This document shows, piece after piece, positions 1 through 64,000 of a stretch of DNA of 64,000 nucleotides; position 1 is the first letter of the stretch, and the number at the start of each line of letters is the position of its first letter. The position numbers and the translations under genes were made by a program. Origin of the DNA: Polycladomyces zharkentensis (lineage in GTDB: Bacteria > Bacillota > Bacilli > Thermoactinomycetales > JIR-001). The notes under the pieces are model-generated. The model had not been told where the DNA came from and did not search any database. It worked only from the letters and a program-made list of their open reading frames with translations. The stretch spans positions 372,001 to 436,000 of the forward strand of contig NZ_JAFHAP010000004.1 in assembly GCF_016938855.1 (NCBI RefSeq), read 5' to 3'.

Positions 1-86
1 AGTTGACCAGTGCTCAAACAGGTGGAAAGTACTGATATGTCCCGTGGTGAGCAGGGTGACCTTCCCGGGGCATCCTTCCAGCCAGG

Positions 87-308
87 GCGTGTCTGGAAAA
101 TCCGTGTGGAGCAAATGATTTCACGGTTCAGCAACTTACCAAGCCGGCCAAGAGAGGACCCGGATAGCGCAGGCATGAAAATACGGGCCATTTCCTCTCA
201 GCAAGCATATTGTCCCCGCGTCCCGCGCTCCGGGTCCATCACTTTCCTGGCAGGGCACAGGTGAAGCAACCGGAAAAGCAATCAGAAAGTATTCACCGGA
301 TACGCCCC
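87..308 (-). repeat. Family A dispersed repeat, copy A1
   Basis: Read on the minus strand, this stretch aligns along its whole length with the copy at 22256-22498. Shared blocks include GACCCGGAGCGCGGGACGCG, GAGGAAATGGCCCG and the terminal GCGTGTCTGG at 87-96. It fills most of the gene-free first 407 bases, and no credible gene was seen there. It contains no transposase-like frame. Copy boundaries are approximate (about 10 bases). Confidence 0.7.
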
Positions 309-407
309 AGCCGAACAGGAACGGTCCGGGAAAGGTACACTCCCTTCATGATACACAGCCGATGAGAGAGCGTTCGCAGCATTTGACCGGCACTTCCATC
401 CACACCG

Positions 408-1298
408 TCAACGCAACATCCCGAGTACCACCGTCAAACTGACCGCACTGATCACGGTACTCAACAGAGTGATGCCCGAAACCAGTTTGGGTTCACTGCC
501 GAATTGCAACGAATACATCGTCGTATTGGCGGCTGAGGGCATCGCCGCAGCCACCACCATCACCTGCTTGAGCAGCGGGTCCACGGGCAACCAAATGGCG
601 ATGCACCAAGCGATGACGGGGGAGAGGATCAACCGTGACAAAAGAGAAAAACCGACTTTCTCCCAGTCGAGACGGTTGAGCGGAATTTCGGCCAACTGCA
701 TACCCAAGGCCAGCATGATCGTGGGAATGGCCGCGTCCGCAACGAAGTCGATCACCTGCAACAAACTGCGGGGTACTTCCCAGCCCCAGGCATTCCACAG
801 AAGCCCCAGCACAGCGGCATGGATGATCGGCATTTTGACCACGGACGCGATCGCCTGTTCACCGGCCGCGCTGCCTTTGGCCGCATAATAGATGCCGAGT
901 GTGCTCATCAAGATCGTTTGCACCACCATGATGACAATGGCGTAATGCAAACCGGCCTGACCGAACGCAAACAAGACGACAGGAACACCCAAGTTGCCGC
1001 TGTTCATAAACGCAGTGGCCAAAATCAGACCGCTTTCTTCCGATTTCGTATATCCCCTGATGCGTGCCGTTATTTTCACCCAGCCGATCAAGATCAGGCA
1101 GAGTGCCAGCGAGTAGATGGTGACATATATGTACTGCCGGTCGATGTCCGCCGCGTACAAGGTTCGGAAAACCAACAACGGCGACATCAGGTACATCGAG
1201 GCCGTGGAAAGGGATCGCACATCCATCCGCAAACGCTTTTGACCCGCGTAACCCAAGGCGAAGATCAGAAAAACCGGTAGAATCACCTCAACAAACAT
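408..1298 (-). CDS. AEC-family (auxin efflux carrier-like) permease
   Basis: Predicted 296-residue integral membrane protein of the AEC transporter family, which exports or imports small organic acids in bacteria. The sequence is almost entirely hydrophobic helices. It shows the two-half architecture of the family, with conserved Asn/Gly-rich segments such as AFMNSGNLGVP near residues 95-105 and AAAMPSAANTTMYS near 250-263. The ATG start follows a GGGAG ribosome-binding site. The length is normal for the family. It stands alone upstream of a repeat, so the context gives no hint of the substrate. The family assignment is firm and the substrate is unknown. Confidence 0.85.
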   Translation of the reverse strand: MFVEVILPVFLIFALGYAGQKRLRMDVRSLSTASMYLMSPLLVFRTLYAADIDRQYIYVTIYSLALCLILIGWVKITARIRGYTKSEESGLILATAFMNSGNLGVPVVLFAFGQAGLHYAIVIMVVQTILMSTLGIYYAAKGSAAGEQAIASVVKMPIIHAAVLGLLWNAWGWEVPRSLLQVIDFVADAAIPTIMLALGMQLAEIPLNRLDWEKVGFSLLSRLILSPVIAWCIAIWLPVDPLLKQVMVVAAAMPSAANTTMYSLQFGSEPKLVSGITLLSTVISAVSLTVVLGMLR

Positions 1299-1403
1299 GT
1301 CTCTCCCACTCCCGCGAAAACTTCGGATGTTTCTATCTTATCAAAGAAACGCCATCGGAAAAATCAAACGCACCGGAGACCTGCCGATGCGCCCGTCTCT
1401 TCT

Positions 1404-3218
1404 CTATTTTCGTTTCCCGTCGTCACGTTCTTCCGCTTCGATCAACGCCACTTCGTCCATCACACGTTGAAAAATGCGCAAGGCCCGGGGGTCCTGACTG
1501 TCGGAAACGCCCCGCAGCACGACGGACACCGAATATCGCGGCTGATCATAGGGACCGTATCCAATCATCCATTTGTTGTATCGGTCCTTGTTTATTCCCA
1601 CTTGGGCCGTACCCGTTTTCCCCGCCAGCTTCCACTTGGCGTCTTGGACTGCAACAGCCGTTCCCTCCGTAACAGCTGAACGCATCATGCGCCGTACCTG
1701 TACCAATGTCTTCGGTTTGATCCGGAATGTTTCCTTATAGGCCTGCGGTCGAAATACCGCAACCGCTCGGCCGTCGGGACTTTGCACCCGCAACACCAGA
1801 CGGGGAGTCAACGATTGACCGTCGTGAAACAGGGATGTTACCAAATTGGCCGCCTGCAACGGCGTCATACGAACATCCCGTTGACCGATTCCGGTTTGTG
1901 CCACTGCTCCGCGATCCCGTCGAGCCGCCTTCCCGGAGAAAATCATGCCCGTCTGTTCTTCCAGCAGTTGTCGGAAATCGGATTCGTGAAATACCGACCC
2001 GTTCCAGCTCACTTTTTGTGCCAGCCCCAGCTTTCGGGCATATTTTTCGATGGTCTCTCCCCCCAGCCGTTCCGCCAACCGGGCAAACACGACGTTGCAG
2101 GAATGGGCAAACGCCTGGGCGAAAGTCTGTTTCCCGTGTCCTCCCGGTTTGGCATCGCGCAATCCGTAACGTCCCAACTCTCCTCTGCAGATAAACACCG
2201 TATCGGGCTTGACGATCCCCGTATCCAATGCGGCAATCGCGACCACTGTTTTGAAAATGGACCCGGGCACGGTTTCCATCACTGCCCGGTTGTCCCAAGG
2301 ACGTTCCTGAAAAGAGCCGTCGTCGGGCAACGGGCGACTGGCCATCGCGAGTACATCGCCGGTGGCAATCTCCTGCAACACCACTGCTCCATCGGCCACT
2401 CCCTCATCATTGAGGATCTTTTCCACCGCATGCTGCATCCGTCGATCCAATGCGGTGACAACCTGATAGGAAACAGCGTCCGAGCCACCCTTGTCCGACA
2501 ATTGCTTCAGGCGAAGTCCGTTCAAGGGCCGGCCCCTTCCGTCCACGGCATAGGTAATCACATTTTCGGACGGACTGCGTAAAAACGGCTCAAAGGAGGC
2601 TTCCAGACCGGATATCCCGATCCGCGAAAGCGGTTGATACGTGCCACCTGCCAATTCCTCACCATATCGTTCGCGCAGCAAAAACGGGTCCCGCGCCACC
2701 CTGCCGATCAACTGCCGTGCCAACCCGTACGGGGACGACCGATTATCCGTCTCCATCACATGGATACCGGGAATGTGAAGTGCTTGAATCTCTCGCTCCT
2801 GATCCGGGGTGACCATCCAATCGTTCCCCTCCGGCGTCGGCAGGGATTGCGGTTTTTTCAATGTCATCAACTTCCGGATCAACGCATCGTATGAATACCC
2901 CGCGATCTCTGCCACACGTTTCAGTTTGGCCGTATGAAGCCGCACCTGTTGCCGGTCCATCGGAAAGGCGATCAATCGCTTGCCTCGTTCTCCGACGATG
3001 GGATCGCCATGCCGGTCCAAGATCATGCCCCGTCCGCTGTCTACCACGTATTCCCTGCTTTGTTGCTCCTGTGCCCGTGCGATCAGATCCGCTTGTTTGG
3101 ATGTCATCAGTTGAATGTGGGACAAACGAGCAGCCACAGCGGCAAAGGCCAGGAAAAACACCAGCCCTGTCGCCCATCCCCGTCCGGTGAACCTTGTTTT
3201 GGTCTTCAATGCTGCCAC
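1404..3218 (-). CDS. Class B penicillin-binding protein (transpeptidase)
   Basis: Peptidoglycan D,D-transpeptidase, 604 residues, anchored by one N-terminal membrane helix (about residues 15-33). The N-terminal dimerisation domain contains the typical RGMILDRHGDPI segment. The transpeptidase domain carries all three signatures: SIFK around residue 319 (catalytic Ser), SCN around 373 and KTGT around 533. Length and neighbourhood resemble B. subtilis PbpI (YrrR), which also maps near mltG and greA. Orthology is an inference. A GTG start at 3218 sits behind a GGGGAG-like site. It probably acts in septal or lateral wall synthesis, but the sequence does not say which. Confidence 0.88.
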   Translation of the reverse strand: MAALKTKTRFTGRGWATGLVFFLAFAAVAARLSHIQLMTSKQADLIARAQEQQSREYVVDSGRGMILDRHGDPIVGERGKRLIAFPMDRQQVRLHTAKLKRVAEIAGYSYDALIRKLMTLKKPQSLPTPEGNDWMVTPDQEREIQALHIPGIHVMETDNRSSPYGLARQLIGRVARDPFLLRERYGEELAGGTYQPLSRIGISGLEASFEPFLRSPSENVITYAVDGRGRPLNGLRLKQLSDKGGSDAVSYQVVTALDRRMQHAVEKILNDEGVADGAVVLQEIATGDVLAMASRPLPDDGSFQERPWDNRAVMETVPGSIFKTVVAIAALDTGIVKPDTVFICRGELGRYGLRDAKPGGHGKQTFAQAFAHSCNVVFARLAERLGGETIEKYARKLGLAQKVSWNGSVFHESDFRQLLEEQTGMIFSGKAARRDRGAVAQTGIGQRDVRMTPLQAANLVTSLFHDGQSLTPRLVLRVQSPDGRAVAVFRPQAYKETFRIKPKTLVQVRRMMRSAVTEGTAVAVQDAKWKLAGKTGTAQVGINKDRYNKWMIGYGPYDQPRYSVSVVLRGVSDSQDPRALRIFQRVMDEVALIEAEERDDGKRK

Positions 3219-3312
3219 CCCCGCTCCCCGATTTCACTTCCAGCATCGACATCGTCGAAGGTTGATATACGGGGAACAGGTGATCGGAAGAAAATCCGCC
3301 CCCATCAAAATA

Positions 3313-3332
3313 CCCCCGACAACCGTCGGGGG
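3313..3332 (-). terminator. Rho-independent terminator after tatA
   Basis: The minus strand reads CCCCCGAC-loop-GTCGGGGG followed by TATTTTG. It lies 16 bases beyond the tatA stop codon and separates the phoX-tatA unit from the PBP gene. Confidence 0.75.
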
Positions 3333-3347
3333 GGATTCGTCACCCAT

Positions 3348-3563
3348 TCATGATTTGGTAGCGCTTTTTACCTCCGTCTCCTGTGGGGCTGTTTTTTCTC
3401 GCGACCGGTCTTCGTCATCCAGCACACCACTGGCCGACCGCTTCAATTCCTTCAGTGTCATGCCGATTGACCGACCGACTTCCGGCAACCGTTTGGAGCC
3501 GAACAGCAACAATACCAGCAACAGGATCAACAAAAGCTCAGGAAAACCAATATTGCCGATCAT
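3348..3563 (-). CDS. tatA: Twin-arginine translocase subunit TatA
   Basis: 71-residue TatA/E-type protein. It has a short periplasmic-side N terminus, one membrane helix (about residues 8-21), the FG hinge motif in LLFGSKRLPEVGRS, an amphipathic helix, and a charged acidic/basic tail. TatA oligomers form the pore for folded Tat substrates together with TatC, which is not in this window. It starts 7 bases after the stop of a PhoX gene whose product carries a twin-arginine signal, so the two are very probably co-transcribed as substrate and dedicated pore subunit. Confidence 0.92.
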   Translation of the reverse strand: MIGNIGFPELLLILLLVLLLFGSKRLPEVGRSIGMTLKELKRSASGVLDDEDRSREKTAPQETEVKSATKS

Positions 3564-3570
3564 CGATTCG

Positions 3571-5148
3571 TCAGAACCCCCTGATGGCTACAACGGCCGA
3601 ACGGGGGATATCGCCGCGCGGCCAGCGGCTGGTCGGGTTTGCGGGATCGGTCGTCTCTTCTCCCGGATGCTGAACCGCCACAAACAACGTCTTTTCATCC
3701 GGCGTCCACCATGGACCGGTCATCTCGCACTGCACGGGGCCGGACGCGAACTGGAACGCCTCTCCTTTGTGGGGACCGCTGGTGGGAATGAAAAACCCTC
3801 CGTTGTTTTTGAACGGTTTGTACACGCCCTCTTGGTTGAGCTTGTCCGACGACATGTCACAGAACACCCACAAATTGCCTTTGGAGTCGAAGAGCAGATT
3901 GTCCGGACAGGCGAAGCCGGATTGCGGGCCACCCACCGCAAAAACCTCAAAAGTGAAGTGTTCCGATGCCGGATCTTCTTCGACGAAACGCAGGATTTGG
4001 CCGTAATAGTTGCCGTGGCGATCATTGTTGGTCAATGCGAGGTATACCGACTGATCGATTGGATGAACTTCCACGTCCTCCGGACGATCCAGCGGCGTGG
4101 CTCCCAACAATTTGGCCGCTTCACGCGCATGAACCAGCACTTCTCCCTGTGTGCGGAATTTCGATTTCAGCGCCGGGGATTTCTCCAAATCAAGCGGCAG
4201 CCATTTCCCCTTTTCCAGGTTGGCCACATACAGCGTTCCCCGCTCCAACAAGCGGGCGTTTTCTTTTCCTTTGGCCGGATCAAAGCGTCCCTCGCTGACG
4301 TACTTGTAGAAATGCTCGTCTTTTGCGTCGTCTCCCATATATACGACGAGACGGCCGTCTTTGGACAGCGTCATCGCCGCGTTTTCATGGGAAAAACGCC
4401 CCAATGCGGTATGCTTTTTCGGCTTGGATTTCGGGTCAAACACATCCACTTCCACGACCCAGCCGTAGTGTGTTTCATTTCTTCCCCAGCGCTTCGCGTC
4501 TTCCTGGAAATTTTCCTCGCAGGACAATACCGTGTTCCACAAGGTTCGCCCGCCGCTGCAATTGGCGAATGTGCCTTCCACTTCCACCGCACCGCCGACG
4601 GCCGCGTCGCCACGTGCCGGACCGGTCAGGTCGATCATCGTGTTGGCGGTCACCCGGCGGGCGTAGCGGGAGTTTTTGACCAAACGCCATTGGCCGTTCT
4701 CTTTTTTGACCTCGATGATGCTGCCGCCCAAATTGTACTGTTCAATGCGATGCTTCTCCTGCTCGGGCGTGTCGGGTCGATACAAAAAGATTTTCCCGTT
4801 TCCCGTATATTCATGGTTCACCCACAACAGCCCGTGTTCCGAAGATTTCTCGATCGGAAAATACACGGTCAAATCGCAGTTGAAACCGAATTTCTCTCCA
4901 TTGCCAATATCGTCTCCCCAAGCGGCAATCACGTCATATTCAAACCCCTTGGGCAACACCAAATCGTCTTTGTCTGACGGTGCAATCGGCTTGAAAGGAA
5001 CCCGTCCGCTTCCTTTGGACGTGGAAGCAGTCGGCATTTCCACCCCTGCCGCTTTTGCAATGCCGGTGACGCCGGTGGCGGTGCCGATCAATGCCGCCGT
5101 ACCCACGCCGAGGTATGTCATGAACTGCCGTCTCGTCAAATCGGACAT
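3571..5148 (-). CDS. PhoX-family alkaline phosphatase, Tat-exported
   Basis: 525-residue protein of the PhoX (DUF839) family, calcium/iron-dependent phosphatases with a beta-propeller fold. The N terminus LTRRQFMTYLGVG is a textbook twin-arginine signal, followed by a hydrophobic segment and an AKAA-type cleavage region. The body contains PhoX-type stretches such as WVNHEYTG near residue 110 and RPEDVEVHPIDQSVYLALTN near 355-375. The ATG start is preceded by AGGGAGG. The next gene is tatA, as in PhoD-TatAd of B. subtilis. It probably releases phosphate outside the cell. No Pho box was recognised with confidence. Confidence 0.88.
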   Translation of the reverse strand: MSDLTRRQFMTYLGVGTAALIGTATGVTGIAKAAGVEMPTASTSKGSGRVPFKPIAPSDKDDLVLPKGFEYDVIAAWGDDIGNGEKFGFNCDLTVYFPIEKSSEHGLLWVNHEYTGNGKIFLYRPDTPEQEKHRIEQYNLGGSIIEVKKENGQWRLVKNSRYARRVTANTMIDLTGPARGDAAVGGAVEVEGTFANCSGGRTLWNTVLSCEENFQEDAKRWGRNETHYGWVVEVDVFDPKSKPKKHTALGRFSHENAAMTLSKDGRLVVYMGDDAKDEHFYKYVSEGRFDPAKGKENARLLERGTLYVANLEKGKWLPLDLEKSPALKSKFRTQGEVLVHAREAAKLLGATPLDRPEDVEVHPIDQSVYLALTNNDRHGNYYGQILRFVEEDPASEHFTFEVFAVGGPQSGFACPDNLLFDSKGNLWVFCDMSSDKLNQEGVYKPFKNNGGFFIPTSGPHKGEAFQFASGPVQCEMTGPWWTPDEKTLFVAVQHPGEETTDPANPTSRWPRGDIPRSAVVAIRGF

Positions 5149-5243
5149 GCCATTCCCCTCCCTTTTTCAGATCCACCCCCTTTCAATCTACCGGAAGATT
5201 GTTAACGTTTCTTCAAGAGCAGTTGAAATTCCCATTTAGTGCG

Positions 5244-5462
5244 TCAAACCGCTTTGATTTGTTTGATCGCTTTATCCACCACATCGAAATCCCCGATCGG
5301 TCCGATAATCAACTCCCGTGCCAAATCACCCGTATTTTCGTTGGTGGCGTTGGTCTTGCCGAAATGCTCCTGGTTAAGCAGAAAATTGATACCGGGAGAA
5401 AAATTGAGTTCACCTGCGGACGACACATTGTTCACCTTGACGATGAAAGGAATCCCCATCAC
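5244..5462 (-). CDS. GerPA/GerPF-like spore germination protein
   Basis: Small protein of 72 residues. It resembles the GerPA/GerPF family of coat-associated proteins needed for germinant access to the spore interior. Evidence is the N-terminal VNNVSS...NF pattern, a central run of polar residues, the NTGD tetrapeptide near residue 44 and an acidic DFDVVD close to the C terminus, all in the family order. AGGAGGAG precedes a GTG (5462) or ATG (5459) start. It stands alone instead of in a gerP operon. The match is by motif pattern only, so another small spore protein is possible. If correct, it supports a spore-forming host. Confidence 0.6.
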   Translation of the reverse strand: MMGIPFIVKVNNVSSAGELNFSPGINFLLNQEHFGKTNATNENTGDLARELIIGPIGDFDVVDKAIKQIKAV

Positions 5463-5563
5463 GTGTTCGCTCCTCCTGGCTTGGATTGGGTATCAGTCTA
5501 TGCCGTGAGCAAAAAAATGGTGCATTGGTCCGGATAATGGCACATACGGGGAGAACTGGACTG

Positions 5564-5594
5564 TTTACATTCTGATGTCGCACTTTGCTATAAT
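5564..5594 (+). promoter_or_regulatory. Extended -10 promoter for the VOC-PPOX gene
   Basis: TATAAT at 5589-5594 is preceded by TGC, giving an extended -10 element. A weak -35 (TTACAT, 5565-5570) lies 18 bases upstream. The start codon at 5675 is about 75 bases downstream. Confidence 0.6.
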
Positions 5595-5674
5595 GGAAAC
5601 GTACTTGACGCATCAGGTTGATCTCTACGATCCATATTTTCAACAGACGGGGATCAAAGAGGGGAATGATATGC

Positions 5675-6916
5675 ATGAAAATTTTGAGAACGATCAGTCG
5701 AATGTACGTGGAAGACCTCTCCGCGTCGGTAACCCATTACGAACAGCTGTTGCAAGAATCTGTCCGCCACCGTTTTCGTGACCCACAGACGAATTTGGAG
5801 TACGCCTGGTTTCACAACATGGTATTGGTTGCAGGTCCGCAGGACGTCGTCAACGCTTGTCGAAACATTTCCGTTACATTTATAGTGGACTCGATTATTG
5901 ATTTCAAGTATCATCTCAAGGACAATGGCGTCCGGATTCTCCGCGAACCTTACCGCATTCCGATCGGCCTGACCATGTTGGCAGAGCAGCCGGGTGGAAG
6001 TATCGTCGAATATGTAGAGGTGCAAAAGGAAGGAACCTTGACCGGCCATGCCGATTGGGGGGAATGGGTCAACAAATTGCGGGATCCCGTCAGGATCATG
6101 CGCAAAATCAAACGACTGACCAAACAGATGATATTGGACAAGCCCGGAGTCAACCCTGCCCCTGCCTCGTCAACTCACCCGTCACTCCAATCGGCAACCC
6201 CTTCGACCACGGTGGCTGCTACCGTATCAGTCCCAAAGCCAATGCAGCCGGCTCAGTCCACCCGCCTGCCCGGTTCCAACGGAGAACATCTGTTGCAGGA
6301 ACGTTTTGGCACCACCCATCGTGCACTCAGTTTTTACAACAAACAGATGTTGGACCATTTGAATGAAGTGATGAAATCCTTCATTGCCGATCAGGAAATG
6401 ATGTTCATCGCCACTGCCGACGCCCACGGAGAATGCGACTGTTCGTTCCGTGCGGGTCCCCCTGGATTTGTGCACGTGCTCGACGAAAAAACCCTGATCT
6501 ATCCCGAATACCGGGGCAACGGGGTCATGGCCAGCTTGGGAAACATCTTGGAAAATCCGCATATCGGCATCATATTCATCGATTTTTTCCGACACGCCAT
6601 TGGTTTGCACATTAACGGAAAGGCGGAGATCATCGAAAACGACGAGTTGACAAAGTTGGACCATCTTCCCGAACAAATCATGGAAGAGCTGAACCAGGAG
6701 GGCTTCCGCAAGCCGGAAAGATGGGTGATGGTGGAAGTGGAAGAAGCGTATATTCACTGCTCCAAACATATACCGCTGCTGAAAAAACTGGACAAGGATA
6801 TCGAATGGGGAACCGACGATGTGGCCCGAAAAGGCGGCGACTTCTTCAAAGCCAAAAATTGCCCGCGTCCGTGGATAGAGGAGCCGGCGATTTCATCAAA
6901 AGCGGAAACCAACTGA
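5675..6916 (+). CDS. VOC (glyoxalase-fold) / PPOX flavin-binding fusion protein
   Basis: 413-residue two-domain protein. Residues about 1-115 form a VOC/glyoxalase-like domain (ISRMYVEDLSASVTHYEQLL at the start, IVEYVE with the expected metal-ligand Glu at the end). Residues about 150-190 are a Pro/Ser/Thr-rich linker. Residues about 200-400 form a pyridoxamine-phosphate-oxidase-like flavin-binding domain of the MSMEG_1061 type (FIATADAHGECDCSFRAGPP, then YRGNGVMASLGNI). GAGGGG lies 10 bases before the ATG at 5675, favouring it over upstream in-frame starts. The substrate is unknown. A redox or detoxification role is an inference from the two domain types. Confidence 0.8.
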   Translation: MKILRTISRMYVEDLSASVTHYEQLLQESVRHRFRDPQTNLEYAWFHNMVLVAGPQDVVNACRNISVTFIVDSIIDFKYHLKDNGVRILREPYRIPIGLTMLAEQPGGSIVEYVEVQKEGTLTGHADWGEWVNKLRDPVRIMRKIKRLTKQMILDKPGVNPAPASSTHPSLQSATPSTTVAATVSVPKPMQPAQSTRLPGSNGEHLLQERFGTTHRALSFYNKQMLDHLNEVMKSFIADQEMMFIATADAHGECDCSFRAGPPGFVHVLDEKTLIYPEYRGNGVMASLGNILENPHIGIIFIDFFRHAIGLHINGKAEIIENDELTKLDHLPEQIMEELNQEGFRKPERWVMVEVEEAYIHCSKHIPLLKKLDKDIEWGTDDVARKGGDFFKAKNCPRPWIEEPAISSKAETN

Positions 6917-6919
6917 AGA

Positions 6920-6956
6920 GAAACACCACCGGTTTTTTGAACCGGTGGTGTTTGTT
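6920..6956 (+). terminator. Bidirectional terminator between convergent genes
   Basis: Perfect hairpin AAACACCACCGGTT / AACCGGTGGTGTTT with a TTTTTTG loop. It lies 4 bases after the VOC-PPOX stop and about 50 bases before the mltG stop on the other strand. T-rich or A-rich flanks on both sides allow use in both directions. Confidence 0.85.
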
Positions 6957-7004
6957 TGAGGACATGTTTGATCCGGATACGTCATTTTCATGAATCGCAT
7001 CCGT

Positions 7005-8042
7005 TTATTGTTGTTCTGCCAGCTGTTCGTTTTTCTTGCTGCGTTCGATGTTGAGTTCGTGCTCTCTCGGTGTCTCCGCAAAATAATGCTCATGTGTTCC
7101 GTCCTTTTTGGTGACGTAATACAAATAGCTGTGTTTTTCGGGATACAGCACCGCTTTGAGCGCATCGTCGCCCGGATTGGAAATGGGCCCTGGCGGCAGC
7201 CCTTCATTACGGTAAGTATTGTACGGGCTGTCCACTTTCAGATCTTTGTAAAACAGACGTGTTTTCTGTTTTCCCAAAGCATATTGCACCGTGGCATCCA
7301 CTTGCAATTTCATGTTCCTTTGCAACCGATTGAAGATCACACCCGCAATTCTGGGGAGTTCCCCTTTGACTTGCCCCTCCCGCTCCACAATGGATGCCAC
7401 CGTTATCCATTCGTCGACGGTCAGGTTTTCCTCTTTCAGCCGCTGTCGGACAGCCGGCGTCAATCGCCGTTGAAATTGCTGCAACATCATGTCCACCGCT
7501 TTTTCCGGTTGAATGCCCTTGGGAAAATGATATGTACTGGGAAACAGATATCCTTCCAAACGATGGCGGCGACCCGGTTTATCGGGGATCTCCCGGACGA
7601 AATCATAAGGATAGGGCGCTTCGTTCACGGCACGCAAAAAATCTTCCCGATTGATACCGGTTTTTCGTTCCATCAATGAAGCGATTTGTTCCACGGTATA
7701 CCCTTCCGGAATGGTCACGCGGGAACCCCCGGTTTTGCCTGCCGAAAACATTTGTAACATGCCATCGAGCGTTTCATTGGGCGGGATTTCGTAAACACCC
7801 GCTTGCAGATTGGTATGTCCTTTCCACCAAGCATACGCGGTAAAAAAATAATCTTGACGTATCAGGCCGTTTTCTTTCAGCAACCGCCCGATCTCAGTGA
7901 TCGACGTGCCTGGCGGAATCTCCAACTGCACCGGTTCGGTGCGGGGGGGAGAGCTAAGCGTATGGTCGACGTAAATATAGGCGAGAATTGACCAGGCGGC
8001 CAAGAGCACAAGTGTAAAAAGGAGATGCATCAGCCACTTCAT
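7005..8042 (-). CDS. mltG: Endolytic murein transglycosylase MltG
   Basis: 345-residue YceG-family enzyme that cleaves nascent glycan strands and so sets chain length or releases strands at the membrane. One N-terminal membrane helix (residues about 5-26) is followed by a LysM-like region (IPPGTSITEIGRLL, EGYTVEQIASLM). The catalytic domain contains IVEREGQ near residue 219, where the Glu is catalytic, plus LQVDATVQYALG and SPYNTY. The ATG follows AGAGGAAG. It is the last gene of the ireB-ruvX-DUF1292 run, as in B. subtilis (yrrL). Confidence 0.93.
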   Translation of the reverse strand: MKWLMHLLFTLVLLAAWSILAYIYVDHTLSSPPRTEPVQLEIPPGTSITEIGRLLKENGLIRQDYFFTAYAWWKGHTNLQAGVYEIPPNETLDGMLQMFSAGKTGGSRVTIPEGYTVEQIASLMERKTGINREDFLRAVNEAPYPYDFVREIPDKPGRRHRLEGYLFPSTYHFPKGIQPEKAVDMMLQQFQRRLTPAVRQRLKEENLTVDEWITVASIVEREGQVKGELPRIAGVIFNRLQRNMKLQVDATVQYALGKQKTRLFYKDLKVDSPYNTYRNEGLPPGPISNPGDDALKAVLYPEKHSYLYYVTKKDGTHEHYFAETPREHELNIERSKKNEQLAEQQ

Positions 8043-8104
8043 CTTGTACTTCCTCTCTTGCGTATTCCACCCATTATGTTAGCACAACTTCTCAACAAAA
8101 AATA

Positions 8105-8124
8105 ACGGGGGTTGCCCCCCGTTT
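8105..8124 (-). terminator. Rho-independent terminator after the DUF1292 pair
   Basis: The minus strand reads ACGGGGG-loop-CCCCCGT followed by TATTTTTT, directly downstream of the second DUF1292 gene. It limits read-through into mltG. Confidence 0.8.
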
Positions 8125-8131
8125 TTCGTCA

Positions 8132-8428
8132 TCATTCATCAAAATACAACAACTCATCGATTGCCTCGGCCACCTTTTCCCATTCCGCTTCGTCTTCGAT
8201 CGGTTCCACCCGCTCGTTTTTCACACGGAAAAGGTAGGCATCCTCCTCCCGGTCGTCGGCTTCTTGCAGTACGGCGTAATGCTCTCCGTTCACTTCCACT
8301 TCGTGAACGATATGATAGGCGGTTTCACCGCCCTCTTCATCGACCAGTACCAATTTCGGGCCGTACGCATTGCGAAGGGTATGAACCTCTTTTCCCAGAC
8401 GCGGTTCCTGATGATCCATACGAATCAT
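8132..8428 (-). CDS. DUF1292 family protein (downstream copy)
   Basis: 98-residue acidic protein of the DUF1292 (YrzB) family, whose function is unknown. The family signature is the beta-rich stretch that reads VDEEGGETAYHIVHEVEVNG followed by AVLQEADDREEDAYLFRV, ending in EWEKVAEAIDELL. The start at 8428 forms an ATGA overlap with the stop of the preceding DUF1292 gene, implying translational coupling. It is probably a tandem duplicate of that gene: the EAEWxxVxE tail recurs in both, although overall identity is moderate. Confidence 0.8.
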   Translation of the reverse strand: MIRMDHQEPRLGKEVHTLRNAYGPKLVLVDEEGGETAYHIVHEVEVNGEHYAVLQEADDREEDAYLFRVKNERVEPIEDEAEWEKVAEAIDELLYFDE

Positions 8429-8742
8429 CGCCCCGTTTGATCTTCTTCGAAGTCTTCCGGTTCGGCCATAAAGGTGTTGAACACTTCCTCCACCATATCC
8501 CATTCCGCTTCTTCCTCGATGGGATAGAAGGTAAGCTTGTCATCTCCGTCCTCTTCATACCGAAAGGCGTAGACTTCCTGTTCTTCTTCATCGTCCGCGT
8601 CCTCGTCCGCCGGGACGACCAACATGTATTTTTTACCCGTTTCATCCTGCTCAAACGTGAACAGGATTTCAAACCGGTTTTCGTTTCCGTCCTCGTCCGG
8701 GATCACGATGTATTCCGGTTCATTTGTTTGATGAATGTTCAT
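8425..8742 (-). CDS. DUF1292 family protein (upstream copy, YrzB-like)
   Basis: 105-residue, strongly acidic DUF1292 protein. The usual core EYIVIPDEDGNENRFEILFTF is followed by YAFRYEEDGDDKLTFYPIEE and EEAEWDMVEEVFNTF. AAAGGAGG lies 8 bases before the ATG at 8742, inside the 3' end of ruvX, which it overlaps by 23 bases. The position directly after ruvX matches B. subtilis yrzB. The family is widespread in Bacillota and has no proven function. An insert of Asp/Glu residues around positions 55-63 makes this copy unusually acidic. Confidence 0.85.
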   Translation of the reverse strand: MNIHQTNEPEYIVIPDEDGNENRFEILFTFEQDETGKKYMLVVPADEDADDEEEQEVYAFRYEEDGDDKLTFYPIEEEAEWDMVEEVFNTFMAEPEDFEEDQTGR

Positions 8743-9163
8743 GATCAGGTATCCTCCTTTGGGCATCCAGGAATCCCTGCAAGATCCAAGACGCCGCCAT
8801 TTGATCGATTACGCGTTTCCGTTTCTTGCGGCTGACATCCCCCGAAATCAGCGTGCGTTCCACCGCGGTTGTCGACAAACGCTCGTCCCAGAGATGAACG
8901 GGGAGGGAGAAACGGCGCCGGAGTTCCTCTGCTGCCGCCTGACACGCTTCGCCCCGTGGCCCGATCGTACCGTTCATGTTGCGCGGCAGCCCCACCACGA
9001 TCGCTTCCACTTCATATTGGCGGACCAGCTCCCCGACGCGCGCCATCCAGTCAGGGGTACGGGCACGGTCGATCACTTCGATCCCTTGTGCCGTCCAACC
9101 CATCGGATCACTCACCGCCACGCCCACACGCCGTTCTCCCACATCCAATCCCAATGTGCGCAC
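8720..9163 (-). CDS. ruvX: RuvX/YqgF family Holliday-junction resolvase-like nuclease
   Basis: 147 residues, RNase H fold. The N-terminal LGLDVGERRVGVAVSDP carries the first catalytic Asp. DERLST near residue 96 and VIDQMAASWILQGFLD at the C terminus provide the other acidic residues. Known roles of the family are pre-16S rRNA 5' end processing and junction resolution. The GTG start at 9163 is chosen because AAAGGA lies 8 bases upstream and a longer reading frame would run into ireB. The gene lies 13 bases downstream of ireB, in the standard order. Confidence 0.92.
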   Translation of the reverse strand: MRTLGLDVGERRVGVAVSDPMGWTAQGIEVIDRARTPDWMARVGELVRQYEVEAIVVGLPRNMNGTIGPRGEACQAAAEELRRRFSLPVHLWDERLSTTAVERTLISGDVSRKKRKRVIDQMAASWILQGFLDAQRRIPDHEHSSNK

Positions 9164-9176
9164 CGGTCGAATCCTT

Positions 9177-9443
9177 TCAACGATCCGAGCGGGAGTGCAA
9201 ATAGTGTTTGACGAGCTCTTCAATCAGCTCATCCCGCTCCACTTTTCGAATCAAGGCGCGCGCGTTTTTGTGACGGGGAATGTAGGCAGGGTCTCCGGAC
9301 AGGAGGTACCCGACAATTTGGTTGATCGGATTGTACCCTTTTTCTTTCAGCGCCTCATACACGACCAAAAGGATTTCTTCCGGCTTGACTTCCTCTTGTT
9401 CCTCCCCCCGAAAGTCGAACTTCATTGTCTTATCCATGGACAA
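9177..9443 (-). CDS. ireB: IreB family regulatory phosphoprotein
   Basis: 88-residue DUF965 (YrzL) protein. The family hallmark [20 protein letters not shown] is intact, followed by [20 protein letters not shown]. In Enterococcus the homologue is a substrate of the Ser/Thr kinase IreK and affects cephalosporin tolerance. The Thr in MDKTMKF corresponds to the phosphorylated N-terminal region. A TTG start at 9443 is preferred because AGAGGTG lies 8 bases before it. The ATG at 9437 is an alternative. It is the first gene after alaS in the conserved alaS-ireB-ruvX order. Confidence 0.93.
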
Positions 9444-9514
9444 TTCTACAACACCTCTTTTGTTTGGATGGGCCATTTGTACTCTTTACTTCGCCCCAAC
9501 AGAAGGGATTTCCT

Positions 9515-12154
9515 CTATTTGCTTGAGGCTTCCAACTGTTGCCGTACAAGATCCGGAACCAAACGGAGCGCATCGTTCAATTGTTCAGGTTGCTTGCCGC
9601 CGGCCTGTGCCATGTCAGGACGTCCGCCGCCCCCACCGCCGCATTTGGCCGCCACTTCCTTGATCAGTTTTCCGGCATGCAGTCCCTCCTTCACATAGGA
9701 AGATGTCACGGCAGCCACTAATTGTACTTTATCCCCATTGACCGCACCCAATACCACAACGCATTCTTTCATCCGGTTCCGCAAATCATCCGCCATTTGT
9801 CGCAAACCGTCCATGTCGGAGACGGATACGCGGGCGGCCAAAACAGGTACCCCGTTGACTTCCTGTACCTGATCGGTCAATTGCCGGGCTTCCATCCGTC
9901 CCAGTTTGGCCCGGAGCGATTCGTTTTCACGGCTCAATTCCTTGAATCGGGTCTGCAAGGCATCCAACCGTTCCACCACTTCGGAAGGACGCGCTTTGAG
10001 ACGGTCAGCGGCTTCATGCAAAAGCTGCAACTGCTCTTCCAGATAGCGGAACGCATGACGACCGGTCACCGCTTCGATCCGCCGCGTGCCGGAGCCAATG
10101 CCGCTTTCGCTCACAATCTTGAACAATCCGATCTCACCCGTGCGGTTGACGTGCGTGCCGCCGCACAGCTCCAAGCTGTAGTCGCCCACACGGACAACGC
10201 GTACGACTTCTCCGTATTTTTCACCGAACAGCGCCATGGCTCCCATCGCCTTCGCTTCGGCAAGCGGTTTGTGGAACGTTTCCACTTCTGTGTTGGCCCA
10301 GACATGCTCATTGACCAACTGTTCCACTTTCCGGATCTCTTCGTCCGTCATGGCGCCGATGTGCGTGAAATCGAAACGAAGACGGTCGGGTGCCACCAAC
10401 GATCCGGCCTGGTTGACGTGTTCACCCAGCACGTCTTTCAACGCCCGGTGCAACAAATGGGTAGCCGTGTGGTTCTTGACGATATCCGCCCGTTTGGATT
10501 CCTCGATTTCCGCCGTTACCCGGTCTCCCTTACGGATCACGCCTTCTTCCACGCGAACGGTGTGCAGGTGTTCGCCGCGGGGGCCTTTTTGCACATCTTC
10601 CACGCGCAGGCGTGCGCCGTCACTGCGAATCCAACCCTGATCGGCCACCTGTCCCCCGCTTTCCGCATAGAACGGCGTCTCTTCCAACACGACGAGACAG
10701 GTTTCACCCGCGCCCACCATATCCACCAACTGGTCGTCATGCACCAACGCGGCCACACGCGTGTCCGTCTGCAAACGAGTGTAACCGACAAAAGTGCTCT
10801 CCACGTCCAGCTCGGCGAGCGCTCCCCCCTGCACTTGCATGCTGTCCACATCCTGCCGGGCGGCCCGGGCACGTTCGCGTTGTTCCTCCATCGCCCGTTC
10901 GAAGCCTTCCCGGTCCACTTCCAACCCGTGTTCCCGAGCAAAGTCTTCGGTCAGATCCACCGGGAAACCGTACGTGTCATACAACCTGAAAGCATCTTGA
11001 CCGGAAATGCGGCCGGTACCTTCCTCCCGGACCCGTTCCACCACCTGTGACAAAATGTGCAGCCCTTCCGATAGGGTTTCCAAAAACCGTTCCTCTTCCC
11101 CCCGGATGACACGTTCGATAAACGCCTGTTTCTCCAGGGGTTCCGGATAGTAATCCTTCATGATCTCGGCGACAACACCGGTCAATTGGTACAGGAACGG
11201 ACCGTCAACCCCCAGTTTCCGTCCATAGCGCACCGCACGGCGCAACAGGCGGCGCAACACGTATCCGCGCCCTTCGTTGGAAGGCAGTACACCGTCGCCC
11301 ACAGCGAACACGACGGTACGGATGTGGTCGGCGATCACTTTGAGCGCCACGTCCGTTTCCTTGTCTTTGCCGTACTCCACCCCGGCTTTCCGGCACGTGG
11401 TCTGAATGATCGGCTGGAACAGGTCCGTGTCATAATTCGTCGGCACGTCCTGCATCACCGAGGCCATCCGCTCCAGACCCATTCCGGTATCGATATTTTT
11501 CTTGGGCAGCGGTGTGTAGGTGCCGTCCGGGTTGTGGTTGTACTGGGAAAAGACCAGGTTCCAGATTTCGAGATACCGCTCGTTTTCCCCGCCCGGATAG
11601 CACTCCGGATCATTCGGATCACACAGATGCTCGCCGCGATCGTAAAAAATCTCCGTATTGGGTCCGCTCGGTCCTTCGCCGATATCCCAGAAGTTGGATT
11701 CCAGTTTGACGATCCGCTCATCGGGAATGCCCACTTTTTCCCGCCAAATTCGGTAAGCCTCATCATCTTCCGGGTGAATGGTGACGGAAAGACGATCGGG
11801 GTCCAATCCCATCCATTTGGGATCCGTCAGAAACTCCCATGCCCAGAGGATGGCTTCCTCCTTGAAGTAATCCCCGATCGAGAAATTGCCCAGCATTTCG
11901 AAAAACGTATGGTGACGAGCGGTGTACCCGACATTTTCGATATCGTTGGTACGGATCGATTTTTGCGCGTTGACGATGCGCGGGTTGTCCGGCGTCAACC
12001 GGCCGTCGAAGTATTTTTTCAATGTGGCCACGCCGCTGTTGATCCACAAAAGGGATGGATCATCCACCGGCACCAACGAAGCGCTGGGCTCTATCTTGTG
12101 CCCTTTCTCTACGAAGAAATCCAGAAACTTTTTTCGTATTTCGGCCGCCTTCAT
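9515..12154 (-). CDS. alaS: Alanyl-tRNA synthetase
   Basis: 879-residue class II synthetase. It starts [19 protein letters not shown], with the catalytic core [20 protein letters not shown]. The editing domain has the zinc ligands in HTATHLLH (about 562-569) and [15 protein letters not shown]. The C-terminal C-Ala domain ends in a glycine-rich [15 protein letters not shown]. Length is normal. GAGGAGGG precedes the ATG at 12154. An upstream in-frame extension lies in the T-box leader and is not coding. Expression is probably set by tRNA-Ala charging through that leader. Confidence 0.97.
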
Positions 12155-12180
12155 ATACGATTTCCCTCCTCGCAAAATAC

Positions 12181-12430
12181 AAAAAACCCTCCCGTCCCAG
12201 GGACGAGAAGGTTTTCCCGCGGTACCACCCCGATTACCGCCCGCTTGATGCTGACGGTCGCTCGTCAAGGATAACGGCTTTCGCCGGCAGGGTTTGCCTG
12301 CACTCGGGAACTGGCCGTGCACCTTCCACACCGGGAATGCCTCTCAGCCGCGGGCCTTCCTCTCTGAAACGGGGGAGTTGGTTCACTCGGTTCCCTCATC
12401 GCTTTCGGTCGATTTGGAAGATCATGCTCG
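12181..12430 (-). promoter_or_regulatory. T-box riboswitch of alaS
   Basis: The minus-strand leader contains the invariant T-box GGGTGGTACCGCGG (plus 12218-12231), which in this family pairs with the uncharged tRNA acceptor end. A terminator hairpin CGTCCC/GGGACG with flanking AACC/GGGTT pairing and a T6 run follows (12185-12213). Stem I features include CAGAGAGGAAGG and GGCTGAGAGG. A candidate specifier GCC (Ala) followed by A lies at plus 12313-12315. The specifier choice is tentative; the T-box itself is clear. Confidence 0.93.
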
Positions 12431-12436
12431 TCTTTC

Positions 12437-12466
12437 ATTATACTACACGAAACGCGCCGATTTCAA
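12437..12466 (-). promoter_or_regulatory. Sigma-A type promoter of the alaS leader
   Basis: On the minus strand TTGAAA (12461-12466) and TATAAT (12437-12442) are separated by 18 bases, placing the transcript start about 10 bases before the T-box stem I. Confidence 0.8.
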
Positions 12467-12504
12467 ACGCTTGCGAACCGCTCTCTCTCGACTCCGTTTG
12501 CCTG

Positions 12505-13569
12505 TCAACGGTGGATCACATGACGGGTCACGTGTTCGACGATCACCTTGCACACGGCAAAAAAGGGTACGGCCAATATCATGCCCCAAATCCCGCCTAC
12601 CTCACCTCCCGCCAACAGAGCAAAAATGATCAACAGTGGATGCAGGTGAAGGGTACGCCCCACAATTTGCGGCGAAATCACATTCCCCTCCAACATTTGA
12701 ATGATCAGATTGATGAGCAAAACGGAGACGACCATCTTTTTGGAGATGGCCAAAGCGACCAATAATGCCGGAATCGCTCCGAGAAACGGACCCAGATACG
12801 GCACCACATTGAATACCGCCACCGACGAAGCCAACAGGAGCGGGTATGGCAGACCGATCCACCTGTAACCGACGTATGCCATTACACCCACCACCAGGCA
12901 GACCAACAACTGACCGCGGATATAATTACCCAACGCCGTGTCGATATCCCGAAACAAACGGAGAATATTTTTGTGATGACGCACGGGAAAGAAGGCCAAC
13001 ATGCTGCGTTCGATCAATTGCGTGTCCTTCAGCATATAAAAAGCGAGAAACGGAACCACCAACGCGATCAACACCTGGTTGAGGGTACTGCCAATGCCGC
13101 TCAACCAATTCCCAATCCCGTCGGCAACCGATTGTTCCAATCTGTCCAGCGATCGCTCGATCCCGATCTGTACACTGTGAGGCAATACCTGTTTATTGTG
13201 ATCGTACTGATCGATCCAGCTCCGGATCTGATTGTTCCATTGGGGCAAATGTTCAGCCAGCTCTTCCAGCTGCTGATCGAACATCGGCACCAGATTCATC
13301 ACGATAACCACGATCGAGGCGATGAACAATGTGTATATCAGAAGTACGGCCACCGATCGGGGGACGCCCCGCTGGCTCAGCATGGTGACAATCGGGTGCA
13401 ACAGATAGGAGATGACCACCGCAAACAAAAAGGGGGTAAATACGGCCTTCAGAAATCCCGCCAGCCCTTGCAGCCACGGTCCGATCTGCACAAGCAAAAA
13501 GATGATGCCCAAGATTACCAACGTCAGCACGGATATGTACAAAGCCCGATGCCGTGTGAGGCGCTCCAC
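12505..13569 (-). CDS. AI-2E family transporter
   Basis: 354-residue integral membrane protein of the AI-2E/PerM family (YrrI in B. subtilis). It has about eight hydrophobic segments. A large extracytoplasmic stretch of charged residues lies between the third and fourth (about residues 85-165), then the conserved VPYLGPFLGAIPALLVAL. The family includes the autoinducer-2 exporter TqsA and Na+/H+ antiporters. Substrate cannot be inferred here. The GTG start at 13569 has GGGAGGTG seven bases upstream. The position immediately upstream of alaS is conserved in Bacillota. Confidence 0.88.
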   Translation of the reverse strand: MERLTRHRALYISVLTLVILGIIFLLVQIGPWLQGLAGFLKAVFTPFLFAVVISYLLHPIVTMLSQRGVPRSVAVLLIYTLFIASIVVIVMNLVPMFDQQLEELAEHLPQWNNQIRSWIDQYDHNKQVLPHSVQIGIERSLDRLEQSVADGIGNWLSGIGSTLNQVLIALVVPFLAFYMLKDTQLIERSMLAFFPVRHHKNILRLFRDIDTALGNYIRGQLLVCLVVGVMAYVGYRWIGLPYPLLLASSVAVFNVVPYLGPFLGAIPALLVALAISKKMVVSVLLINLIIQMLEGNVISPQIVGRTLHLHPLLIIFALLAGGEVGGIWGMILAVPFFAVCKVIVEHVTRHVIHR

Positions 13570-13646
13570 CGATCCCACCTCCCGGGATCTTCTGATAACA
13601 GTATAGTACCTCGTCCCACCGAAATATGTATAGATGATATGGAAAA

Positions 13647-13692
13647 GGTGGGACACCGTCCCGCTCTGAATCGAGAACAGGACGGTCCCACC
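13647..13692 (-). terminator. Rho-independent terminator after the recD2 operon
   Basis: Long hairpin GGTGGGAC(C)GTCC / GGACGGTGTCCCACC with CTTTTCC following on the minus strand. It ends the recD2 - PRC-barrel - zinc ribbon - small basic protein unit before the AI-2E gene. Confidence 0.8.
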
Positions 13693-13753
13693 AGTATTTC
13701 GCCTTTCCCGGGCAGAAAACCGGGAAAGGTTGGCGGAGGAAGGAAAAGGACGG

Positions 13754-13969
13754 TTATCGGGCCCAGCGACGGACCATCTGTTTGCCCATGACCTGCATCA
13801 AAATTCGACTCAGCGCCAAATTGGTGCGCATGCGCTTCAACGGGCTCATCTGCCAAATTCGGCCCATCCACCGCCTGCCGCGCATCGGAGCGATTCGGCC
13901 CGTCATACGGCCGACAATCCAGGTGAGAACGGTGCCGACCGCCAAAGCGGAAAGGATTCGACGCATCAT
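13754..13969 (-). CDS. Small basic membrane-associated protein, unknown function
   Basis: 71-residue protein with one hydrophobic segment (about residues 5-19, LSALAVGTVLTWIVG) followed by a strongly basic Arg/Met-rich tail (RMTGR, MRGRRWMGR, MGKQMVRRW). AAAGGAGG precedes the ATG pair by 7 bases, so translation is well supported. It closes the recD2-yrrD cluster at the place where B. subtilis has small genes of unknown function (yrzQ/yrzR). No conserved domain was recognised. Confidence 0.6.
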   Translation of the reverse strand: MMRRILSALAVGTVLTWIVGRMTGRIAPMRGRRWMGRIWQMSPLKRMRTNLALSRILMQVMGKQMVRRWAR

Positions 13970-13988
13970 AGCCAATCCTCCTTTCCCC

Positions 13989-14186
13989 CTAAAGGGCGGC
14001 TTGATGATCGGATTCATCCAGGAACAGGTCATTCAGCGAACTGAGACTGCCGTCTTCTTCCACTTGGAAGACTGCGGAAATCTCGCCGCCGGCAACGGTG
14101 AATTCGACAAAACAGTTCCAGCAGTAGAACTGATTGGTGCCCACTTTGCCCAAATCATGGGAATTGCAACTGGGACAGCGAAGCAT
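13989..14186 (-). CDS. Zinc-ribbon small protein
   Basis: 65 residues starting MLRCPSCNSHDLG. Two CxxC pairs (CPSC at residues 4-7 and CWNC near 22-25) form a classical zinc ribbon. The second half is acidic (VFQVEEDGSL, FLDESDH). AGGGGAG lies just before the ATG. A GTG at 14204 that overlaps the upstream stop codon (GTGA) is an alternative start with a poorer site. It is co-directional and tightly packed with the PRC-barrel gene and recD2. Function unknown. Confidence 0.7.
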   Translation of the reverse strand: MLRCPSCNSHDLGKVGTNQFYCWNCFVEFTVAGGEISAVFQVEEDGSLSSLNDLFLDESDHQAAL

Positions 14187-14200
14187 GTTCTCCCCTACTT

Positions 14201-14713
14201 TCACTCATCCATTTGCCAACCGACGGCGGGGGCGATCATGATCTCTTCTCCCCAAATCAAAGGGGTGCGAAGGACTTTCCGTCCCTCCCGCCAATCGGAC
14301 CACCAACCGTCGGACAGTTCGTACCCTACCAGCGTTCCCGCATTTTCCAGAAAATAGACGTCCTCCACCATTCCCAATGCGTGTCCATGTTCCGTCATCA
14401 CGGGTCGTCCACGCAATTTTCGCTGTCCCGTCAACATGCCCGTCCATCGCCGGAGCGCTTGAGGAGAGAAAAAGGGGATCGGTTCGCTGTCCGCCATCAC
14501 CGCATCCGTACCGATGGCACCAATCCGTTCGGAAGGGAGATACCGCCCGGGTTTGAATGCACCGCCGTCCTCCAGCAACAACCCGCACAGCCGTTGCGTT
14601 TCATCAAACAGCAGATCCCGGACGATCCCCAAATGCCGACCTGTTTGCACATGATACACCGGCAAACCGATGACATCTTGGGATTTTCGCAAAAGGAGTG
14701 CCTCCTTTCGCAT
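14201..14713 (-). CDS. PRC-barrel domain protein (YrrD-like)
   Basis: 170 residues with two PRC-barrel-type repeats: residues about 10-65 (GLPVYHVQTGRHLGIVRDLL) and about 95-165 (GRPVMTEHGHALGMVEDVYF). PRC barrels are small beta folds found in RimM, photosynthetic reaction centres and many uncharacterised bacterial proteins. The gene begins 28 bases after recD2, and the same linkage (yrrC-yrrD) exists in B. subtilis. Function unknown. Co-operonic placement with a DNA helicase is suggestive only. Confidence 0.85.
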   Translation of the reverse strand: MRKEALLLRKSQDVIGLPVYHVQTGRHLGIVRDLLFDETQRLCGLLLEDGGAFKPGRYLPSERIGAIGTDAVMADSEPIPFFSPQALRRWTGMLTGQRKLRGRPVMTEHGHALGMVEDVYFLENAGTLVGYELSDGWWSDWREGRKVLRTPLIWGEEIMIAPAVGWQMDE

Positions 14714-14741
14714 TTCTTAGTATGCATTTGCCCTCCGGGAC

Positions 14742-17003
14742 CTACGCTGGGGGTTGATGCCAACGCCGCAACAATTCGACCAAATGGCTGTTGCGCTCAT
14801 CTCCACGAATCTGCTGGACACCCATATGAATGGCTTCCCGCTCTCCACACAGAATCAAATACGATTTGCTGCGCGTCACCGCCGTGTAGATCAGGTTGCG
14901 TCTGAGCATTCGCCTGTAAGCGTGGACCACGGGGAATATGACGATGGGAAACTCCGATCCTTGTGCTTTGTGGACGGAACAAGCGTAGGCCAATGAAAGC
15001 TGATTCAGTTGATTGCGTTTGTATGGCACCTCCAGCCGATCGAACCGCACCCAACAGACCGGCTCGTCAGTCGCCGCCGTTTCCTCAATTGCGATGATGA
15101 CACCCATATCCCCGTTGTAAATGGGATATTCCGGATGGTTGACCAGCTGAAGCACTTTGTCCCCGACGCGGAAAACGGTTTCACCCCAGATAATTTCCCG
15201 GACGCCGTCCCGTTTGGGATTAACCGTTTCCTGAATCGCCCGGTTGATGCGATTCACACCGGCGGGGCCTTTGTACATCGGAGCCAACACCTGCACGTCA
15301 AACAACGTATATCCCTTTTTGATGGCTTGCTGGTACGTTTGGAGCACCACATCGACAACCTGTTCCTGGGTGCAAGGGAAAAATCGGCGATCCGGCATGG
15401 GTTGGACCAGATCGGCCGGTACTTCTCCCTTTTTCAATGCGTGTGCCAACGTGATGATGGAAGAGCCTTCTTCCTGCCGGAATATCTCCGTCAGCTCCAC
15501 GCGCGGAATGTCCTCCACCTGCAACAAATGTTGAAGTACTTGGCCGGGACCGACCGAGGGGAGTTGATCCTGATCTCCCACCAACACCACTTGCATGCCT
15601 TTGGGAATCGCCCGGAACAATTGGTTGGCCAACCAGATGTCCATCATCGACACCTCGTCGACGATCAGCAACGATCCCTCAATGGGATTGTCCGCATTTC
15701 GCTCAAAAAAGTCCCCTTTCCACCCCAGCAGGCGATGGATGGTCATCGCCGGGAGGCCTGTCGCCTCCGACATCCGCTTCGCTGCTCTGCCCGTGGGCGC
15801 AACCAGTCGGATCGGGTAAGGCCGGTCGGTCCCTTCATAAACGGCAGGATCAAGCGAGCACTCATGCAAACGGGCAAACAGATGACAAATCCCGCGTATG
15901 ACAGTGGTTTTCCCGGTACCGGGTCCCCCCGTCAAAATCATCAGGGGAGAAGAAACAGCTTCCATCATCGCATCCCGTTGCCGGTCGGCATACGCCACTC
16001 CCAGCTCCTCTTCCAACTCACCAATCGCCCGGTAGATTTCCTGTGCCGGGAAAGTGGGCACTTTCTGCTCCATCAACAGCCGTACACGCAAAGCGAATCC
16101 GTGCTCCGCGTAATACAGAGACGGCAGATAGAAATGCCCTTCCGCTTCCACCAACCGTTCTTCCGTCACCATTTGATCCAACAGCTGACGGGCACGATCA
16201 TCAAACAGGGAGGCGTCTTCTCCCAACAGCTCCTTCACTTCCGCCAACAGCTGTTCCGGGGTCACGTAGACATGCCCGTAAGTGTATGCGGCTTCTTTGA
16301 CGACATACAAAACCGCCGCCTGAAAACGAGCCGGGGAATCCTGCGCCACTCCGGCCTGACGGGCAATTTCATCCGCCCGTCGAAAACCGATCCCTTCAAC
16401 ATCCTCGATCAGCCGGTATGGATTTTCACGCAGGACGTTCATGGTCTCTTCCTTGTATGTCTGTACGATTTTCAAGGCCAAAGCGGGCCCGATCCCGAAC
16501 TCGTACAAATACACCATCGCCTGTTCCAATGTCTGGTTCTCCCGGATGTTGTCGGCGATGGTCCGGACCCGTGCCGAAGTTATCCCCGGTACTTCCGTCA
16601 GAATATCCGGATTGGCGCTGATCTTCTCCAGTGCCGCCGGCCCCAGATGTTGGACGATTTTTTCCGCCGTTTTCCTGCCGACACCGGGAAAAAGTCCACT
16701 GGACAGATATTTGACGACGGCTTCTTCCGATCGGGGCCACTCCTTTTTCACTCGCTGAACCTGGAACTGCCGTCCATATTTGGGGTGTTGCACCCATTGT
16801 CCGTAACAGGTCAACACCTCATCCGGATGCGGGCGAAACAGATGACCCACCACGACGGTTTCCGATTGATCCGTCAGCTCCGAAGCTTCAAGGATTTTCA
16901 GCAGATACACCCCGAAGCCGTTCTCTTCATTGTGGTAAATCTCCTGGATGACGGCACCTTTGAGATACTGTTCCCCCCAAAGGTCGAGCCCGGATTGTTG
17001 CAT
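14742..17003 (-). CDS. recD2: RecD2-type 5'-3' DNA helicase
   Basis: 753-residue RecD2/YrrC helicase of superfamily 1B, which works without RecBC and takes part in replication-fork and mismatch-repair transactions. The N-terminal OB-like region is followed by helix-hairpin-helix motifs (GLFPGVGRKTAEKIV, ITSARVRTIA). Walker A is GGPGTGKTT near residue 350, and Walker B is LLIVDEVSMMD. Further SF1 motifs are GDQDQLPSVGPG and YACSVHKAQGSEFP. AGAGGTG lies 9 bases before the ATG at 17003, which is therefore preferred to the GTG at 17015. Confidence 0.95.
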   Translation of the reverse strand: MQQSGLDLWGEQYLKGAVIQEIYHNEENGFGVYLLKILEASELTDQSETVVVGHLFRPHPDEVLTCYGQWVQHPKYGRQFQVQRVKKEWPRSEEAVVKYLSSGLFPGVGRKTAEKIVQHLGPAALEKISANPDILTEVPGITSARVRTIADNIRENQTLEQAMVYLYEFGIGPALALKIVQTYKEETMNVLRENPYRLIEDVEGIGFRRADEIARQAGVAQDSPARFQAAVLYVVKEAAYTYGHVYVTPEQLLAEVKELLGEDASLFDDRARQLLDQMVTEERLVEAEGHFYLPSLYYAEHGFALRVRLLMEQKVPTFPAQEIYRAIGELEEELGVAYADRQRDAMMEAVSSPLMILTGGPGTGKTTVIRGICHLFARLHECSLDPAVYEGTDRPYPIRLVAPTGRAAKRMSEATGLPAMTIHRLLGWKGDFFERNADNPIEGSLLIVDEVSMMDIWLANQLFRAIPKGMQVVLVGDQDQLPSVGPGQVLQHLLQVEDIPRVELTEIFRQEEGSSIITLAHALKKGEVPADLVQPMPDRRFFPCTQEQVVDVVLQTYQQAIKKGYTLFDVQVLAPMYKGPAGVNRINRAIQETVNPKRDGVREIIWGETVFRVGDKVLQLVNHPEYPIYNGDMGVIIAIEETAATDEPVCWVRFDRLEVPYKRNQLNQLSLAYACSVHKAQGSEFPIVIFPVVHAYRRMLRRNLIYTAVTRSKSYLILCGEREAIHMGVQQIRGDERNSHLVELLRRWHQPPA

Positions 17004-17115
17004 GCTTTTTCGCACCTCTTACCGAACAACCATTCTGATACCAGTATAGTGAGAAAAGAATGCCAAAAGCCAGTGAAAATGCAAACATTTCATCACAAAT
17101 TCGCAAAATGCTTCG

Positions 17116-17643
17116 TCATTCCCACCCGTGATCCTGTTGCAACTGTTTTACCACGCTTTCCATCGCGCATTCGGGGGAGCAAAACCGCTCGGGTGCTTCC
17201 ACACCGCTTTCCATTCCCCATTCCTTCCGCATCGGGTCCTCAGGATCGAATTCAAAACCGCATTGGATGCAACGTTGCATCTGCCTGACCGAATCCAACG
17301 TCTCCCGCACATATTGAACCGCTTCCTCGTTGGGCAATTGAAATCCGTCTTGAATGAGTTCAAACATTTCTTCCCGGCTGTGAGTGAAGACCGGGTCCTG
17401 GTGTTTGTAATGCGTCGGACTCCACAATCCCCATCGGCCGTCGGACAGATGGACCAGGTAATAATCGGGCGTCAACATCCGTGAAGCCCGTTTCAGTAAT
17501 TCATAAGAACGAAACCCCAACTCGGCTGCCAAATTGTCCAACAAGGCACTGTCGATTTCCTGCAGTACTTCTTTCCAATCGATATTGTCCAAGGTCGATT
17601 CCCAATCGTCCATTCCGTTGATGATATTCCCATCTTTTCTCAT
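17116..17643 (-). CDS. Hypothetical protein with C-terminal FCS-type zinc finger
   Basis: 175-residue soluble protein of unknown function. The N-terminal two-thirds are acidic and helical with many Trp/Tyr residues (DWESTLDNIDW, YLVHLSDGRWGLWSP). The C-terminal part has CIQC about residue 125 and FCSPEC about residue 160, a CxxC...CxxxC arrangement as in short zinc-binding treble clefs. The ATG follows a GGGAGAG-type site. It lies between recD2 and the cymR-cysteine desulfurase unit, with a terminator upstream, so it is probably transcribed alone. Confidence 0.7.
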   Translation of the reverse strand: MRKDGNIINGMDDWESTLDNIDWKEVLQEIDSALLDNLAAELGFRSYELLKRASRMLTPDYYLVHLSDGRWGLWSPTHYKHQDPVFTHSREEMFELIQDGFQLPNEEAVQYVRETLDSVRQMQRCIQCGFEFDPEDPMRKEWGMESGVEAPERFCSPECAMESVVKQLQQDHGWE

Positions 17644-17678
17644 CCTTTACTCTCCCTTCCCTGTTTTTTCGGATAAAA

Positions 17679-17706
17679 GAAGTGTTTCGCCGCAACGGGC
17701 GAAACA
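17679..17706 (-). terminator. Rho-independent terminator of the cymR-cysteine desulfurase unit
   Basis: The minus strand reads GTGTTTCGCC-loop-GGCGAAACAC followed by TTCTTTTATC. The 165 bases between it and the cysteine desulfurase stop hold no gene. Bases 17730-17770 weakly resemble family A repeat sequence. Confidence 0.8.
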
Positions 17707-17872
17707 CTCAGGTTGTACAAACCGGCGAACTCCGATTTCACGTCTTCGCTCCGCAGCAACAGCCGGAGTTCGACGGGAAATGCGGACCCGCTACTGAAAA
17801 TCGTGTTGGCTTCATCACTTGATCAGCAGTCTCAAAAGCAAAAACCCGTATCACGACCTCGACTCTTTCACT

Positions 17873-19015
17873 TCACCGCTTCGTGAGACGCCGGACGACG
17901 CGGGCAACCGTTTTTGCCGCTTCCGTCACCTGTTCAACCGTATTGCCCCAACCGAAACTGAACCGAATCGCAGAACGCGAAATCTCGTTTGGCAAGCCCA
18001 TTGCTTTCAACACATGGGAAACCTCCAGCGTTCCCGATGTGCAAGCCGAACCGCTGGAGCACGCGATCCCCTCCAGATCCAGGTTCATCAACAAGGTTTC
18101 GGTTTCTGCTCCGGGAAAACTGACATTGAGCACATGCGGCAGATAATGTTCCGGGTGGCCGTTGACGACAAAAGAGAGGCCCTCCCGACGCCATGTGTCC
18201 AACATCGCTTCCCGGCAGCGTTGTGCCGTGTCGCGATGTTCCTCCCGGTTGGCCATCGCCAGTTCTGCCGCTTGCCCGAAGCCGACAATTCCGATCACAT
18301 TTTCCGTGCCGGCTCTCCTTCTGCGTTCCTGTACGCCGCCGTGCATTTGCGGCTGTATCGGCACCTTCCGCCCAATGTACAACGCGCCGGCACCTTTGGG
18401 CCCGTTAATCTTGTGACTGGATATCGAGAGCAGATCCACCGGCAAATTGCGCACATCCAACGGTTCCGAACCCAGTGCCTGAACGGCGTCGGTATGAAAC
18501 CAGACGCCCCGCTCTCTGGCGATTTTCCCGATCTCCTCGATCGGCTGCAGGGTGCCCACCTCATTGTTGCCGTACATGACACTGATGAGGGCGGTACGAT
18601 CATCGATGGCCCGTTTCAACTCCTCGATCTTCACACGGCCATGTCCGTCCACCGGTACGTAGATGACCTGAAACCCGATTTTTTCCAGATATCGACACGT
18701 ATCCAACACGGCATGATGCTCCACCGTCGTGGTGATGACCCGATCTTTTCCTTTTTCCCGCATGGCTGTCGCCACACCGATCAACGCCAAGTTGTCCGCC
18801 TCTGTTCCCCCGCTGGTAAAGATGAGCTGACCGGGATCAGCATGGATGGATGCCGCCACTTGATCACGCGCGTGATCGATCGCTTGACGTACGGTGCGTC
18901 CGTAGGCGTGCAAACTGGAGGGATTGCCGAAGTGGTTTTCCAAAAAAGGAAGCATCGCTTCTTTCACTTTGGGATGGATCGGCGTTGTCGCCGCATGGTC
19001 CAAATAAATCGACAT
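17873..19015 (-). CDS. Cysteine desulfurase (IscS/NifS-type, YrvO-like)
   Basis: 380-residue PLP enzyme that removes sulfur from cysteine for Fe-S clusters, thiouridine or other thio-cofactors. It begins MSIYLDHAATTPIH. The PLP lysine lies in SSHKINGPKG near residue 203, and the sulfur-accepting Cys in CSSGSACTSG near residue 324 sits in a short loop, as in the IscS subgroup. AGGTGA precedes the ATG at 19015. It lies 21 bases downstream of the CymR-type regulator, as in B. subtilis cymR-yrvO. The partner mnmA is not next to it here. Confidence 0.93.
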   Translation of the reverse strand: MSIYLDHAATTPIHPKVKEAMLPFLENHFGNPSSLHAYGRTVRQAIDHARDQVAASIHADPGQLIFTSGGTEADNLALIGVATAMREKGKDRVITTTVEHHAVLDTCRYLEKIGFQVIYVPVDGHGRVKIEELKRAIDDRTALISVMYGNNEVGTLQPIEEIGKIARERGVWFHTDAVQALGSEPLDVRNLPVDLLSISSHKINGPKGAGALYIGRKVPIQPQMHGGVQERRRRAGTENVIGIVGFGQAAELAMANREEHRDTAQRCREAMLDTWRREGLSFVVNGHPEHYLPHVLNVSFPGAETETLLMNLDLEGIACSSGSACTSGTLEVSHVLKAMGLPNEISRSAIRFSFGWGNTVEQVTEAAKTVARVVRRLTKR

Positions 19016-19036
19016 CGTCTTCACCTGCTGCTGTTT

Positions 19037-19456
19037 TTAAATATAAAACATATAAGCGTCGCTTTGTCCATCCGGGGTGAAATGGATCAAATCGGCCAAC
19101 GTCGTGTTGTCCAACACGTCAGCAATCGCATCCCGAATGCGTTTCCACAAGTCCCGGCGTGCGGGATCGTCCTCTTCGGAAAACTCCACCGGAGAGATGG
19201 GTCCTTCCAATACGCGAATCACATCCCCTGCCGTGATCTCCTCCGGGGACCTTGCCAATATGTATCCCCCGTACGCTCCGCGTACGCTGCGCACCAAACC
19301 GGCATTGCGCAGGGGAGAAATCAGTTGTTCCAAATAATGCTCCGACAACTGATGCCGTTCGGCGACACTTTTCAGAGACGTCGGTCCTTCTCCGTATCGC
19401 CGGGCCAAATCCATCATGATGGTTAAACCGTATCGTCCTTTGGTGGACACTTTCAC
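19037..19456 (-). CDS. cymR: Rrf2-family regulator, CymR type
   Basis: 139-residue Rrf2 transcription factor. The N-terminal winged helix contains the family motif KVSTKGRYGLTIMMDLA and a recognition region SEHYLEQLISPLRNAGLVRS with GAYGGYILAR. There is no cysteine in the protein, so it cannot bind a cluster as IscR or NsrR do. This points to CymR, the master repressor of cysteine metabolism that works with CysK. The GTG start has AGAGGTG seven bases upstream. It is probably co-transcribed with the cysteine desulfurase gene. Confidence 0.88.
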   Translation of the reverse strand: MKVSTKGRYGLTIMMDLARRYGEGPTSLKSVAERHQLSEHYLEQLISPLRNAGLVRSVRGAYGGYILARSPEEITAGDVIRVLEGPISPVEFSEEDDPARRDLWKRIRDAIADVLDNTTLADLIHFTPDGQSDAYMFYI

Positions 19457-19664
19457 CGAATCACACCTCTTCCTCGTTTCTGTCCCATCTTTGCTCTCCC
19501 CAAATTGTACCGAAACTCGCCAAATCCGTCCAATCTGCATTCATCGTACTTTTTGCTTAATTTTATTATGGTCCGATTCATGGGATCTTAGTGTCAATCT
19601 GCTCGGAGAACATGGCCCGTGAATGAATGCACTGTTTCGGTTCTTTCAACCGGTCGGGCTCGGA

Positions 19665-19760
19665 GCGTGTCTGACCAATCCATGACGGAGCAAATCGGAG
19701 CGGACGCAAGTGAAGCGAACCGGGAAAGGTTTTTGTTCGCTCGGAAAGGGCAGTCACCTA
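19665..19760 (-). repeat. Family A repeat, truncated copy A5
   Basis: Starts with the inverted end GCGTGTCTGA (19665-19674). AATCCATGACGGAGCAAAT continues the terminal block of copy A1 (AATCCGTGTGGAGCAAATG). The GC-rich core is missing. It lies in the 493-base gap between cymR and rarA, next to a TnpB remnant. Confidence 0.55.
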
Positions 19761-19880
19761 TCCCCCGGCTCAAGCCGTGGGATTGCAGGTCTAGCCCGCG
19801 TACGGTTGGTTGACCAGCCCTGCGGATGTTCTCCGCAGCGTTGTGACGAACCAGACACGACCTCATGCTTGGAATCCAAG
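19755..19880 (-). mobile_element. Decayed IS200/IS605-group TnpB 3' end
   Basis: The minus strand encodes RHNAAENIRRAGQPT, matching the C-terminal D/HxNAAxNI signature of TnpB proteins. It runs on into a GC-rich tail that ends in the hairpin CGGCTTGAGCCG within CCCACGGCTTGAGCCGGGGG (19763-19782). That hairpin is typical of the right end and guide-RNA region of these elements. Nothing else of the transposon remains upstream. The assignment rests on a short match, so it is moderate. Confidence 0.5.
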
Positions 19881-19949
19881 TTGATCTGGAACGCTTGTTC
19901 CTGTACCCTGTAATCAGGAAGATGCAGAGAATTGCAGAGGAGAAGTGCG

Positions 19950-21296
19950 ATGGATCTGTTTGAATACGGACGACAACAGGAATCGGAAAAACGCGCCCCG
20001 TTGGCCGCTCGCATGCGGCCGCGCACATTGGATGAAATCGTGGGACAATCCCATATTATCGGCAAGGGCAGACTGCTCCGCCGGGCCATCGAAGCGGATC
20101 AGCTCACTTCTATCATCCTGTACGGTCCGCCCGGAACGGGAAAAACCACCTTGGCACGTGTGATCGCCAATACCACCAGTGCCCATTTCGAACAGATCAA
20201 TGCGGTCACAGCCGGGGTTTCGGATATCCGTCGCCTCATTCAGGAGGCACGGGAGCGACTGGGTATGTACGGACAAAAAACGGTGCTGTTTATCGACGAA
20301 ATCCATCGGTTCAACAAGTCACAGCAAGATGCCCTGTTGCCTTCAGTGGAAGACGGCACCATCATCCTGATCGGAGCGACGACGGAAAATCCGTCTTTCG
20401 AAGTAAATCCGGCCTTGTTGTCCCGATCGCGCCTCTTTCAATTGCGGCCGATCGGGGAAGAGGACCTGATGACCCTGATTCGTCGGGCGTTGACGGATGA
20501 ACGGCGAGGATTGGGCACATACCGCGTTGAAGCCGAAGAAGCTGCTTTGCAGCACATTGTGCGGATGGCGGGCGGTGATGCGCGCAACGCCCTCAATGCC
20601 ATCGAGCTGGCCGTCCTTACCACCGATCCCGATGAAGACGGTGTCCGGCGTATCACACTGGACGTGGCGGAGGAATCCATCCAGCGAAAAGTGATCCGCT
20701 ACGACAAAAGCGGGGATCAGCATTATGACACTGTCTCTGCTTTCATCAAGAGCATGCGTGGTTCCGATCCCGATGCGGCATTGTACTATCTGGCCAAAAT
20801 GATCCAAGCCGGAGAAGATCCCCGGTTCATCGCCCGTCGGGTGTTCATCCATGCGGCGGAGGACGTGGGGATGGCCGATCCGCGCGCACTTTTGATCGCC
20901 TCTGCGGCGGCACATGCGGTGGACTTCATCGGCATGCCGGAAGCGCAAATCCCGCTGGCGCAAGCCGTCATCTACATCGCCACCGCCCCCAAAAGCAATG
21001 CCGTCGTACGCGGGATCAATGAAGCGATGGAAGCGGTGAAAAACGAATCGCACGGAGAAGTCCCCCCGCATTTGCGGGATGCCCATTTCCCCGGTGCCAA
21101 AGGGCAGAATCGGGGGATCGGCTACCGGTATCCGCACGATTATCCGCGCGGTTACATCCCCCAACAATATTTGCCGGACGAACATGTCGGCAAAACGTTT
21201 TATCACCCGACAGACATCGGTTATGAAGGGAAGTTGCAGCACTTTCTTCGTTGGATGAAAGGAGAATCGGGAAGAGGGACGGACCGGGAAAACTGA
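19950..21296 (+). CDS. rarA: Replication-associated recombination protein RarA
   Basis: 448-residue AAA+ ATPase of the RarA/MgsA/WRNIP1 family (YrvN), which acts at stalled replication forks and is related to clamp loaders. Walker A is GPPGTGKTT near residue 57. Walker B is FIDEIHRFN near 112, and sensor 1 is GATTENP near 142. The C-terminal MgsA domain is recognisable ([36 protein letters not shown]). AGAGGAG lies 7 bases before the ATG at 19950. It is transcribed opposite to all its neighbours. Confidence 0.96.
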
Positions 21297-21360
21297 AGCC
21301 GACAGATACAACTCTTCGGGGGATCGACTGGTGTCCAACCCTCAGAGCGAAAGGTCGCGT

Positions 21361-21945
21361 TCACTCATCCGGGACGCGTCGCGCTTCCATCTGCTCCACC
21401 AAAGCAAACACCTGCTTCCAACTGGTGATGCGCGGCAAATCATGGGGGTAATCCCGATTGTACACCGCGTCGACGATGACGGTCGGAATGCCCGCTTCCA
21501 CCAAACGGTCCAAATGTTGCGGCGCGTCCTCAAAAAACAGTTCGATGCCGAGACGCCGGGCCACTTCCGCCTTGTTTTGCGCACTCATTTTCAGATTCTC
21601 CCCGTTGTAGGGGAAGCCATGCTTTTTCAGCCACTTTTTCGTGATATCCACAATATTGGGCTTCCCCGGACGAGCGGTGATGAAGTGGATTTCGTGACCC
21701 TGTTGCTGCAACTGGGTCAAAACTTCAGCCGCATCGGGAAGCGGAACGGCCAGGGAGTAGATTTTGTGTTCCAGCTTGCGCCACAGATGGGCGCCTTCTT
21801 TTTTGCTCAAACCGTAAGCCTTGTCCAAGTGAAACTCCTTGATGTCCTCCCGTTTCACCTTGCGGTTGAGCGCTTCATTGTATACCTGGACGGCGGCCGA
21901 TTGGGTATCTTTGATGGTACCGTCGATGTCGATGCCGATTTTCAT
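21361..21945 (-). CDS. HAD-superfamily nucleotidase (NT5C type)
   Basis: 194-residue HAD hydrolase resembling putative 5'(3')-deoxyribonucleotidases (YqfW-like). The nucleophile motif DIDGTIKDTQ is at residues 5-14, motif II Thr is in IHFITARPGKP near residue 92, and the acidic motif IV is FFEDAPQHLD. Members dephosphorylate nucleoside monophosphates. The exact substrate is not determinable. AGGAGGGGGAAG directly precedes the ATG at 21945. It ends 64 bases from the rarA stop (convergent), and the 6S RNA gene lies just upstream. Confidence 0.8.
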   Translation of the reverse strand: MKIGIDIDGTIKDTQSAAVQVYNEALNRKVKREDIKEFHLDKAYGLSKKEGAHLWRKLEHKIYSLAVPLPDAAEVLTQLQQQGHEIHFITARPGKPNIVDITKKWLKKHGFPYNGENLKMSAQNKAEVARRLGIELFFEDAPQHLDRLVEAGIPTVIVDAVYNRDYPHDLPRITSWKQVFALVEQMEARRVPDE

Positions 21946-22015
21946 CTTCCCCCTCCTCGTCGCAGCGATCACATCGTTCAGTCTTCCCCGGAATCGAGAA
22001 ACTTAAAATAAATAA

Positions 22016-22206
22016 AAAAAGAGCCCCATTATGCCGTGGCTCCCTTAGTTTTGAACCTGCTCTCTCGCAGGTGGGTGCCCTGCGCCTGAGTTCACGGGTC
22101 CTCTCACCGGAGGCTTCCGCTCCCCCAGACGACGCCGAGCTCCCTTTTGTAATGGTGTTGGCTCAAAACTTTCGGTGGTTCACGTACATCGCAGGGCTCT
22201 TGGTGT
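22016..22206 (-). ncRNA. ssrS: 6S RNA
   Basis: About 190-nt transcript. The 5' end AAGAGCCCTGCGATG and the 3' end ATGGGGCTCTTTTTTT pair to form the closing stem expected for 6S RNA, with a T-run terminator. The interior (GCAGGGCACCCACCTGCGAGAG) supports a long imperfect duplex with a central bubble. Family knowledge: 6S RNA binds sigma-A holoenzyme and releases it through pRNA synthesis. B. subtilis bsrA occupies the same position between aspS and rarA, which strongly supports the call. A strong promoter lies directly upstream. Confidence 0.9.
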
Positions 22207-22212
22207 GTTTAT

Positions 22213-22241
22213 ATGTTACCACAGAGTTTTCCCTTATTCAA
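22213..22241 (-). promoter_or_regulatory. Promoter of 6S RNA
   Basis: On the minus strand TTGAAT (22236-22241) and TAACAT (22213-22218) are spaced by 17 bases, placing the start near 22206 at the beginning of the closing stem. Confidence 0.8.
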
Positions 22242-22255
22242 GCACCATCTCCCCA

Positions 22256-22498
22256 GAGCGTGTCGGGTGACGGCTGCGCCATTGCTTTCCGGCATGCTCC
22301 ACCTGCCCCCTGCAAGAGAGCAGGTCATGGCGCTTCGACCCGGAGCCGGGACACGGGAAAAGTACGATTCGCTCAGAGGAAATTGCCCGAGATTTCACAC
22401 CTGCGCGTTCCGCGTCTTTGCCCGGCCGGGCTTACGTCTTCACTGACCCGGAAAAGCATGTGCTCCCTCACGGATAAAACCGGACACGCCCGAACAAA
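22256..22498 (+). repeat. Family A repeat, best preserved copy A2
   Basis: 243-base element with inverted ends GAGCGTGTCGGG (22256) and CCGGACACGCCC (ending about 22498). Core blocks CGACCCGGAGCCGGGACACG, CAGAGGAAATTGCCCG and GATTTCACACCTGCGCG recur in copies A1, A3, A6 and A7. It lies between the 6S promoter and the aspS stop codon. No open frame of interest is present. Confidence 0.75.
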
Positions 22499-22507
22499 GA
22501 CATACCT

Positions 22508-24298
22508 TTACTCCTCTGCCTTTTGGGTCACTGCTTCGCGTACCGCGATATGCAATTCGTCCAATTGGCGTTCATCGACCGGCGACGGTGCTTCCGTCAT
22601 CAAACAGCTGGCGCTGGCCGTTTTCGGGAACGCGATGCAGTCCCGCAGGTTGCTCCGGCCCGCCAACAGCATCACCAAACGATCGAATCCGAATGCGATG
22701 CCACCGTGCGGCGGTGCACCATATTCAAAGGCTTCCAGCAAGAAACCGAATTTCTCCCGCGCTTCTTCCATCGACAGACCCAACGCTTCAAACATGGCCT
22801 CCTGCACTTCCCGGCGGTGGATCCGTTGGCTGCCCCCGCCGATTTCATATCCGTTGAGCACCATGTCGTACGCTTGCGCCCGAACGCGGCCCGGGTCGGT
22901 TTTCAACAACGGAATGTCCTCTTCCACCGGCATGGTAAACGGATGGTGCATCGCGTAATACCGTTTCGTTTCCTCGTCATATTCCAACAGCGGGAATTCG
23001 GTGATCCAAGCGAACCGGTATACGTTGGGATCGATCAGGTTCAGATGTTTACCCAGCTTCAGCCGCAGTTCGCCCAGCACCTGAGCCACCACCTCGGGCC
23101 GGTCGGCCACGAACAGGAGCAGGTCGCCCGTTTCCGCTTCGGTTGCCTCCCGGACCCGCTCCCATTCTTCCTCGCTCAGGAATTTGGCGACGGGACCTTT
23201 GCGGCCTTCCTCTTTCACCGCCAGCCAAGCGAGACCTTTGGCTCCCAGCTGTTGCGCCTTTTCGCCCCAACTGTCGATCTCTTTGCGGCTCCAGCCCGCA
23301 CATCCTTTCACATTGATCGCCTTGACCCGGCCGCCTGCGGCCACGGTGGAGGAAAACACCTTAAATCCGCTGTTTCTCACGATCTCCGACAAATCGACGA
23401 GTTCCATGCCGAATCGCAGGTCGGGTTTGTCCGAACCGTATTTCTCCATCGCTTCCCGATAAGTGATCCGCGGAAAGGGACGCTCCACCTCCACCCCGAT
23501 TGTTTCACGGAAGAGCGTCGCCACCATTTCTTCCATCATCTCCAGGAAGGCTTCTTGCGGCAGGAACGAGGCTTCGATGTCGATCTGGGTAAATTCGGGT
23601 TGCCGGTCCGCCCTTAAATCCTCATCCCGGAAACAGCGAGCGATCTGGAAGTACCGCTCCATCCCCGCCACCATCAAGAGCTGTTTGAATAATTGAGGCG
23701 ATTGGGGCAAAGCGTAGAATTCGCCCGGATGTACCCGGCTCGGGACCAGATAGTCACGTGCGCCTTCCGGTGTGCTTTTGGTCAACATGGGTGTTTCCAC
23801 TTCGATGAAACCGCGCTCGTCCAGGAAACGGCGCACCACTTGCATCGCACGGTGACGGAGGATCAGCGTCTGTTGCATCACCGGCCGCCTCAGATCGAGA
23901 TACCGGTATTTGAGCCGCACCGGTTCGTCCACGTCCACCTGATCCTGAATGACAAACGGCGGTGTTTTGGCCGGGTTGAGAATTTCTATCTCCTCAGCCT
24001 GCACTTCGATTTCCCCCGTCTCCAGCTTGGGATTGACCGTCTCCGGGGAGCGGGAGATCACTTTTCCCCTGACCGCCAATACGTACTCGCTCCGCGCTTT
24101 TTGGGCGATTTCCACAGCGGCGGGGGATGTTTCCGGATTGCACACCACTTGTACCAGCCCTGAGCGGTCACGCAGATCGAGGAAGATCAATCCGCCGAAA
24201 TCGCGTTGTTTGTGAACCCAACCGTTGAGGACGACTTCTTGGCCCACATGTTCTTTTCGCAGCTCACCGCAATGATGCGTTTTATGCACGCTTTCCAT
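22508..24298 (-). CDS. aspS: Aspartyl-tRNA synthetase
   Basis: 596-residue class IIb synthetase of the long bacterial type. It has an N-terminal OB-fold anticodon-binding domain ([20 protein letters not shown]), a catalytic core with motif 2 [18 protein letters not shown], an inserted GAD domain in the middle, and motif 3 [15 protein letters not shown]. The region [20 protein letters not shown] is typical. TTAGGAGG precedes the ATG. It follows hisS by 13 bases and must share the T-box-controlled transcript. Whether it is Asp-specific or also charges tRNA-Asn cannot be decided here. Confidence 0.97.
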
Positions 24299-24311
24299 CC
24301 CTTGATACCTC

Positions 24312-25580
24312 CTAACGCTTGCTTCCCTGACGGATGTAGTCGACGAATTGATCCAGGTTGACCGTTTCCTGTTCGCCTGTGGTCATGTCCTTGACCACGA
24401 TCTGATTCTGTTTCAGTTCCTCTTCCCCCAAAATGGCCACAAATCGGGCGTTCATCCGATCGGCCGCTTTCATCTGCGCTTTGATTTTACGACCCAGATA
24501 ATCCCGGTCCGCCGAACAACCGGCCTTGCGGAGTGATTGCAAAAGTGTGACCGCTTTTTCTTGGGCCTGATCTCCCAGCGTGACCAGGAAGCAATCCAGA
24601 CTCCGATCCAGCGGCAGCGTCACGCCTTGCTCCTCCAACGCCAACAACACGCGCTCCAATCCGGTGGCGAAGCCGATGCCGGGGACGTCGCCACCGCCGA
24701 ATTCCTCCACCATGCCGTTGTAGCGCCCGCCGCCGCCGATCGTCGACGCTTGCGCACCCAGCCCTTCCAGCATGTATTCAAACGCTGTCCGGGTGTAATA
24801 ATCCAATCCGCGCACCAGCCGCGGATTGACGGTGTAATCAACGCCCAGCAGATCCAGGTGCCGTTTCACCGCTTCAAAATGCGGCGCACACTCGTCGCAC
24901 AACACGTCCAACACAGCCGGAGCGCCTTCGGTGATCTGCCGGCAGGTCTCGTTTTTGCAGTCCAGGATACGCAGCGGGTTCCGCTCCAATCGCGATTGGC
25001 AATCCCGGCACAACCGGTCTTTGTGCGGTGTGAGATAAGCAACCAGTTTCTCCCGGTGCACCGGTCGGCATCGCGGACAACCGACGCTGTTCAGGTGCAC
25101 GGTGACGCCCTTCAGGCCCACAGCCTCAAAAAAGTGGGCACCGAGCGCGATCACCTCGGCATCCGCTCCGGGATCATGTGAACCGAACACCTCGAGGCCG
25201 AACTGGTGAAACTGGCGCATCCGCCCCGCCTGCGGCCGTTCGTACCGGAACATCGGTCCGATGTAAAACCACTTGGTCGGTTGGGGCTGGCCATACACCT
25301 TGTGTTCCACGAACGCCCGCACCACAGCCGCTGTCCCTTCGGGGCGCAGGGTGAGGCTGCGTCCGCCCCGATCTTCAAAAGTGTACATCTCTTTCTCCAC
25401 AATATCGGTCGTCTCACCCACCCCGCGTTGGAACAACTCGGTGTGTTCAAAGATCGGCGTGCGAATTTCGGAAAAATGATAACGCCTGCACACATCGCGC
25501 GCTTTTTCTTCGACGTATTGCCATTTCTCCACTTCTCCCGGCATGATGTCGGCCGTGCCGCGAGGAATGCGTACGTTCAT
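24312..25580 (-). CDS. hisS: Histidyl-tRNA synthetase
   Basis: 422-residue class II synthetase starting [20 protein letters not shown]. Motif 2 lies in [20 protein letters not shown]. The histidine-binding loop [14 protein letters not shown] and the anticodon-binding C-terminal domain ([18 protein letters not shown]) are intact. AAAGGAGG lies before the ATG at 25580, and upstream in-frame sequence belongs to the leader. First gene of the hisS-aspS operon. Confidence 0.97.
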
Positions 25581-25608
25581 CGGTACTGCCTCCTTTTTCT
25601 CGATCCAA

Positions 25609-25880
25609 TAAAAAAATCTCCCGCCACTGACGATGCTGTCAGGGACGAGAGATTGGTCTTCCACCATCACCCGCGGTGCCACCCTGTTTGAAGACACCCG
25701 CAATCAACGGTGTGTCTCCCACTCGAGGCCGATATAACGTTCGGCAAACGTTCGAGTCTACTGTCCCCAACGGGAGTTCGCCCCGAAACCTCCGGGTGTC
25801 ATTCCCCGCCGCGTGACAGAAGGACGCTTCCAGCCACGGCGTCCTCTCTCTGACTGCCCGTTTGACGGGTACTTGTCCCT
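25609..25880 (-). promoter_or_regulatory. T-box riboswitch of the hisS-aspS operon
   Basis: The minus strand contains the T-box AGGGTGGCACCGCGGGT (plus 25669-25685). Downstream is a terminator hairpin with the T7 run (25609-25654). A stem I region has CAGAGAGAGG. The candidate specifier region reads GGGGAATGACACC (plus 25794-25807). It holds GAC (Asp) and, one base pair of reading offset later, CAC (His). The T-box is certain. Which tRNA is sensed is an inference. Confidence 0.93.
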
Positions 25881-25924
25881 TCATCGATGTTGACCGTGTC
25901 GGGTTTTCGTTCAGAGGAGGTCTG

Positions 25925-26030
25925 ATCAGTGAGGAAATGCCGCGATTTCATCCCTGCGCTTTCCGGGTCTTCGCTCTACCGAATGCAGGTCAGTCGCTCA
26001 CTCTGAACTCCTGATGGAATGATCAGACAC
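25925..26030 (+). repeat. Family A repeat, 3' half copy A3
   Basis: Holds the block GAGGAAATGCCGCGATTTCA followed by CCTGCGCTTTCCGGGTCTTCG shared with copies A1, A2 and A6. It is framed by a perfect inverted pair GTCTGATCA (25920-25928) / TGATCAGAC (26020-26028). It occupies the space where the hisS promoter should lie. A weak minus-strand promoter (TTGCTA, GATATG, 18 apart) can be seen at about 26055-26085, outside the repeat. Confidence 0.6.
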
Positions 26031-26103
26031 ATCATGGGCATATCCGGTTCGTTTCGTTCGATTAGCAATAGATTTTAATGGAATGAAAACGGCTTGTCAA
26101 GAG

Positions 26104-26664
26104 TCAGTCGTGGGTATTCGAATCAATCACGAGAAAGTATCGACAACGCCCTTTCCCCACGTTTTGAAACCGGTGCGGCACATCGGCTTCAAAGTACAAG
26201 GAGTCCCCCGCGTTCAGCCGATAGGTGGCAGAGTCCAACGTCACTTCCAATTCACCCTCCTCCACATATACCAATTCCGTCACACCGGGTTGGTGGGGCG
26301 GGAACGCTCCGGTATCTGTTCCTTCCGGGAGCACATTCATCACCAGCTCCACCCCCTTTGACGGAAATGCGGGTGACAGCACATGCCGCTCGATTCCCGT
26401 CTCTTCTTCCCGGTATACGAGACGCCGGTGCTTCGGGATGAGGATCGTCTGCCGCCGGGGTTTCTCCCCCAACAGTTGCGACAATGTGACGTCCAGCGCT
26501 TCCGCGATCCGACATGCCACCTGTACGGTGGGGTTTTTCACGCCGCGTTCGATTTGGGACAGCATGGACGGACTGACACCGGATCGTTGTGACAGTGTAT
26601 GCAGGGACAGACCTTTTTTCATGCGATGTTGACGGATGTTGTCTCCCAACGACACGAATTTCAT
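26104..26664 (-). CDS. XRE-family regulator with C-terminal cupin domain
   Basis: 186 residues. Residues about 7-61 form an HTH_XRE domain (LGDNIRQHRMKKGLSLHTLS, SMLSQIERGVKNPTVQ). Residues about 110-180 form a cupin (HQPGVTELVYVEEGELEVTL, GDSLYFEADVPHRFQN). This architecture senses a small ligand through the cupin and usually controls a neighbouring transporter or catabolic gene. It is divergent from an EamA exporter with 92 bases between the starts, so it probably regulates that gene and itself. AAGGA lies 10 bases before the ATG. Confidence 0.88.
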   Translation of the reverse strand: MKFVSLGDNIRQHRMKKGLSLHTLSQRSGVSPSMLSQIERGVKNPTVQVACRIAEALDVTLSQLLGEKPRRQTILIPKHRRLVYREEETGIERHVLSPAFPSKGVELVMNVLPEGTDTGAFPPHQPGVTELVYVEEGELEVTLDSATYRLNAGDSLYFEADVPHRFQNVGKGRCRYFLVIDSNTHD

Positions 26665-26756
26665 TCCTTTCAAATCCTTGACATGGGGGGATTGTATCCT
26701 ATGATAAACTATTATACACTATAGCAAATAAATTCAAACAAGATGGGGGAAAACAG

Positions 26757-27668
26757 ATGAACCGTCCGGTTGCCAAAGGAATGTTTTACGGTGGAATCGG
26801 TGTGGTCAGTTTCAGTCTTACATTGCCTTTCACCCGCATGGTTGTCGCCCATTGGCCCCCGGTATTCGTCGGTCTGGGCAGGGCGGTGATCGCAGCGCTT
26901 TTGGCGGGCATCCTGTTGTGGGCCAAACGGCCCCCTCTTCCGAAACGCGGTCAATGGCAACCGCTTTTCAGCGTTGCCCTCGGCGTCATTATCGGTTTCC
27001 CCGTTTTGAGTGCATGGGCCATGACCCGTGTCCCTTCCTCCCACGGTGCCGTCGTTTTGGCTTTGCTGCCGTTGGTGACTGCCGGTTTGGGTGCATGGCG
27101 GGCTGGGGAACGGCCGTCCCGACTCTTTTGGGTCTGCAGTGCGGGAGGATGTTTGATCGTGTTGTGGTATACCTGGCAAGAAGCGGGATTTGGCGGATGG
27201 CGCACCGCAGACTGGGCATTGTTGGGTGCCGTCTTGTCCGCCGCTTGGGGATATGCGGAAGGAGGCAAACTGTCCCGCGAGATGGGTGGATGGCAAGTGA
27301 TCAGTTGGGCACTGGTTCTTTCGTTTCCGCTGCTCATCGTTCCGACAGTTTGGATGATCGTGCCCGGGATGATGGATGTTCCGATGCACGTGTGGGGGGC
27401 TTTTTTATACTTGGCCTTGGTCAGCCAGTTTCTCGGTTTTTTCTTCTGGTACGCCGGACTGGCCCAAGGCGGCATCGCCCGTGTCAGTCAACTGCAATAC
27501 CTGCAACCGTTTTTCACGATTTTGTTTTCGGCGGTGATGCTGGGGGAAATGATCACATGGCAATCCGTCGTCGCAGCGCTGGCGGTCGTCTTGCTGGTCG
27601 CTTACGGCAAGGAAACGGCGAACGCTCCTTCCGGACAGAAAGTCCATCGCGATAACGATCTCAGATGA
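26757..27668 (+). CDS. EamA/DMT-family transporter
   Basis: 303-residue membrane protein with ten hydrophobic segments arranged as two EamA repeats (first PVAKGMFYGGIGVVSFSLT, second starting GGWRTADWALLGAVLSAAWG). The drug/metabolite transporter superfamily exports amino acids, riboflavin or other small metabolites; the substrate here is unknown. GGGGG lies 7 bases before the ATG. The shared intergenic region with the divergent XRE-cupin regulator contains AT-rich overlapping promoter-like sequences (TTGTAT...TACACT on this strand). Confidence 0.85.
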   Translation: MNRPVAKGMFYGGIGVVSFSLTLPFTRMVVAHWPPVFVGLGRAVIAALLAGILLWAKRPPLPKRGQWQPLFSVALGVIIGFPVLSAWAMTRVPSSHGAVVLALLPLVTAGLGAWRAGERPSRLFWVCSAGGCLIVLWYTWQEAGFGGWRTADWALLGAVLSAAWGYAEGGKLSREMGGWQVISWALVLSFPLLIVPTVWMIVPGMMDVPMHVWGAFLYLALVSQFLGFFFWYAGLAQGGIARVSQLQYLQPFFTILFSAVMLGEMITWQSVVAALAVVLLVAYGKETANAPSGQKVHRDNDLR

Positions 27669-27685
27669 TGGAAATCGATTCCAGC

Positions 27686-27890
27686 TCGTGCTTGGTAATA
27701 TCGCGCACTCGCTTCGGCCAGCACCTGCGCCCTGCAAAAGAAGAAAGTGCAGGGCGCGGACAAAGTACGCTTTCCTTTAGAGGAAACTGCCCGCGAATGT
27801 ATTCCTGCACTTTTTCCGGGGCTCCGTTCGGCCAGGCTCAGGTGGCCGCTCACCTGGAAAATCATTGCCCTCTGATAAAATCGCTTTCAC
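27686..27890 (+). repeat. Family A repeat, copy A7
   Basis: Aligns with A2 from the left inner region (CACCTGCGCCCTGCAAAAGA) through the core GGCGCGGACAAAGTACGCTT, AGAGGAAACTGCCCGCGA and TTCCTGCACTTTTTCCGGGG, to the end GGAAAATCATTGCCCTCTGA. It adds a perfect internal hairpin GCGCCCTGCA/TGCAGGGCGC. It fills the gap between the EamA gene and the amidohydrolase remnant. Confidence 0.7.
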
Positions 27891-27930
27891 ATTCTATTCC
27901 GCTTGAAAAACGATGGAGGAGTCAACCCCG

Positions 27931-28227
27931 TCAACCGTGCAACAGCTTCCATGCTCCGTGTACCAGTGCGGTCACCCCGATCGCCAATGTATCTTCATCG
28001 ATGGTGAATCGTGGGTGGTGGTGCGGGTACACGGCTCCCTTGTCCGGGTTTCCGGCACCAATGAAGAGAAACGTTCCCGGTGTCACTTGTTGATAGGCGG
28101 AAAAATCTTCTCCGACCATCGACGTCTTCACCCGTTCGATTATTTCTTCCCCCAGCGCTTCGACAACCGCTTCTTCCACCGCACGCGTCACGGTTTTATC
28201 GTTGATCACCGGAAATAAATATGGCAT
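27931..28227 (-). pseudogene. 3' fragment of an M20-family amidohydrolase
   Basis: About 98 residues that correspond to the C-terminal part of M20D amidohydrolase/carboxypeptidase enzymes. The metal-site region SMVGEDFSAYQQVTPGTFLF is followed by GAGNPDKGAVYPHHHPRF and IDEDTLAIGV, which is the normal family ending. The N-terminal two-thirds, including most metal ligands, are absent. At about 28228 the sequence changes to low-GC DNA that carries an unrelated gene on the other strand. It is therefore a truncated, non-functional remnant. Confidence 0.8.
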
Positions 28228-28254
28228 TGAAATTCGTTTCAGGGAGGAATAACA

Positions 28255-28719
28255 ATGCAATTAACACCGGAAATCAAAGTGGCATTAGAGAATATTCAAT
28301 TTATTGAGAGGTACCAAAACTTGTCTATGAAGTATAATTTTGATGAAGAATTTTTATATGACAATCATGAGGTATTGCGTATATTTAATGAGTTGGGTTA
28401 TCATGCCCGTTTCGACAAGAGAGAAAATTTCTTTCAAATTGCGGAGGAAGGGTCTCCTTATCAATTTAAATTCAACATCTCTCTCAAATATAGTCTATTA
28501 GAGTTCATATGGGTAGTACGGAAGGATGGGAAGTTACTTACAGGTAGTCCGTGGGATATCTTAAAGCGATTATTAGATGGGACAGATGAAAATGTAAGGG
28601 CGCCCGTATTTCGTAATTATAATGACTTGAAAGAAATATTAAAAGAGGCGTTTTCGATGTATGAGGATTTTAAGCGAGAATTGCTTTCTGTCTACAGAAA
28701 TGAGAAACGGAATGCATAA
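28255..28719 (+). CDS. Hypothetical protein in a low-GC island
   Basis: 154 residues, unrecognised. It is helical and charged, beginning MQLTPEIKVALENIQF, with an aromatic central region (FKFNISLKYSLLEFIWVV) and an amphipathic C-terminal helix (LKEILKEAFSMYEDFKRELL). GGGAGG precedes the ATG by 7 bases. Codon use is strongly A/T-ending, unlike the neighbouring genes, which points to recent acquisition. The general character is that of a small cytoplasmic immunity or accessory protein, but no family could be named and that idea is speculative. Confidence 0.65.
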   Translation: MQLTPEIKVALENIQFIERYQNLSMKYNFDEEFLYDNHEVLRIFNELGYHARFDKRENFFQIAEEGSPYQFKFNISLKYSLLEFIWVVRKDGKLLTGSPWDILKRLLDGTDENVRAPVFRNYNDLKEILKEAFSMYEDFKRELLSVYRNEKRNA

Positions 28720-28859
28720 CGTTTGATGATGTGGTCATAGTCTGTATACACCAAATGAAGAGATACACTACTTCAAAAACAAAAGTACGTTATCTTTTCT
28801 TTTTTGAATGAGAAAGGATAACGTGCAATTTTCATATTGATAAACAGTCATGATATCAG

Positions 28860-29160
28860 ACACAGGTCTTTTTGTTAGTATCATTTAAGACCAGCATATC
28901 AGCAATACCTTGCGGAAGTTTGAAATCGGCAAAATTGAGTGATATCCATGCCAAAACTGTTTCATCCATGGGGCGCCTAGTAAATCGCTTTTAAATCGTC
29001 TTTCCCAGTAATTGCATCCTGTAATCCCAAAATGCAAACCCCATAGCTTCTTTCTCCCCATATGGCCCAGTTCATGGAAGAAGGTAACCAAATCATTAAA
29101 AGAGTGGTACAGTACTGCATCTGCCGGTCTTTCCTTCGGTCCTGATGCAAGCCCAGTCGG
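28860..29160 (-). pseudogene. Frameshifted low-GC gene remnant
   Basis: The minus strand shows two overlapping reading segments that look like one broken protein. The upstream part is VLYHSFNDLVTFFHELGHMG (with an HELGH metal-site-like motif) followed by RKKLWGLHFG. The downstream part, in another frame, is MDETVLAWISLNFADFKLPQ, ending IADMLVLNDTNKKTCV and a stop near 28864. A shift near 28975-28990 would join them. Family unknown. The rest of the 520-base gap upstream of the hemZ terminator holds nothing recognised. Confidence 0.4.
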
Positions 29161-29167
29161 AAATAAA

Positions 29168-29210
29168 CCTCGCCAATAAAAAACCCCGCCGCTTCAAAAA
29201 AGCGGTGAGG
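29168..29210 (-). terminator. Rho-independent terminator of hemZ
   Basis: The minus strand reads ACCGCTT-TTTTG-AAGCGGCGGGG followed by TTTTTTATT, 30 bases after the hemZ stop. Confidence 0.85.
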
Positions 29211-29238
29211 CTTCGGTTTCCCCCTGAACCGCGACATA

Positions 29239-30738
29239 CTATCCGTATGCTTCGGAGAGTGCGCGCAATTTTTCCGGGATCATCGTCCGGTACGTGTCGA
29301 TGTACGCTTGTGGTTCTTTCGGATTGGCCCAGCGGCTCACCTTGGACGTTCCCGGCGGGATGATTTTGCTTACCGCCCCGCATCCCAATCCGATGATCGT
29401 GTGCCGCTCTTCCATGATGATAATGTTGTACAAACTTTCATGGCCGGGCAATGCGTAACCGACATTTTCCTGGTTGCCCAGGATGTTTTTTTGCCGGTAC
29501 AGATAGTACGGAACATACCCCGCCTGCTTGGTCCACTCCCGGGCCAGGTTGACCATATCGGCCACTTCGTCCCGTTCTGCCACACGGTATTTCCGCTTGT
29601 TCCGGGTCATGGTGGAACCGCGTTTAAATGATAACGTGTGTACGGTGAGCGACTCTGGCCGCAACTGTTCCACGATGCGCAAGTTTTCGCGGAACGTCTC
29701 CAAACCTTCTCCGGGCAAGCCGATGATCAGATCCATATTGATGTTGTTCATGCCCATCTCACGGGCCAGCGCGAATTTGGTCAGCGTCTCTTCCACCGTA
29801 TGGTGACGGCCGATCGCCTTCAGTGTTTCGTTTCGGAAACTTTGCGGGTTGATACTGATCCGGTCGACTTGCCACTTCTTCAGCACGTTCAGTTTTTCTT
29901 CATCAATCGTGTCCGGGCGGCCGGCTTCCACCGTCCATTCCCGCACGCCGTCAAACGCACGGAACGAGTGCTTCATCCGGGAGAACAAAGCATCCAATTG
30001 CTCCGCGGAAATGGAAGTGGGCGTACCCCCGCCGAAATACACGGTCGTAATCGGCAATCCCTGCCGGTTCAACCACTCACCCACCGCCGCAATCTCCTCG
30101 TGAAGGCCTTCCAGAAACGCGGTGACCGAGCCGTTGCGTCCCTGGATCGCATAGGCGGGAAAGGTGCAGTACGCACACTTGGTAGGACAAAACGGGATGC
30201 CGATATAGAGACTGACTTCCCGATCCAGTTCATACAAATCCGGCAAAACAGCCAGTTGTCGGTCGACGATCTCCTCCAGCAAGGCGATTTTCTCCGGCTG
30301 AATCAGGTACTCCGATTGCAGGTGACGACGGATTTCTTCCTTCCCATAACCGGCCAACAACAGCATGTGGAACAGTTTGGTGGGGCGCACGCCGGTCAGA
30401 ATCCCCCAAGGCTGCACCACACCTGTGGCTTCCTGCAATACACGCAACCAAGCGTGGTTGATCGCCTGTTTCATTTTTTTGCGGCGCTCCCGACCGGAAA
30501 GCGTCGACGGAACTTGTTTGGTATGTGCCGCCGACCAACGTTGCCCGTCATCCGAGTCCGCCATTTCCACTGCCGCTTCTATGGTATCGCCATGATCTTC
30601 CACCCGAACGGCGAGCCTCATATCCGGCCGCGGTTCGTCATTCGTCACCACTTTTGCCTCACCGAAAAACAGCCCGGCAATCAGTTCAATATCCCGATAA
30701 AAGGTGTCATCCACCCCAAACACGCGAATCCGTTTCAT
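29239..30738 (-). CDS. hemZ: Coproporphyrinogen III oxidase-like radical SAM protein HemZ
   Basis: 499-residue HemN-superfamily protein of the HemZ type. It has a roughly 170-residue N-terminal extension typical of HemZ, then the radical SAM cluster motif CPTKCAYCTF near residue 185, the SAM-binding YFGGGTPTS, and a HemN C-terminal domain (LSFKRGSTMTRNKRKY). HemZ is associated with oxygen-independent haem synthesis in B. subtilis, although its precise activity is debated. The ATG at 30738 has only a weak AGGGGCG site. It is transcribed alone and ends at a clear terminator. Confidence 0.88.
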   Translation of the reverse strand: MKRIRVFGVDDTFYRDIELIAGLFFGEAKVVTNDEPRPDMRLAVRVEDHGDTIEAAVEMADSDDGQRWSAAHTKQVPSTLSGRERRKKMKQAINHAWLRVLQEATGVVQPWGILTGVRPTKLFHMLLLAGYGKEEIRRHLQSEYLIQPEKIALLEEIVDRQLAVLPDLYELDREVSLYIGIPFCPTKCAYCTFPAYAIQGRNGSVTAFLEGLHEEIAAVGEWLNRQGLPITTVYFGGGTPTSISAEQLDALFSRMKHSFRAFDGVREWTVEAGRPDTIDEEKLNVLKKWQVDRISINPQSFRNETLKAIGRHHTVEETLTKFALAREMGMNNINMDLIIGLPGEGLETFRENLRIVEQLRPESLTVHTLSFKRGSTMTRNKRKYRVAERDEVADMVNLAREWTKQAGYVPYYLYRQKNILGNQENVGYALPGHESLYNIIIMEERHTIIGLGCGAVSKIIPPGTSKVSRWANPKEPQAYIDTYRTMIPEKLRALSEAYG

Positions 30739-31130
30739 ATCGTTCGCACACGCCCCTGTGCCCGGTAACGTGCACGTTCCCCCTTTATCTCACCATTTCC
30801 GTCAATCTTCCCTCAGTCTAGCCGAGATAACAAAAGAAATCAATGCATCTGTCAACGGCAACGTGGCGGCCACGACCACGCAGATGGCAAGGAAAGGAGG
30901 ACCGATCGACGGTAAGCCTCGCACTCTTCCGTTGGGGGATGTGTATGGTTGTTCGGGTCGGCGGTGAAATGTTGACACCCTTGTTCAGACATCGCACCTG
31001 CTTTGGGCAACCGACGCAAAGCGATCCCTCCTTTCTGAGTGATCGCTCTTAATGTGCCCGGTTCGCCAAAAAAAGATCGGCAGGTGGAAACCCGCAGTCG
31101 TCGAAAAAGGAAGGATGGGTAGCATGCGTC
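30739..31130. other. Gene-free stretch upstream of hemZ and beyond tkt
   Basis: No credible gene was seen. A 7-bp perfect inverted repeat AGCGATC/GATCGCT lies at about 31019-31046. The region GGAAAGGAGGACCG near 30890 resembles a ribosome-binding site but leads into no protein-like frame. It may hold the hemZ promoter. Confidence 0.4.
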
Positions 31131-31132
31131 AC

Positions 31133-31163
31133 AAAAAAATCCGGTTGTCCGCAAACAACCGGG
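31133..31163 (-). terminator. Rho-independent terminator of tkt
   Basis: The minus strand reads CCGGTTGT-TTGCGG-ACAACCGG followed by ATTTTTTTG. It is 200 bases beyond the tkt stop. Two further inverted repeats lie between (GGGCCCGAATTTCC/GGAAATTCGAGCCC at 31267-31309 and CGGTTGTC/GACAACCG at 31331-31352), without T-runs. Confidence 0.75.
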
Positions 31164-31175
31164 AGACTGCGAAAT

Positions 31176-31286
31176 CCACTCGCGTTTTCGGGTGAGCCGC
31201 TTTCCCTCTCGCTCCTCTTTTGCAAACTCCAAGGTCGCTTGGGACGGCCACCCCATTAAAGGGGAACGGGCCCGAATTTCCCGTCC
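31176..31286 (+). repeat. Family B repeat, copy B1
   Basis: About 110 bases that align with 50762-50880. Shared sequence includes CCA(C/T)TCGCG, TTT(C/T)GGGTG(A/T)GCC, TTTCCC, CTCCT, GCAAA, GGTCGC and CCACCC...GGGGAA, then TTCCCGT. It lies in the 3' region of tkt. Confidence 0.55.
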
Positions 31287-31362
31287 GAGCGGATACAGGA
31301 AATTCGAGCCCGCGTACTTTGCCAACAATCAGCCGGTTGTCTTCCCGACAACCGACTTTTCC

Positions 31363-33372
31363 TCAACCCAACAGCTGCTCTACCTGTGCGACCACATTTT
31401 CGACGGTGAAACCGTACTCTTTCATGACAAGGGAACCCGGCGCGGATGCACCGAAACGGTCCACCCCGATCACGGCTCCCCGTTCACCGACGTAACGGTC
31501 CCATCCCATCGGATGTGCCGCTTCGATGGCGACGCGCACAGAGACTTCTTTGGGCAGAACGGACTGCCGATACTCTTGGGACTGCTGATCAAACCGTTCG
31601 CGGCAAGGCATGCTGACCACACGTACGTGAATCCCTTTTTCGGCCAATTGTTTTTGCGCCCGCACCGCCAAGCTGACTTCGGAACCGGTCGCGATCAGGA
31701 TCGCTTGCGGACGGCCGTTCGCCGCTTCGGACAGTACGTAGGCACCACGACGCACGCCGTCTTTTGCCAATTCGGCCGTTCCTTCCAACACCGGCAAGTT
31801 TTGCCGCGTCAGGATCAACGCCGTCGGGCCGTCCTGTTCTTCCATGGCCAACCGCCAGGCTGCCATCGTTTCGTTGGCATCCGCCGGGCGAATCACCTTC
31901 AAGCCCGGAATGAGGCGAAGTGACGGGATTTGCTCGATCGGTTCGTGTGTGGGTCCGTCTTCCCCGACTGCGATGCTGTCGTGTGTAAAGACATAGGTCA
32001 CCGGGAGCTGCATCAGGGCCGCCAAGCGGATGGACGGACGCAGATAGTCAGAGAACACCAGGAATGTAGCGCCGTACGGACGGACACCGCCATGCAGCGC
32101 CATCCCGTTGAGCGCCGCACCCATGCCGTGTTCCCGTACACCGAACCAAACATTGCGCCCCGTATAGTCTTCGGAGCCGAAAATCCCTTCCTCTTTCATC
32201 GTCGTATTGTTGGACGAAGCCAGGTCAGCCGAGCCGCCGAACAAGGTCGGCACGTTTTTGGCAAGGGCGTTGATCGCTTCGCCGGACGATTTGCGTGTGG
32301 CCATCCCTTTGTCATCCGCAGGGAAGACGGGCAGATCGCGATCCCATCCCTCCGGCAGTCGACCCGCAATGGCCAGATCCAGCTCTGCGGCCAGTTCCGG
32401 ATACGCCTCGCGGTACGATTCCATGAGGCGGTTCCACTCCGCTTCCGCCTGCTTGGCGTTTTCTTTCCATTCGGCGAAGTGTCGGCGCACTTCCTCCGGG
32501 ATAAAGAACGGCTCGTCGGACGGCCAGCCGTATGCCTTCCGCACCAGCGCGGCTTCCTCTGCTCCGAGCGGCGCCCCGTGCACTTTGTGCGTACCCGCTT
32601 TGTTGGGGCTGCCGTACCCGATGGTGGTTTTCACCTCGATCAAGGACGGGCGGTCCGTGACGGCTTGCGCTTCGCGAATGGCCGCACTCAACGCATCCAA
32701 ATCATCCTCGTCATCCACTTTGAGCACGTGCCAACCGTAGGCCTCGAAGCGTTTTTTCACATCTTCGCTGAAGGCCAACGCCAAATCGCCGTCCAGTGAA
32801 ATGTCGTTGGAATCGTACAGCACGATCAACTTGCCCAGTTTCAAATGACCCGCCAACGAAGCGGCTTCCGCGGCCACACCTTCCATCAAGTCGCCGTCGC
32901 TGGCGATGACGTAGGTGTAGTGATCCACGACCGGGAAGTTCTCCCGGTTGAATTTGGCCGCCAAATGGCGCTCCGCCATCGCCATCCCCACCGCCATTGA
33001 AATCCCTTGGCCGAGCGGGCCGGTTGTCGCTTCGACACCCGGAGTGTGACCAAATTCCGGGTGACCCGGTGTCCGACTGCCCCATTGACGGAACTGCTTC
33101 AACTCTTCCATGGGCAGATCATAACCGGTCAGATGCAACAAGCTGTACAGCATGGCGGAACCGTGTCCCGCGGACAGCACGAAGCGGTCCCGGTTGAACC
33201 ACTGCGGGTTGTCCGGATTGTGACGCATAAATTTGGTCCACAGTACATAAGCCATCGGTGCCGCTCCCATCGGCATGCCGGGGTGGCCCGAATTGGCCTT
33301 TTCCACCATGTCGATCGACAGCACGCGAATGGCGTTGATGGCCATTTTTTCAATCGGGTTGGATGTGGTCAT
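31363..33372 (-). CDS. tkt: Transketolase
   Basis: 669-residue ThDP enzyme of the pentose phosphate pathway. It has the N-terminal [18 protein letters not shown], the ThDP-binding motif [18 protein letters not shown] near residue 155 ending in the Asn of YDSNDIS, the pyrimidine-binding domain with [19 protein letters not shown], and the substrate His in [17 protein letters not shown]. Length is normal. GAGGAGG precedes the ATG. Monocistronic, followed by a terminator further downstream. Confidence 0.97.
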
Positions 33373-33444
33373 CTCGATTGCTCCTCCTCACGTACCCACA
33401 CGTTCTGTGACTGTCCAGATCATTATATCACAGTATGACCGGGT

Positions 33445-33891
33445 TTACTTGGGCTTGCTTTCCAGCAGGATGGTGACCGGACCGTCATTGGTCAGCTCCA
33501 CTTGCATCATGGCGCCGAACACGCCCGTTTCCACCCGTACACCATGCTCCCTGAGCAGTTGATTGAACCGGTCGTAAAGGACGGCCGCCTTTTCCGGTCG
33601 GGCCGCCGCCATAAAATTGGGCCGACGCCCTTTCCGGCAATCACCGTAAAGCGTAAACTGCGAAACCGACAAAATGCTCCCTTCCACATCCAGCAGGGAG
33701 CGGTTCATCTTGCCTTCCTCATCTTCGAAAATCCGAAGGTGTACCACTTTTTCCGCCAAGTATCTCAGATCTTCCTCATCGTCACCTTCGGTGAATCCGA
33801 CCAGCAGAACCAAACCGTGGTCGATTTGGCCGACAATGTTGCCCTCCACCTTGACCCGGGCTTCCTTCGCCCGTTGCAATACGATTCTCAC
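33445..33891 (-). CDS. dtd: D-aminoacyl-tRNA deacylase
   Basis: 148-residue DTD enzyme that hydrolyses D-aminoacyl-tRNA and Gly-tRNA-Ala, guarding translation. Both active-site motifs are present: [15 protein letters not shown] near residue 77 and the Gly-cisPro motif in NDGPVT near residue 137. The ATG follows GGAGGTCG. It starts 19 bases after rel, as in B. subtilis rel-dtd, and is surely co-transcribed. Confidence 0.96.
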
Positions 33892-33910
33892 AATCGACCT
33901 CCTGTTCTAC

Positions 33911-36067
33911 CTACTGCATGATGCGTCGCACACTGTAGATATCCCGGATGCGTTTGACCCGTTCCACCACCGACTGTAAATGATGAATGTTTCGGATCAG
34001 CAGTGTCATGTGAATCGTCGCCATGCCGTGGCGATCAGCCTTGCCGCTGACAGCGGTCAGATGCGTTTTGGTTTCGGATACGGCCTGCAATACTTCGTGA
34101 AGCAATCCCCGCCGATCCAAACCGGAAATCTCAATGTCCACATGATACGATTGCTCGCCTTCTCCTTCCCATTCCACCCCGATCATGCGTTCCGGTTCGA
34201 CTGATTGGATGTTGGGGCAGTCCTTGCGATGAACGGACACACCGCGTCCCCGGGTGACAAACCCGATGATTTCGTCGCCCGGTACGGGGTTGCAACAGCG
34301 GGACAGGCGCACCAACAGGTTGTCCACGCCCTTGACCCGAACGCCCTGTGCCACTTTTCGGCGCTGGGTCGGCATGTTTTTCACTTCGGGCAGAACGACG
34401 GGCACTTCATCCTCTTCCTGCTTCAAGCCTTCCGTCAACTTGTTGACGACCTGGGCCGTGGAGATGCCGCCGTAACCGACCGCGGCATACATATCTTCCT
34501 CATCCTGAAAATTGAACTTGGCAGCCGTTTCTTTCAGCCTTTCGGCCGTCAGCACCTCGCTCGGGTTGAAATCGTGCTTTCTCAACAGGGCCTCGATCAT
34601 CTCCTGCCCTTTGGCAACACTTTCCTCCCTGCGCTGCTTTTTGAACCAGCTGCGGATCTTGTTGCGGGCATGGGACGACTTGACGATCTTCAACCAGTCC
34701 TGGCTGGGACCGTAACTGTGCTTCGACGTGAGAATCTCCACGATATCGCCTGTTTTCAACTTGTGATCGAGCGGCACGATCTTCCCGTTCACCTTGGCAC
34801 CGATGCATTTGTTGCCCACTTCCGTGTGGATGCGGTAGGCAAAATCCAACGGTACCGATCCGGCCGGCAGTTCGATGACATCCCCTTTGGGTGTAAATAC
34901 GAACACGGAGTCGGAAAACAGATCCATCTTCAGGTTTTCCATGAACTCCGTGGCATCCTTGGCCTCTTGCTGCAATTCCATGATTTCGCGGAACCACTTC
35001 AATTTATCCTCAAAGGAACCCGGTTGGAAACTCTGCCCTTCTTTATATGCCCAGTGAGCCGCGATTCCATATTCGGCTGTTTGGTGCATCTCCTTGGTCC
35101 GGATCTGCACTTCGATCGGTTCCCCTTTCGGGCCGATCACGGTGGTATGCAGCGACTGGTACATGTTGGTCTTGGGCATGGCAATATAGTCCTTAAACCG
35201 ACCGGGCATCGGTTTCCATATGGTGTGAATAATCCCCAACACCGCATAGCAATCGCGAATCGTATCGACGATGACACGGACCGCCAGCAAGTCGTATATC
35301 TCGTTAAACTGCTTGTGCTGGGTGACCATTTTCTTGTAGATACTGTAAATGTGCTTGGGACGGCCTGAAATCTCCGCTTCGATTCCCGTTTGTTCCAGCC
35401 GTTCCCGGATCGTTCTCACCACTTGTTCGATGTATTGCTCACGCTCTGCCCGTTTTTTGCGCATCAAATTGACAATCCGGTAATATTGTTGAGGATTGAG
35501 ATAGCGTAACGCCGTATCCTCCAACTCCCACTTGATCCGGGAAATACCCAGACGGTGAGCCAACGGTGCGAAAATTTCCAACGTCTCGTTGGCGATGCGC
35601 CGTTGCTTTTCCTCGGGCAGGTGCTTCAGCGTGCGCATGTTGTGCAATCGGTCCGCCAGCTTGATCAGGATCACCCGGAAGTCCTGTGCCATTGCCACGA
35701 ACATCTTGCGGTGGTTTTCCGCCTGGTGTTCTTCGGTCGATTTATAATTCATCCGGATTTTCAGTTTCGTGACGCCGTCCACCAATTGCGTCACCGTTTC
35801 CCCGAACTCTTCTTTCAACGTGTCCAGCGTCACACCGGTATCTTCCACCACATCGTGCAACATGGCAGCCATCAGTGTGATCGCATCCATCTGCAGATCG
35901 ACCAGGATATCGGCCACAGCGACCGGATGATGGATATACGGTTCGCCCGATTTGCGAAACTGGCCTTCATGCGCTTTCTTCGCAAATCGATACGCTTTTT
36001 CCACCTTTTTCAGATCTTCTTCACTGAGATATCGTGCCGCTTTCTCCAAAAGATGCTCAATCGGCAT
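33911..36067 (-). CDS. rel: Bifunctional (p)ppGpp synthetase/hydrolase Rel
   Basis: 718-residue long RelA/SpoT homologue controlling the stringent response. The HD hydrolase domain is intact (HHPVAVADILVDL, MLHDVVEDTGVT). The synthetase domain has YDLLAVRVIVDTIRDCYAVLG and TTVIGPKGEPIEVQIRT. It is followed by TGS (VFTPKGDVIELPAGSVPLDF), zinc-finger/RIS and C-terminal ACT (YHVDIEISGLDRRGLLHEVL) domains. Catalytic His and Asp residues of HD are present, so both activities are expected. The ATG at 36067 has a GGGTG site 9 bases upstream. A GTG at 36079 is the alternative. Confidence 0.95.
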   Translation of the reverse strand: MPIEHLLEKAARYLSEEDLKKVEKAYRFAKKAHEGQFRKSGEPYIHHPVAVADILVDLQMDAITLMAAMLHDVVEDTGVTLDTLKEEFGETVTQLVDGVTKLKIRMNYKSTEEHQAENHRKMFVAMAQDFRVILIKLADRLHNMRTLKHLPEEKQRRIANETLEIFAPLAHRLGISRIKWELEDTALRYLNPQQYYRIVNLMRKKRAEREQYIEQVVRTIRERLEQTGIEAEISGRPKHIYSIYKKMVTQHKQFNEIYDLLAVRVIVDTIRDCYAVLGIIHTIWKPMPGRFKDYIAMPKTNMYQSLHTTVIGPKGEPIEVQIRTKEMHQTAEYGIAAHWAYKEGQSFQPGSFEDKLKWFREIMELQQEAKDATEFMENLKMDLFSDSVFVFTPKGDVIELPAGSVPLDFAYRIHTEVGNKCIGAKVNGKIVPLDHKLKTGDIVEILTSKHSYGPSQDWLKIVKSSHARNKIRSWFKKQRREESVAKGQEMIEALLRKHDFNPSEVLTAERLKETAAKFNFQDEEDMYAAVGYGGISTAQVVNKLTEGLKQEEDEVPVVLPEVKNMPTQRRKVAQGVRVKGVDNLLVRLSRCCNPVPGDEIIGFVTRGRGVSVHRKDCPNIQSVEPERMIGVEWEGEGEQSYHVDIEISGLDRRGLLHEVLQAVSETKTHLTAVSGKADRHGMATIHMTLLIRNIHHLQSVVERVKRIRDIYSVRRIMQ

Positions 36068-36315
36068 CGCCAGTTTCACCCGTTCAACATCCGAAGTTTT
36101 TCCTTTTATTATCTATTAAGGCAGATGGAAAGTAAAGAGGCAGTGAGAGATTCTCAGGGGATTGACAAAAGCTCGACACAGTCGGGATGGAGCCACCCTC
36201 GGAGTACGGGACGCATCATCCGGTCGCGTCTTTAAAAATGGAGGAAAAAACAGAGGAAAAATGGTGGAAAACCGGCAGAAGCCGTGTGCAAAGACCGGCA
36301 GAATGCCGGGGAAAG

Positions 36316-36364
36316 GTCGTCTCTCATCTTTCATTAACACCCTCGAAAAGATGAGAAACGACGC
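36316..36364. other. Long inverted repeat upstream of rel
   Basis: GTCGTCTCTCATCTTT and AAAGATGAGAAACGAC form a 16-bp stem with one mismatch around a 17-base loop. It lies in the 325-base gap between rel and the upstream membrane-protein gene. There is no long T-run on either side, so a terminator for the minus-strand membrane protein is possible but weak. No gene was seen in the gap. Confidence 0.6.
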
Positions 36365-36392
36365 TTCCGGCACTTCATCACTCTCGAATCGG

Positions 36393-36767
36393 TCATTTAT
36401 CCGTTTTTTCTCTGGAACGGTCTGTCGCACGCCACGTAAACAATTTTGTATTTCTCCTCAGATGAATGAGTACGGCGGAAAAGACGATCGCCGCAAACAG
36501 CACCATGCCGTATTTCAGGTATTCCTCCGACCGGTACATCAAAACGGGTGCAACGATTACACCACCGTACGAAGCGATTTCAAAGCTCCACAACAGCCAT
36601 TTCCACACACGGTACAAATAACTGCGAAATTGAATGTCTCCCGGTCGGAACAGTTCCCGAAACAACAGCACGATCAGGGAAATCATCCACAATATCATCG
36701 CGATGAGAATTATGCGTCCAAAACCCGCAATCAGTGCCTGAAAAAATTCATGCAGCCATTCCATCAT
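36393..36767 (-). CDS. Hypothetical membrane protein
   Basis: 124-residue protein with three or four hydrophobic segments (about residues 10-37, 52-70, 80-100) and a highly charged C-terminal tail (RATDRSREKTDK). AAAGGAGAG lies 4 bases before the ATG pair. No family was recognised. It lies between a class A PBP gene and rel, all on the same strand but with sizeable gaps, so it is probably monocistronic. Confidence 0.65.
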   Translation of the reverse strand: MMEWLHEFFQALIAGFGRIILIAMILWMISLIVLLFRELFRPGDIQFRSYLYRVWKWLLWSFEIASYGGVIVAPVLMYRSEEYLKYGMVLFAAIVFSAVLIHLRRNTKLFTWRATDRSREKTDK

Positions 36768-36921
36768 GGCTCTCTCCTTTTTGCCGATCTCATGCATAAT
36801 AGTATATCTTTGTTTTAACACAATGCCAAGATTTTTCACAGCAGAAGCGCACCTGAACAGAACGGTTCCCGCCTGGGAAAAGCCGTCTCCCACTCAGCCG
36901 GGAGACGGCCATTCAATGAAA

Positions 36922-39009
36922 TCAATTCCCTCGCCACTCTTTGAGTCGTTTCTCCCACTCTTCCTTTTTCTTTTTCAGTTGCTCCTTGAGTCGCTTCTCC
37001 CCGCGCTTCCACAAATCTTTGAGGCCTTCCTCAATTTTTTTGGCCGCCTTTTCCTCCGGTGATTGCGGTTTGGCCTTGGGTTTGGGGCTACGATCGATCT
37101 TGGGCGGTTTGCGCAGGTGAACAGTGTCCAGACGGAAGGCCTTGGCGGGTTGGCCCGTCAATGCACGGGACATCATTTCCCGGAAAATAACCGCCGCACT
37201 GTCTCCCGCGGCTGTTCGGAGAAAATGTTGCTCGTCCGTTTTGTCGTAACCGAGCCATACCGCCCCCACCAGTTGCGGTGTGTAGCCGACGAACCAGTTG
37301 TCCTTGTTCCCTTCGTTCATACCCGGCATTTGCGTGGTGCCGGTTTTTCCGGCCACTTCCCTTCCCGGGATTCGCGCTTTTTTCCCGGTTCCTTCCAATA
37401 CGACACCGCGTAACATGTAGGTGATGGACTGTGCCACTTTTTTGCTGGTCACCCTTGTTACTTTTTTATACCAGCGCCCCAACTGTTGGCCGTCCGCCGT
37501 CTCGATTTTGCGGATGGTATGGGCTTCCACCATCAGACCGTTGTTGGGAAAAACGGAGTAGGCCTGCGCCATTTTGAGCGGCGAAGTCCCTTCCCTCAAA
37601 CCGCCCAACGCCAGCCCCAACTGTCGGTCCTCCTCGGTGAGCGGAATTTCAAACCGTTCCAGCGCACCAATCCCCTTGTCGATCCCCAATTGCTGGAGAA
37701 GCCAGACTGCCGGAACATTGGCGGAGTCAATGACGGCCTCATACATCGTCAAACGGCCGAGATAGCGTCCGTCATGGTTTTGCGGGCGGTATCCGCCGAA
37801 ATCCATCGGCTCATCTTTGAGAACCGAGCCGATCTGCCAACCCTGTTCCAGCGCCGGGGTATAAACCGCCAACGGTTTCAGCGAAGAACCCGGCTGCCGT
37901 TTCAACTGGGTCGCGTGGTTGAATCCGCGGAATACGTGTTCACCGCGCCCGCCGACCAATGCCCGGATGCCCCCTGTGGACGGGTCCAGCATCACGGCGC
38001 CGCTCTGGATCAGCTGGTCCTCCTTGCTTTGCGGGAAAAGACTGTCGTCGTTGTACACGGTTTCCGCCGCCTGTTGCATGCGGGGGTCCAGTTCCGTGTA
38101 GATGCGCAATCCTCCGTGCAACACCTCGTTGGCCGTCAGCCCGTATTTGCTGATGGCTTCCTGAATGATGGCATCAACGTACCACGGGTATTTTCCTTTG
38201 TAAGGATCCCGCTTTTTCCGTTCCAGCACGATGACCTGGTTTTCCGCCTGTTTCATCTGCTGCTCGGTGATATAGCCCTGATCCTTCATCAGTCGCAATA
38301 CGAGATTCCGCCTCTCCATCGCCTGGTTGAAATGTTTGTAGGGGGACAGGGCTGAAGGTGCTTTGATCATCCCCGCCAGCATGGCCGATTCACCCAAGGT
38401 GAGTTGGCCGACGTCCTTGCCAAAATAGGTGCGTGCGGCCTGCTTGATTCCCCAAGCCCCTTCACCGAAATAGATACGATTGAGATACATCTCGAGAATT
38501 TGATCTTTGGTATAAGTGCGTTCGATTTTCTTGGCATATAAAAACTCTTTCAATTTCCGCTCCAATGTGCGGTCCTGTGTCAAAAATTCATTTTTGGCCA
38601 GCTGTTGGGTCAACGTACTTCCGCCCTGAACCGTCTCGCCGGACAGCAAATTGACCCATAACGCCCGCAGGGTGCCAATGTAGTCAACGCCCCCGTGGTC
38701 GTAAAATCGCCGATCTTCGGTGGCGATCACCGCATGGATCAAGTGGGGGGGAATCTGCCGGAATTTCACCCCTTCTCGGTTGGAAAGCATGATCTTGCTG
38801 GCCACCCGCCCATGGCGGTCATAAATGATGGTTGGCTGATCCACCGGTTTGGCCAAGGAATCGACATCGGTCATCGCGATCGCGATATTGATGCCGATCA
38901 AAAAGATGACGACAAAACCGGCCAATCCCCATGTCAGCCGCCGAACCCATGGTTTGGCCCACTGACGGGACGCCCATCTTCGCACAAGTGTGATCGCTTG
39001 GGTCTTCAT
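36922..39009 (-). CDS. Class A penicillin-binding protein (PBP1A type)
   Basis: 695-residue bifunctional peptidoglycan polymerase/transpeptidase. The cytoplasmic N terminus is basic, with one membrane helix at about residues 26-46. The GT51 glycosyltransferase domain has the catalytic Glu in ATEDRRFYDHGG and GGSTLTQQLAKN. The transpeptidase has SSLK in QPGSSLKPLAVYTP near residue 405, SAN, and KTGTT near 590. The C-terminal tail is very Lys/Glu-rich (about 660-695), unusual but not unique. GTGGAGGAG lies 9 bases before the ATG at 39009. Confidence 0.93.
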   Translation of the reverse strand: MKTQAITLVRRWASRQWAKPWVRRLTWGLAGFVVIFLIGINIAIAMTDVDSLAKPVDQPTIIYDRHGRVASKIMLSNREGVKFRQIPPHLIHAVIATEDRRFYDHGGVDYIGTLRALWVNLLSGETVQGGSTLTQQLAKNEFLTQDRTLERKLKEFLYAKKIERTYTKDQILEMYLNRIYFGEGAWGIKQAARTYFGKDVGQLTLGESAMLAGMIKAPSALSPYKHFNQAMERRNLVLRLMKDQGYITEQQMKQAENQVIVLERKKRDPYKGKYPWYVDAIIQEAISKYGLTANEVLHGGLRIYTELDPRMQQAAETVYNDDSLFPQSKEDQLIQSGAVMLDPSTGGIRALVGGRGEHVFRGFNHATQLKRQPGSSLKPLAVYTPALEQGWQIGSVLKDEPMDFGGYRPQNHDGRYLGRLTMYEAVIDSANVPAVWLLQQLGIDKGIGALERFEIPLTEEDRQLGLALGGLREGTSPLKMAQAYSVFPNNGLMVEAHTIRKIETADGQQLGRWYKKVTRVTSKKVAQSITYMLRGVVLEGTGKKARIPGREVAGKTGTTQMPGMNEGNKDNWFVGYTPQLVGAVWLGYDKTDEQHFLRTAAGDSAAVIFREMMSRALTGQPAKAFRLDTVHLRKPPKIDRSPKPKAKPQSPEEKAAKKIEEGLKDLWKRGEKRLKEQLKKKKEEWEKRLKEWRGN

Positions 39010-39166
39010 CTCCTCCGACTCCTCCACTCCCAGGGTGTTGCGGTTCAAACGTGTCTGATCCATCGAGACGAGTGTCCGGTAAATCCCGCTTTCTGTCGAC
39101 CGCAACACCCTTTCTCACATTTCCCTTCATCCATAACGAGATTTTCATCGTTTTGGTTTTTCCCGT

Positions 39167-42100
39167 TCAAGCTTCCATGAAACGGATGCGCTCTTCCGTT
39201 TCCGCAGCCGGACAGATCTTCCGAAAGTCGCACGCGGCGCACCGCTCGCCGGGGCGGGGTTCAAACCGGTCGAGATGATCTTCGTCCATCAACCATTCGG
39301 CAGCCGATTGCAGTTGTTCCTCCGTTTTTCGGATCGATTCGGGCGTGATTTCCACTGTCACTTCACGGCCGGTACGGAGAAATACCAGTACCGCCTGCCG
39401 GGGCAGCACGCCCCACTGGCGATGGGCGGCCCACGCGTAGAGGCGCAATTGCGGCTTGTACTCCCGGGCCAGCATCTCCCATCCATGATCGGTCGCCCGG
39501 TTGGTTTTGTAGTCGACCAACTCCCATTCACCGTTTTCGTGCTGGATCAGGCGGTCGATAATCCCTTCCACTTCCAATCCGGCGACGCGCTGGACAAAAG
39601 GTACTTCCTTCAAATCCTCACGCTTGGGTTGAAGATGGAAACGGCTGTCCAAGTAGGTCTGCAACAGCGGGCGGACTTCGTCCCACAATGCGTTGACGTC
39701 TGCCCGGTACCCATTGTACTCGGCCACTGCGGACCGATATACCTCCACCAGCTCATCCGCGCGGACGGCATCGTCAGGACAGCACTCGATCACGCGGTGG
39801 ACCACACTGCCGATCAATGTGGCCGGCAACGGTGCGGGTGAGATTTCCTCATCCGTCTCCGCGGCGTTTCGCTCGGTTTCCACCTCAGTGGGGACGTTGA
39901 TCCATCGTTTGTAGAGATATTTCCGCGGACAGTTGAACAGTGTCATCAAATCGGTCACACTGATCCCCAAACCGTCATGCTCCGTCACCCCGCGCGGCTC
40001 CATCAGTGCCCACGCGGAGTCGTCCGGCTCACCATCTTCCTCATTTTCCCGTGCAAACCAAGTGCGGGACGTCAACAGCACGGAGTCCAACTCGGCATGA
40101 ACCGACGGCAGGGCGGCCACCTCCCCGGCTTCCACCTGGCGAACGCGAATCCACGTTTCCCCGTCGGGAAATGTCCACTTGCCCGTTTCTTCATCGACAT
40201 TATCCCAACCCAGCACGCCGTCCAACCATTGGCTCCACGAATCGACGGAAAGGATGGACTCCCCTTTCTTGGCCTGTTTGTGTTCTTCCGGTTCCCCACT
40301 CAACACAAGCCGTTGCTTGGCACGGGTGACGGCCACGTAAAACAGGCGGACCGATTCCTCGATCTCCAACCGTTCTTCCCGCTCCCGGAGCCGCCGCCAG
40401 CGGTAGGTTTCCCGTTTATCCCCATGCGGGGTGCGCAGCCGGACCGCCAATCCGGCTTCCGCATCCGCCAGCAACTCCGGTGTCGGGCGGGTGCGACGCC
40501 AGGAGAGATTCGGTACGAAGACGACGGGAAACTCCAAACCTTTGGCCTGGTGGATGGTCATCAGTTTCACGCTGTCGCCGTCGTCGGCTTCCACCTGCGC
40601 TTCCGTTTCCGGGACAGGTTCTTCCTGAAGACGATCCATCATCCGCAAAAAAGAGGTCAAAGAATATGCCGCCGCATCACGCCGGGTGCCGGACAACCGG
40701 ATCAGCTTGTCCAAATTGGCATTGATCTGTTTGCCTGACGGCGTCCCCCACACCACCGATCGGTAATCGCTCTCATCCAACAGAAACCGGATCAGCTCCG
40801 ACACCGGAACGCGTCCGACGCGCAAACGGACTCGTTCGATCAGTTCTGCAAACCGGGACAGTTTCATCCGCTCCGCTTCAGCGAGGCCGCCCACATCCGG
40901 CCAAGCCGCCGGCGGCATCGACCATGCCCCCGCCTGGGCCAACAGGAAGAGGGTTTCGTCCGAAACCGCACAAAACGGGGATCGCAACACGCCCACCAAT
41001 GACAGGACATCGTCCGGGTCGTGCAAATACTTGAGGAAATGCAGCACGTCCTGCACTTCCTGCCGGTCGTAAAACCCGCGCCCTTTCACCACATAAAACG
41101 GAATCCCCGCTTCCGCCAACGCCCGTTCGTAATATTTGACATGGGTCATGGCCCGAAACAAGACGGCGATCTGACCGGGACGCGTACCCTCTTCGATCAT
41201 CTCACAGATGCGCCTTGCCAACCACCGGGCTTCCCGTTCGTGCCGATCCTCATGTTCCCCCTCTTCCGCTTCGGGAATGACCAAACACTCCACGCAGGGC
41301 GGCTGGGTATCCGCACTGCCGCGTGCCGTTGCTGGTTCGTACACACTGCCGGAATCGGGATGACCGGGCATCAACCGGGAGAACAAGGCATTGACAAACG
41401 CCACCACATCAGGATGGGAGCGGAAATTATCCCGCATGGAAACGGCTTTTCCGCCCTCGGACAAAAGTTCCGTTTTCATCTTTCCGAAGACGGATACGTC
41501 AGCACCACGAAACCGGTAAATCGACTGTTGGGGATCACCGACGACGAACCGTTTGCCCGGGATCGCCCGACCGTCCGGTTCCCGGCAAAGCAAATCGATC
41601 AGTTGTTTTTGCAATTCGTTGGTGTCCTGAAACTCGTCCACCATCAGATACCGAATCCGCCGACTCACTTCCAAACGCACATGCGGATGGGATTCCAACA
41701 ACTTACAGGCGCGCAATTGCAATTCGTCAAAATCCAAGCCGCCTTGCCTTTGTTTCGCCGATTCGTACGCTTCGTGCAGATGGGAAACCGCCCACAGGAC
41801 AGCGTCGGTCAACCGCCGCTCTTCCGGGAGCGACAACCACCCGTCCACGGCTTCATTCAGTCGCCGGAGTTCCTGCTTCATTTGGTTCCGCGGCAGAAGG
41901 ATCTCCTCTTTTCGCCCCCAGTTTCCGCTCAACAACGATTCCAATCGCGTAAGCACATCCCGCTTTTCCATTCGGGAACCCGCTTTTAGCCAACGCTGTT
42001 CCAGTTCCGGCCATTCCGTCTGGAACGCTTGGACGCGTTTTCCGCCCGTGATGGCCATCAGCGCACGCCCGGCAGACAACAACGAGAGCGACGCCTCCCG

Positions 42101-42757
42101 TTCCTCTTCGGCTAATCGGTCCTCCAGTTTCGCCAGGTCCCGATCCGTCCGCTCCGCCAACTCACCAGGCCCCTGGCCCATGCCCGTCATCTGCCGGTAC
42201 AACGCGGCCAATTCACGTGCCGCACGGGTGAGTCCCACTCCGGTCACCCATGTCTCCCACGCCCGTTTCACTTCCTCACTCAGCTCGGTGGATTGAAGTA
42301 CGGCGGAAACCGCCCGTTCGGCGGCATTCGCCAGACACCAAGCCGCTTCCGTCTCATCCATCACGATAAAATCGGGATCCACGTCGGCCTCGATCGGATA
42401 TTCCCGCAGCAAACGGGCACAAAACGCGTGGATGGTCATCACGCGGGCGCGCTCCATTTCCGACAGAAGGCGATACCACCACGTTTCTTCGGCGGTGTTG
42501 TTTTTCCGGGCGGATGCCAGCCGCTCCGCCACTCCCTGACGTATGCGCTCTTTCATTTCCGCCGCGGCTTTCTCCGTGAAGGTGATGGCGACGATGTGAT
42601 CCAGGATATCGGGATCGTCTGAATGGGTGGACAAGATGCGCAGGTATCGCTCCACCAGAACGCGCGTTTTGCCCGATCCCGCACCGGCGGAAACGATACA
42701 GTCCACATCCAGTGTGTTGATGGCTTCCCATTGTTCCGGTGTGAACGAGTCGGTCAT
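39167..42757 (-). CDS. addA: ATP-dependent helicase/nuclease subunit AddA
   Basis: 1196-residue SF1A helicase-nuclease, partner of AddB in double-strand break end resection. Walker A is VSAGAGSGKT at about residues 21-30. Further signatures are MVDEFQDTN (Walker B), GDPQQSIYRFRGADVSVF, and LMTIHQAKGLEFPVVFVPNL. The C-terminal PD-(D/E)xK nuclease has EGIIDRLI...WELVDYKTNR. The final CDFRKIC region is typical. The ATG at 42757 overlaps the addB stop as ATGA, so the subunits are translationally coupled. Confidence 0.96.
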   Translation of the reverse strand: MTDSFTPEQWEAINTLDVDCIVSAGAGSGKTRVLVERYLRILSTHSDDPDILDHIVAITFTEKAAAEMKERIRQGVAERLASARKNNTAEETWWYRLLSEMERARVMTIHAFCARLLREYPIEADVDPDFIVMDETEAAWCLANAAERAVSAVLQSTELSEEVKRAWETWVTGVGLTRAARELAALYRQMTGMGQGPGELAERTDRDLAKLEDRLAEEEREASLSLLSAGRALMAITGGKRVQAFQTEWPELEQRWLKAGSRMEKRDVLTRLESLLSGNWGRKEEILLPRNQMKQELRRLNEAVDGWLSLPEERRLTDAVLWAVSHLHEAYESAKQRQGGLDFDELQLRACKLLESHPHVRLEVSRRIRYLMVDEFQDTNELQKQLIDLLCREPDGRAIPGKRFVVGDPQQSIYRFRGADVSVFGKMKTELLSEGGKAVSMRDNFRSHPDVVAFVNALFSRLMPGHPDSGSVYEPATARGSADTQPPCVECLVIPEAEEGEHEDRHEREARWLARRICEMIEEGTRPGQIAVLFRAMTHVKYYERALAEAGIPFYVVKGRGFYDRQEVQDVLHFLKYLHDPDDVLSLVGVLRSPFCAVSDETLFLLAQAGAWSMPPAAWPDVGGLAEAERMKLSRFAELIERVRLRVGRVPVSELIRFLLDESDYRSVVWGTPSGKQINANLDKLIRLSGTRRDAAAYSLTSFLRMMDRLQEEPVPETEAQVEADDGDSVKLMTIHQAKGLEFPVVFVPNLSWRRTRPTPELLADAEAGLAVRLRTPHGDKRETYRWRRLREREERLEIEESVRLFYVAVTRAKQRLVLSGEPEEHKQAKKGESILSVDSWSQWLDGVLGWDNVDEETGKWTFPDGETWIRVRQVEAGEVAALPSVHAELDSVLLTSRTWFARENEEDGEPDDSAWALMEPRGVTEHDGLGISVTDLMTLFNCPRKYLYKRWINVPTEVETERNAAETDEEISPAPLPATLIGSVVHRVIECCPDDAVRADELVEVYRSAVAEYNGYRADVNALWDEVRPLLQTYLDSRFHLQPKREDLKEVPFVQRVAGLEVEGIIDRLIQHENGEWELVDYKTNRATDHGWEMLAREYKPQLRLYAWAAHRQWGVLPRQAVLVFLRTGREVTVEITPESIRKTEEQLQSAAEWLMDEDHLDRFEPRPGERCAACDFRKICPAAETEERIRFMEA

Positions 42758-45700
42758 TCCTCTCCTTCCCCTTTCTCTGTCGATGACGCTGCAACGTCCC
42801 ACCGGCAAATCGTCCGGTGGGGGCAATGAGTCGGGCACTCCCACGTCGGGTCGACCGCAAAATCCCCCTGATCGGCTCGACGCAGCTGACGGCTGAGCCG
42901 CTGCCCGATTGCCTCCATTGTGTTCGTCCATTCCTCTTCATCCAGCAATCCCTTCACTCTCGCATGGATGCCCGTACGTTCCGTCGCTTCCTTCCGCCAC
43001 AATCCTTGGTTTCGGTTATTGGTGGGCGGTTGGCCGTTCTGCCGGGTTCCCGGCGTGTAAAAAGCCGCTCCCACGGCCTTGGCGGGGTCCAGCCCCAACA
43101 CTTGCTGCACCACCCAGAGGAACAACGGCAATTGCAGGTACGCTCCTTCCCTGATCCGCTTGGGATCAGCCACCGCACCCGATTTGTAGTCATACACGGC
43201 ATAATAGCCTTCTTCATCCACATCCACCCGATCCACTTTTCCATGCACTCGGATCGTCGCATCTCCCGGCAGGTGAATCGTTACCGGGTGCTGGGTCGAT
43301 TGCGGGTCCATTTCACCACGGCGGATCAGATTTGGATCGGACATGCCGAAGGCCAGCTCCAGATGAGCCGGACGCATGCCGGAGCCGACGCCTCCCCCGC
43401 GCCAATGCCATTCATGTGACAAAACGGCGGACAGCTGTTGTTTGATCCGCTCCTTCTCCACCGCCAAACGGAAAGGGTCGCGGGACAATGCTTCAGCTTC
43501 GGTCAACAACTGGTCGAACAACGCATCCACCAGTACATCCAACCGTTCCATCGCCTTCTCCCACGTGTCGGACGTAAGGCGCATCTCCTCCCATCCGCGC
43601 CAAAAGCGACACAACACCCGATGCCACACATGCCCCCGATCCAGCGTCGTCCACTCCCGTCGAGGAGGTTCAGGCTCCCGTGCCTGCAACACGTGGTCGG
43701 CAAAATAGTGGAACCTACACTGCATCAGTTGATTCAACTCCGCGGGACTCCATACGCGTTCCTGCAAGGAAAACCCATGTCTCTCCCACAGTGACGGCCG
43801 CAAGCGACCGGCAAATGCGGCGGCATTGCCAGAGAGACGCACGCGTTCCACCCGCAATCGCTCCAACCAGTGCCAAGTGCGTTCCGGTTGCCTGCGCGCT
43901 TCGTTTTTCAACAATGCGATCGCCTGCTTTCTCTCTGTCGCAGGGTGGGTTGGTTCGTTTTGGGACAACAACGAGACGGCTCGCGCCAATCCTTCTCTCC
44001 TGGATACACACGCATCCAACCGGTCGGGGAACATTTGGGATATCTCCCGCCGCTTGCGGATCACATCCGTCTCTTTCCACACTGCCAACAGTTCCTGCAA
44101 AAACGGGGAAGGCAAGCGCGTCGATCCGGTATCGTCAGCATGCGGATAAGAAAAAACCAAGCGTGACTCGGCGGAAGAAGCACACAGGAAAAACGGCAAC
44201 AATTGCCGGTGCCGCAACTGATCGGAGGTCATCAAGCGCACTTCTTCCCGGAGGAGACGTACTCTCTCCTCATCCGGCAACAGCCAGTCATCGTGGATCG
44301 GACGGGGCCACTCCCCTTCCACACATCCCAGCACCCATACCGCCCGGTATCGATCCCAGCGGACCTGATTGGGTTCCAGGATACGAAGTCCGCCACGACG
44401 TCCCGGCTTTTTGCGCACCCGTTTCCGCATCGCGGCCCGCTCCAGCATGCCGGCCAATGTATGCAATTCCAATGCTTCTCCGGCAAATCCGGACGGGTCG
44501 ACATGTTTCCATTCCTGAATGATTTCCCTGACCAAGTTAAAAGCCTGTATCTCTTCCGCCAGAAACGGCAACATGCGCGGGTCTTCCGCCAACTGGCGAT
44601 ACCGGGACGGCTGTTCCAGCTCAGCCACCCATGATTCCAACCACGCCAACCAATCCCGCCACAAAGCGTTCAACGGGATGCTTTCCACCCAGCGATACAA
44701 CGACCACAAGCCCGACCACACCACCGGGTCCGTCTCGTTTGCGCCGCCAGGGACAACCTCTGCCCGACCCATGCGTGATTCCAATTCCGCCAAGCTCTGG
44801 GGGGCATCCCACTGTTCGTACGCCTTCAACCACAACCGTCGATCGGCCTCACTTCCCCACGGCACAAACGGACTTTGCATCAGGGCGATGCGTTCCTCTT
44901 CCCGTCCTATGCGGACGGCCATCGCCGTCAAGATCATCTCCATCAGCGGATGATGGCGAAGCGGTACCGTCAACGGCGTTGCCGCGGGCAATCCCGCCTC
45001 CGACAACGCCCGTATGAGCGGAGCCAAGTATGTATCCAGATCCGGTACGATCAAAGCCACATCCGACAACGAGCCGTTCTCCTCAAACAGCCACCGTTTG
45101 ACACTGCCCGCCACCAATCGGGTCTCCTGCTCCACTCCGGGGGCGGACAACACTTCCACCGCGCGATTCGCCGCTTGCCGTTCCGGACGTACGGCAAACG
45201 CCGTGCGAACCATATGTTCCAATGCGGCAACCCGACGATCCCCGGACGGCTCGACCGAAACCTGTCGTACGGCAAAGCCACGTTGCCGCAAGCGTTCTGT
45301 GGTCTGTTCCGTCTCTTTGAACAAGCGGGGACGTGTCCCATCCCAAACCAAATGCAACTCGACGGGGACCCCGGAGGTGACCAGCTGGATCAGTAACTGC
45401 TCCTGCAGAGGGGACAGATCGTGAAAATGTTCAGCAACCACATATTCCGGCAATTGCGCCTGTCCCCGTCGCAATGCCCGTAATGCTTGGTAATAGGCTT
45501 CCTCGTGGTCGAACGCTCCGCTTTCTGCGAGCAACCGTTGATAGACCCGATAGATTCGCGCCAATTCGCGTTCTTTGGGACCGCGATCGCGCCAAAGCGC
45601 CATCAAACGTTCGGGCAATACACCGGATCGCTTGATTTCCCCGATCCAGGTTTCCATCTTTTTAATCCAACCCGGGCGTGATTGCCACCCGCGAAAGTAT

Positions 45701-46005
45701 GTAAACGGTTCTTCCCGATCAGCGGTGCTGACGGCTTGTTGCACCAGACATTCCTGCTCTATGGCGGAAAGCAGCCGTCTGCGTCGCTCTTGCAACAATT
45801 CGCGGACAAACTGGTCAAATGTACCGAAATGCACGTTCCGTTGATCCCGAAGGGAAGGCAGATAACGACGGTGAAGTTCCCGGGCCATACGCGTGCCGGG
45901 AACCAGGTAATCCACCCGTTTGCAACCGGAAAAACGTACGGGGTCACCCCAGCCCATCCCCCATCCCGCCGAATCAACGGGATGCAAAACAATCGTTCCC
46001 GTCAT
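42754..46005 (-). CDS. addB: AddB-like helicase/nuclease subunit lacking the N-terminal Walker A
   Basis: 1083-residue AddB/RexB-like protein. The C-terminal nuclease has the PD-(D/E)xK core (VDRVDVDEEGYYAVYDYKSG). Its cysteines form an Fe-S staple: one in LNQLMQCRFHYFADHVL, three in CPTHCPHRTIC near the end. The helicase-like body is present, but the normal GRxGSGK(S/T) Walker A at the extreme N terminus is missing. That region reads DPVRFSGCKRVDYLVPGTRM instead. Overlap with addA (ATGA) supports the pairing. It is also shorter than the usual 1150-1170 residues. Confidence 0.88.
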   Translation of the reverse strand: MTGTIVLHPVDSAGWGMGWGDPVRFSGCKRVDYLVPGTRMARELHRRYLPSLRDQRNVHFGTFDQFVRELLQERRRRLLSAIEQECLVQQAVSTADREEPFTYFRGWQSRPGWIKKMETWIGEIKRSGVLPERLMALWRDRGPKERELARIYRVYQRLLAESGAFDHEEAYYQALRALRRGQAQLPEYVVAEHFHDLSPLQEQLLIQLVTSGVPVELHLVWDGTRPRLFKETEQTTERLRQRGFAVRQVSVEPSGDRRVAALEHMVRTAFAVRPERQAANRAVEVLSAPGVEQETRLVAGSVKRWLFEENGSLSDVALIVPDLDTYLAPLIRALSEAGLPAATPLTVPLRHHPLMEMILTAMAVRIGREEERIALMQSPFVPWGSEADRRLWLKAYEQWDAPQSLAELESRMGRAEVVPGGANETDPVVWSGLWSLYRWVESIPLNALWRDWLAWLESWVAELEQPSRYRQLAEDPRMLPFLAEEIQAFNLVREIIQEWKHVDPSGFAGEALELHTLAGMLERAAMRKRVRKKPGRRGGLRILEPNQVRWDRYRAVWVLGCVEGEWPRPIHDDWLLPDEERVRLLREEVRLMTSDQLRHRQLLPFFLCASSAESRLVFSYPHADDTGSTRLPSPFLQELLAVWKETDVIRKRREISQMFPDRLDACVSRREGLARAVSLLSQNEPTHPATERKQAIALLKNEARRQPERTWHWLERLRVERVRLSGNAAAFAGRLRPSLWERHGFSLQERVWSPAELNQLMQCRFHYFADHVLQAREPEPPRREWTTLDRGHVWHRVLCRFWRGWEEMRLTSDTWEKAMERLDVLVDALFDQLLTEAEALSRDPFRLAVEKERIKQQLSAVLSHEWHWRGGGVGSGMRPAHLELAFGMSDPNLIRRGEMDPQSTQHPVTIHLPGDATIRVHGKVDRVDVDEEGYYAVYDYKSGAVADPKRIREGAYLQLPLFLWVVQQVLGLDPAKAVGAAFYTPGTRQNGQPPTNNRNQGLWRKEATERTGIHARVKGLLDEEEWTNTMEAIGQRLSRQLRRADQGDFAVDPTWECPTHCPHRTICRWDVAASSTEKGEGEE

Positions 46006-46144
46006 CTCAATCCCTCTTCCGTTTTCGATGGTGAAAATTTTCTACATAACGCAGGTTCAACGGTGACACGATGAAAAAAGCAGATTCTTTTCTGCATTAT
46101 ACCAATCCGCTAACGGAAAACCCACCGCTGAAGGAGGCATGTTC

Positions 46145-46336
46145 GTGAAACAGCCGAAAAAAACGAGTCCGACTGAATGGCAGGATGGTCAAATGGCGGC
46201 ATATCCGGCAGAAAATGACCCTCACACTCACGTCACCGCCGCGATCCAGGAGATGTGGGGACTGAATCCGCATTTGTCCGAAGCAACACAGTGGGGGGCG
46301 GAGCCGGAAGAACCGGAAACATCCCCGGAAAAATAA
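46145..46336 (+). CDS. Small hypothetical protein
   Basis: 63-residue hydrophilic, acidic protein starting MKQPKKTSPTEWQDGQMAAY and ending in a Glu/Pro-rich tail (EPEEPETSPEK). AAGGAGG lies 7 bases before a GTG at 46145, a better spacing than the ATG at 46139. It is divergent from addB and shares the 140-base intergenic region. No family was recognised. The strong ribosome-binding site is the main support. Confidence 0.55.
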   Translation: MKQPKKTSPTEWQDGQMAAYPAENDPHTHVTAAIQEMWGLNPHLSEATQWGAEPEEPETSPEK

Positions 46337-46420
46337 CCGCCTCATGACAGATGAAGCCGCCTGAAACCCACGGCAACCCAAAGGAGTGCCTCTGGTGCTT
46401 CAGACTGTGTGAAATGGTAA

Positions 46421-46459
46421 AGTGTCCCCGGTCGGGTATGGTTCCGAGCCGGGGACACT
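46421..46459 (+). terminator. Terminator-like hairpin between the small ORF and the Crp/Fnr gene
   Basis: AGTGTCCCCGG/CCGGGGACACT perfect 11-bp stem, 17-base loop, followed within 10 bases by GGATTTTTT. The remainder of the gap to 46640 holds a probable promoter. Confidence 0.7.
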
Positions 46460-46555
46460 TATGTTAGGATTTTTTAACACAATTGAAACATTATCTATTT
46501 GTTGGAACGTTATTTCCTCCCGTCCCTTCCGCACCGCTTCACGACAAGACAGCCG

Positions 46556-46584
46556 ATTTGCTATGTACCTGAAAATCACTTACA
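46556..46584 (+). promoter_or_regulatory. Probable promoter of the Crp/Fnr gene
   Basis: TTGCTA and TACACT are separated by 17 bases within about 46556-46584, some 55 bases before the start codon. No Fnr-type palindrome is seen here. Positions are accurate to a few bases. Confidence 0.45.
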
Positions 46585-46640
46585 CTCTAGATGAGAGCTG
46601 GTGTTGAACGCGGTTGCCGGACACCCCGGAGGTGATCCAG

Positions 46641-47342
46641 TTGAACCACATCGTGCATTTTTTACAAACGTTGCCCCTATTCCACGGCATCAATACGGAT
46701 GCGTTGGAAGCGGTGAGTCACACGCTGATCGAGCGAAAGTTCAAACGGGGGACAGTTGTGTGTTTGCGGGGGGAAAGAATCGACAAGGTCTTTATCGTCT
46801 ATCGGGGGAAAATCAAAATATACCGAACGGACCCGGAAGGGAGCAAGATGTTCATCTCCTATTGTCACAGCGGGGACATATTCCCGCATTTCGGTTTTTT
46901 TCGGGAGGCCTGTTTCCAGGCAGACGCCCAAGCGGTCGAGGATTCTCAACTCTTGGTCATACCCAAGGAAGACATGGAACAATTGCTCCGGTCTCATCCC
47001 GAACTCACCATCCGGTTGATTCAAACCATGGGGCAGCAAATCAGCGATCTGGAACAGCAACTGAACGAGTCCATCGTTCACGACGCATACGAGCGTGTGA
47101 TCTTTTTGCTCCTCCGCCTGGCCCGTACCGTTGGCGAGCCTCATCAACAGGGCATTTGCCTGAAGGAACGGTACACCAACCGGGAGCTTGCACAGATGAT
47201 CGGAGCCACGCGTGAAACGGTCAGCCGTGTGATGAACCGACTGAAACGAGAGGGACACGTTCATCTGCAACAGGGACATCTCGTGGTTCACGTTCACCGT
47301 TTGAAGGAGCTGGTCGATTACCCGCACATGCAAATTGGTTAA
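46641..47342 (+). CDS. Crp/Fnr-family transcription regulator
   Basis: 233-residue protein. It has an N-terminal cyclic-nucleotide-binding-type beta barrel (residues about 10-125), a long dimerisation helix (126-165) and a C-terminal HTH_Crp domain (TNRELAQMIGATRETVSRVM, 179-198). The recognition helix Glu-Thr-Val-Ser-Arg matches Crp/Fnr proteins that bind TGTGA-N6-TCACA, which occurs just downstream. Cysteines are at about 41, 75, 91 and 173. None cluster at the C terminus, unlike B. subtilis Fnr. The TTG start at 46641 has GGAGG eight bases upstream. Likely sensor role: redox, oxygen or NO. Confidence 0.85.
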   Translation: MNHIVHFLQTLPLFHGINTDALEAVSHTLIERKFKRGTVVCLRGERIDKVFIVYRGKIKIYRTDPEGSKMFISYCHSGDIFPHFGFFREACFQADAQAVEDSQLLVIPKEDMEQLLRSHPELTIRLIQTMGQQISDLEQQLNESIVHDAYERVIFLLLRLARTVGEPHQQGICLKERYTNRELAQMIGATRETVSRVMNRLKREGHVHLQQGHLVVHVHRLKELVDYPHMQIG

Positions 47343-47362
47343 ACAGAAAAAATCATGGGGAT

Positions 47363-47378
47363 GTGATTTATTTCACAT
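47363..47378 (+). promoter_or_regulatory. Perfect Fnr/Crp box
   Basis: TGTGATTTATTTCACA matches the TGTGA-N6-TCACA consensus exactly. It lies 21 bases after the Crp/Fnr gene stop and 128 bases before the haemoglobin start. An AT-rich stretch that could hold -35/-10 elements follows. It is well placed to activate or repress the globin gene. Confidence 0.85.
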
Positions 47379-47505
47379 CTATAAAATCACCTATTTGTTA
47401 CAGTTAAGACATCCTATGTGTCATATTCGACTTTTTCCCGCCTCCGTTCCATGATTGGACTCATAGATTGATTTGTCTTCGTTTTTGAAATGGAGGGAAA
47501 CAGAA

Positions 47506-47865
47506 TTGGCAACCCTGTATGAGAAGCTGGGTGGAGAAAAAGCCATTGCAGCCGTGGTGAACGAGTTCTACGATCGGATGATCAACGATGAAAACGTCAG
47601 CCATTATTTTCGATACACGGACATGGATAAACTCCGTAAGCACCAGATCAGTTACTTTATGAGCTACGCGCTGGGCGGTCCGAACAAATACGAAGGTGCC
47701 ACTCTGCGCGAATCCCACAAGGGCTTGAACATTTCGCACGAGCACTATGAAATCGCGATCAAACATCTGAACGGTGCGCTGCGCAAATACAACGTACCGT
47801 TGGAAGACCGCGTCAAAATAGAAGCATTTCTTCGCAGCGTCAAACCGCACATCATTCATAAATAA
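47506..47865 (+). CDS. Truncated haemoglobin (group I type)
   Basis: 119 residues with the 2-on-2 globin fold. It starts ATLYEKLGGEKAIAAVVNEF. B-helix FYDRM carries the distal-site Tyr, the FRYTDMDKLRKHQ E-helix region follows, and the proximal His lies in LNISHEHYEIAIKHL. Group I (trHbN) members bind O2 and detoxify NO. The TTG start at 47506 has GGAGGG eight bases upstream. It lies directly behind a Crp/Fnr regulator and a perfect Fnr box, suggesting control by low oxygen or NO. Confidence 0.92.
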   Translation: MATLYEKLGGEKAIAAVVNEFYDRMINDENVSHYFRYTDMDKLRKHQISYFMSYALGGPNKYEGATLRESHKGLNISHEHYEIAIKHLNGALRKYNVPLEDRVKIEAFLRSVKPHIIHK

Positions 47866-47912
47866 CCGATACAGCACTCATTTTTTCATCCGGTAAACCT
47901 CGTTCCCAAATC

Positions 47913-47951
47913 AACAGCCGACAAACGGACTCCATCCGTTTGCCGGCTGTT
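47913..47951 (+). terminator. Terminator between globin and Nudix genes
   Basis: AACAGCCG(A)CAAACGGA / TCCGTTTGCCGGCTGTT hairpin followed by ACTTTTC on the plus strand. It serves the globin gene and overlaps the end of the convergent Nudix gene. Confidence 0.8.
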
Positions 47952-48381
47952 ACTTTTCAGGGTGAAGGTAGGATCGAACCGGCACATCCTCCCATTGATG
48001 GATCGCATCTTCCATCCGGATGCGGATCCATTTGCGTTTGACCATGTTCATCGCCATCTCAATCGGGAAAAAACCGACATTGACCGTTTCTGGACTCAAT
48101 TGCAGTGTGCCGCCGACCGGCTTGCACAAAAAAACGAGACTGACCACACAGGTTCCGTTTCGACCAACGGTTTTGTACACCCCGATCAAGCGTATCACTT
48201 TGACCTCGATCCCGGTTTCTTCCCGGATCTCTCTAATGACTGCCTCATCCAGCGCTTCATCCAACTCCACCACGCCGCCCGGCGGCTCCCAGTGAAGGTT
48301 GTCGGAACGTTGAATGAGCAGTACTCCTTTTTCATCGTCCCACACGATTCCGGCCGCTGCGACATGATGTTTGGGTAACAT
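47950..48381 (-). CDS. Nudix hydrolase
   Basis: 143 residues. The Nudix box GX5EX7REUXEEXGU is complete in GGVVELDEALDEAVIREIRE followed by ETGIEV, with the Mg2+-binding Glu residues. The family cleaves nucleoside diphosphates linked to other moieties. The specificity of this member (for example ADP-ribose, oxidised dNTP or sugar nucleotides) cannot be told. GGAGGCGC precedes the ATG. It is convergent with the globin gene, and its last bases form part of the shared terminator. Confidence 0.9.
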   Translation of the reverse strand: MLPKHHVAAAGIVWDDEKGVLLIQRSDNLHWEPPGGVVELDEALDEAVIREIREETGIEVKVIRLIGVYKTVGRNGTCVVSLVFLCKPVGGTLQLSPETVNVGFFPIEMAMNMVKRKWIRIRMEDAIHQWEDVPVRSYLHPEK

Positions 48382-48482
48382 CCGTGGCGCCTCCTTTTGC
48401 TTTTTCCATCACAAGACCACGGGGCGATCGAGATGCTTGTTCAACATTGACCGATTGTCACATTCCCAAAATAAAGGAGTCT

Positions 48483-48806
48483 ATGGGAAAACCTCTTGAC
48501 TCATGTATCAGGAACACAAATCCGCTCATATCGTCAGAATGGTGGAAATGGCTGCTTGGATGGGTGGAATCATGGCGGAAACGGGGAAACAGGGCATATT
48601 CCAACCCTTCGTGCAGTCCCAACAATCCCCGTGAAGGGGATAACAGGACATCCACGATTCAAATACCCCAAGGGTATTTCCTGTGGTCGCCATGGGCTTT
48701 CAGACGACCATTTCGACAAACCAAAATCCAAGGAGAATTGGTGCAGCATCCATTTGCATATGACGTCAGGGATCATTTTGACTCCCTGCCATATCAATAT
48801 GATTGA
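48483..48806 (+). other. Uncertain open frame in a 770-base gap
   Basis: A 107-codon frame starts MGKPLDSCIRNTNPLISSEW with AAAGGAG close upstream, but its composition (many Trp, Arg, Pro) is not protein-like. An overlapping 43-codon frame at 48503-48634 reads more naturally (HKSAHIVRMVEMAAWMGGIM). A hairpin TGCCATATCAAT/ATTGATTTCATGGCA lies near 48789-48815. The rest of 48382-49153 shows nothing recognised. The stretch may be a decayed gene. Confidence 0.25.
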
Positions 48807-49153
48807 TTTCATGGCATCGTATGTGCACGAGTACGGTTTCAACGCGATCCCGCTTTTGTCCATCCTCCCTGTCACCGCGTCCGCTCTCCCCCATTCCCTC
48901 TGTCGCTTCCGGTAAACCAGAGGAACGCACTACCGTCTCCTCCCTTCCCGTCGCTGCACCGGTGATGGATTCCTTTCCAATACCACACTCTCCCTTGGTT
49001 CCTCTTCAGTCCTGTACCGACATATCCAATGGGGTTTGCTGTGTATCAAGCCTCCTGTTTCTTCTCTCTCATCCTTTCAGCGGATGTAGGTATGAAATCA
49101 TTTTTCTTTTTCCAAACTAAGGGCGAATCCATCTTTGGAAGGAGGCGCTTGGG

Positions 49154-49603
49154 ATGAAGGTTACCCGCCTTGCGGGTTGGGGTTTGTTGGCAGTGATTCT
49201 TTTGTGGTTACCTTCTGCTCCGCATGCGTGGATGTCGCCGAAGGCACCCAAAGTGGCTTATGTCAAAGCCTATCGTGTCCACAACCAACAACTTGTTCCG
49301 ATTCCGGTCACCCGAATCACCCATCATGAACTGGAACGCGTGTTGAACGGCATTGAACAAATGGCCGGACTCAGTTCCTACCAACTTCCGTCGCGTTATC
49401 TGCTGTTCCGATTCCCTTCACCGGTCGTATTGCCGCGTTCTCCCATCGGCTACCCCATCAAAGAGGTGATCGTCACACAACCTTCTTCGACATGGGATGC
49501 CCCGAGATTGCTGGTACGCAATACACAACGCCAATGGGTGGAATACCGCACTTCCCGCCCGCTTACCCATTTGATTCACCAGTTGCAGAGGCCGGACAGC
49601 TAG
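49154..49603 (+). CDS. Hypothetical secreted protein
   Basis: 149-residue protein with an N-terminal signal peptide (KVTRLAGWGLLAVILLWLPS, probable cleavage after AWA/AHAW around residue 25). The mature part is Pro- and Tyr-rich with no cysteines (FRFPSPVVLPRSPIGYPIKE). GGAAGGAGG precedes the ATG. No domain was recognised. It stands alone between the unresolved gap and the ArsR/SRPBCC operon. A few bases of family-B-like sequence follow it (about 49635-49665). Confidence 0.7.
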   Translation: MKVTRLAGWGLLAVILLWLPSAPHAWMSPKAPKVAYVKAYRVHNQQLVPIPVTRITHHELERVLNGIEQMAGLSSYQLPSRYLLFRFPSPVVLPRSPIGYPIKEVIVTQPSSTWDAPRLLVRNTQRQWVEYRTSRPLTHLIHQLQRPDS

Positions 49604-49863
49604 GGAATTGCCAAAAGTTGTCTCCCTTCATGGGTACCGGGTGAGCCTTCTCTTCCTCGCTCCTCAAAGGCTGACGCTTCAATGTCGTTCGGCGGAATCA
49701 GATCACCCCCTATACTTCCCGCCGAGAAAGGAGCTTCAAACGAAAATCGGAAACCGCGGATGTTCACCTCAATCCTGTCTCTGATGGAGGCGGGATTCTG
49801 TTTGTGCAAAGGTACCGGACGCCAATCATATGCCGCTCGCCTTGATTTCCCGCTTCCGATCAC

Positions 49864-49915
49864 TTGACATGAAACCAATTGGTTTCATATAATCAATGCG
49901 AAACCTTATGGTTTC
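49864..49915 (+). promoter_or_regulatory. Promoter with two palindromic operators for the SRPBCC-arsR operon
   Basis: Consensus TTGACA (49864-49869) and TATAAT (49888-49893) are 18 bases apart. A perfect 16-base palindrome GAAACCAATTGGTTTC fills the spacer (49871-49886). A second palindrome GAAACCTTATGGTTTC covers the start region (49900-49915), 29 bases further. Such placement is typical for ArsR repressor operators. Confidence 0.9.
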
Positions 49916-49942
49916 GTATCAAGCGGATTGGAGGTTCTCCAC

Positions 49943-50374
49943 ATGCAGGGAAATAACAGAGATACACTTCCGGAAATCCGTCACACAGCCATTTTTCACG
50001 CATCCATTCAAAAAGTATGGGAAGCGATCTCCACATCAGAAGGAATCGCCGCATGGTTCATGCCCAACGATTTCCAACCGAAAACAGGACATGAGTTCAC
50101 GTTGCAAACCCCTTTTGGACCCACGCCCTGCAAAGTACTGGAACTCAACCCTCCCTACCGACTTTCCTTCTCTTGGGGGAACGATTGGCGTGTCTCCTTT
50201 GAATTGAAGGATCTGGAAGGAAAAACGCAGTTTACACTCATCCATTCCGGTTGGGGAGAACCTGATCAGATCGTTCCGGAATCGGGACTAAAACAATCGG
50301 AAGTACGCAACAGAATGGATCATGGTTGGAAATCGATTGTGACCGAAAGACTCCGCGAGGTGGTAGAGAAATAA
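49943..50374 (+). CDS. SRPBCC / AHSA1-like domain protein
   Basis: 143-residue START-like protein of the SRPBCC superfamily. The N-terminal strand-helix FHASIQKVWEAISTSEGIAAW, the strands (KVLELNPPYRLSFSWGNDWR) and the C-terminal helix MDHGWKSIVTERLREVVE are in the order seen in AHSA1/YndB proteins. The fold binds hydrophobic ligands; the ligand here is unknown. GGAGG lies 8 bases before the ATG at 49943. It is the first gene of an operon with an ArsR regulator one base downstream. Confidence 0.85.
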   Translation: MQGNNRDTLPEIRHTAIFHASIQKVWEAISTSEGIAAWFMPNDFQPKTGHEFTLQTPFGPTPCKVLELNPPYRLSFSWGNDWRVSFELKDLEGKTQFTLIHSGWGEPDQIVPESGLKQSEVRNRMDHGWKSIVTERLREVVEK

Positions 50375-50375
50375 G

Positions 50376-50711
50376 ATGGGTGCTGCCTTACCGAAGCACG
50401 ACGTATTTCAGGCGATTGCTGATCCTACCCGTCGTCAGCTTTTACGATTGCTTGCTGATCGGGAGATGCACGTTACCGGGATCAGCGAGCACTTCCCGAT
50501 GAGCCGAACGGCTGTTTCCAAGCACCTGCGCATTTTATCGGATGCAGGACTTGTGAAACAGCGAAAAGTCGGACGGGAGACACGATACAGTCTCCAACCG
50601 GAGCCGCTCATCGAATTAAAGCATTGGCTTTCCTATTTTGAGCGGTTTTGGGAAAACAAGATGGCTGCACTGAAACACTATGTGGAATCCGAGGAAACGG
50701 ACGGCGAATAG
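50376..50711 (+). CDS. ArsR-family transcription regulator
   Basis: 111-residue winged-helix regulator (PTRRQLLRLLADREMHVTGI, recognition region MSRTAVSKHLRILSDAGLVK, wing VGRETRYSL). No metal-binding cysteine is present, so it is not a metal sensor of the classic ArsR/SmtB type. Similar ArsR-SRPBCC pairs regulate themselves. It starts directly after the SRPBCC stop, indicating coupling. The palindromes in the operon promoter are its probable operators. Confidence 0.92.
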   Translation: MGAALPKHDVFQAIADPTRRQLLRLLADREMHVTGISEHFPMSRTAVSKHLRILSDAGLVKQRKVGRETRYSLQPEPLIELKHWLSYFERFWENKMAALKHYVESEETDGE

Positions 50712-50761
50712 TCACAAAAAAAGATGATGATGTGTCCCGACTGCCGGCAAAGTGGCCACCC

Positions 50762-50880
50762 CATTCGCGATTTTGGGTGTGCCATTTTCCCCTCACTCCT
50801 GTTCCGCAAAACGCGCAACGGTCGCGCGCGGGAGAACCGCCACCCTCTTTTTGGGGAAGCATGCCAAACTTCCCGTTGAG
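50762..50880 (+). repeat. Family B repeat, copy B2
   Basis: About 119 bases aligning to 31176-31286. The common order is CCATTCGCG, TTTTGGGTGTGCC, TTTTCCCCTC, CTCCTG, GCAAAA, GGTCGC, CCACCC, GGGGAA and TTCCCGTT. It lies in the 260-base gap between the arsR stop and the fabF stop. Confidence 0.55.
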
Positions 50881-50927
50881 TGTGGCGCGATTGGAGATCG
50901 GAGTCCGCAGGCTTTTTCAACAACCGG

Positions 50928-50957
50928 GAGGTGACGATGGTCGCCTCTCTTTTTCTT
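50928..50957 (+). terminator. Rho-independent terminator of the SRPBCC-arsR operon
   Basis: GAGGTGAC-GATG-GTCGCCTC stem (one G-C/T wobble) followed by TCTTTTTCTT, 217 bases after the arsR stop, beyond repeat B2. Confidence 0.7.
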
Positions 50958-50971
50958 ATATCAGCAGGTCA

Positions 50972-52225
50972 TCAGGGGTTTATGCTTGGGTCCCATCGCC
51001 GGACGATCAAGCTGACATTATGTCCCCCGAAACCGAAGGAATTGCTCATCACCACCTGCACATCCCGTTTTCGAGCCCTATGCGGGACGTAATCCAAATC
51101 CAACCCCTTCTCCTGCCCTTCACAATTGATCGTGGGTGGAATCACGCCATGTTGAATGGTTTGTATCGACGAAATCAGTTCCACCGCCCCCGCAGCACCC
51201 AACAGGTGTCCGATCATCGATTTGATCGAACTGATCGGAATTCGGTACGCCGCCTCCCCAAACACCCGCTTGACGGCCATCGTTTCCACCGCATCGTTGA
51301 CACGGGTGCCCGTTCCGTGCGCATTGATATAATCCACTTGTTCAGAGGACAAACCCGCATCGCGCAACGCCCGAACCATCGCTTCGGCCGCAACGGCGCC
51401 ATCGGGGGAAGGAGCCGTGATGTGATGGGCATCCGTCGTCGCTCCGTATCCGATCAATTCGGCAAGAATCGGAACACCCCTTTTCACAGCGTGCTCCAGC
51501 GATTCCAACACCACCACACCGGCTCCCTCTCCGGCTACAAATCCGTCCCGGTCCCGGTCAAACGGTCGACACGCCTTTTGCGGTTCTTCGTTTCGCCTGG
51601 ACAATGCACGAATCCGGGAAAAGGCGGCCAACCCAAGCGGCGTGATCGGTGCCTCCGCACCGCCGGCAATCATCACGTCCGCTTCACCATATTGGATGAT
51701 CCGCATCGCTTCACCGATGCAACTGCTTCCCGTCGCGCACGCCGTCACCACCGCCGCAGACGGCCCTTTGGCTCCCAGTGCGATGGCAATTTCACCCGAC
51801 GCCATGTTGGCCAGCATGGCGGGTGCCAAATACGGGGACAACTTTTGGGAGCCGTTTTGCAGTACCTTTTGGTACTCCTCCTGAATGCGGTCCAGCCCGC
51901 CGCTCCCGGTTCCCACCATCACCCCCACGCGCACCGGATCGACCCGATCCATCTCCAGTTGTGCATGTCGAACCGCTTCACGCGCCGCCACCATCCCGTA
52001 CTGGGCAAAGCGGCTCATCCGGCGCGCCACCTTAGCCTCAAAATGATCGAGCGGATCGTAATCCGGGATCTCCGCAGCGATGGTTGTCGGAAATCCGGTC
52101 GGATCGAAACGAGAAATGGACCGCACACCGCTGCGCCCTTCCTGCAATCCCTCCCAAAATCCGGGTACGTTATGGCCGATCGGGGTCAATGCTCCCATCC
52201 CGGTGATGACGACGCGCTTTTTCAT
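50972..52225 (-). CDS. fabF: Beta-ketoacyl-ACP synthase II
   Basis: 417-residue condensing enzyme of type II fatty acid synthesis. The Cys-His-His triad is visible: Cys in TACATGSSC near residue 166, His in NAHGTGTRVND near 305, and His in SSIKSMIGHLLGAAG near 342, with its Lys. Gly-rich FGFGGHN is at the C terminus. Length fits FabF. The ATG at 52225 follows GGGGGGAG. No fabH or acpP lies nearby, so this is an isolated copy, possibly an extra KAS II. Confidence 0.93.
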   Translation of the reverse strand: MKKRVVITGMGALTPIGHNVPGFWEGLQEGRSGVRSISRFDPTGFPTTIAAEIPDYDPLDHFEAKVARRMSRFAQYGMVAAREAVRHAQLEMDRVDPVRVGVMVGTGSGGLDRIQEEYQKVLQNGSQKLSPYLAPAMLANMASGEIAIALGAKGPSAAVVTACATGSSCIGEAMRIIQYGEADVMIAGGAEAPITPLGLAAFSRIRALSRRNEEPQKACRPFDRDRDGFVAGEGAGVVVLESLEHAVKRGVPILAELIGYGATTDAHHITAPSPDGAVAAEAMVRALRDAGLSSEQVDYINAHGTGTRVNDAVETMAVKRVFGEAAYRIPISSIKSMIGHLLGAAGAVELISSIQTIQHGVIPPTINCEGQEKGLDLDYVPHRARKRDVQVVMSNSFGFGGHNVSLIVRRWDPSINP

Positions 52226-52334
52226 GCCGCTCCCCCCCTGAACCGATGATATTTCAATGTTATTATGATTGGGAAATGATGGTTTTATACCGAGGAGAGC
52301 AACGGTCAACATCTGATGCTCGAAAAAGGAAGGT

Positions 52335-52640
52335 TTAGCGGTTCAGGGATTGCAGATGATATTGCCAATACTCATCTGCCACTTCCTCATCCATCTTCTC
52401 CACGACGAAAGGGTACTTCTCATCCGTTATGGCCAATTCCAGTTGTTCGACGTTCTGCTCCAACCAATGGCCTTGATAACCCCGAATCCTTTTCCATTTC
52501 TCCAACATGTGAAAGATCTCTTTTTCGTATTTTTGATGAAACCGAACATTAACCTCTGCATCACACGTTTCCCGGGGGCACTGGACCATTTCGGGTAAGG
52601 ACACAAAATAACCGGTTCCCTGTACGTTAGGGGGTAACAC
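52335..52640 (-). CDS. Hypothetical protein
   Basis: Up to 101 residues, unrecognised. The C-terminal part is acidic and helical (EKWKRIRGYQGHWLEQNVEQ, EKMDEEVADEYWQYHLQSL), and the N-terminal part holds two cysteines (MVQCPRETCDAE). The start is uncertain. A GTG at 52640 gives the longest form, and the Met in EMVQCP would give 83 residues. Neither has a good ribosome-binding site. It lies downstream of a small intergenic stretch and reads toward fabF with a 109-base gap. Confidence 0.5.
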   Translation of the reverse strand: MLPPNVQGTGYFVSLPEMVQCPRETCDAEVNVRFHQKYEKEIFHMLEKWKRIRGYQGHWLEQNVEQLELAITDEKYPFVVEKMDEEVADEYWQYHLQSLNR

Positions 52641-52649
52641 ACATCACGA

Positions 52650-52731
52650 AGCAAGGAGCGCCAGCCATTCAGACGACCGCCCGCTATACCCGGAGCAAAT
52701 CAAAGAGAAACTAAAACTTCTCGCCAAGTAA
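52650..52731 (+). pseudogene. Possible 3' remnant of an unknown gene
   Basis: Short frame ending in SDDRPLYPEQIKEKLKLLAK and a TAA stop. It looks like a natural protein C terminus but has no start codon or upstream coding part. The rest of 52732-52860 shows nothing recognised. Confidence 0.25.
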
Positions 52732-52883
52732 ATCCTCCCATCTGTACAAACTGAAGTCTCCTGTCCGCTTGGCTGATCAGCAGGTAAACCAAAGACATAG
52801 TGACAGACACCACTGAGCATACCTGTGAAGGACCGGCTCCTGATCTATGGGTCGGGTAATAGGAATTGTTGATATACATATTT

Positions 52884-52909
52884 TAATTATCATAATTACA
52901 GTGTATAAT
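52884..52909 (+). promoter_or_regulatory. Promoter and palindromic operator of the AbrB-Doc module
   Basis: A perfect inverted repeat TAATTAT-C-ATAATTA (52884-52898) lies just upstream of TATAAT (52904-52909), with a weak -35 (TTTTAA). It is a natural site for autorepression by the AbrB-like antitoxin. GGAGG follows at 52933-52937. Confidence 0.65.
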
Positions 52910-52947
52910 CTAATTAAACTTTGCACAGAATAGGAGGTAAAACAGAA

Positions 52948-53223
52948 GTGGGTGTACCGCGAATGCAAGTCAAGGGTTACAGAAAGGCAGGGAAGATGGG
53001 CAACAGCCTGGGAATCGGCATCCCCAAGGAGATTGTGGAAAAGCTCAATATCCAACCGGGTGATGAATTCGAGGTTTCCGCTGATCCCTCGACTGGAGTA
53101 ATCACCATAAGACCTGTTAAAAAAATTACTCTTGGCGAGGGTTTAACTCCTGAGATGAGGGAAGAACTCAAGGACATCCTCAAACGATACGAAAACACTT
53201 TCCGGAATCTGAAGGATAGATGA
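52948..53223 (+). CDS. AbrB/MazE-family antitoxin
   Basis: 91-residue protein with an N-terminal swapped-hairpin AbrB/MazE DNA-binding domain (MGNSLGIGIPKEIVEKLNIQ, PGDEFEVSADPSTGVITIRP) and a charged C-terminal helix (MREELKDILKRYENTFRNL) suited to bind and neutralise a toxin. The GTG at 52948 has GGAGG ten bases upstream. The in-frame ATG at 52963 is an alternative. It overlaps the Doc gene by 4 bases, the classical antitoxin-toxin arrangement. Confidence 0.88.
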   Translation: MGVPRMQVKGYRKAGKMGNSLGIGIPKEIVEKLNIQPGDEFEVSADPSTGVITIRPVKKITLGEGLTPEMREELKDILKRYENTFRNLKDR

Positions 53224-53639
53224 TGATGGAAATCAGGTACCTAACACCAACACAAATTATCGAAATACATTACACTGTTATGGTTGAATTTGACGATCTA
53301 GATCAAGCTGGGGTTAAGTTTGAAGATGGATTCATTTCAGCAGCACTTAGACCTCAATCATTGTATTTTGGGAAAGAGTTGTTCCCTACCCTTTGGGACA
53401 AGGTGGGGGCGCTGATTCAATCAATTGCACAAGGTCACGTTTTCCATAATGGTAACAAAAGAACCGCTTTCGCCGCGGCTCAACTATTTCTTTTTATCAA
53501 TGGTTATAGATTATATATGGATGAAAAAGAAGCCGAAGAAATGATGGTGTCTTTTGTGACCGACCCCAGATTCAAGGGGGAAGAAGGTGCGCGGGAGATC
53601 GGCCGCGTCATTGAGGAAAATGTAAAGAAAAACTGTTAG
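53220..53639 (+). CDS. doc: Doc-type toxin (Fic/Doc fold)
   Basis: 139-residue protein with the Doc active-site motif HVFHNGNKRTA near residues 74-84. The N-terminal YLTPTQIIEIHYTVM and the C-terminal helices follow the Doc pattern. Doc enzymes phosphorylate EF-Tu and stop translation. The motif has Asn at the position where phage P1 Doc has Asp, a known variant. Three ATG codons in a row begin the gene, and the first overlaps the antitoxin stop. Base composition is more AT-rich than the flanking genes, which suggests acquisition. Confidence 0.88.
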   Translation: MMMEIRYLTPTQIIEIHYTVMVEFDDLDQAGVKFEDGFISAALRPQSLYFGKELFPTLWDKVGALIQSIAQGHVFHNGNKRTAFAAAQLFLFINGYRLYMDEKEAEEMMVSFVTDPRFKGEEGAREIGRVIEENVKKNC

Positions 53640-53855
53640 CCATGAAAGACCATATAGTGATAGCACACGCAAAAGGGAGCGACCGTCGGAAACCTTCTCG
53701 ATTGTTGACAATGTCTGCGAATTCCGATTGCCCGTCTCGCTCCGCAGGATACCCAGGAGGTCGCGAACGGATCAACCGCTTTGTCAGCAGTGTCAAGGAG
53801 TTGCCTTTCTTTTTCACTGCTTTTCAAATCATCATCTATTCTATACATATAGAAA

Positions 53856-54245
53856 TCATCCTTCCACCCGGACTTGTTTTTTGTCCAGACGAATCGACCA
53901 ATCCGGACGCACTTCCCCCTCCACCGCCACCATCATGAGTACGCTGGTGGATTGATGGTAGTATGACAGGAAAAAGTGCCAAGTCTCATCTTTCCAAATT
54001 TCCTCCGCATGCAGCGGTGACCCTCCCGCCTGCTCCAACACCACGCGCACGTTCTTCCCGGACGGCTCGATGTGAATCCGCCAATCTTTTTCTCCCTCTT
54101 TCAGTCGGTCATATGCCACCTTCGCACTTGCCTCATCCGCAAATGAAAAGGCCACAAACGGATCGAGCTGCCTCTCCTCCTCACTGTATCCGCCGATGAA
54201 CACCTTTTCGAGTTGCAACCCCCCAAGCTCCGGTTGTTGATTCAT
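53856..54245 (-). CDS. Hypothetical protein
   Basis: 129-residue soluble protein of unknown function (starts MNQQPELGGLQLEKVFIGGY, contains DPFVAFSFADEASAKVAYDR and WHFFLSYYHQSTSVLMMVAV). The composition suggests an alpha/beta fold. AAGGAGAG lies 6 bases before the ATG. It lies between the TA module and greA. The 216 bases between it and the doc stop hold nothing recognised. Confidence 0.6.
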   Translation of the reverse strand: MNQQPELGGLQLEKVFIGGYSEEERQLDPFVAFSFADEASAKVAYDRLKEGEKDWRIHIEPSGKNVRVVLEQAGGSPLHAEEIWKDETWHFFLSYYHQSTSVLMMVAVEGEVRPDWSIRLDKKQVRVEG

Positions 54246-54347
54246 TCGATTCTCTCCTTGTTATTCGCAGTATAAAGGCTGAAGAGGTATTATTTTCTGA
54301 ATAAAACAATGAAACAAACACCTCCATCCAACGATGGAGGCAAAAGT

Positions 54348-54390
54348 GAGAACCGTTTTCCGTGCAGGATGAGGCGGGAAAACGGTTCTC
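54348..54390 (-). terminator. Rho-independent terminator of greA
   Basis: The minus strand reads GAGAACCGTTTTCC-loop-GGAAAACGGTTCTC followed by ACTTTTG. A second small hairpin CCTCCATC/GATGGAGG (54321-54340) lies right after it. Confidence 0.85.
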
Positions 54391-54410
54391 CATGTTCCGT
54401 TTATGACAGC

Positions 54411-54890
54411 TTAGTTGATCTCCAGGATTTTGAACTGGATCGTACCCGACGGAACCGGGACATTGATAATTTCACCTTCCCGTTTCCCGATCAGTTCGGC
54501 ACCGATCGGCGACTCGTTGGAAATTTTGCCTGCCGTCGGGTCAGATTCCGCACTGCCGACGATGACGTATGTTTCCTTTTCCCCGTCGGGCAATTCCTGA
54601 ATCGTCACTTTGGCTCCAATGCTGACGTAGTTTTTGTTTTGCGCATCCTGATTGATGATTTTGGCGTTGCGAATCATGTTCTCCAACTGTACGATCCGGG
54701 ATTCCACAAAAGCTTGTTCTTCTTTGGCGGAATCGTATTCGGAGTTTTCGCTGAGGTCTCCTTGCGCGATGGCTTCTTTCAAACGTTGCGCGACTTCATG
54801 CCGCTTTTTCGTTTTCAAGTACTCCAACTCTTCCTTGACTTTGGCCAGACCTTCTTCAGTCAACAGTACTTCTTTTTTCTGTTGAGACAT
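54411..54890 (-). CDS. greA: Transcript cleavage factor GreA
   Basis: 159 residues: N-terminal antiparallel coiled coil ([20 protein letters not shown], with the acidic tip [16 protein letters not shown]) and C-terminal FKBP-like globular domain ([20 protein letters not shown]). GreA rescues backtracked RNA polymerase by stimulating RNA cleavage. AGGGAGG lies 7 bases before the ATG at 54890. It ends at a strong terminator and is transcribed from its own promoter with a long leader. Confidence 0.97.
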
Positions 54891-55144
54891 ACCGATTCCT
54901 CCCTTATCAACAAAACCGTCCTTTTTGTCGCGGCCGGAATCCCACCCAATGTCGTGTTCCATTCATATGCAACCAGTCGTTTTGTCATCACGTACTCCTG
55001 CAACCGCGCCAAGAAAATGTTGAATCGCTCACCCCGATGACATGACCGATGATGTTGATGCCGCTCTTCGGGAAGTAAGCGATTTCACGACTTTTTTGAG
55101 CAGGATTTTTTTCGTCAATCGAAAGTTGATTGCAACTGAAAAAT

Positions 55145-55173
55145 ATCTTAGCACATTTGGTGCAGTCATCCAA
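55145..55173 (-). promoter_or_regulatory. Promoter of greA
   Basis: On the minus strand TTGGAT (55168-55173) and TAAGAT (55145-55150) are 17 bases apart. The predicted start lies about 245 bases before the greA ATG, giving a long untranslated leader. The rest of 54891-55269 holds no further gene. Confidence 0.6.
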
Positions 55174-55269
55174 GAGAACAAGACCTTTTTTTGCAAAGGC
55201 GACTTGAACGTCTTACAATGTCCACAGGGGGACCATGATTGATCACGAGACGAAAAAGGAGAAGATGTG

Positions 55270-56118
55270 ATGAACGTGCTAAAATTGATCGGAAAGTTGT
55301 TGTTCTTGTTCCTGTTGTCGGTACTGGGTATCGTATGTTTCGTTTCATTGCTCTTCCCCCTCTATCCTGTGAATCGTTCCCTGATGCCCGTGATCGTTGG
55401 ACAGAACGCCGCTTTTGTGCTGGCCGCCTTTCTGACATGGACATGGTTGGAAAAAAAGCCGCTTCATGAGTTGGGGTTTGCGGAACCGTCCCCGTTTCGC
55501 TCATTCCTTCGCGGAGCCGGTTGGGGAACATTCGGAATCGTTGTTCCGTTTGTGCTCCTGTTGACAACCGGCTGGCTGAGGGTGGACGGATTCTCCGTCT
55601 CCTCATCGACGGCGACGGATTTCACATCCGCCTTGTCCGGCTTTTTGATCGTCGCCTTGGGTGAAGAAATCCTGGTACGAGGCTACATACAAACCCTCCT
55701 GGTACGTCAATGGGGACGGATCATCGGGGTCTTCAGCGCGTCCCTACTATTTTGTGCCCTCCATTTGGGCAATCCAAACCTCTCTTGGCTTGCTTTGTTC
55801 AATCTCTTTTTGGCGGGCGTCATGCTGGGGACGATCAAAGAGACTTTTGGCGGATTGTGGGCACCGATTGGGTTTCATTTTACTTGGAACCTGTGTCAGG
55901 AAATGTTGTCGATTCCCGTTTCCGGGCTGCATTTGATCGAACATCCCGTTTTGTATACAAGAGAAACAGGACCCGATTGGGTGACCGGCGGCGGGTTCGG
56001 ACTGGAAGGCGGGGCCGCGGTCACGGTGTTGCTGATTGCATTAACGGCGGCTTTTTGGCTCCAATCCCGCAAACAGACGGCATCCGATCATTCCCACACT
56101 TCCGGATTGACCAAATGA
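55270..56118 (+). CDS. CPBP-family intramembrane metalloprotease
   Basis: 282-residue multi-pass membrane protein of the CPBP (CAAX protease and bacteriocin-processing, ABI) family. Motif 1 EExxxR is seen as GEEILVRGY near residue 138. The second metal ligand region is FCALHLGNPN near 163, and the third is GFHFTWN near 200. Eight or so hydrophobic segments. Family members cleave prenylated or membrane substrates and give bacteriocin self-immunity; the role here is unknown. AAGGAG lies 8 bases before the ATG. Its end overlaps the convergent dehydrogenase gene by 31 bases. Confidence 0.88.
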   Translation: MNVLKLIGKLLFLFLLSVLGIVCFVSLLFPLYPVNRSLMPVIVGQNAAFVLAAFLTWTWLEKKPLHELGFAEPSPFRSFLRGAGWGTFGIVVPFVLLLTTGWLRVDGFSVSSSTATDFTSALSGFLIVALGEEILVRGYIQTLLVRQWGRIIGVFSASLLFCALHLGNPNLSWLALFNLFLAGVMLGTIKETFGGLWAPIGFHFTWNLCQEMLSIPVSGLHLIEHPVLYTRETGPDWVTGGGFGLEGGAAVTVLLIALTAAFWLQSRKQTASDHSHTSGLTK

Positions 56119-57062
56119 GGAGGCTTCTCACCGCGGAGAGCGGACAACAGATTCTCCGCGGCCAACTTCGCCATTTTCAACCGCGTTTCCAACGTGGCAC
56201 TGCCCAGATGAGGGGCTAACACCACTTGCTCCAGCTCGGCCAATCCCTCCGTCAAACGTGGCTCGTCTTCGTACACATCCAATCCGGCCCCGGCAATTTC
56301 CCCTTCCTGCAGCGCCCGCACCAGCGCCCGTTCGTCCACCAACGGGCCACGGGCGGTATTGATGAGATAGGCAGTCCGCTTCATCCGACGCAATTCCGCT
56401 TCCCCAATCAGGTGATGGGTCTCCGGCGTATACGGCGCATGAAGCGTCACGAAATCTGCTTCCGCCAACAGTTCGTCCAACGGTCGGTAGACGACGCCCA
56501 GTTTCTTTTCCTCCTGCGGGGTGAGTCGTGTGCGGGAATGGTAAAGCACGCGCATGTCAAAGCCACGGGCGCGGCGGGCAACCGCCCGACCGATACGCCC
56601 GAAGCCGACGATGCCCAATGTGGAACCATACACGTCTTTCCCCAGCATGAAACGGGGTCCCCAACCCTGCCAGCGGCCGGAACGGGTCAAGCGGTCCCCC
56701 TCCGATACCCGGCGGGCCACATCCAACAACAATGCCCAGGTCAGGTCCGCCGTGGCTTCCGTCAACACATCAGGGGTGTTGGTCACGGGGATCCCCCGCT
56801 TGGTGGCTTCGACGACGTCAATATTGTTGTATCCGACGGCATAATTGCTGATTACGCGCAAACCGGGACAGGCGTCCATCACTTCCGCGTCGATCCGATC
56901 AGTCAACATGCACAGGATCGCATCCTTGCCCCGAATCCCCTCCAACAGCTCCTCCCGCGACAAATCCCGGTCCCGGGCACCGATCGTCACTTGTCCGTAT
57001 TGTTTCAATCGCTCCGTCACTTCCGGAAACAACTCGCGCGTCACGAAAATATGTACCGACAT
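56088..57062 (-). CDS. D-isomer-specific 2-hydroxyacid dehydrogenase (glyoxylate reductase-like)
   Basis: 324-residue NAD(P)H-dependent enzyme. The Rossmann motif GIVGFGRIGRAVARRARGF is near residue 148. The catalytic Arg lies in NTARGPLVDE near 235, Glu in LDVYEDEP near 262, and His in LAPHLGSAT near 282. It resembles GyaR/hydroxypyruvate reductases that reduce glyoxylate or hydroxypyruvate. GGGAG precedes the ATG at 57062. It lies 87 bases downstream of nagA on the same strand, possibly read-through co-transcribed. Confidence 0.9.
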   Translation of the reverse strand: MSVHIFVTRELFPEVTERLKQYGQVTIGARDRDLSREELLEGIRGKDAILCMLTDRIDAEVMDACPGLRVISNYAVGYNNIDVVEATKRGIPVTNTPDVLTEATADLTWALLLDVARRVSEGDRLTRSGRWQGWGPRFMLGKDVYGSTLGIVGFGRIGRAVARRARGFDMRVLYHSRTRLTPQEEKKLGVVYRPLDELLAEADFVTLHAPYTPETHHLIGEAELRRMKRTAYLINTARGPLVDERALVRALQEGEIAGAGLDVYEDEPRLTEGLAELEQVVLAPHLGSATLETRLKMAKLAAENLLSALRGEKPPHLVNPEVWE

Positions 57063-57149
57063 GGAGTCCACTCCCAGTTGTTCGAGTTCAGTGGCATTGT
57101 CAGCTACGATGATACACGAAACCACCATCATGATCCAGTTGGACGAACC

Positions 57150-58316
57150 TTATGGGACGCATCGGTACACGAGTTGCCCTCCCTTGTAAGTCGAGTCAAC
57201 AGTCAGCCGCTTCCCCTCGTCCGTCCGTGTTACCAGGACAATGTCGGGGGAATCGCCGACACGCCATTTTCCGTCAACCGCCCACCCCATGTATCGTGCA
57301 GGAAAAACGGACGCCATCGACCAAGCCGTTTCAAGCGGGGCCAATCCCCTGACCACCAAGCGCGAAACAGCCTCGATCAACGGGCAGGCCGATCCGGCAA
57401 GCAACCGCTCGTCATGGGCCAGATGCAAGCGGTTATCCGGCGTCAACACCACTTCTCCCCCGACGGGGGTTCGGTATTGGCCGGTCGGCAAGCCGCCCAG
57501 CGCAACCACATCACTGACCAGTACCGCTTTTTCTCCCTTCACCCGCAGGATGACGCGGATGACGGCATCAGGAAGATGATGTCCGTCGGCGATGAAACTG
57601 GTCCAAAGCTCATCCGCAGCCAGTTGTTCCCACAAATAGTTGGGATGGCGCGGCAACATCACATGAGTGCCGTTGCCCCAATGGGTACTCAAAGTCGCTC
57701 CCGCCGACACCGCCTCCCTGATCTGTTCGGGAGTCGCTGCCGTATGACCGATCGCCACTTTGACGCCGCTCGCCACGCACCGTTCGATGAAGCGCACACT
57801 GTCCGGCCATTCGGGAGAAAGCGTGATCAGGCGGATTCGCCCTTCCGCTGCTTCCTGCCACCGACAAAATGCCTCCCAATCCGGGGGACGCACCCACTTG
57901 CGGTCGTGGGCTCCCCTCGGACCGTCTTCCGGCGAGACAAACGGCCCTTCCAAATGAATCCCGCCGACGGAGGCATCCACCATCGCCTCTTCCCGACAGG
58001 CACGCGCCAAGGAGCGGACGGAGCGTGCAATCGCTTCTTCGCTGTTGGTAATCACCGTCGGAAAAAAGGTGGTGACGCCCGTCTCCCACAACGATGCGGT
58101 TAATCGCCGGATGTCATCCGTATCGAACAGAGGGGCGTTTACATCCATCCCTTTGTAACCGTTCACCTGCAAATCGATCAACCCGGGAGCCACCAGAGGT
58201 GCGTCATCCGACACCTTCTCCGGCTCCGTCACCTCGGAGATGCGGCCTTCCCGGATTGTCAAACGGAGGGGCTTTCCCGTATGCCAATCTTTCCCCTCAA
58301 TGACGTGACAGATCAT
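57150..58316 (-). CDS. nagA: N-acetylglucosamine-6-phosphate deacetylase
   Basis: 388-residue amidohydrolase-superfamily enzyme that yields glucosamine-6-phosphate. The metal and catalytic motifs are present: GLIDLQVNG at the entry, Glu in GGIHLEGPFVSPEDGPRGAH near 123, His in AIGHTAATPEQ near 190, His in LSTHWGNGTH near 210, and the catalytic Asp in VSDVVALGG near 272. The start overlaps the nagB stop by about 20 bases, so translation is coupled. Part of the amino-sugar cluster. Confidence 0.92.
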   Translation of the reverse strand: MICHVIEGKDWHTGKPLRLTIREGRISEVTEPEKVSDDAPLVAPGLIDLQVNGYKGMDVNAPLFDTDDIRRLTASLWETGVTTFFPTVITNSEEAIARSVRSLARACREEAMVDASVGGIHLEGPFVSPEDGPRGAHDRKWVRPPDWEAFCRWQEAAEGRIRLITLSPEWPDSVRFIERCVASGVKVAIGHTAATPEQIREAVSAGATLSTHWGNGTHVMLPRHPNYLWEQLAADELWTSFIADGHHLPDAVIRVILRVKGEKAVLVSDVVALGGLPTGQYRTPVGGEVVLTPDNRLHLAHDERLLAGSACPLIEAVSRLVVRGLAPLETAWSMASVFPARYMGWAVDGKWRVGDSPDIVLVTRTDEGKRLTVDSTYKGGQLVYRCVP

Positions 58317-59091
58317 GGGTAACACCACTCGATTCCAAATCCAGATACAACGTGCAATCCGGATGATACCGGAGAATGGAGGCCGGACAGGAAGTGCTGA
58401 CCGGTTCGTTCAACGTTTTCGCGACCGCTGTTCGCTTGTTTTGTCCGGGTACAACACAAACCAGATACCGCCCCGACATGAGCGTCGGAATGGTCAGGGT
58501 CAACGCATGAGTGGGAACGGATTCCAGATCGTCAAAGCAACCGTCGTTCACCTGTTGTCTGCGGCAGATGGGGTCCAGTGCCACGCGTTTGATCACCTCC
58601 GGATCTTCGAAGTCAGCCACCGGCGGATCGTTGAAGGCCAAATGACCGTTTTCGCCGATGCCCAAACAGACGATATCCAGCGGTTTTTCCCTGATCAATC
58701 GGGCATATCGCTCGCATTCGGCATCCGGATCGCGGTTTCCTTCTATCACATGCACCGTTCCCGGATTGACGCGATCAAACAGATGGCGGTGCAAAAAATG
58801 GGCGAATCGTTGGGGTGACGCTTCCTGCAATCCGATATACTCATCCATGTGAAACGCGGTGACACGCGACCAATCGATCCCTTCGGCCTGACACAAGGTA
58901 TCCAGCATCTCCAGTTGGGAAGGGGCTGCGGCGAACACGATGCGCACCTCGGATTGCGCCTTCAACAGCAGACGAAGGCGTTCCGCCACCGCTTCCCCCG
59001 CCGCCCGTCCCATTTCCCGACGGTCAGCATACACCCGTACGTTGAGCCGATCCACCTGTTTGGTGAACAAGGGCTTGACGGACGAAACCAA
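58297..59091 (-). CDS. nagB: Glucosamine-6-phosphate deaminase
   Basis: 264-residue isomerase/deaminase that converts glucosamine-6-phosphate to fructose-6-phosphate and ammonia. Diagnostic segments are RIVFAAAPSQLEMLDTL, the catalytic Asp in TAFHMDEYIGL near residue 78, GIGENGHLAFNDPP near 144 with the ring-opening His, and ILRYHPDCTLYLD at the end. A TTG start at 59091 with GGGGGG six bases upstream is used. First of the nagB-nagA pair, 148 bases after the TIM-barrel gene. Confidence 0.92.
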   Translation of the reverse strand: MVSSVKPLFTKQVDRLNVRVYADRREMGRAAGEAVAERLRLLLKAQSEVRIVFAAAPSQLEMLDTLCQAEGIDWSRVTAFHMDEYIGLQEASPQRFAHFLHRHLFDRVNPGTVHVIEGNRDPDAECERYARLIREKPLDIVCLGIGENGHLAFNDPPVADFEDPEVIKRVALDPICRRQQVNDGCFDDLESVPTHALTLTIPTLMSGRYLVCVVPGQNKRTAVAKTLNEPVSTSCPASILRYHPDCTLYLDLESSGVTHDLSRH

Positions 59092-59239
59092 TTCGTTCCC
59101 CCCTTATGAAGTCGATTACCGGGACGTCCTTGCAAACTTATCCTCGTTTCCCGGCTTACTCCTCATCTGCACACTGTAAAAGTGACCAAGTTTGCCCGCC
59201 CGGGAAACGTCACGCCTGCCCGGACACGTCCTCAACCCA

Positions 59240-60100
59240 TCAGGCATGCTCCCAGATTCGGCGTAATCCGGAAAATGATCGGCGTGTACCGTCCGCCGGC
59301 GTACCGCCATCGGGGACAAAATGGGTTTCCACCGTGTACAACCCGGTATACCCATCCCGTTCCAAGGCATCCAATTGTTTTTCCAAGCAGGCCTCCCCTT
59401 CGCCGATCGGGACGCATTTCCCACCGTGTTCCGATGTGTAGACGGCGTCTTTCAAATGGACGTGTCCGATCCAAGAACGTACCTGCTCATACCCGTCGGG
59501 AAACGGGATCTTCCCCCCGTATCGCTCGTTTCCGGGGTCCCACAACACACGCAAAAACGGAGAATTCACCTTGGCTGCCAACAGTGCCACCTCGTCGGCA
59601 TAACCGCCGTTGGTGGAAGGTTCGTTTTCCAACCAAAGCATCACGCCCGCTTGCTCAGCCAACCGGGCTGCCTGATGAAGATGCTCCGCAACCTCATCCA
59701 TGTACAATTCCGGATTGCGTTCCCGCCAGAATGAAAAGATACGAACACCGGGCGCCTCGAAAAAACCGGCCACTTCCAGTGCCTGTTTCAACATGTCCAT
59801 ATGGTCGTTCACCGTGCCTTCGGATGCGAAAAAGGTGTCGCCGCGCTCCACCGGTCGGTTCGGGTCCAATGCGCATTTGAACACGGGGGAAGCCAGACCG
59901 GACACCTTTACCCCCCGCTCGGCCAATGTGGAACGAAGTTGACGCAACCGTTCCCGCTCCATGTCCATCACATTGGCCCGCCACACGGACCGAAGTTCCA
60001 CATAAGGAAGTTCATGCTCTTCGACAAAAGCGAGTACTTCGTCCCAATTCTGGGACACTTCATCCGTCAACACACTGAGACGCGAAAGGAACGTCATCAT
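59240..60100 (-). CDS. Sugar phosphate isomerase/epimerase family (AP2EC TIM barrel)
   Basis: 286-residue TIM-barrel protein of the xylose-isomerase-like/AP endonuclease 2 superfamily. The expected metal ligands are Glu in LWLENEPSTNGG, Asp in VLWDPGNERY, His in IGHVHLKDAV and Glu in YTVETHFVP. Relatives include inosose dehydratases, hydroxypyruvate isomerases and ketose epimerases, and the substrate cannot be fixed here. AAAGGTGGG precedes the ATG at 60100. It leads the nagB-nagA run, about 520 bases beyond the DegT genes. Confidence 0.85.
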   Translation of the reverse strand: MMTFLSRLSVLTDEVSQNWDEVLAFVEEHELPYVELRSVWRANVMDMERERLRQLRSTLAERGVKVSGLASPVFKCALDPNRPVERGDTFFASEGTVNDHMDMLKQALEVAGFFEAPGVRIFSFWRERNPELYMDEVAEHLHQAARLAEQAGVMLWLENEPSTNGGYADEVALLAAKVNSPFLRVLWDPGNERYGGKIPFPDGYEQVRSWIGHVHLKDAVYTSEHGGKCVPIGEGEACLEKQLDALERDGYTGLYTVETHFVPDGGTPADGTRRSFSGLRRIWEHA

Positions 60101-60225
60101 ACCCACCTTTCCAATCTTCCGGATCATCGGCTAACATGTATTTCAACAGGTGAACCCTGTTCCCTCCTCCTCCTGCAACGCATGCGCTGCAAGCTCACTT
60201 GCTGAAATGGGTGCAACAAATGGCC

Positions 60226-60316
60226 CGTCTCCACCGGGACGATGCCGATCAAGTACGCTTCACCCAGAGGAAATTGGCCACCGATGAGGTCGCTGTGCTT
60301 TCAGGATCCATGCTCG
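60226..60316 (+). repeat. Family A repeat, diverged core copy A6a
   Basis: Contains GGGACGATGCCGATCAAGTA then CGCTTCACCCAGAGGAAATTG and GCTGTGCTTTCAGGATCC, a diverged version of the core in the adjacent copy A6b. The two are in tandem, same orientation, in the 522-base gap upstream of the TIM-barrel gene. Confidence 0.5.
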
Positions 60317-60326
60317 GTTGGTCTTG

Positions 60327-60556
60327 GAGAGTGTCTGATAAACACTGTCTTGCTTTCCCGGCTCGTTCCACCTGCGCCTTACCGGGAAGCAGAGAATGAC
60401 TGCTCTGACCCGGAGCGCGGGACGCGGGCAAAGTGCGCTTCGCCAAAAGGGAGTGGCTCTCGGTTTCATTTCTGCGCTTTCCGGGTCTTCGCTCAGGCAG
60501 AGGTCTTCGCTCACCTGGGCAAGCATGGTTCCCTCATGAATGACAAAACATCCCCC
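60327..60556 (+). repeat. Family A repeat, copy A6b
   Basis: Full-length copy. Left end is GAGAGTGTCTGATAAAC. Core is GACCCGGAGCGCGGGACGCG, GCAAAGTGCGCTTCGCC and TTTCATTTCTGCGCTTTCCG, then GGTCTTCGCTCAGGC. The right part is CAAGCATGGTTCCCTCATGA. The right inverted end is degenerate. Confidence 0.75.
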
Positions 60557-60622
60557 TGTTCGGTCGTTCACCGCGGAAAACATCGCCCTTTCACAGGAAT
60601 TCCCGGCACACCCGGGCGACCG

Positions 60623-61840
60623 TTACTTCGCCTGCTGTCTTTGGCCGGCGACCGCCTGAATCTTTTCGATCGCCTGTGCGATCGAAGCCAAATCTTGAGA
60701 TGTCCCCATCAACACCGACTGGGGCAACCAAACCACTGTCTCGTCACAAGCACGTTCTGCCGACGGACATGAGGGGATATCCTCCCCTTTCACACCGAAT
60801 TGTTCCCAAAGCGCCTGGCGCATCGCCCGGTTCCGGTGAAGGGGGATATACCCCGGTGCCGCCGGGATTCCTTCCGCCTGCATACATCGGATGAACATAC
60901 TCTTGTCCATTCCCCCGAACGCCGCGGAGTCATAACGAAAGAGGTACAAGTGCCATGCATGGGACGTGACGCGTGAGTCGACAGCTAGCGGCTCCACCCC
61001 GTCAATATGCACCAACAAACCGGACAGTGCCGCCGCGTTCACCTGACGGCGGTACAACTGCTCCTCCGCCCGATCCAATTGACAAAGCAAAACGGCGGCC
61101 TGAAACTCGGTCATCCGTAAGTTCCAGCCGATGCTTTCATGTTGGTACCACAAACCGCCCGGCACGCGGCCGACATTGTGGATCGACCAGACGCGGACGG
61201 CGAGAGCGTCGTCGTTGGTCACCACGATTCCGCCTTCTCCAGCCGTCATGTTTTTGCTCGATTGAAAGCTGAACGTACCGAGGTGACCGATTGCACCGAC
61301 CCTGCGGCCTTTCCACGCCGCCCCGTGTGCCTGAGCCGCGTCTTCGATCACGGTGAGGCCGTACCGCCCGGCAATCGCCATGATGGCATCCAAATCAGCC
61401 GGATGACCCGCCAAGTGTACCGGGATGACCGCCCGCGTCCGACTGTTCACCCGTTCTTCCACCGATGCCGGGTCGATCTGCATCGTTTGCGGATCGACAT
61501 CGGCGAAGACCGGACGGGCCCCAACCGCCAAAACCGATGTGGCCGTTGCGATAAACGTGTACGACGGCACGATCACTTCGTCTCCCGGACCGATGCCCGC
61601 CGCGCGCAACGCCACCTCCAACGCCAATGTACCATTGACGACGCAAATGCCGTGTTTCGCATCCTGAAAAGCGGCGAACCGTTCCTGAAACCGTTTCACT
61701 TTGGAACCGTCCAGTGCTCCCCATTTTCCTGACCGCAACACTTCGATCAGGCTCCGCTCCTCTTCCGCCCCGAACACCGGCCACGCAGGAAACGGTTCCG
61801 TCCGTACCGGATCGCCTCCGTCAATCGCCAATCGGCTCAT
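60623..61840 (-). CDS. DegT/DnrJ/EryC1/StrS aminotransferase 1
   Basis: 405-residue PLP-dependent aminotransferase of the sugar/cyclitol type. It begins MSRLAIDGGDPVRTEPFPAW. The PLP-phosphate and ring-binding region is NGTLALEVALRAAG, the Asp pairs in VIEDAAQAHGAAW, and the PLP Lys lies in SFQSSKNMTAGEGG near residue 195. Overall pattern is close to inosose aminotransferases (StsC/BtrS group). The start overlaps the stop of the upstream DegT gene (ATGA). Probable role: amination or deamination of a sugar or cyclitol. Confidence 0.9.
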   Translation of the reverse strand: MSRLAIDGGDPVRTEPFPAWPVFGAEEERSLIEVLRSGKWGALDGSKVKRFQERFAAFQDAKHGICVVNGTLALEVALRAAGIGPGDEVIVPSYTFIATATSVLAVGARPVFADVDPQTMQIDPASVEERVNSRTRAVIPVHLAGHPADLDAIMAIAGRYGLTVIEDAAQAHGAAWKGRRVGAIGHLGTFSFQSSKNMTAGEGGIVVTNDDALAVRVWSIHNVGRVPGGLWYQHESIGWNLRMTEFQAAVLLCQLDRAEEQLYRRQVNAAALSGLLVHIDGVEPLAVDSRVTSHAWHLYLFRYDSAAFGGMDKSMFIRCMQAEGIPAAPGYIPLHRNRAMRQALWEQFGVKGEDIPSCPSAERACDETVVWLPQSVLMGTSQDLASIAQAIEKIQAVAGQRQQAK

Positions 61841-63120
61841 CCGGCGGCACCTCCCTGATGCCTTTGCTGCCGATAATGAGTGACGACTTTTTTCAATCCG
61901 CCGGCGATCGCATGCACATGCTCCTCCGTATATCCTTCGTTCCATGCCAACAGGATCATCCGCTCCGCCATCGCTTCGGCATGCGGACACAAACCGTCGG
62001 GGTAGACCACTCCCTCTTCCCGCGCTCCGACGAACGGATAACCGGACCTCCCGTACGTCCGGCGTTCCCGAATTGCCGGAACCTTGTACATCGGTTCCAC
62101 ATATCCGGCACGTGCCGGCAACCCTTCCTGCTGAAGGGCATAGGCCAGCTCCTTCGTGCTCACGCCGAGCGATTCGGTATCGACATGCATCGGATACAGC
62201 CAATAGCTCGCACGGTCACCCGGTCCGAGCCGGATCGGGCGCAATTCCGGTACATCCGACAATGCCAGCGTCAACTGACGGGCGCGCTCTTCCCGCCGAC
62301 GTACCACATCGTCCAATTTTTTCAGTTGCGCCAGTCCAACAGCTCCCTGCAACTCCGTCATCCGGTAATTCGGTGACAAAAAGAGATGGGTGCGCAAATT
62401 TCCTTCCCTCGGCCACCCCTTATCTTGAAACAATCGAATCCGCCAAGCAAGCTCCTCATCCTTGGTGATGGTCATGCCGCCGTCACCGCAACTCATGTGT
62501 TTGGACTGTTGAAAACTGAAACAGCCAATATCCCCGATCGTGCCGACCAACCGTCCTTTGGATTCCGTCAAAAACGCTTGCGAACAGTCTTCGATCACCC
62601 GTAATCCGTAACGGCGGGCGATGTCCAGGATCGGGTCCGGATCGGCCGGTCGTCCGAACAGATGCACGAGAATGATCGCGCGAGTGCGCTCGGTGATGCA
62701 CCGCTCCACAGAGACGGGATCAAGACACCAGGTCTCCGGGTCGATGTCGGCGAAGACGGGAATCGCATTTTGCATCAGGATCGGGATGATGGTGCCGAAA
62801 TCGGTGATGGGAGTGGTGATGATTTCATCGCCGGGATCAGGGTTGATCGCACCGATGGCCAAATGGAGAGCCGCTGTCCCCGACGTGGATGCAGTCGCAT
62901 GCGGCACCCCCCACCGCCGTGAAAACGCCTGCTCAAACGCTTTGACTTTGGTTCCTTCGTTCCTGCCCAGACGCCCCGAGCGGATCACCTCAGTCAACTC
63001 CGCCAGTTCTTCCTCACCAAACGTCCTGCCGCTCGCATCCGAAACCGTCGGCAGACTCCCCGGCTCGATCACCGGCGTGCCGCCGTCCTTCGCCAAACGC
63101 CCCTCCCAAGCTTCCACCAT
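61837..63120 (-). CDS. DegT/DnrJ/EryC1/StrS aminotransferase 2
   Basis: 427-residue paralogue of the next gene. It has ATASTSGTAALHLAIGAINP, VIEDCSQAFLTESKGRLVGT, and the PLP Lys in SFQQSKHMSCGDGG near residue 210. The catalytic Lys and Asp are intact, so it should be active. AGGAGGGAT precedes the ATG at 63120 (or GTG at 63117). It is divergent from a sugar-binding lipoprotein gene, with about 258 bases between the starts, and starts the minus-strand amino-sugar cluster. Confidence 0.9.
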   Translation of the reverse strand: MVEAWEGRLAKDGGTPVIEPGSLPTVSDASGRTFGEEELAELTEVIRSGRLGRNEGTKVKAFEQAFSRRWGVPHATASTSGTAALHLAIGAINPDPGDEIITTPITDFGTIIPILMQNAIPVFADIDPETWCLDPVSVERCITERTRAIILVHLFGRPADPDPILDIARRYGLRVIEDCSQAFLTESKGRLVGTIGDIGCFSFQQSKHMSCGDGGMTITKDEELAWRIRLFQDKGWPREGNLRTHLFLSPNYRMTELQGAVGLAQLKKLDDVVRRREERARQLTLALSDVPELRPIRLGPGDRASYWLYPMHVDTESLGVSTKELAYALQQEGLPARAGYVEPMYKVPAIRERRTYGRSGYPFVGAREEGVVYPDGLCPHAEAMAERMILLAWNEGYTEEHVHAIAGGLKKVVTHYRQQRHQGGAAG

Positions 63121-63209
63121 ATCCCTCCTCAACCAAGTTGTATCTTACCTGTCTACAAATTTATCCAAACGCTCCCCGAGTGTCAATTGAATGTTCTGAA
63201 GTTTTCTGT

Positions 63210-63238
63210 GATTGACGAAGTAGGAATGTTATGATAAT
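63210..63238 (+). promoter_or_regulatory. Possible promoter of the sugar-binding protein gene
   Basis: TTGACG and TAATTT separated by 17 bases in the divergent intergenic region, about 140 bases before the GTG start. Weak -10, and exact positions are approximate. No operator was recognised. Confidence 0.35.
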
Positions 63239-63378
63239 TTTCCCATAGATGGCCATATACATGCAGGAGACAAGTGAAGGGAGAGGATGGACCAAAAGGG
63301 GGTCAATATGGTTTCATCGTCCACCAGCCTCACTTTCCGGTCAACGCATGGTCGATATGAAACGAAGGAGTGATGAGG

Positions 63379-64000
63379 GTGAAATCCTGGGTATCCCGGA
63401 TTGCGCTGTCCACAGTCCTCGTATTGTTGTTGGGCGCCCTCGCGGGCTGCGGCATCCCGAATAACGACGCTGCCAATCCGAAGAAGTCGGACGGTCCGAT
63501 CACGCTGGAATTTTGGACGATTAATTTGAAAAAGGATTTCTCCGATTATATTCAAGGTCTGATCCGGTCATACGAAAAGGCCCATCCCAATGTGAAAATC
63601 AAATGGGTGGACGTCCCCGGACAGGAAGTGGACCGCAAACTGCTGGCCGCCCTTGCCGCGGGTGAAGCTCCTGACGTCGTCAATCTGGACAGCATGAACC
63701 TTCCCAAATTCGTTGACCAAGACGCCCTTGCCCCCATTGACAAACTGCTCCAACCGAACGACCTGAACGCCTATTTCGCCAACCTGCGACAAGGCCTCAC
63801 CTTCAACGGAAAACTGATGGCCGTACCGTGGTATCACGCCGGTCCGTACATCGGCATGATCAACACCGCACTGTACAAAAAAGCCGGATTGGACCCGAAT
63901 AAACCGCCCGCCAATCTGGATGAAGCACTCCAACACGGCAAACTGATTCACCAGAAACTCCCCAACGTATACGGCTCCAACACGTTCCCCAACATCATGC
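63379..64000 (+). CDS. ABC-transporter sugar-binding lipoprotein (partial, 3' end outside window)
   Basis: The first 207 residues of an extracellular solute-binding protein family 1 member. A lipoprotein signal is clear (VLVLLLGALAGC, lipobox LAGC, Cys about residue 25). Mature sequence follows with ITLEFWTINLKKDFSDYIQG, NVKIKWVDVPGQEVDRKLLA and GEAPDVVNLDSMNLPKF, typical of carbohydrate uptake SBPs. GAAGGAG lies 8 bases before the GTG at 63379. The ATG at 63373 is too close. It is divergent from the DegT/nag cluster and probably delivers its substrate. Confidence 0.9.
   Translation, partial: MKSWVSRIALSTVLVLLLGALAGCGIPNNDAANPKKSDGPITLEFWTINLKKDFSDYIQGLIRSYEKAHPNVKIKWVDVPGQEVDRKLLAALAAGEAPDVVNLDSMNLPKFVDQDALAPIDKLLQPNDLNAYFANLRQGLTFNGKLMAVPWYHAGPYIGMINTALYKKAGLDPNKPPANLDEALQHGKLIHQKLPNVYGSNTFPNIM

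What the first reader, a model, noticed from the sequence alone, without database searches (positions are those of the whole stretch)
46641..47865. Crp/Fnr regulator, perfect Fnr box and truncated haemoglobin as a unit
TGTGATTTATTTCACA lies between the regulator and a group I truncated haemoglobin gene, exactly the consensus that the regulator's recognition helix should bind. The regulator lacks the C-terminal cysteine cluster of B. subtilis Fnr, so the sensed signal may be different (four scattered cysteines, haem, NO or another ligand).
Basis: partly seen in the sequence, partly recalled or inferred. Interest (0 to 1): 0.55.

Follow-up and report, generated by a model that had tools for sequence, protein, structure and literature searches.

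The report
Globin gene with neighbouring switch protein
A small haemoglobin gene sits behind a DNA switch that is probably thrown by the regulator gene next door; the pairing is real and conserved in related bacteria and most likely serves defence against nitric oxide, which makes it a new version of a known kind of switch and not a new kind.

Summary
A Crp/Fnr regulator (46641-47342), an exact TGTGA-N6-TCACA box (47362-47377) and a group I truncated haemoglobin (47506-47865) form a unit. New here: (1) the box sits where a class II activator site should, 41.5 bases before the start implied by an extended -10, and this geometry recurs at other boxes of the genome and its relatives; (2) of 30 globin loci compared, the box (at most one mismatch) precedes the globin in 5 of 5 with the regulator adjacent and 1 of 25 without; (3) two relatives keep regulator, box and -10 but lack the genome's second Crp/Fnr, so the neighbour is the likeliest reader; (4) the regulator lacks Fe-S ligands and cAMP contacts, and one orthologue has no cysteine; (5) some Bacillaceae relatives sit beside nitrite reductase, NO reductase or flavohaemoglobin genes, some with the same box. 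Best reading: an NssR-like activator of a NO-detoxifying globin. The wiring is well supported by sequence; the signal is inferred; nothing has been tested at the bench.

The parts
46641..47342 (+). Crp/Fnr-family activator gene (233 aa, TTG start)
   Evidence: PF00027 and PF13545; recognition helix TRETVSR matches CRP R180/E181/R185; AlphaFold2 model mean pLDDT 85.5, CRP-like folds on search
47362..47377 (.). TGTGA-N6-TCACA operator, centred at predicted -41.5
   Evidence: identical in two congeners, one mismatch in Marinithermofilum abyssi (G009) and in G017
47396..47404 (+). Extended -10 element TGtTACAGT; hexamer 47399-47404
   Evidence: Same spacing from the box in G001, G002, G009 (TGTTACAGT) and G017 (TGTTAAAGT); TANNNT enriched at exactly this offset across boxes
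47411..47411 (+). Predicted transcription start of the globin (inferred)
   Evidence: Seven bases after the -10 hexamer; places the box centre at -41.5 (arithmetic)
47506..47865 (+). Group I truncated haemoglobin (119 aa, TTG start, RBS GGAGGG)
   Evidence: PF01152; closest solved chain 3aq5, distal Tyr and Gln and proximal His aligned

Best explanation
The regulator is a CRP-fold activator, by family a dimer, made from its own promoter, which has no box. When it receives its signal it binds the TGTGA-N6-TCACA box at -41.5 of the globin promoter and recruits RNA polymerase as a class II activator, switching on the truncated haemoglobin. The signal is most likely NO or another reactive nitrogen species, received in the ligand pocket of the beta-roll and not by an Fe-S cluster or cAMP; the globin then oxidises NO to nitrate. 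Supported by sequence: the parts, their geometry, their conservation, and the pairing of this regulator with this box. Inferred: activation, NO as signal, NO dioxygenase activity. My likelihoods: local regulator drives the globin by class II activation 0.78; NO or nitrosative signal 0.55.
For: Exact box between the genes. Regulator-globin adjacency in G000, G001, G002, G009 (Marinithermofilum abyssi) and G017, the five regulators forming one clade with 100/100 support. Box with at most one mismatch within 300 bases upstream of the globin in 5 of 5 adjacent loci and 1 of 25 others, Fisher p 4e-5, not corrected for relatedness. Extended -10 at the same distance from the box in all five although the leader in G009 is 52 bases longer. 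TANNNT at +22 after the box in 6 of 9 boxes of this genome (p about 2e-9) and in 34 of 126 oriented boxes of seven genomes, no other offset above 6. G009 and G017 have no orthologue of the second Crp/Fnr yet keep the box; G033 and G027 have that orthologue (71%, 53%) and a globin but no box. Of six Bacillaceae relatives whose neighbours were scanned (10 were at hand), three have a nirK-like, NorB-like or flavohaemoprotein gene (L115, L110, L112), one a COX1 and SCO1 pair (L113), one a weak hemerythrin (L117), one a helicase (L111). The 10 relative loci hold 10 exact boxes (0.03 expected), 7 of them with the -10 at +22. Recognition residues R191, E192, R196 match those of CRP; the first two are the pair that correlates with G3 and A6 of the site (PMC1274295, passages).
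Against: No binding or expression data. Three of the five genomes are congeners, so the conservation rests on about three lineages. G052 has a one-mismatch box upstream of its globin without the regulator next to it. In this genome a second Crp/Fnr with a similar recognition helix (SRESVNR) could bind the same box. NO as signal rests on neighbours of relatives at 34-43% identity, only 3 of 6 scanned being clearly NO-linked, and 5 of the 10 relative loci hold no exact box. This genome has no NO synthase hit, no narG over cut-off, and its qNOR is broken, so the source of NO would be outside. The globin lacks an N-terminal pre-A extension like that of M. tuberculosis HbN.
Confidence: 0.66

Rival explanations
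1. The globin box is read by the second, more global Crp/Fnr protein of the genome (G000:C5:116750-117442), alone or together with the neighbour; the globin is one member of a low-oxygen and nitrosative regulon with hpf, hcp, cyd and quinol oxidase genes.
For: Both proteins have RE-type recognition helices; other boxes cluster around that gene and share TGTGAAATNNATCACA, which the window box also fits in reverse.
Against: G009 and G017 lack that regulator and its regulon (2 and 5 exact boxes, 0 and 1 with a -10 at +22) but keep the globin box; G033 and G027 have it and no globin box. Several boxes of the cluster carry a further upstream element (TTCTGTGAACACCT) that the globin promoter lacks.
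Confidence: 0.2
2. Same wiring, but the regulator reports low oxygen or redox state and not NO; the globin serves oxygen handling or peroxidase-like protection.
For: The genome-wide boxes precede terminal oxidase, lactate permease (one mismatch), alcohol dehydrogenase and dicarboxylate transport genes, a low-oxygen set. Many bacterial haemoglobins are induced by hypoxia through Fnr (PMC3820574, passages).
Against: No Fe-S motif and no conserved cysteines in the globin-linked clade; some relatives sit by nirK-like, NorB-like and hmp genes.
Confidence: 0.28
3. The regulator is a cAMP-responsive CRP.
For: Best NCBIfam score is the CRP equivalog (79 bits) and the best folds are cAMP receptor proteins.
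Against: Far below the CRP cut-off of 266 bits; residues aligned to cAMP contacts E72, R82, S83, T127, S128 are H83, F92, Q93, L137, E138 (contact list recalled).
Confidence: 0.04
4. It is a B. subtilis-type oxygen-sensing [4Fe-4S] Fnr.
For: Same family, same kind of box.
Against: No C-terminal cysteine cluster; the Marinithermofilum orthologue has no cysteine.
Confidence: 0.02

Closest known systems
NssR of Campylobacter jejuni
   Same: Crp/Fnr-family regulator that controls a truncated haemoglobin (Ctb) and a single-domain globin in nitrosative stress (PMC3820574 and PMC1274295, passages)
   Different: The NssR site is TTAACnnnnGTTAA with residues A180/Q181; here the site is TGTGA-N6-TCACA with R/E, and regulator and globin are adjacent
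HcpR (Desulfovibrio) and DNR/NnrR
   Same: Crp/Fnr proteins without the Fe-S cysteine motif acting in nitrogen-oxide metabolism; Desulfovibrio HcpR has the same site wTGTGAnnnnnnTCACAw (PMC1274295, passages)
   Different: Their targets are hcp, nir and nor genes; the DNR chain 3dkw (2.4e-11) and the chain 2gau (3.1e-8; that it is an HcpR is recalled) score below CRP here
Bacillus subtilis/cereus Fnr
   Same: Same family and, recalled, the same site and -41.5 geometry
   Different: Its C-terminal C(x4)C(x2)C(x3)C cluster (PMC3520743, passages) is absent here
Thermus thermophilus catabolite activator protein (4ev0)
   Same: Closest solved structure by sequence, 3.4e-21, and a top fold match
   Different: 28% identity; no globin link known to me

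Membership tests
Crp/Fnr superfamily | N-terminal cNMP-binding beta-roll and C-terminal Crp-type winged HTH | tested here: met
   PF00027 and PF13545 over cut-off; fold
B. subtilis-type Fnr | C-terminal Fe-S cysteine cluster | tested here: not met
   No cysteine after 173; orthologue G009 has none at all
cAMP receptor protein (CRP) | cAMP-contacting residues E72, R82, S83, T127, S128 and the NCBIfam cut-off | tested here: not met
   Replaced by H, F, Q, L, E (list recalled); 79 of 266 bits
NssR-type globin regulator | Crp/Fnr protein controlling a truncated haemoglobin | tested here: inconclusive
   Adjacency, box and promoter geometry conserved; control itself not shown
NssR-type globin regulator | A180/Q181 and TTAACnnnnGTTAA site | tested here: not met
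   R191/E192 and TGTGA site
HcpR / DNR / NnrR NO regulators | NO- or nitrite-dependent activity | not testable with these tools
   Only neighbours of some relatives point to NO
Group I truncated haemoglobin | PF01152, proximal His, distal Tyr B10 and Gln | tested here: met
   PF01152 1.4e-22; Tyr and Gln align with the residues that differ in the mutant chains 3aq7 and 3aq9, His with the HKG motif; helix labels recalled
HbN-type NO dioxygenase | Pre-A extension and measured NO dioxygenation | tested here: inconclusive
   No pre-A extension in the sequence; activity not testable

The most novel reading that the evidence does not exclude
Bacilli carry a widespread, so far uncharacterised Crp/Fnr subfamily, marked by FPHxGFF at the position of E72 of CRP and RE[TS]V[SN]R in the recognition helix, whose members sense NO directly in the beta-roll pocket without Fe-S or cAMP. 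It drives denitrification genes in Bacillaceae and was coupled once to a truncated haemoglobin in Thermoactinomycetaceae. In that coupled clade the motif is loosening (FPL, FPK), and two residues at pocket positions are both cysteine in one genus (C41, C75) and both histidine in another, which could mean a changed metal or haem ligand.
Probability: 0.22. Interest if true: 0.6.

Novelty: new variant of a known kind. Interest (0 to 1): 0.42.

Why it matters
If true, it gives Gram-positive bacteria their own version of NssR control of a truncated haemoglobin, as a compact one-regulator, one-promoter unit that could be moved to a laboratory host to test what the sensor reads. It also points to a Crp/Fnr subfamily in Bacilli, linked in part to nitrite and NO reduction, whose ligand is unknown; none of the listings of the ten paper searches made here describes it, though the library holds open-licence papers only.

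Tried and rejected
Autoregulation: no box with fewer than 3 mismatches within 300 bases upstream of the globin-linked regulator in 5 of 5 genomes. Cysteine sensing: rejected as a conserved mechanism. cAMP and Fe-S: see membership tests. The first scan of globin upstream regions used the wrong strand for minus-strand loci and was replaced. A CooA-like haem ligand pair (motif recalled) was considered and dropped by eye; no call with CooA was made. Globin adjacency beyond the order was looked for only in the 61 genomes and in the 19 loci, of which only L109 has a globin in reach. The Foldseek match says CRP fold and cannot tell the ligand; rmsd is mostly 13-15 A, perhaps because domain angles differ. 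Paper searches: (nothing listed); from the listings alone, none describes a Crp/Fnr regulator next to a truncated haemoglobin in Bacillota. A plasmid search found only Thermus, Rhizobium and Roseomonas relatives at under 60% identity. L167 (around the G052 globin) was fetched and not examined further.

Full report
What is there. The window holds, on the + strand, a 233-residue Crp/Fnr protein (46641-47342, TTG start), then TGTGATTTATTTCACA (47362-47377), then a 119-residue group I truncated haemoglobin (47506-47865, TTG start). The box is the only one in the window even with three mismatches allowed; an exact box in the 163-base spacer has a chance of about 1.6e-4. The nearest larger neighbours, an AddB-like gene upstream and a NUDIX gene downstream, lie on the other strand; a 65-aa ORF without a Pfam match lies before the regulator. 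The nearest named relative found is Marinithermofilum abyssi (G009 = L109), so the source is probably a member of the Thermoactinomycetaceae; that it is a Polycladomyces is a guess.

There are 9 exact TGTGA-N6-TCACA sites in 3.32 Mb, against 2.45 expected from window composition and 2 for the reversed pattern. Apart from the globin they lie between cyd and ABC transporter genes and an hpf-hcp pair, between the second Crp/Fnr gene and a divergent alcohol dehydrogenase, twice upstream of quinol oxidase genes, twice at a dicarboxylate symporter followed by fumarase genes, at one gene without a Pfam match, and at an aminotransferase and a gene that by eye is nadB. Most of this is a low-oxygen and nitrosative-stress set.

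Promoter geometry. A hexamer of form TANNNT begins 22 bases after the box, where a -10 element falls if the box is centred at -41.5, in 6 of 9 boxes of this genome; the background rate is 1.7 percent. Over seven genomes it is seen in 34 of 126 oriented boxes, while no other offset from 10 to 49 exceeds 6. Per genome: G001 6 of 11, G002 8 of 13, G007 6 of 10, G011 7 of 13, G009 0 of 2, G017 1 of 5. Many boxes of congeners are orthologous and not independent; G007 and G011 belong to another family of the order. At the window box the element is TGtTACAGT (47396-47404), with an extended TG. It is identical in G001, G002 and G009 and TGTTAAAGT in G017, at the same distance from the box, although the leader in G009 is 52 bases longer. 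This is the layout of class II activation by CRP and, recalled, of B. subtilis Fnr.

Who reads the box. Only two intact Crp/Fnr genes were found in this genome: the window one and one on contig C5 (PF00027, 2 hits). A third, on C13, is a remnant here and in G002 and intact in G001. Of 42 genomes with a globin match, 30 gave a locus for their best match; 5 of these 30 have the regulator next door. The box with at most one mismatch lies within 300 bases upstream of the globin in 5 of 5 of these and in 1 of 25 others (G052). G009 and G017 have no orthologue of the C5 regulator (best hits 28 and 24 percent, the window-type protein itself), yet keep the box. G033 and G027 have that orthologue and a globin and no box. 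The five adjacent regulators form one clade, 100/100 (G017 is a long branch). The neighbour is therefore the likeliest reader; cross-talk from the C5 protein in this genome cannot be excluded.

What it senses. The four cysteines are 41, 75, 91 and 173; the G009 orthologue has no cysteine at all. The residues aligned to cAMP contacts of CRP are changed: E72 to H83, R82 to F92, S83 to Q93, T127 to L137, S128 to E138 (contact list recalled). R191, E192 and R196 match R180, E181 and R185 of CRP, the first two being the residues that go with G3 and A6 of the site (PMC1274295, passages). The structure model (mean pLDDT 85.5, pTM 0.60, 12 sequences) matches CRP-like folds. Relatives outside the order (34-43 percent) include L115, beside a copper nitrite reductase-like gene (TIGR02376 3.6e-57, under its cut-off), a cupredoxin and a radical SAM gene; L110, beside a protein with NorB cytochrome c-like and COX1 domains; and L112, beside a NO-inducible flavohaemoprotein (over cut-off). 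L113 has a COX1 and an SCO1 gene, L117 a weak hemerythrin match, L111 a helicase; the neighbours of the other four were not scanned. In the ten loci L110-L119 there are 10 exact boxes against 0.03 expected by shuffling, 7 of them with the -10 at +22, those 7 in L113, L115 and L116; L110, L111, L112, L114 and L117 have no exact box. So part of the family is linked to nitrogen oxides, and part to this box, and NO or a related species is the most likely signal. This step is inference.

The globin. Its distal Tyr and Gln and proximal His align with those of Tetrahymena truncated haemoglobin. HbN of M. tuberculosis has a TyrB10-GlnE11 pair at the bound oxygen and potent NO dioxygenase activity (PMC3493545, listing and passages). 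The globin here has no pre-A extension. This genome has no NO synthase hit, no narG over cut-off, and one qNOR that is broken by an in-frame stop and shifts of frame, so NO would come from outside.

Known or new. A Crp/Fnr regulator of a truncated haemoglobin is known: NssR and Ctb in Campylobacter (PMC3820574, passages). This one differs in DNA site, lineage and gene order, and belongs to a subfamily for which the listings of ten paper searches gave no description. I file it as a new variant of a known kind, with wiring well supported by sequence and an open signal.

Noticed in passing
L077 (G000:C5:104000-123500): Cluster around the second Crp/Fnr gene with hpf, Hcp, two hemerythrin genes, alcohol dehydrogenase, quinol oxidase and cyd genes under TGTGA boxes; several boxes are preceded by a further conserved TTCTGTGAACACCT stretch that the globin promoter lacks.
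   Followed up: partly
L188; L077 around 9498-10031, minus strand: A NorB-like NO reductase gene is present only in this genome of five searched and is broken by a stop and shifts of frame.
   Followed up: partly
L080, L085, L086: A second truncated haemoglobin with a near-box upstream (one mismatch in G000 and G001, two in G002) and a third Crp/Fnr gene close by that is intact in G001 and a remnant in G000 and G002.
   Followed up: partly
L089 3184-3199; L132, L134, L164: TGTGAAAGGAATCACA is identical in G000, G001, G002 and G017, in G000 between an aminotransferase and a nadB-like gene, but has no -10 at +22; it may belong to another regulator.
   Followed up: no
L128, L129, L137: TGTGACTTGCTTCACA recurs in G001 and G002 without a -10 at +22 and may lie in a repeated element.
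   Followed up: no
L081, L082: In G009 and, by eye, G017 the globin is followed by a rhodanese-domain gene, MnmH-like by eye, not seen in the window; a NUDIX gene follows in the window and, by eye, in G017.
   Followed up: no
Regulator residues 41 and 75: Both cysteine in the genus, both histidine in G009, at positions aligned to I30 and L64 of CRP; that these line the pocket is recalled.
   Followed up: partly
46424-46461: GC-rich inverted repeat (GTGTCCCCGG...CCGGGGACAC) before the regulator, probably a terminator of the 65-aa ORF upstream (by eye).
   Followed up: no
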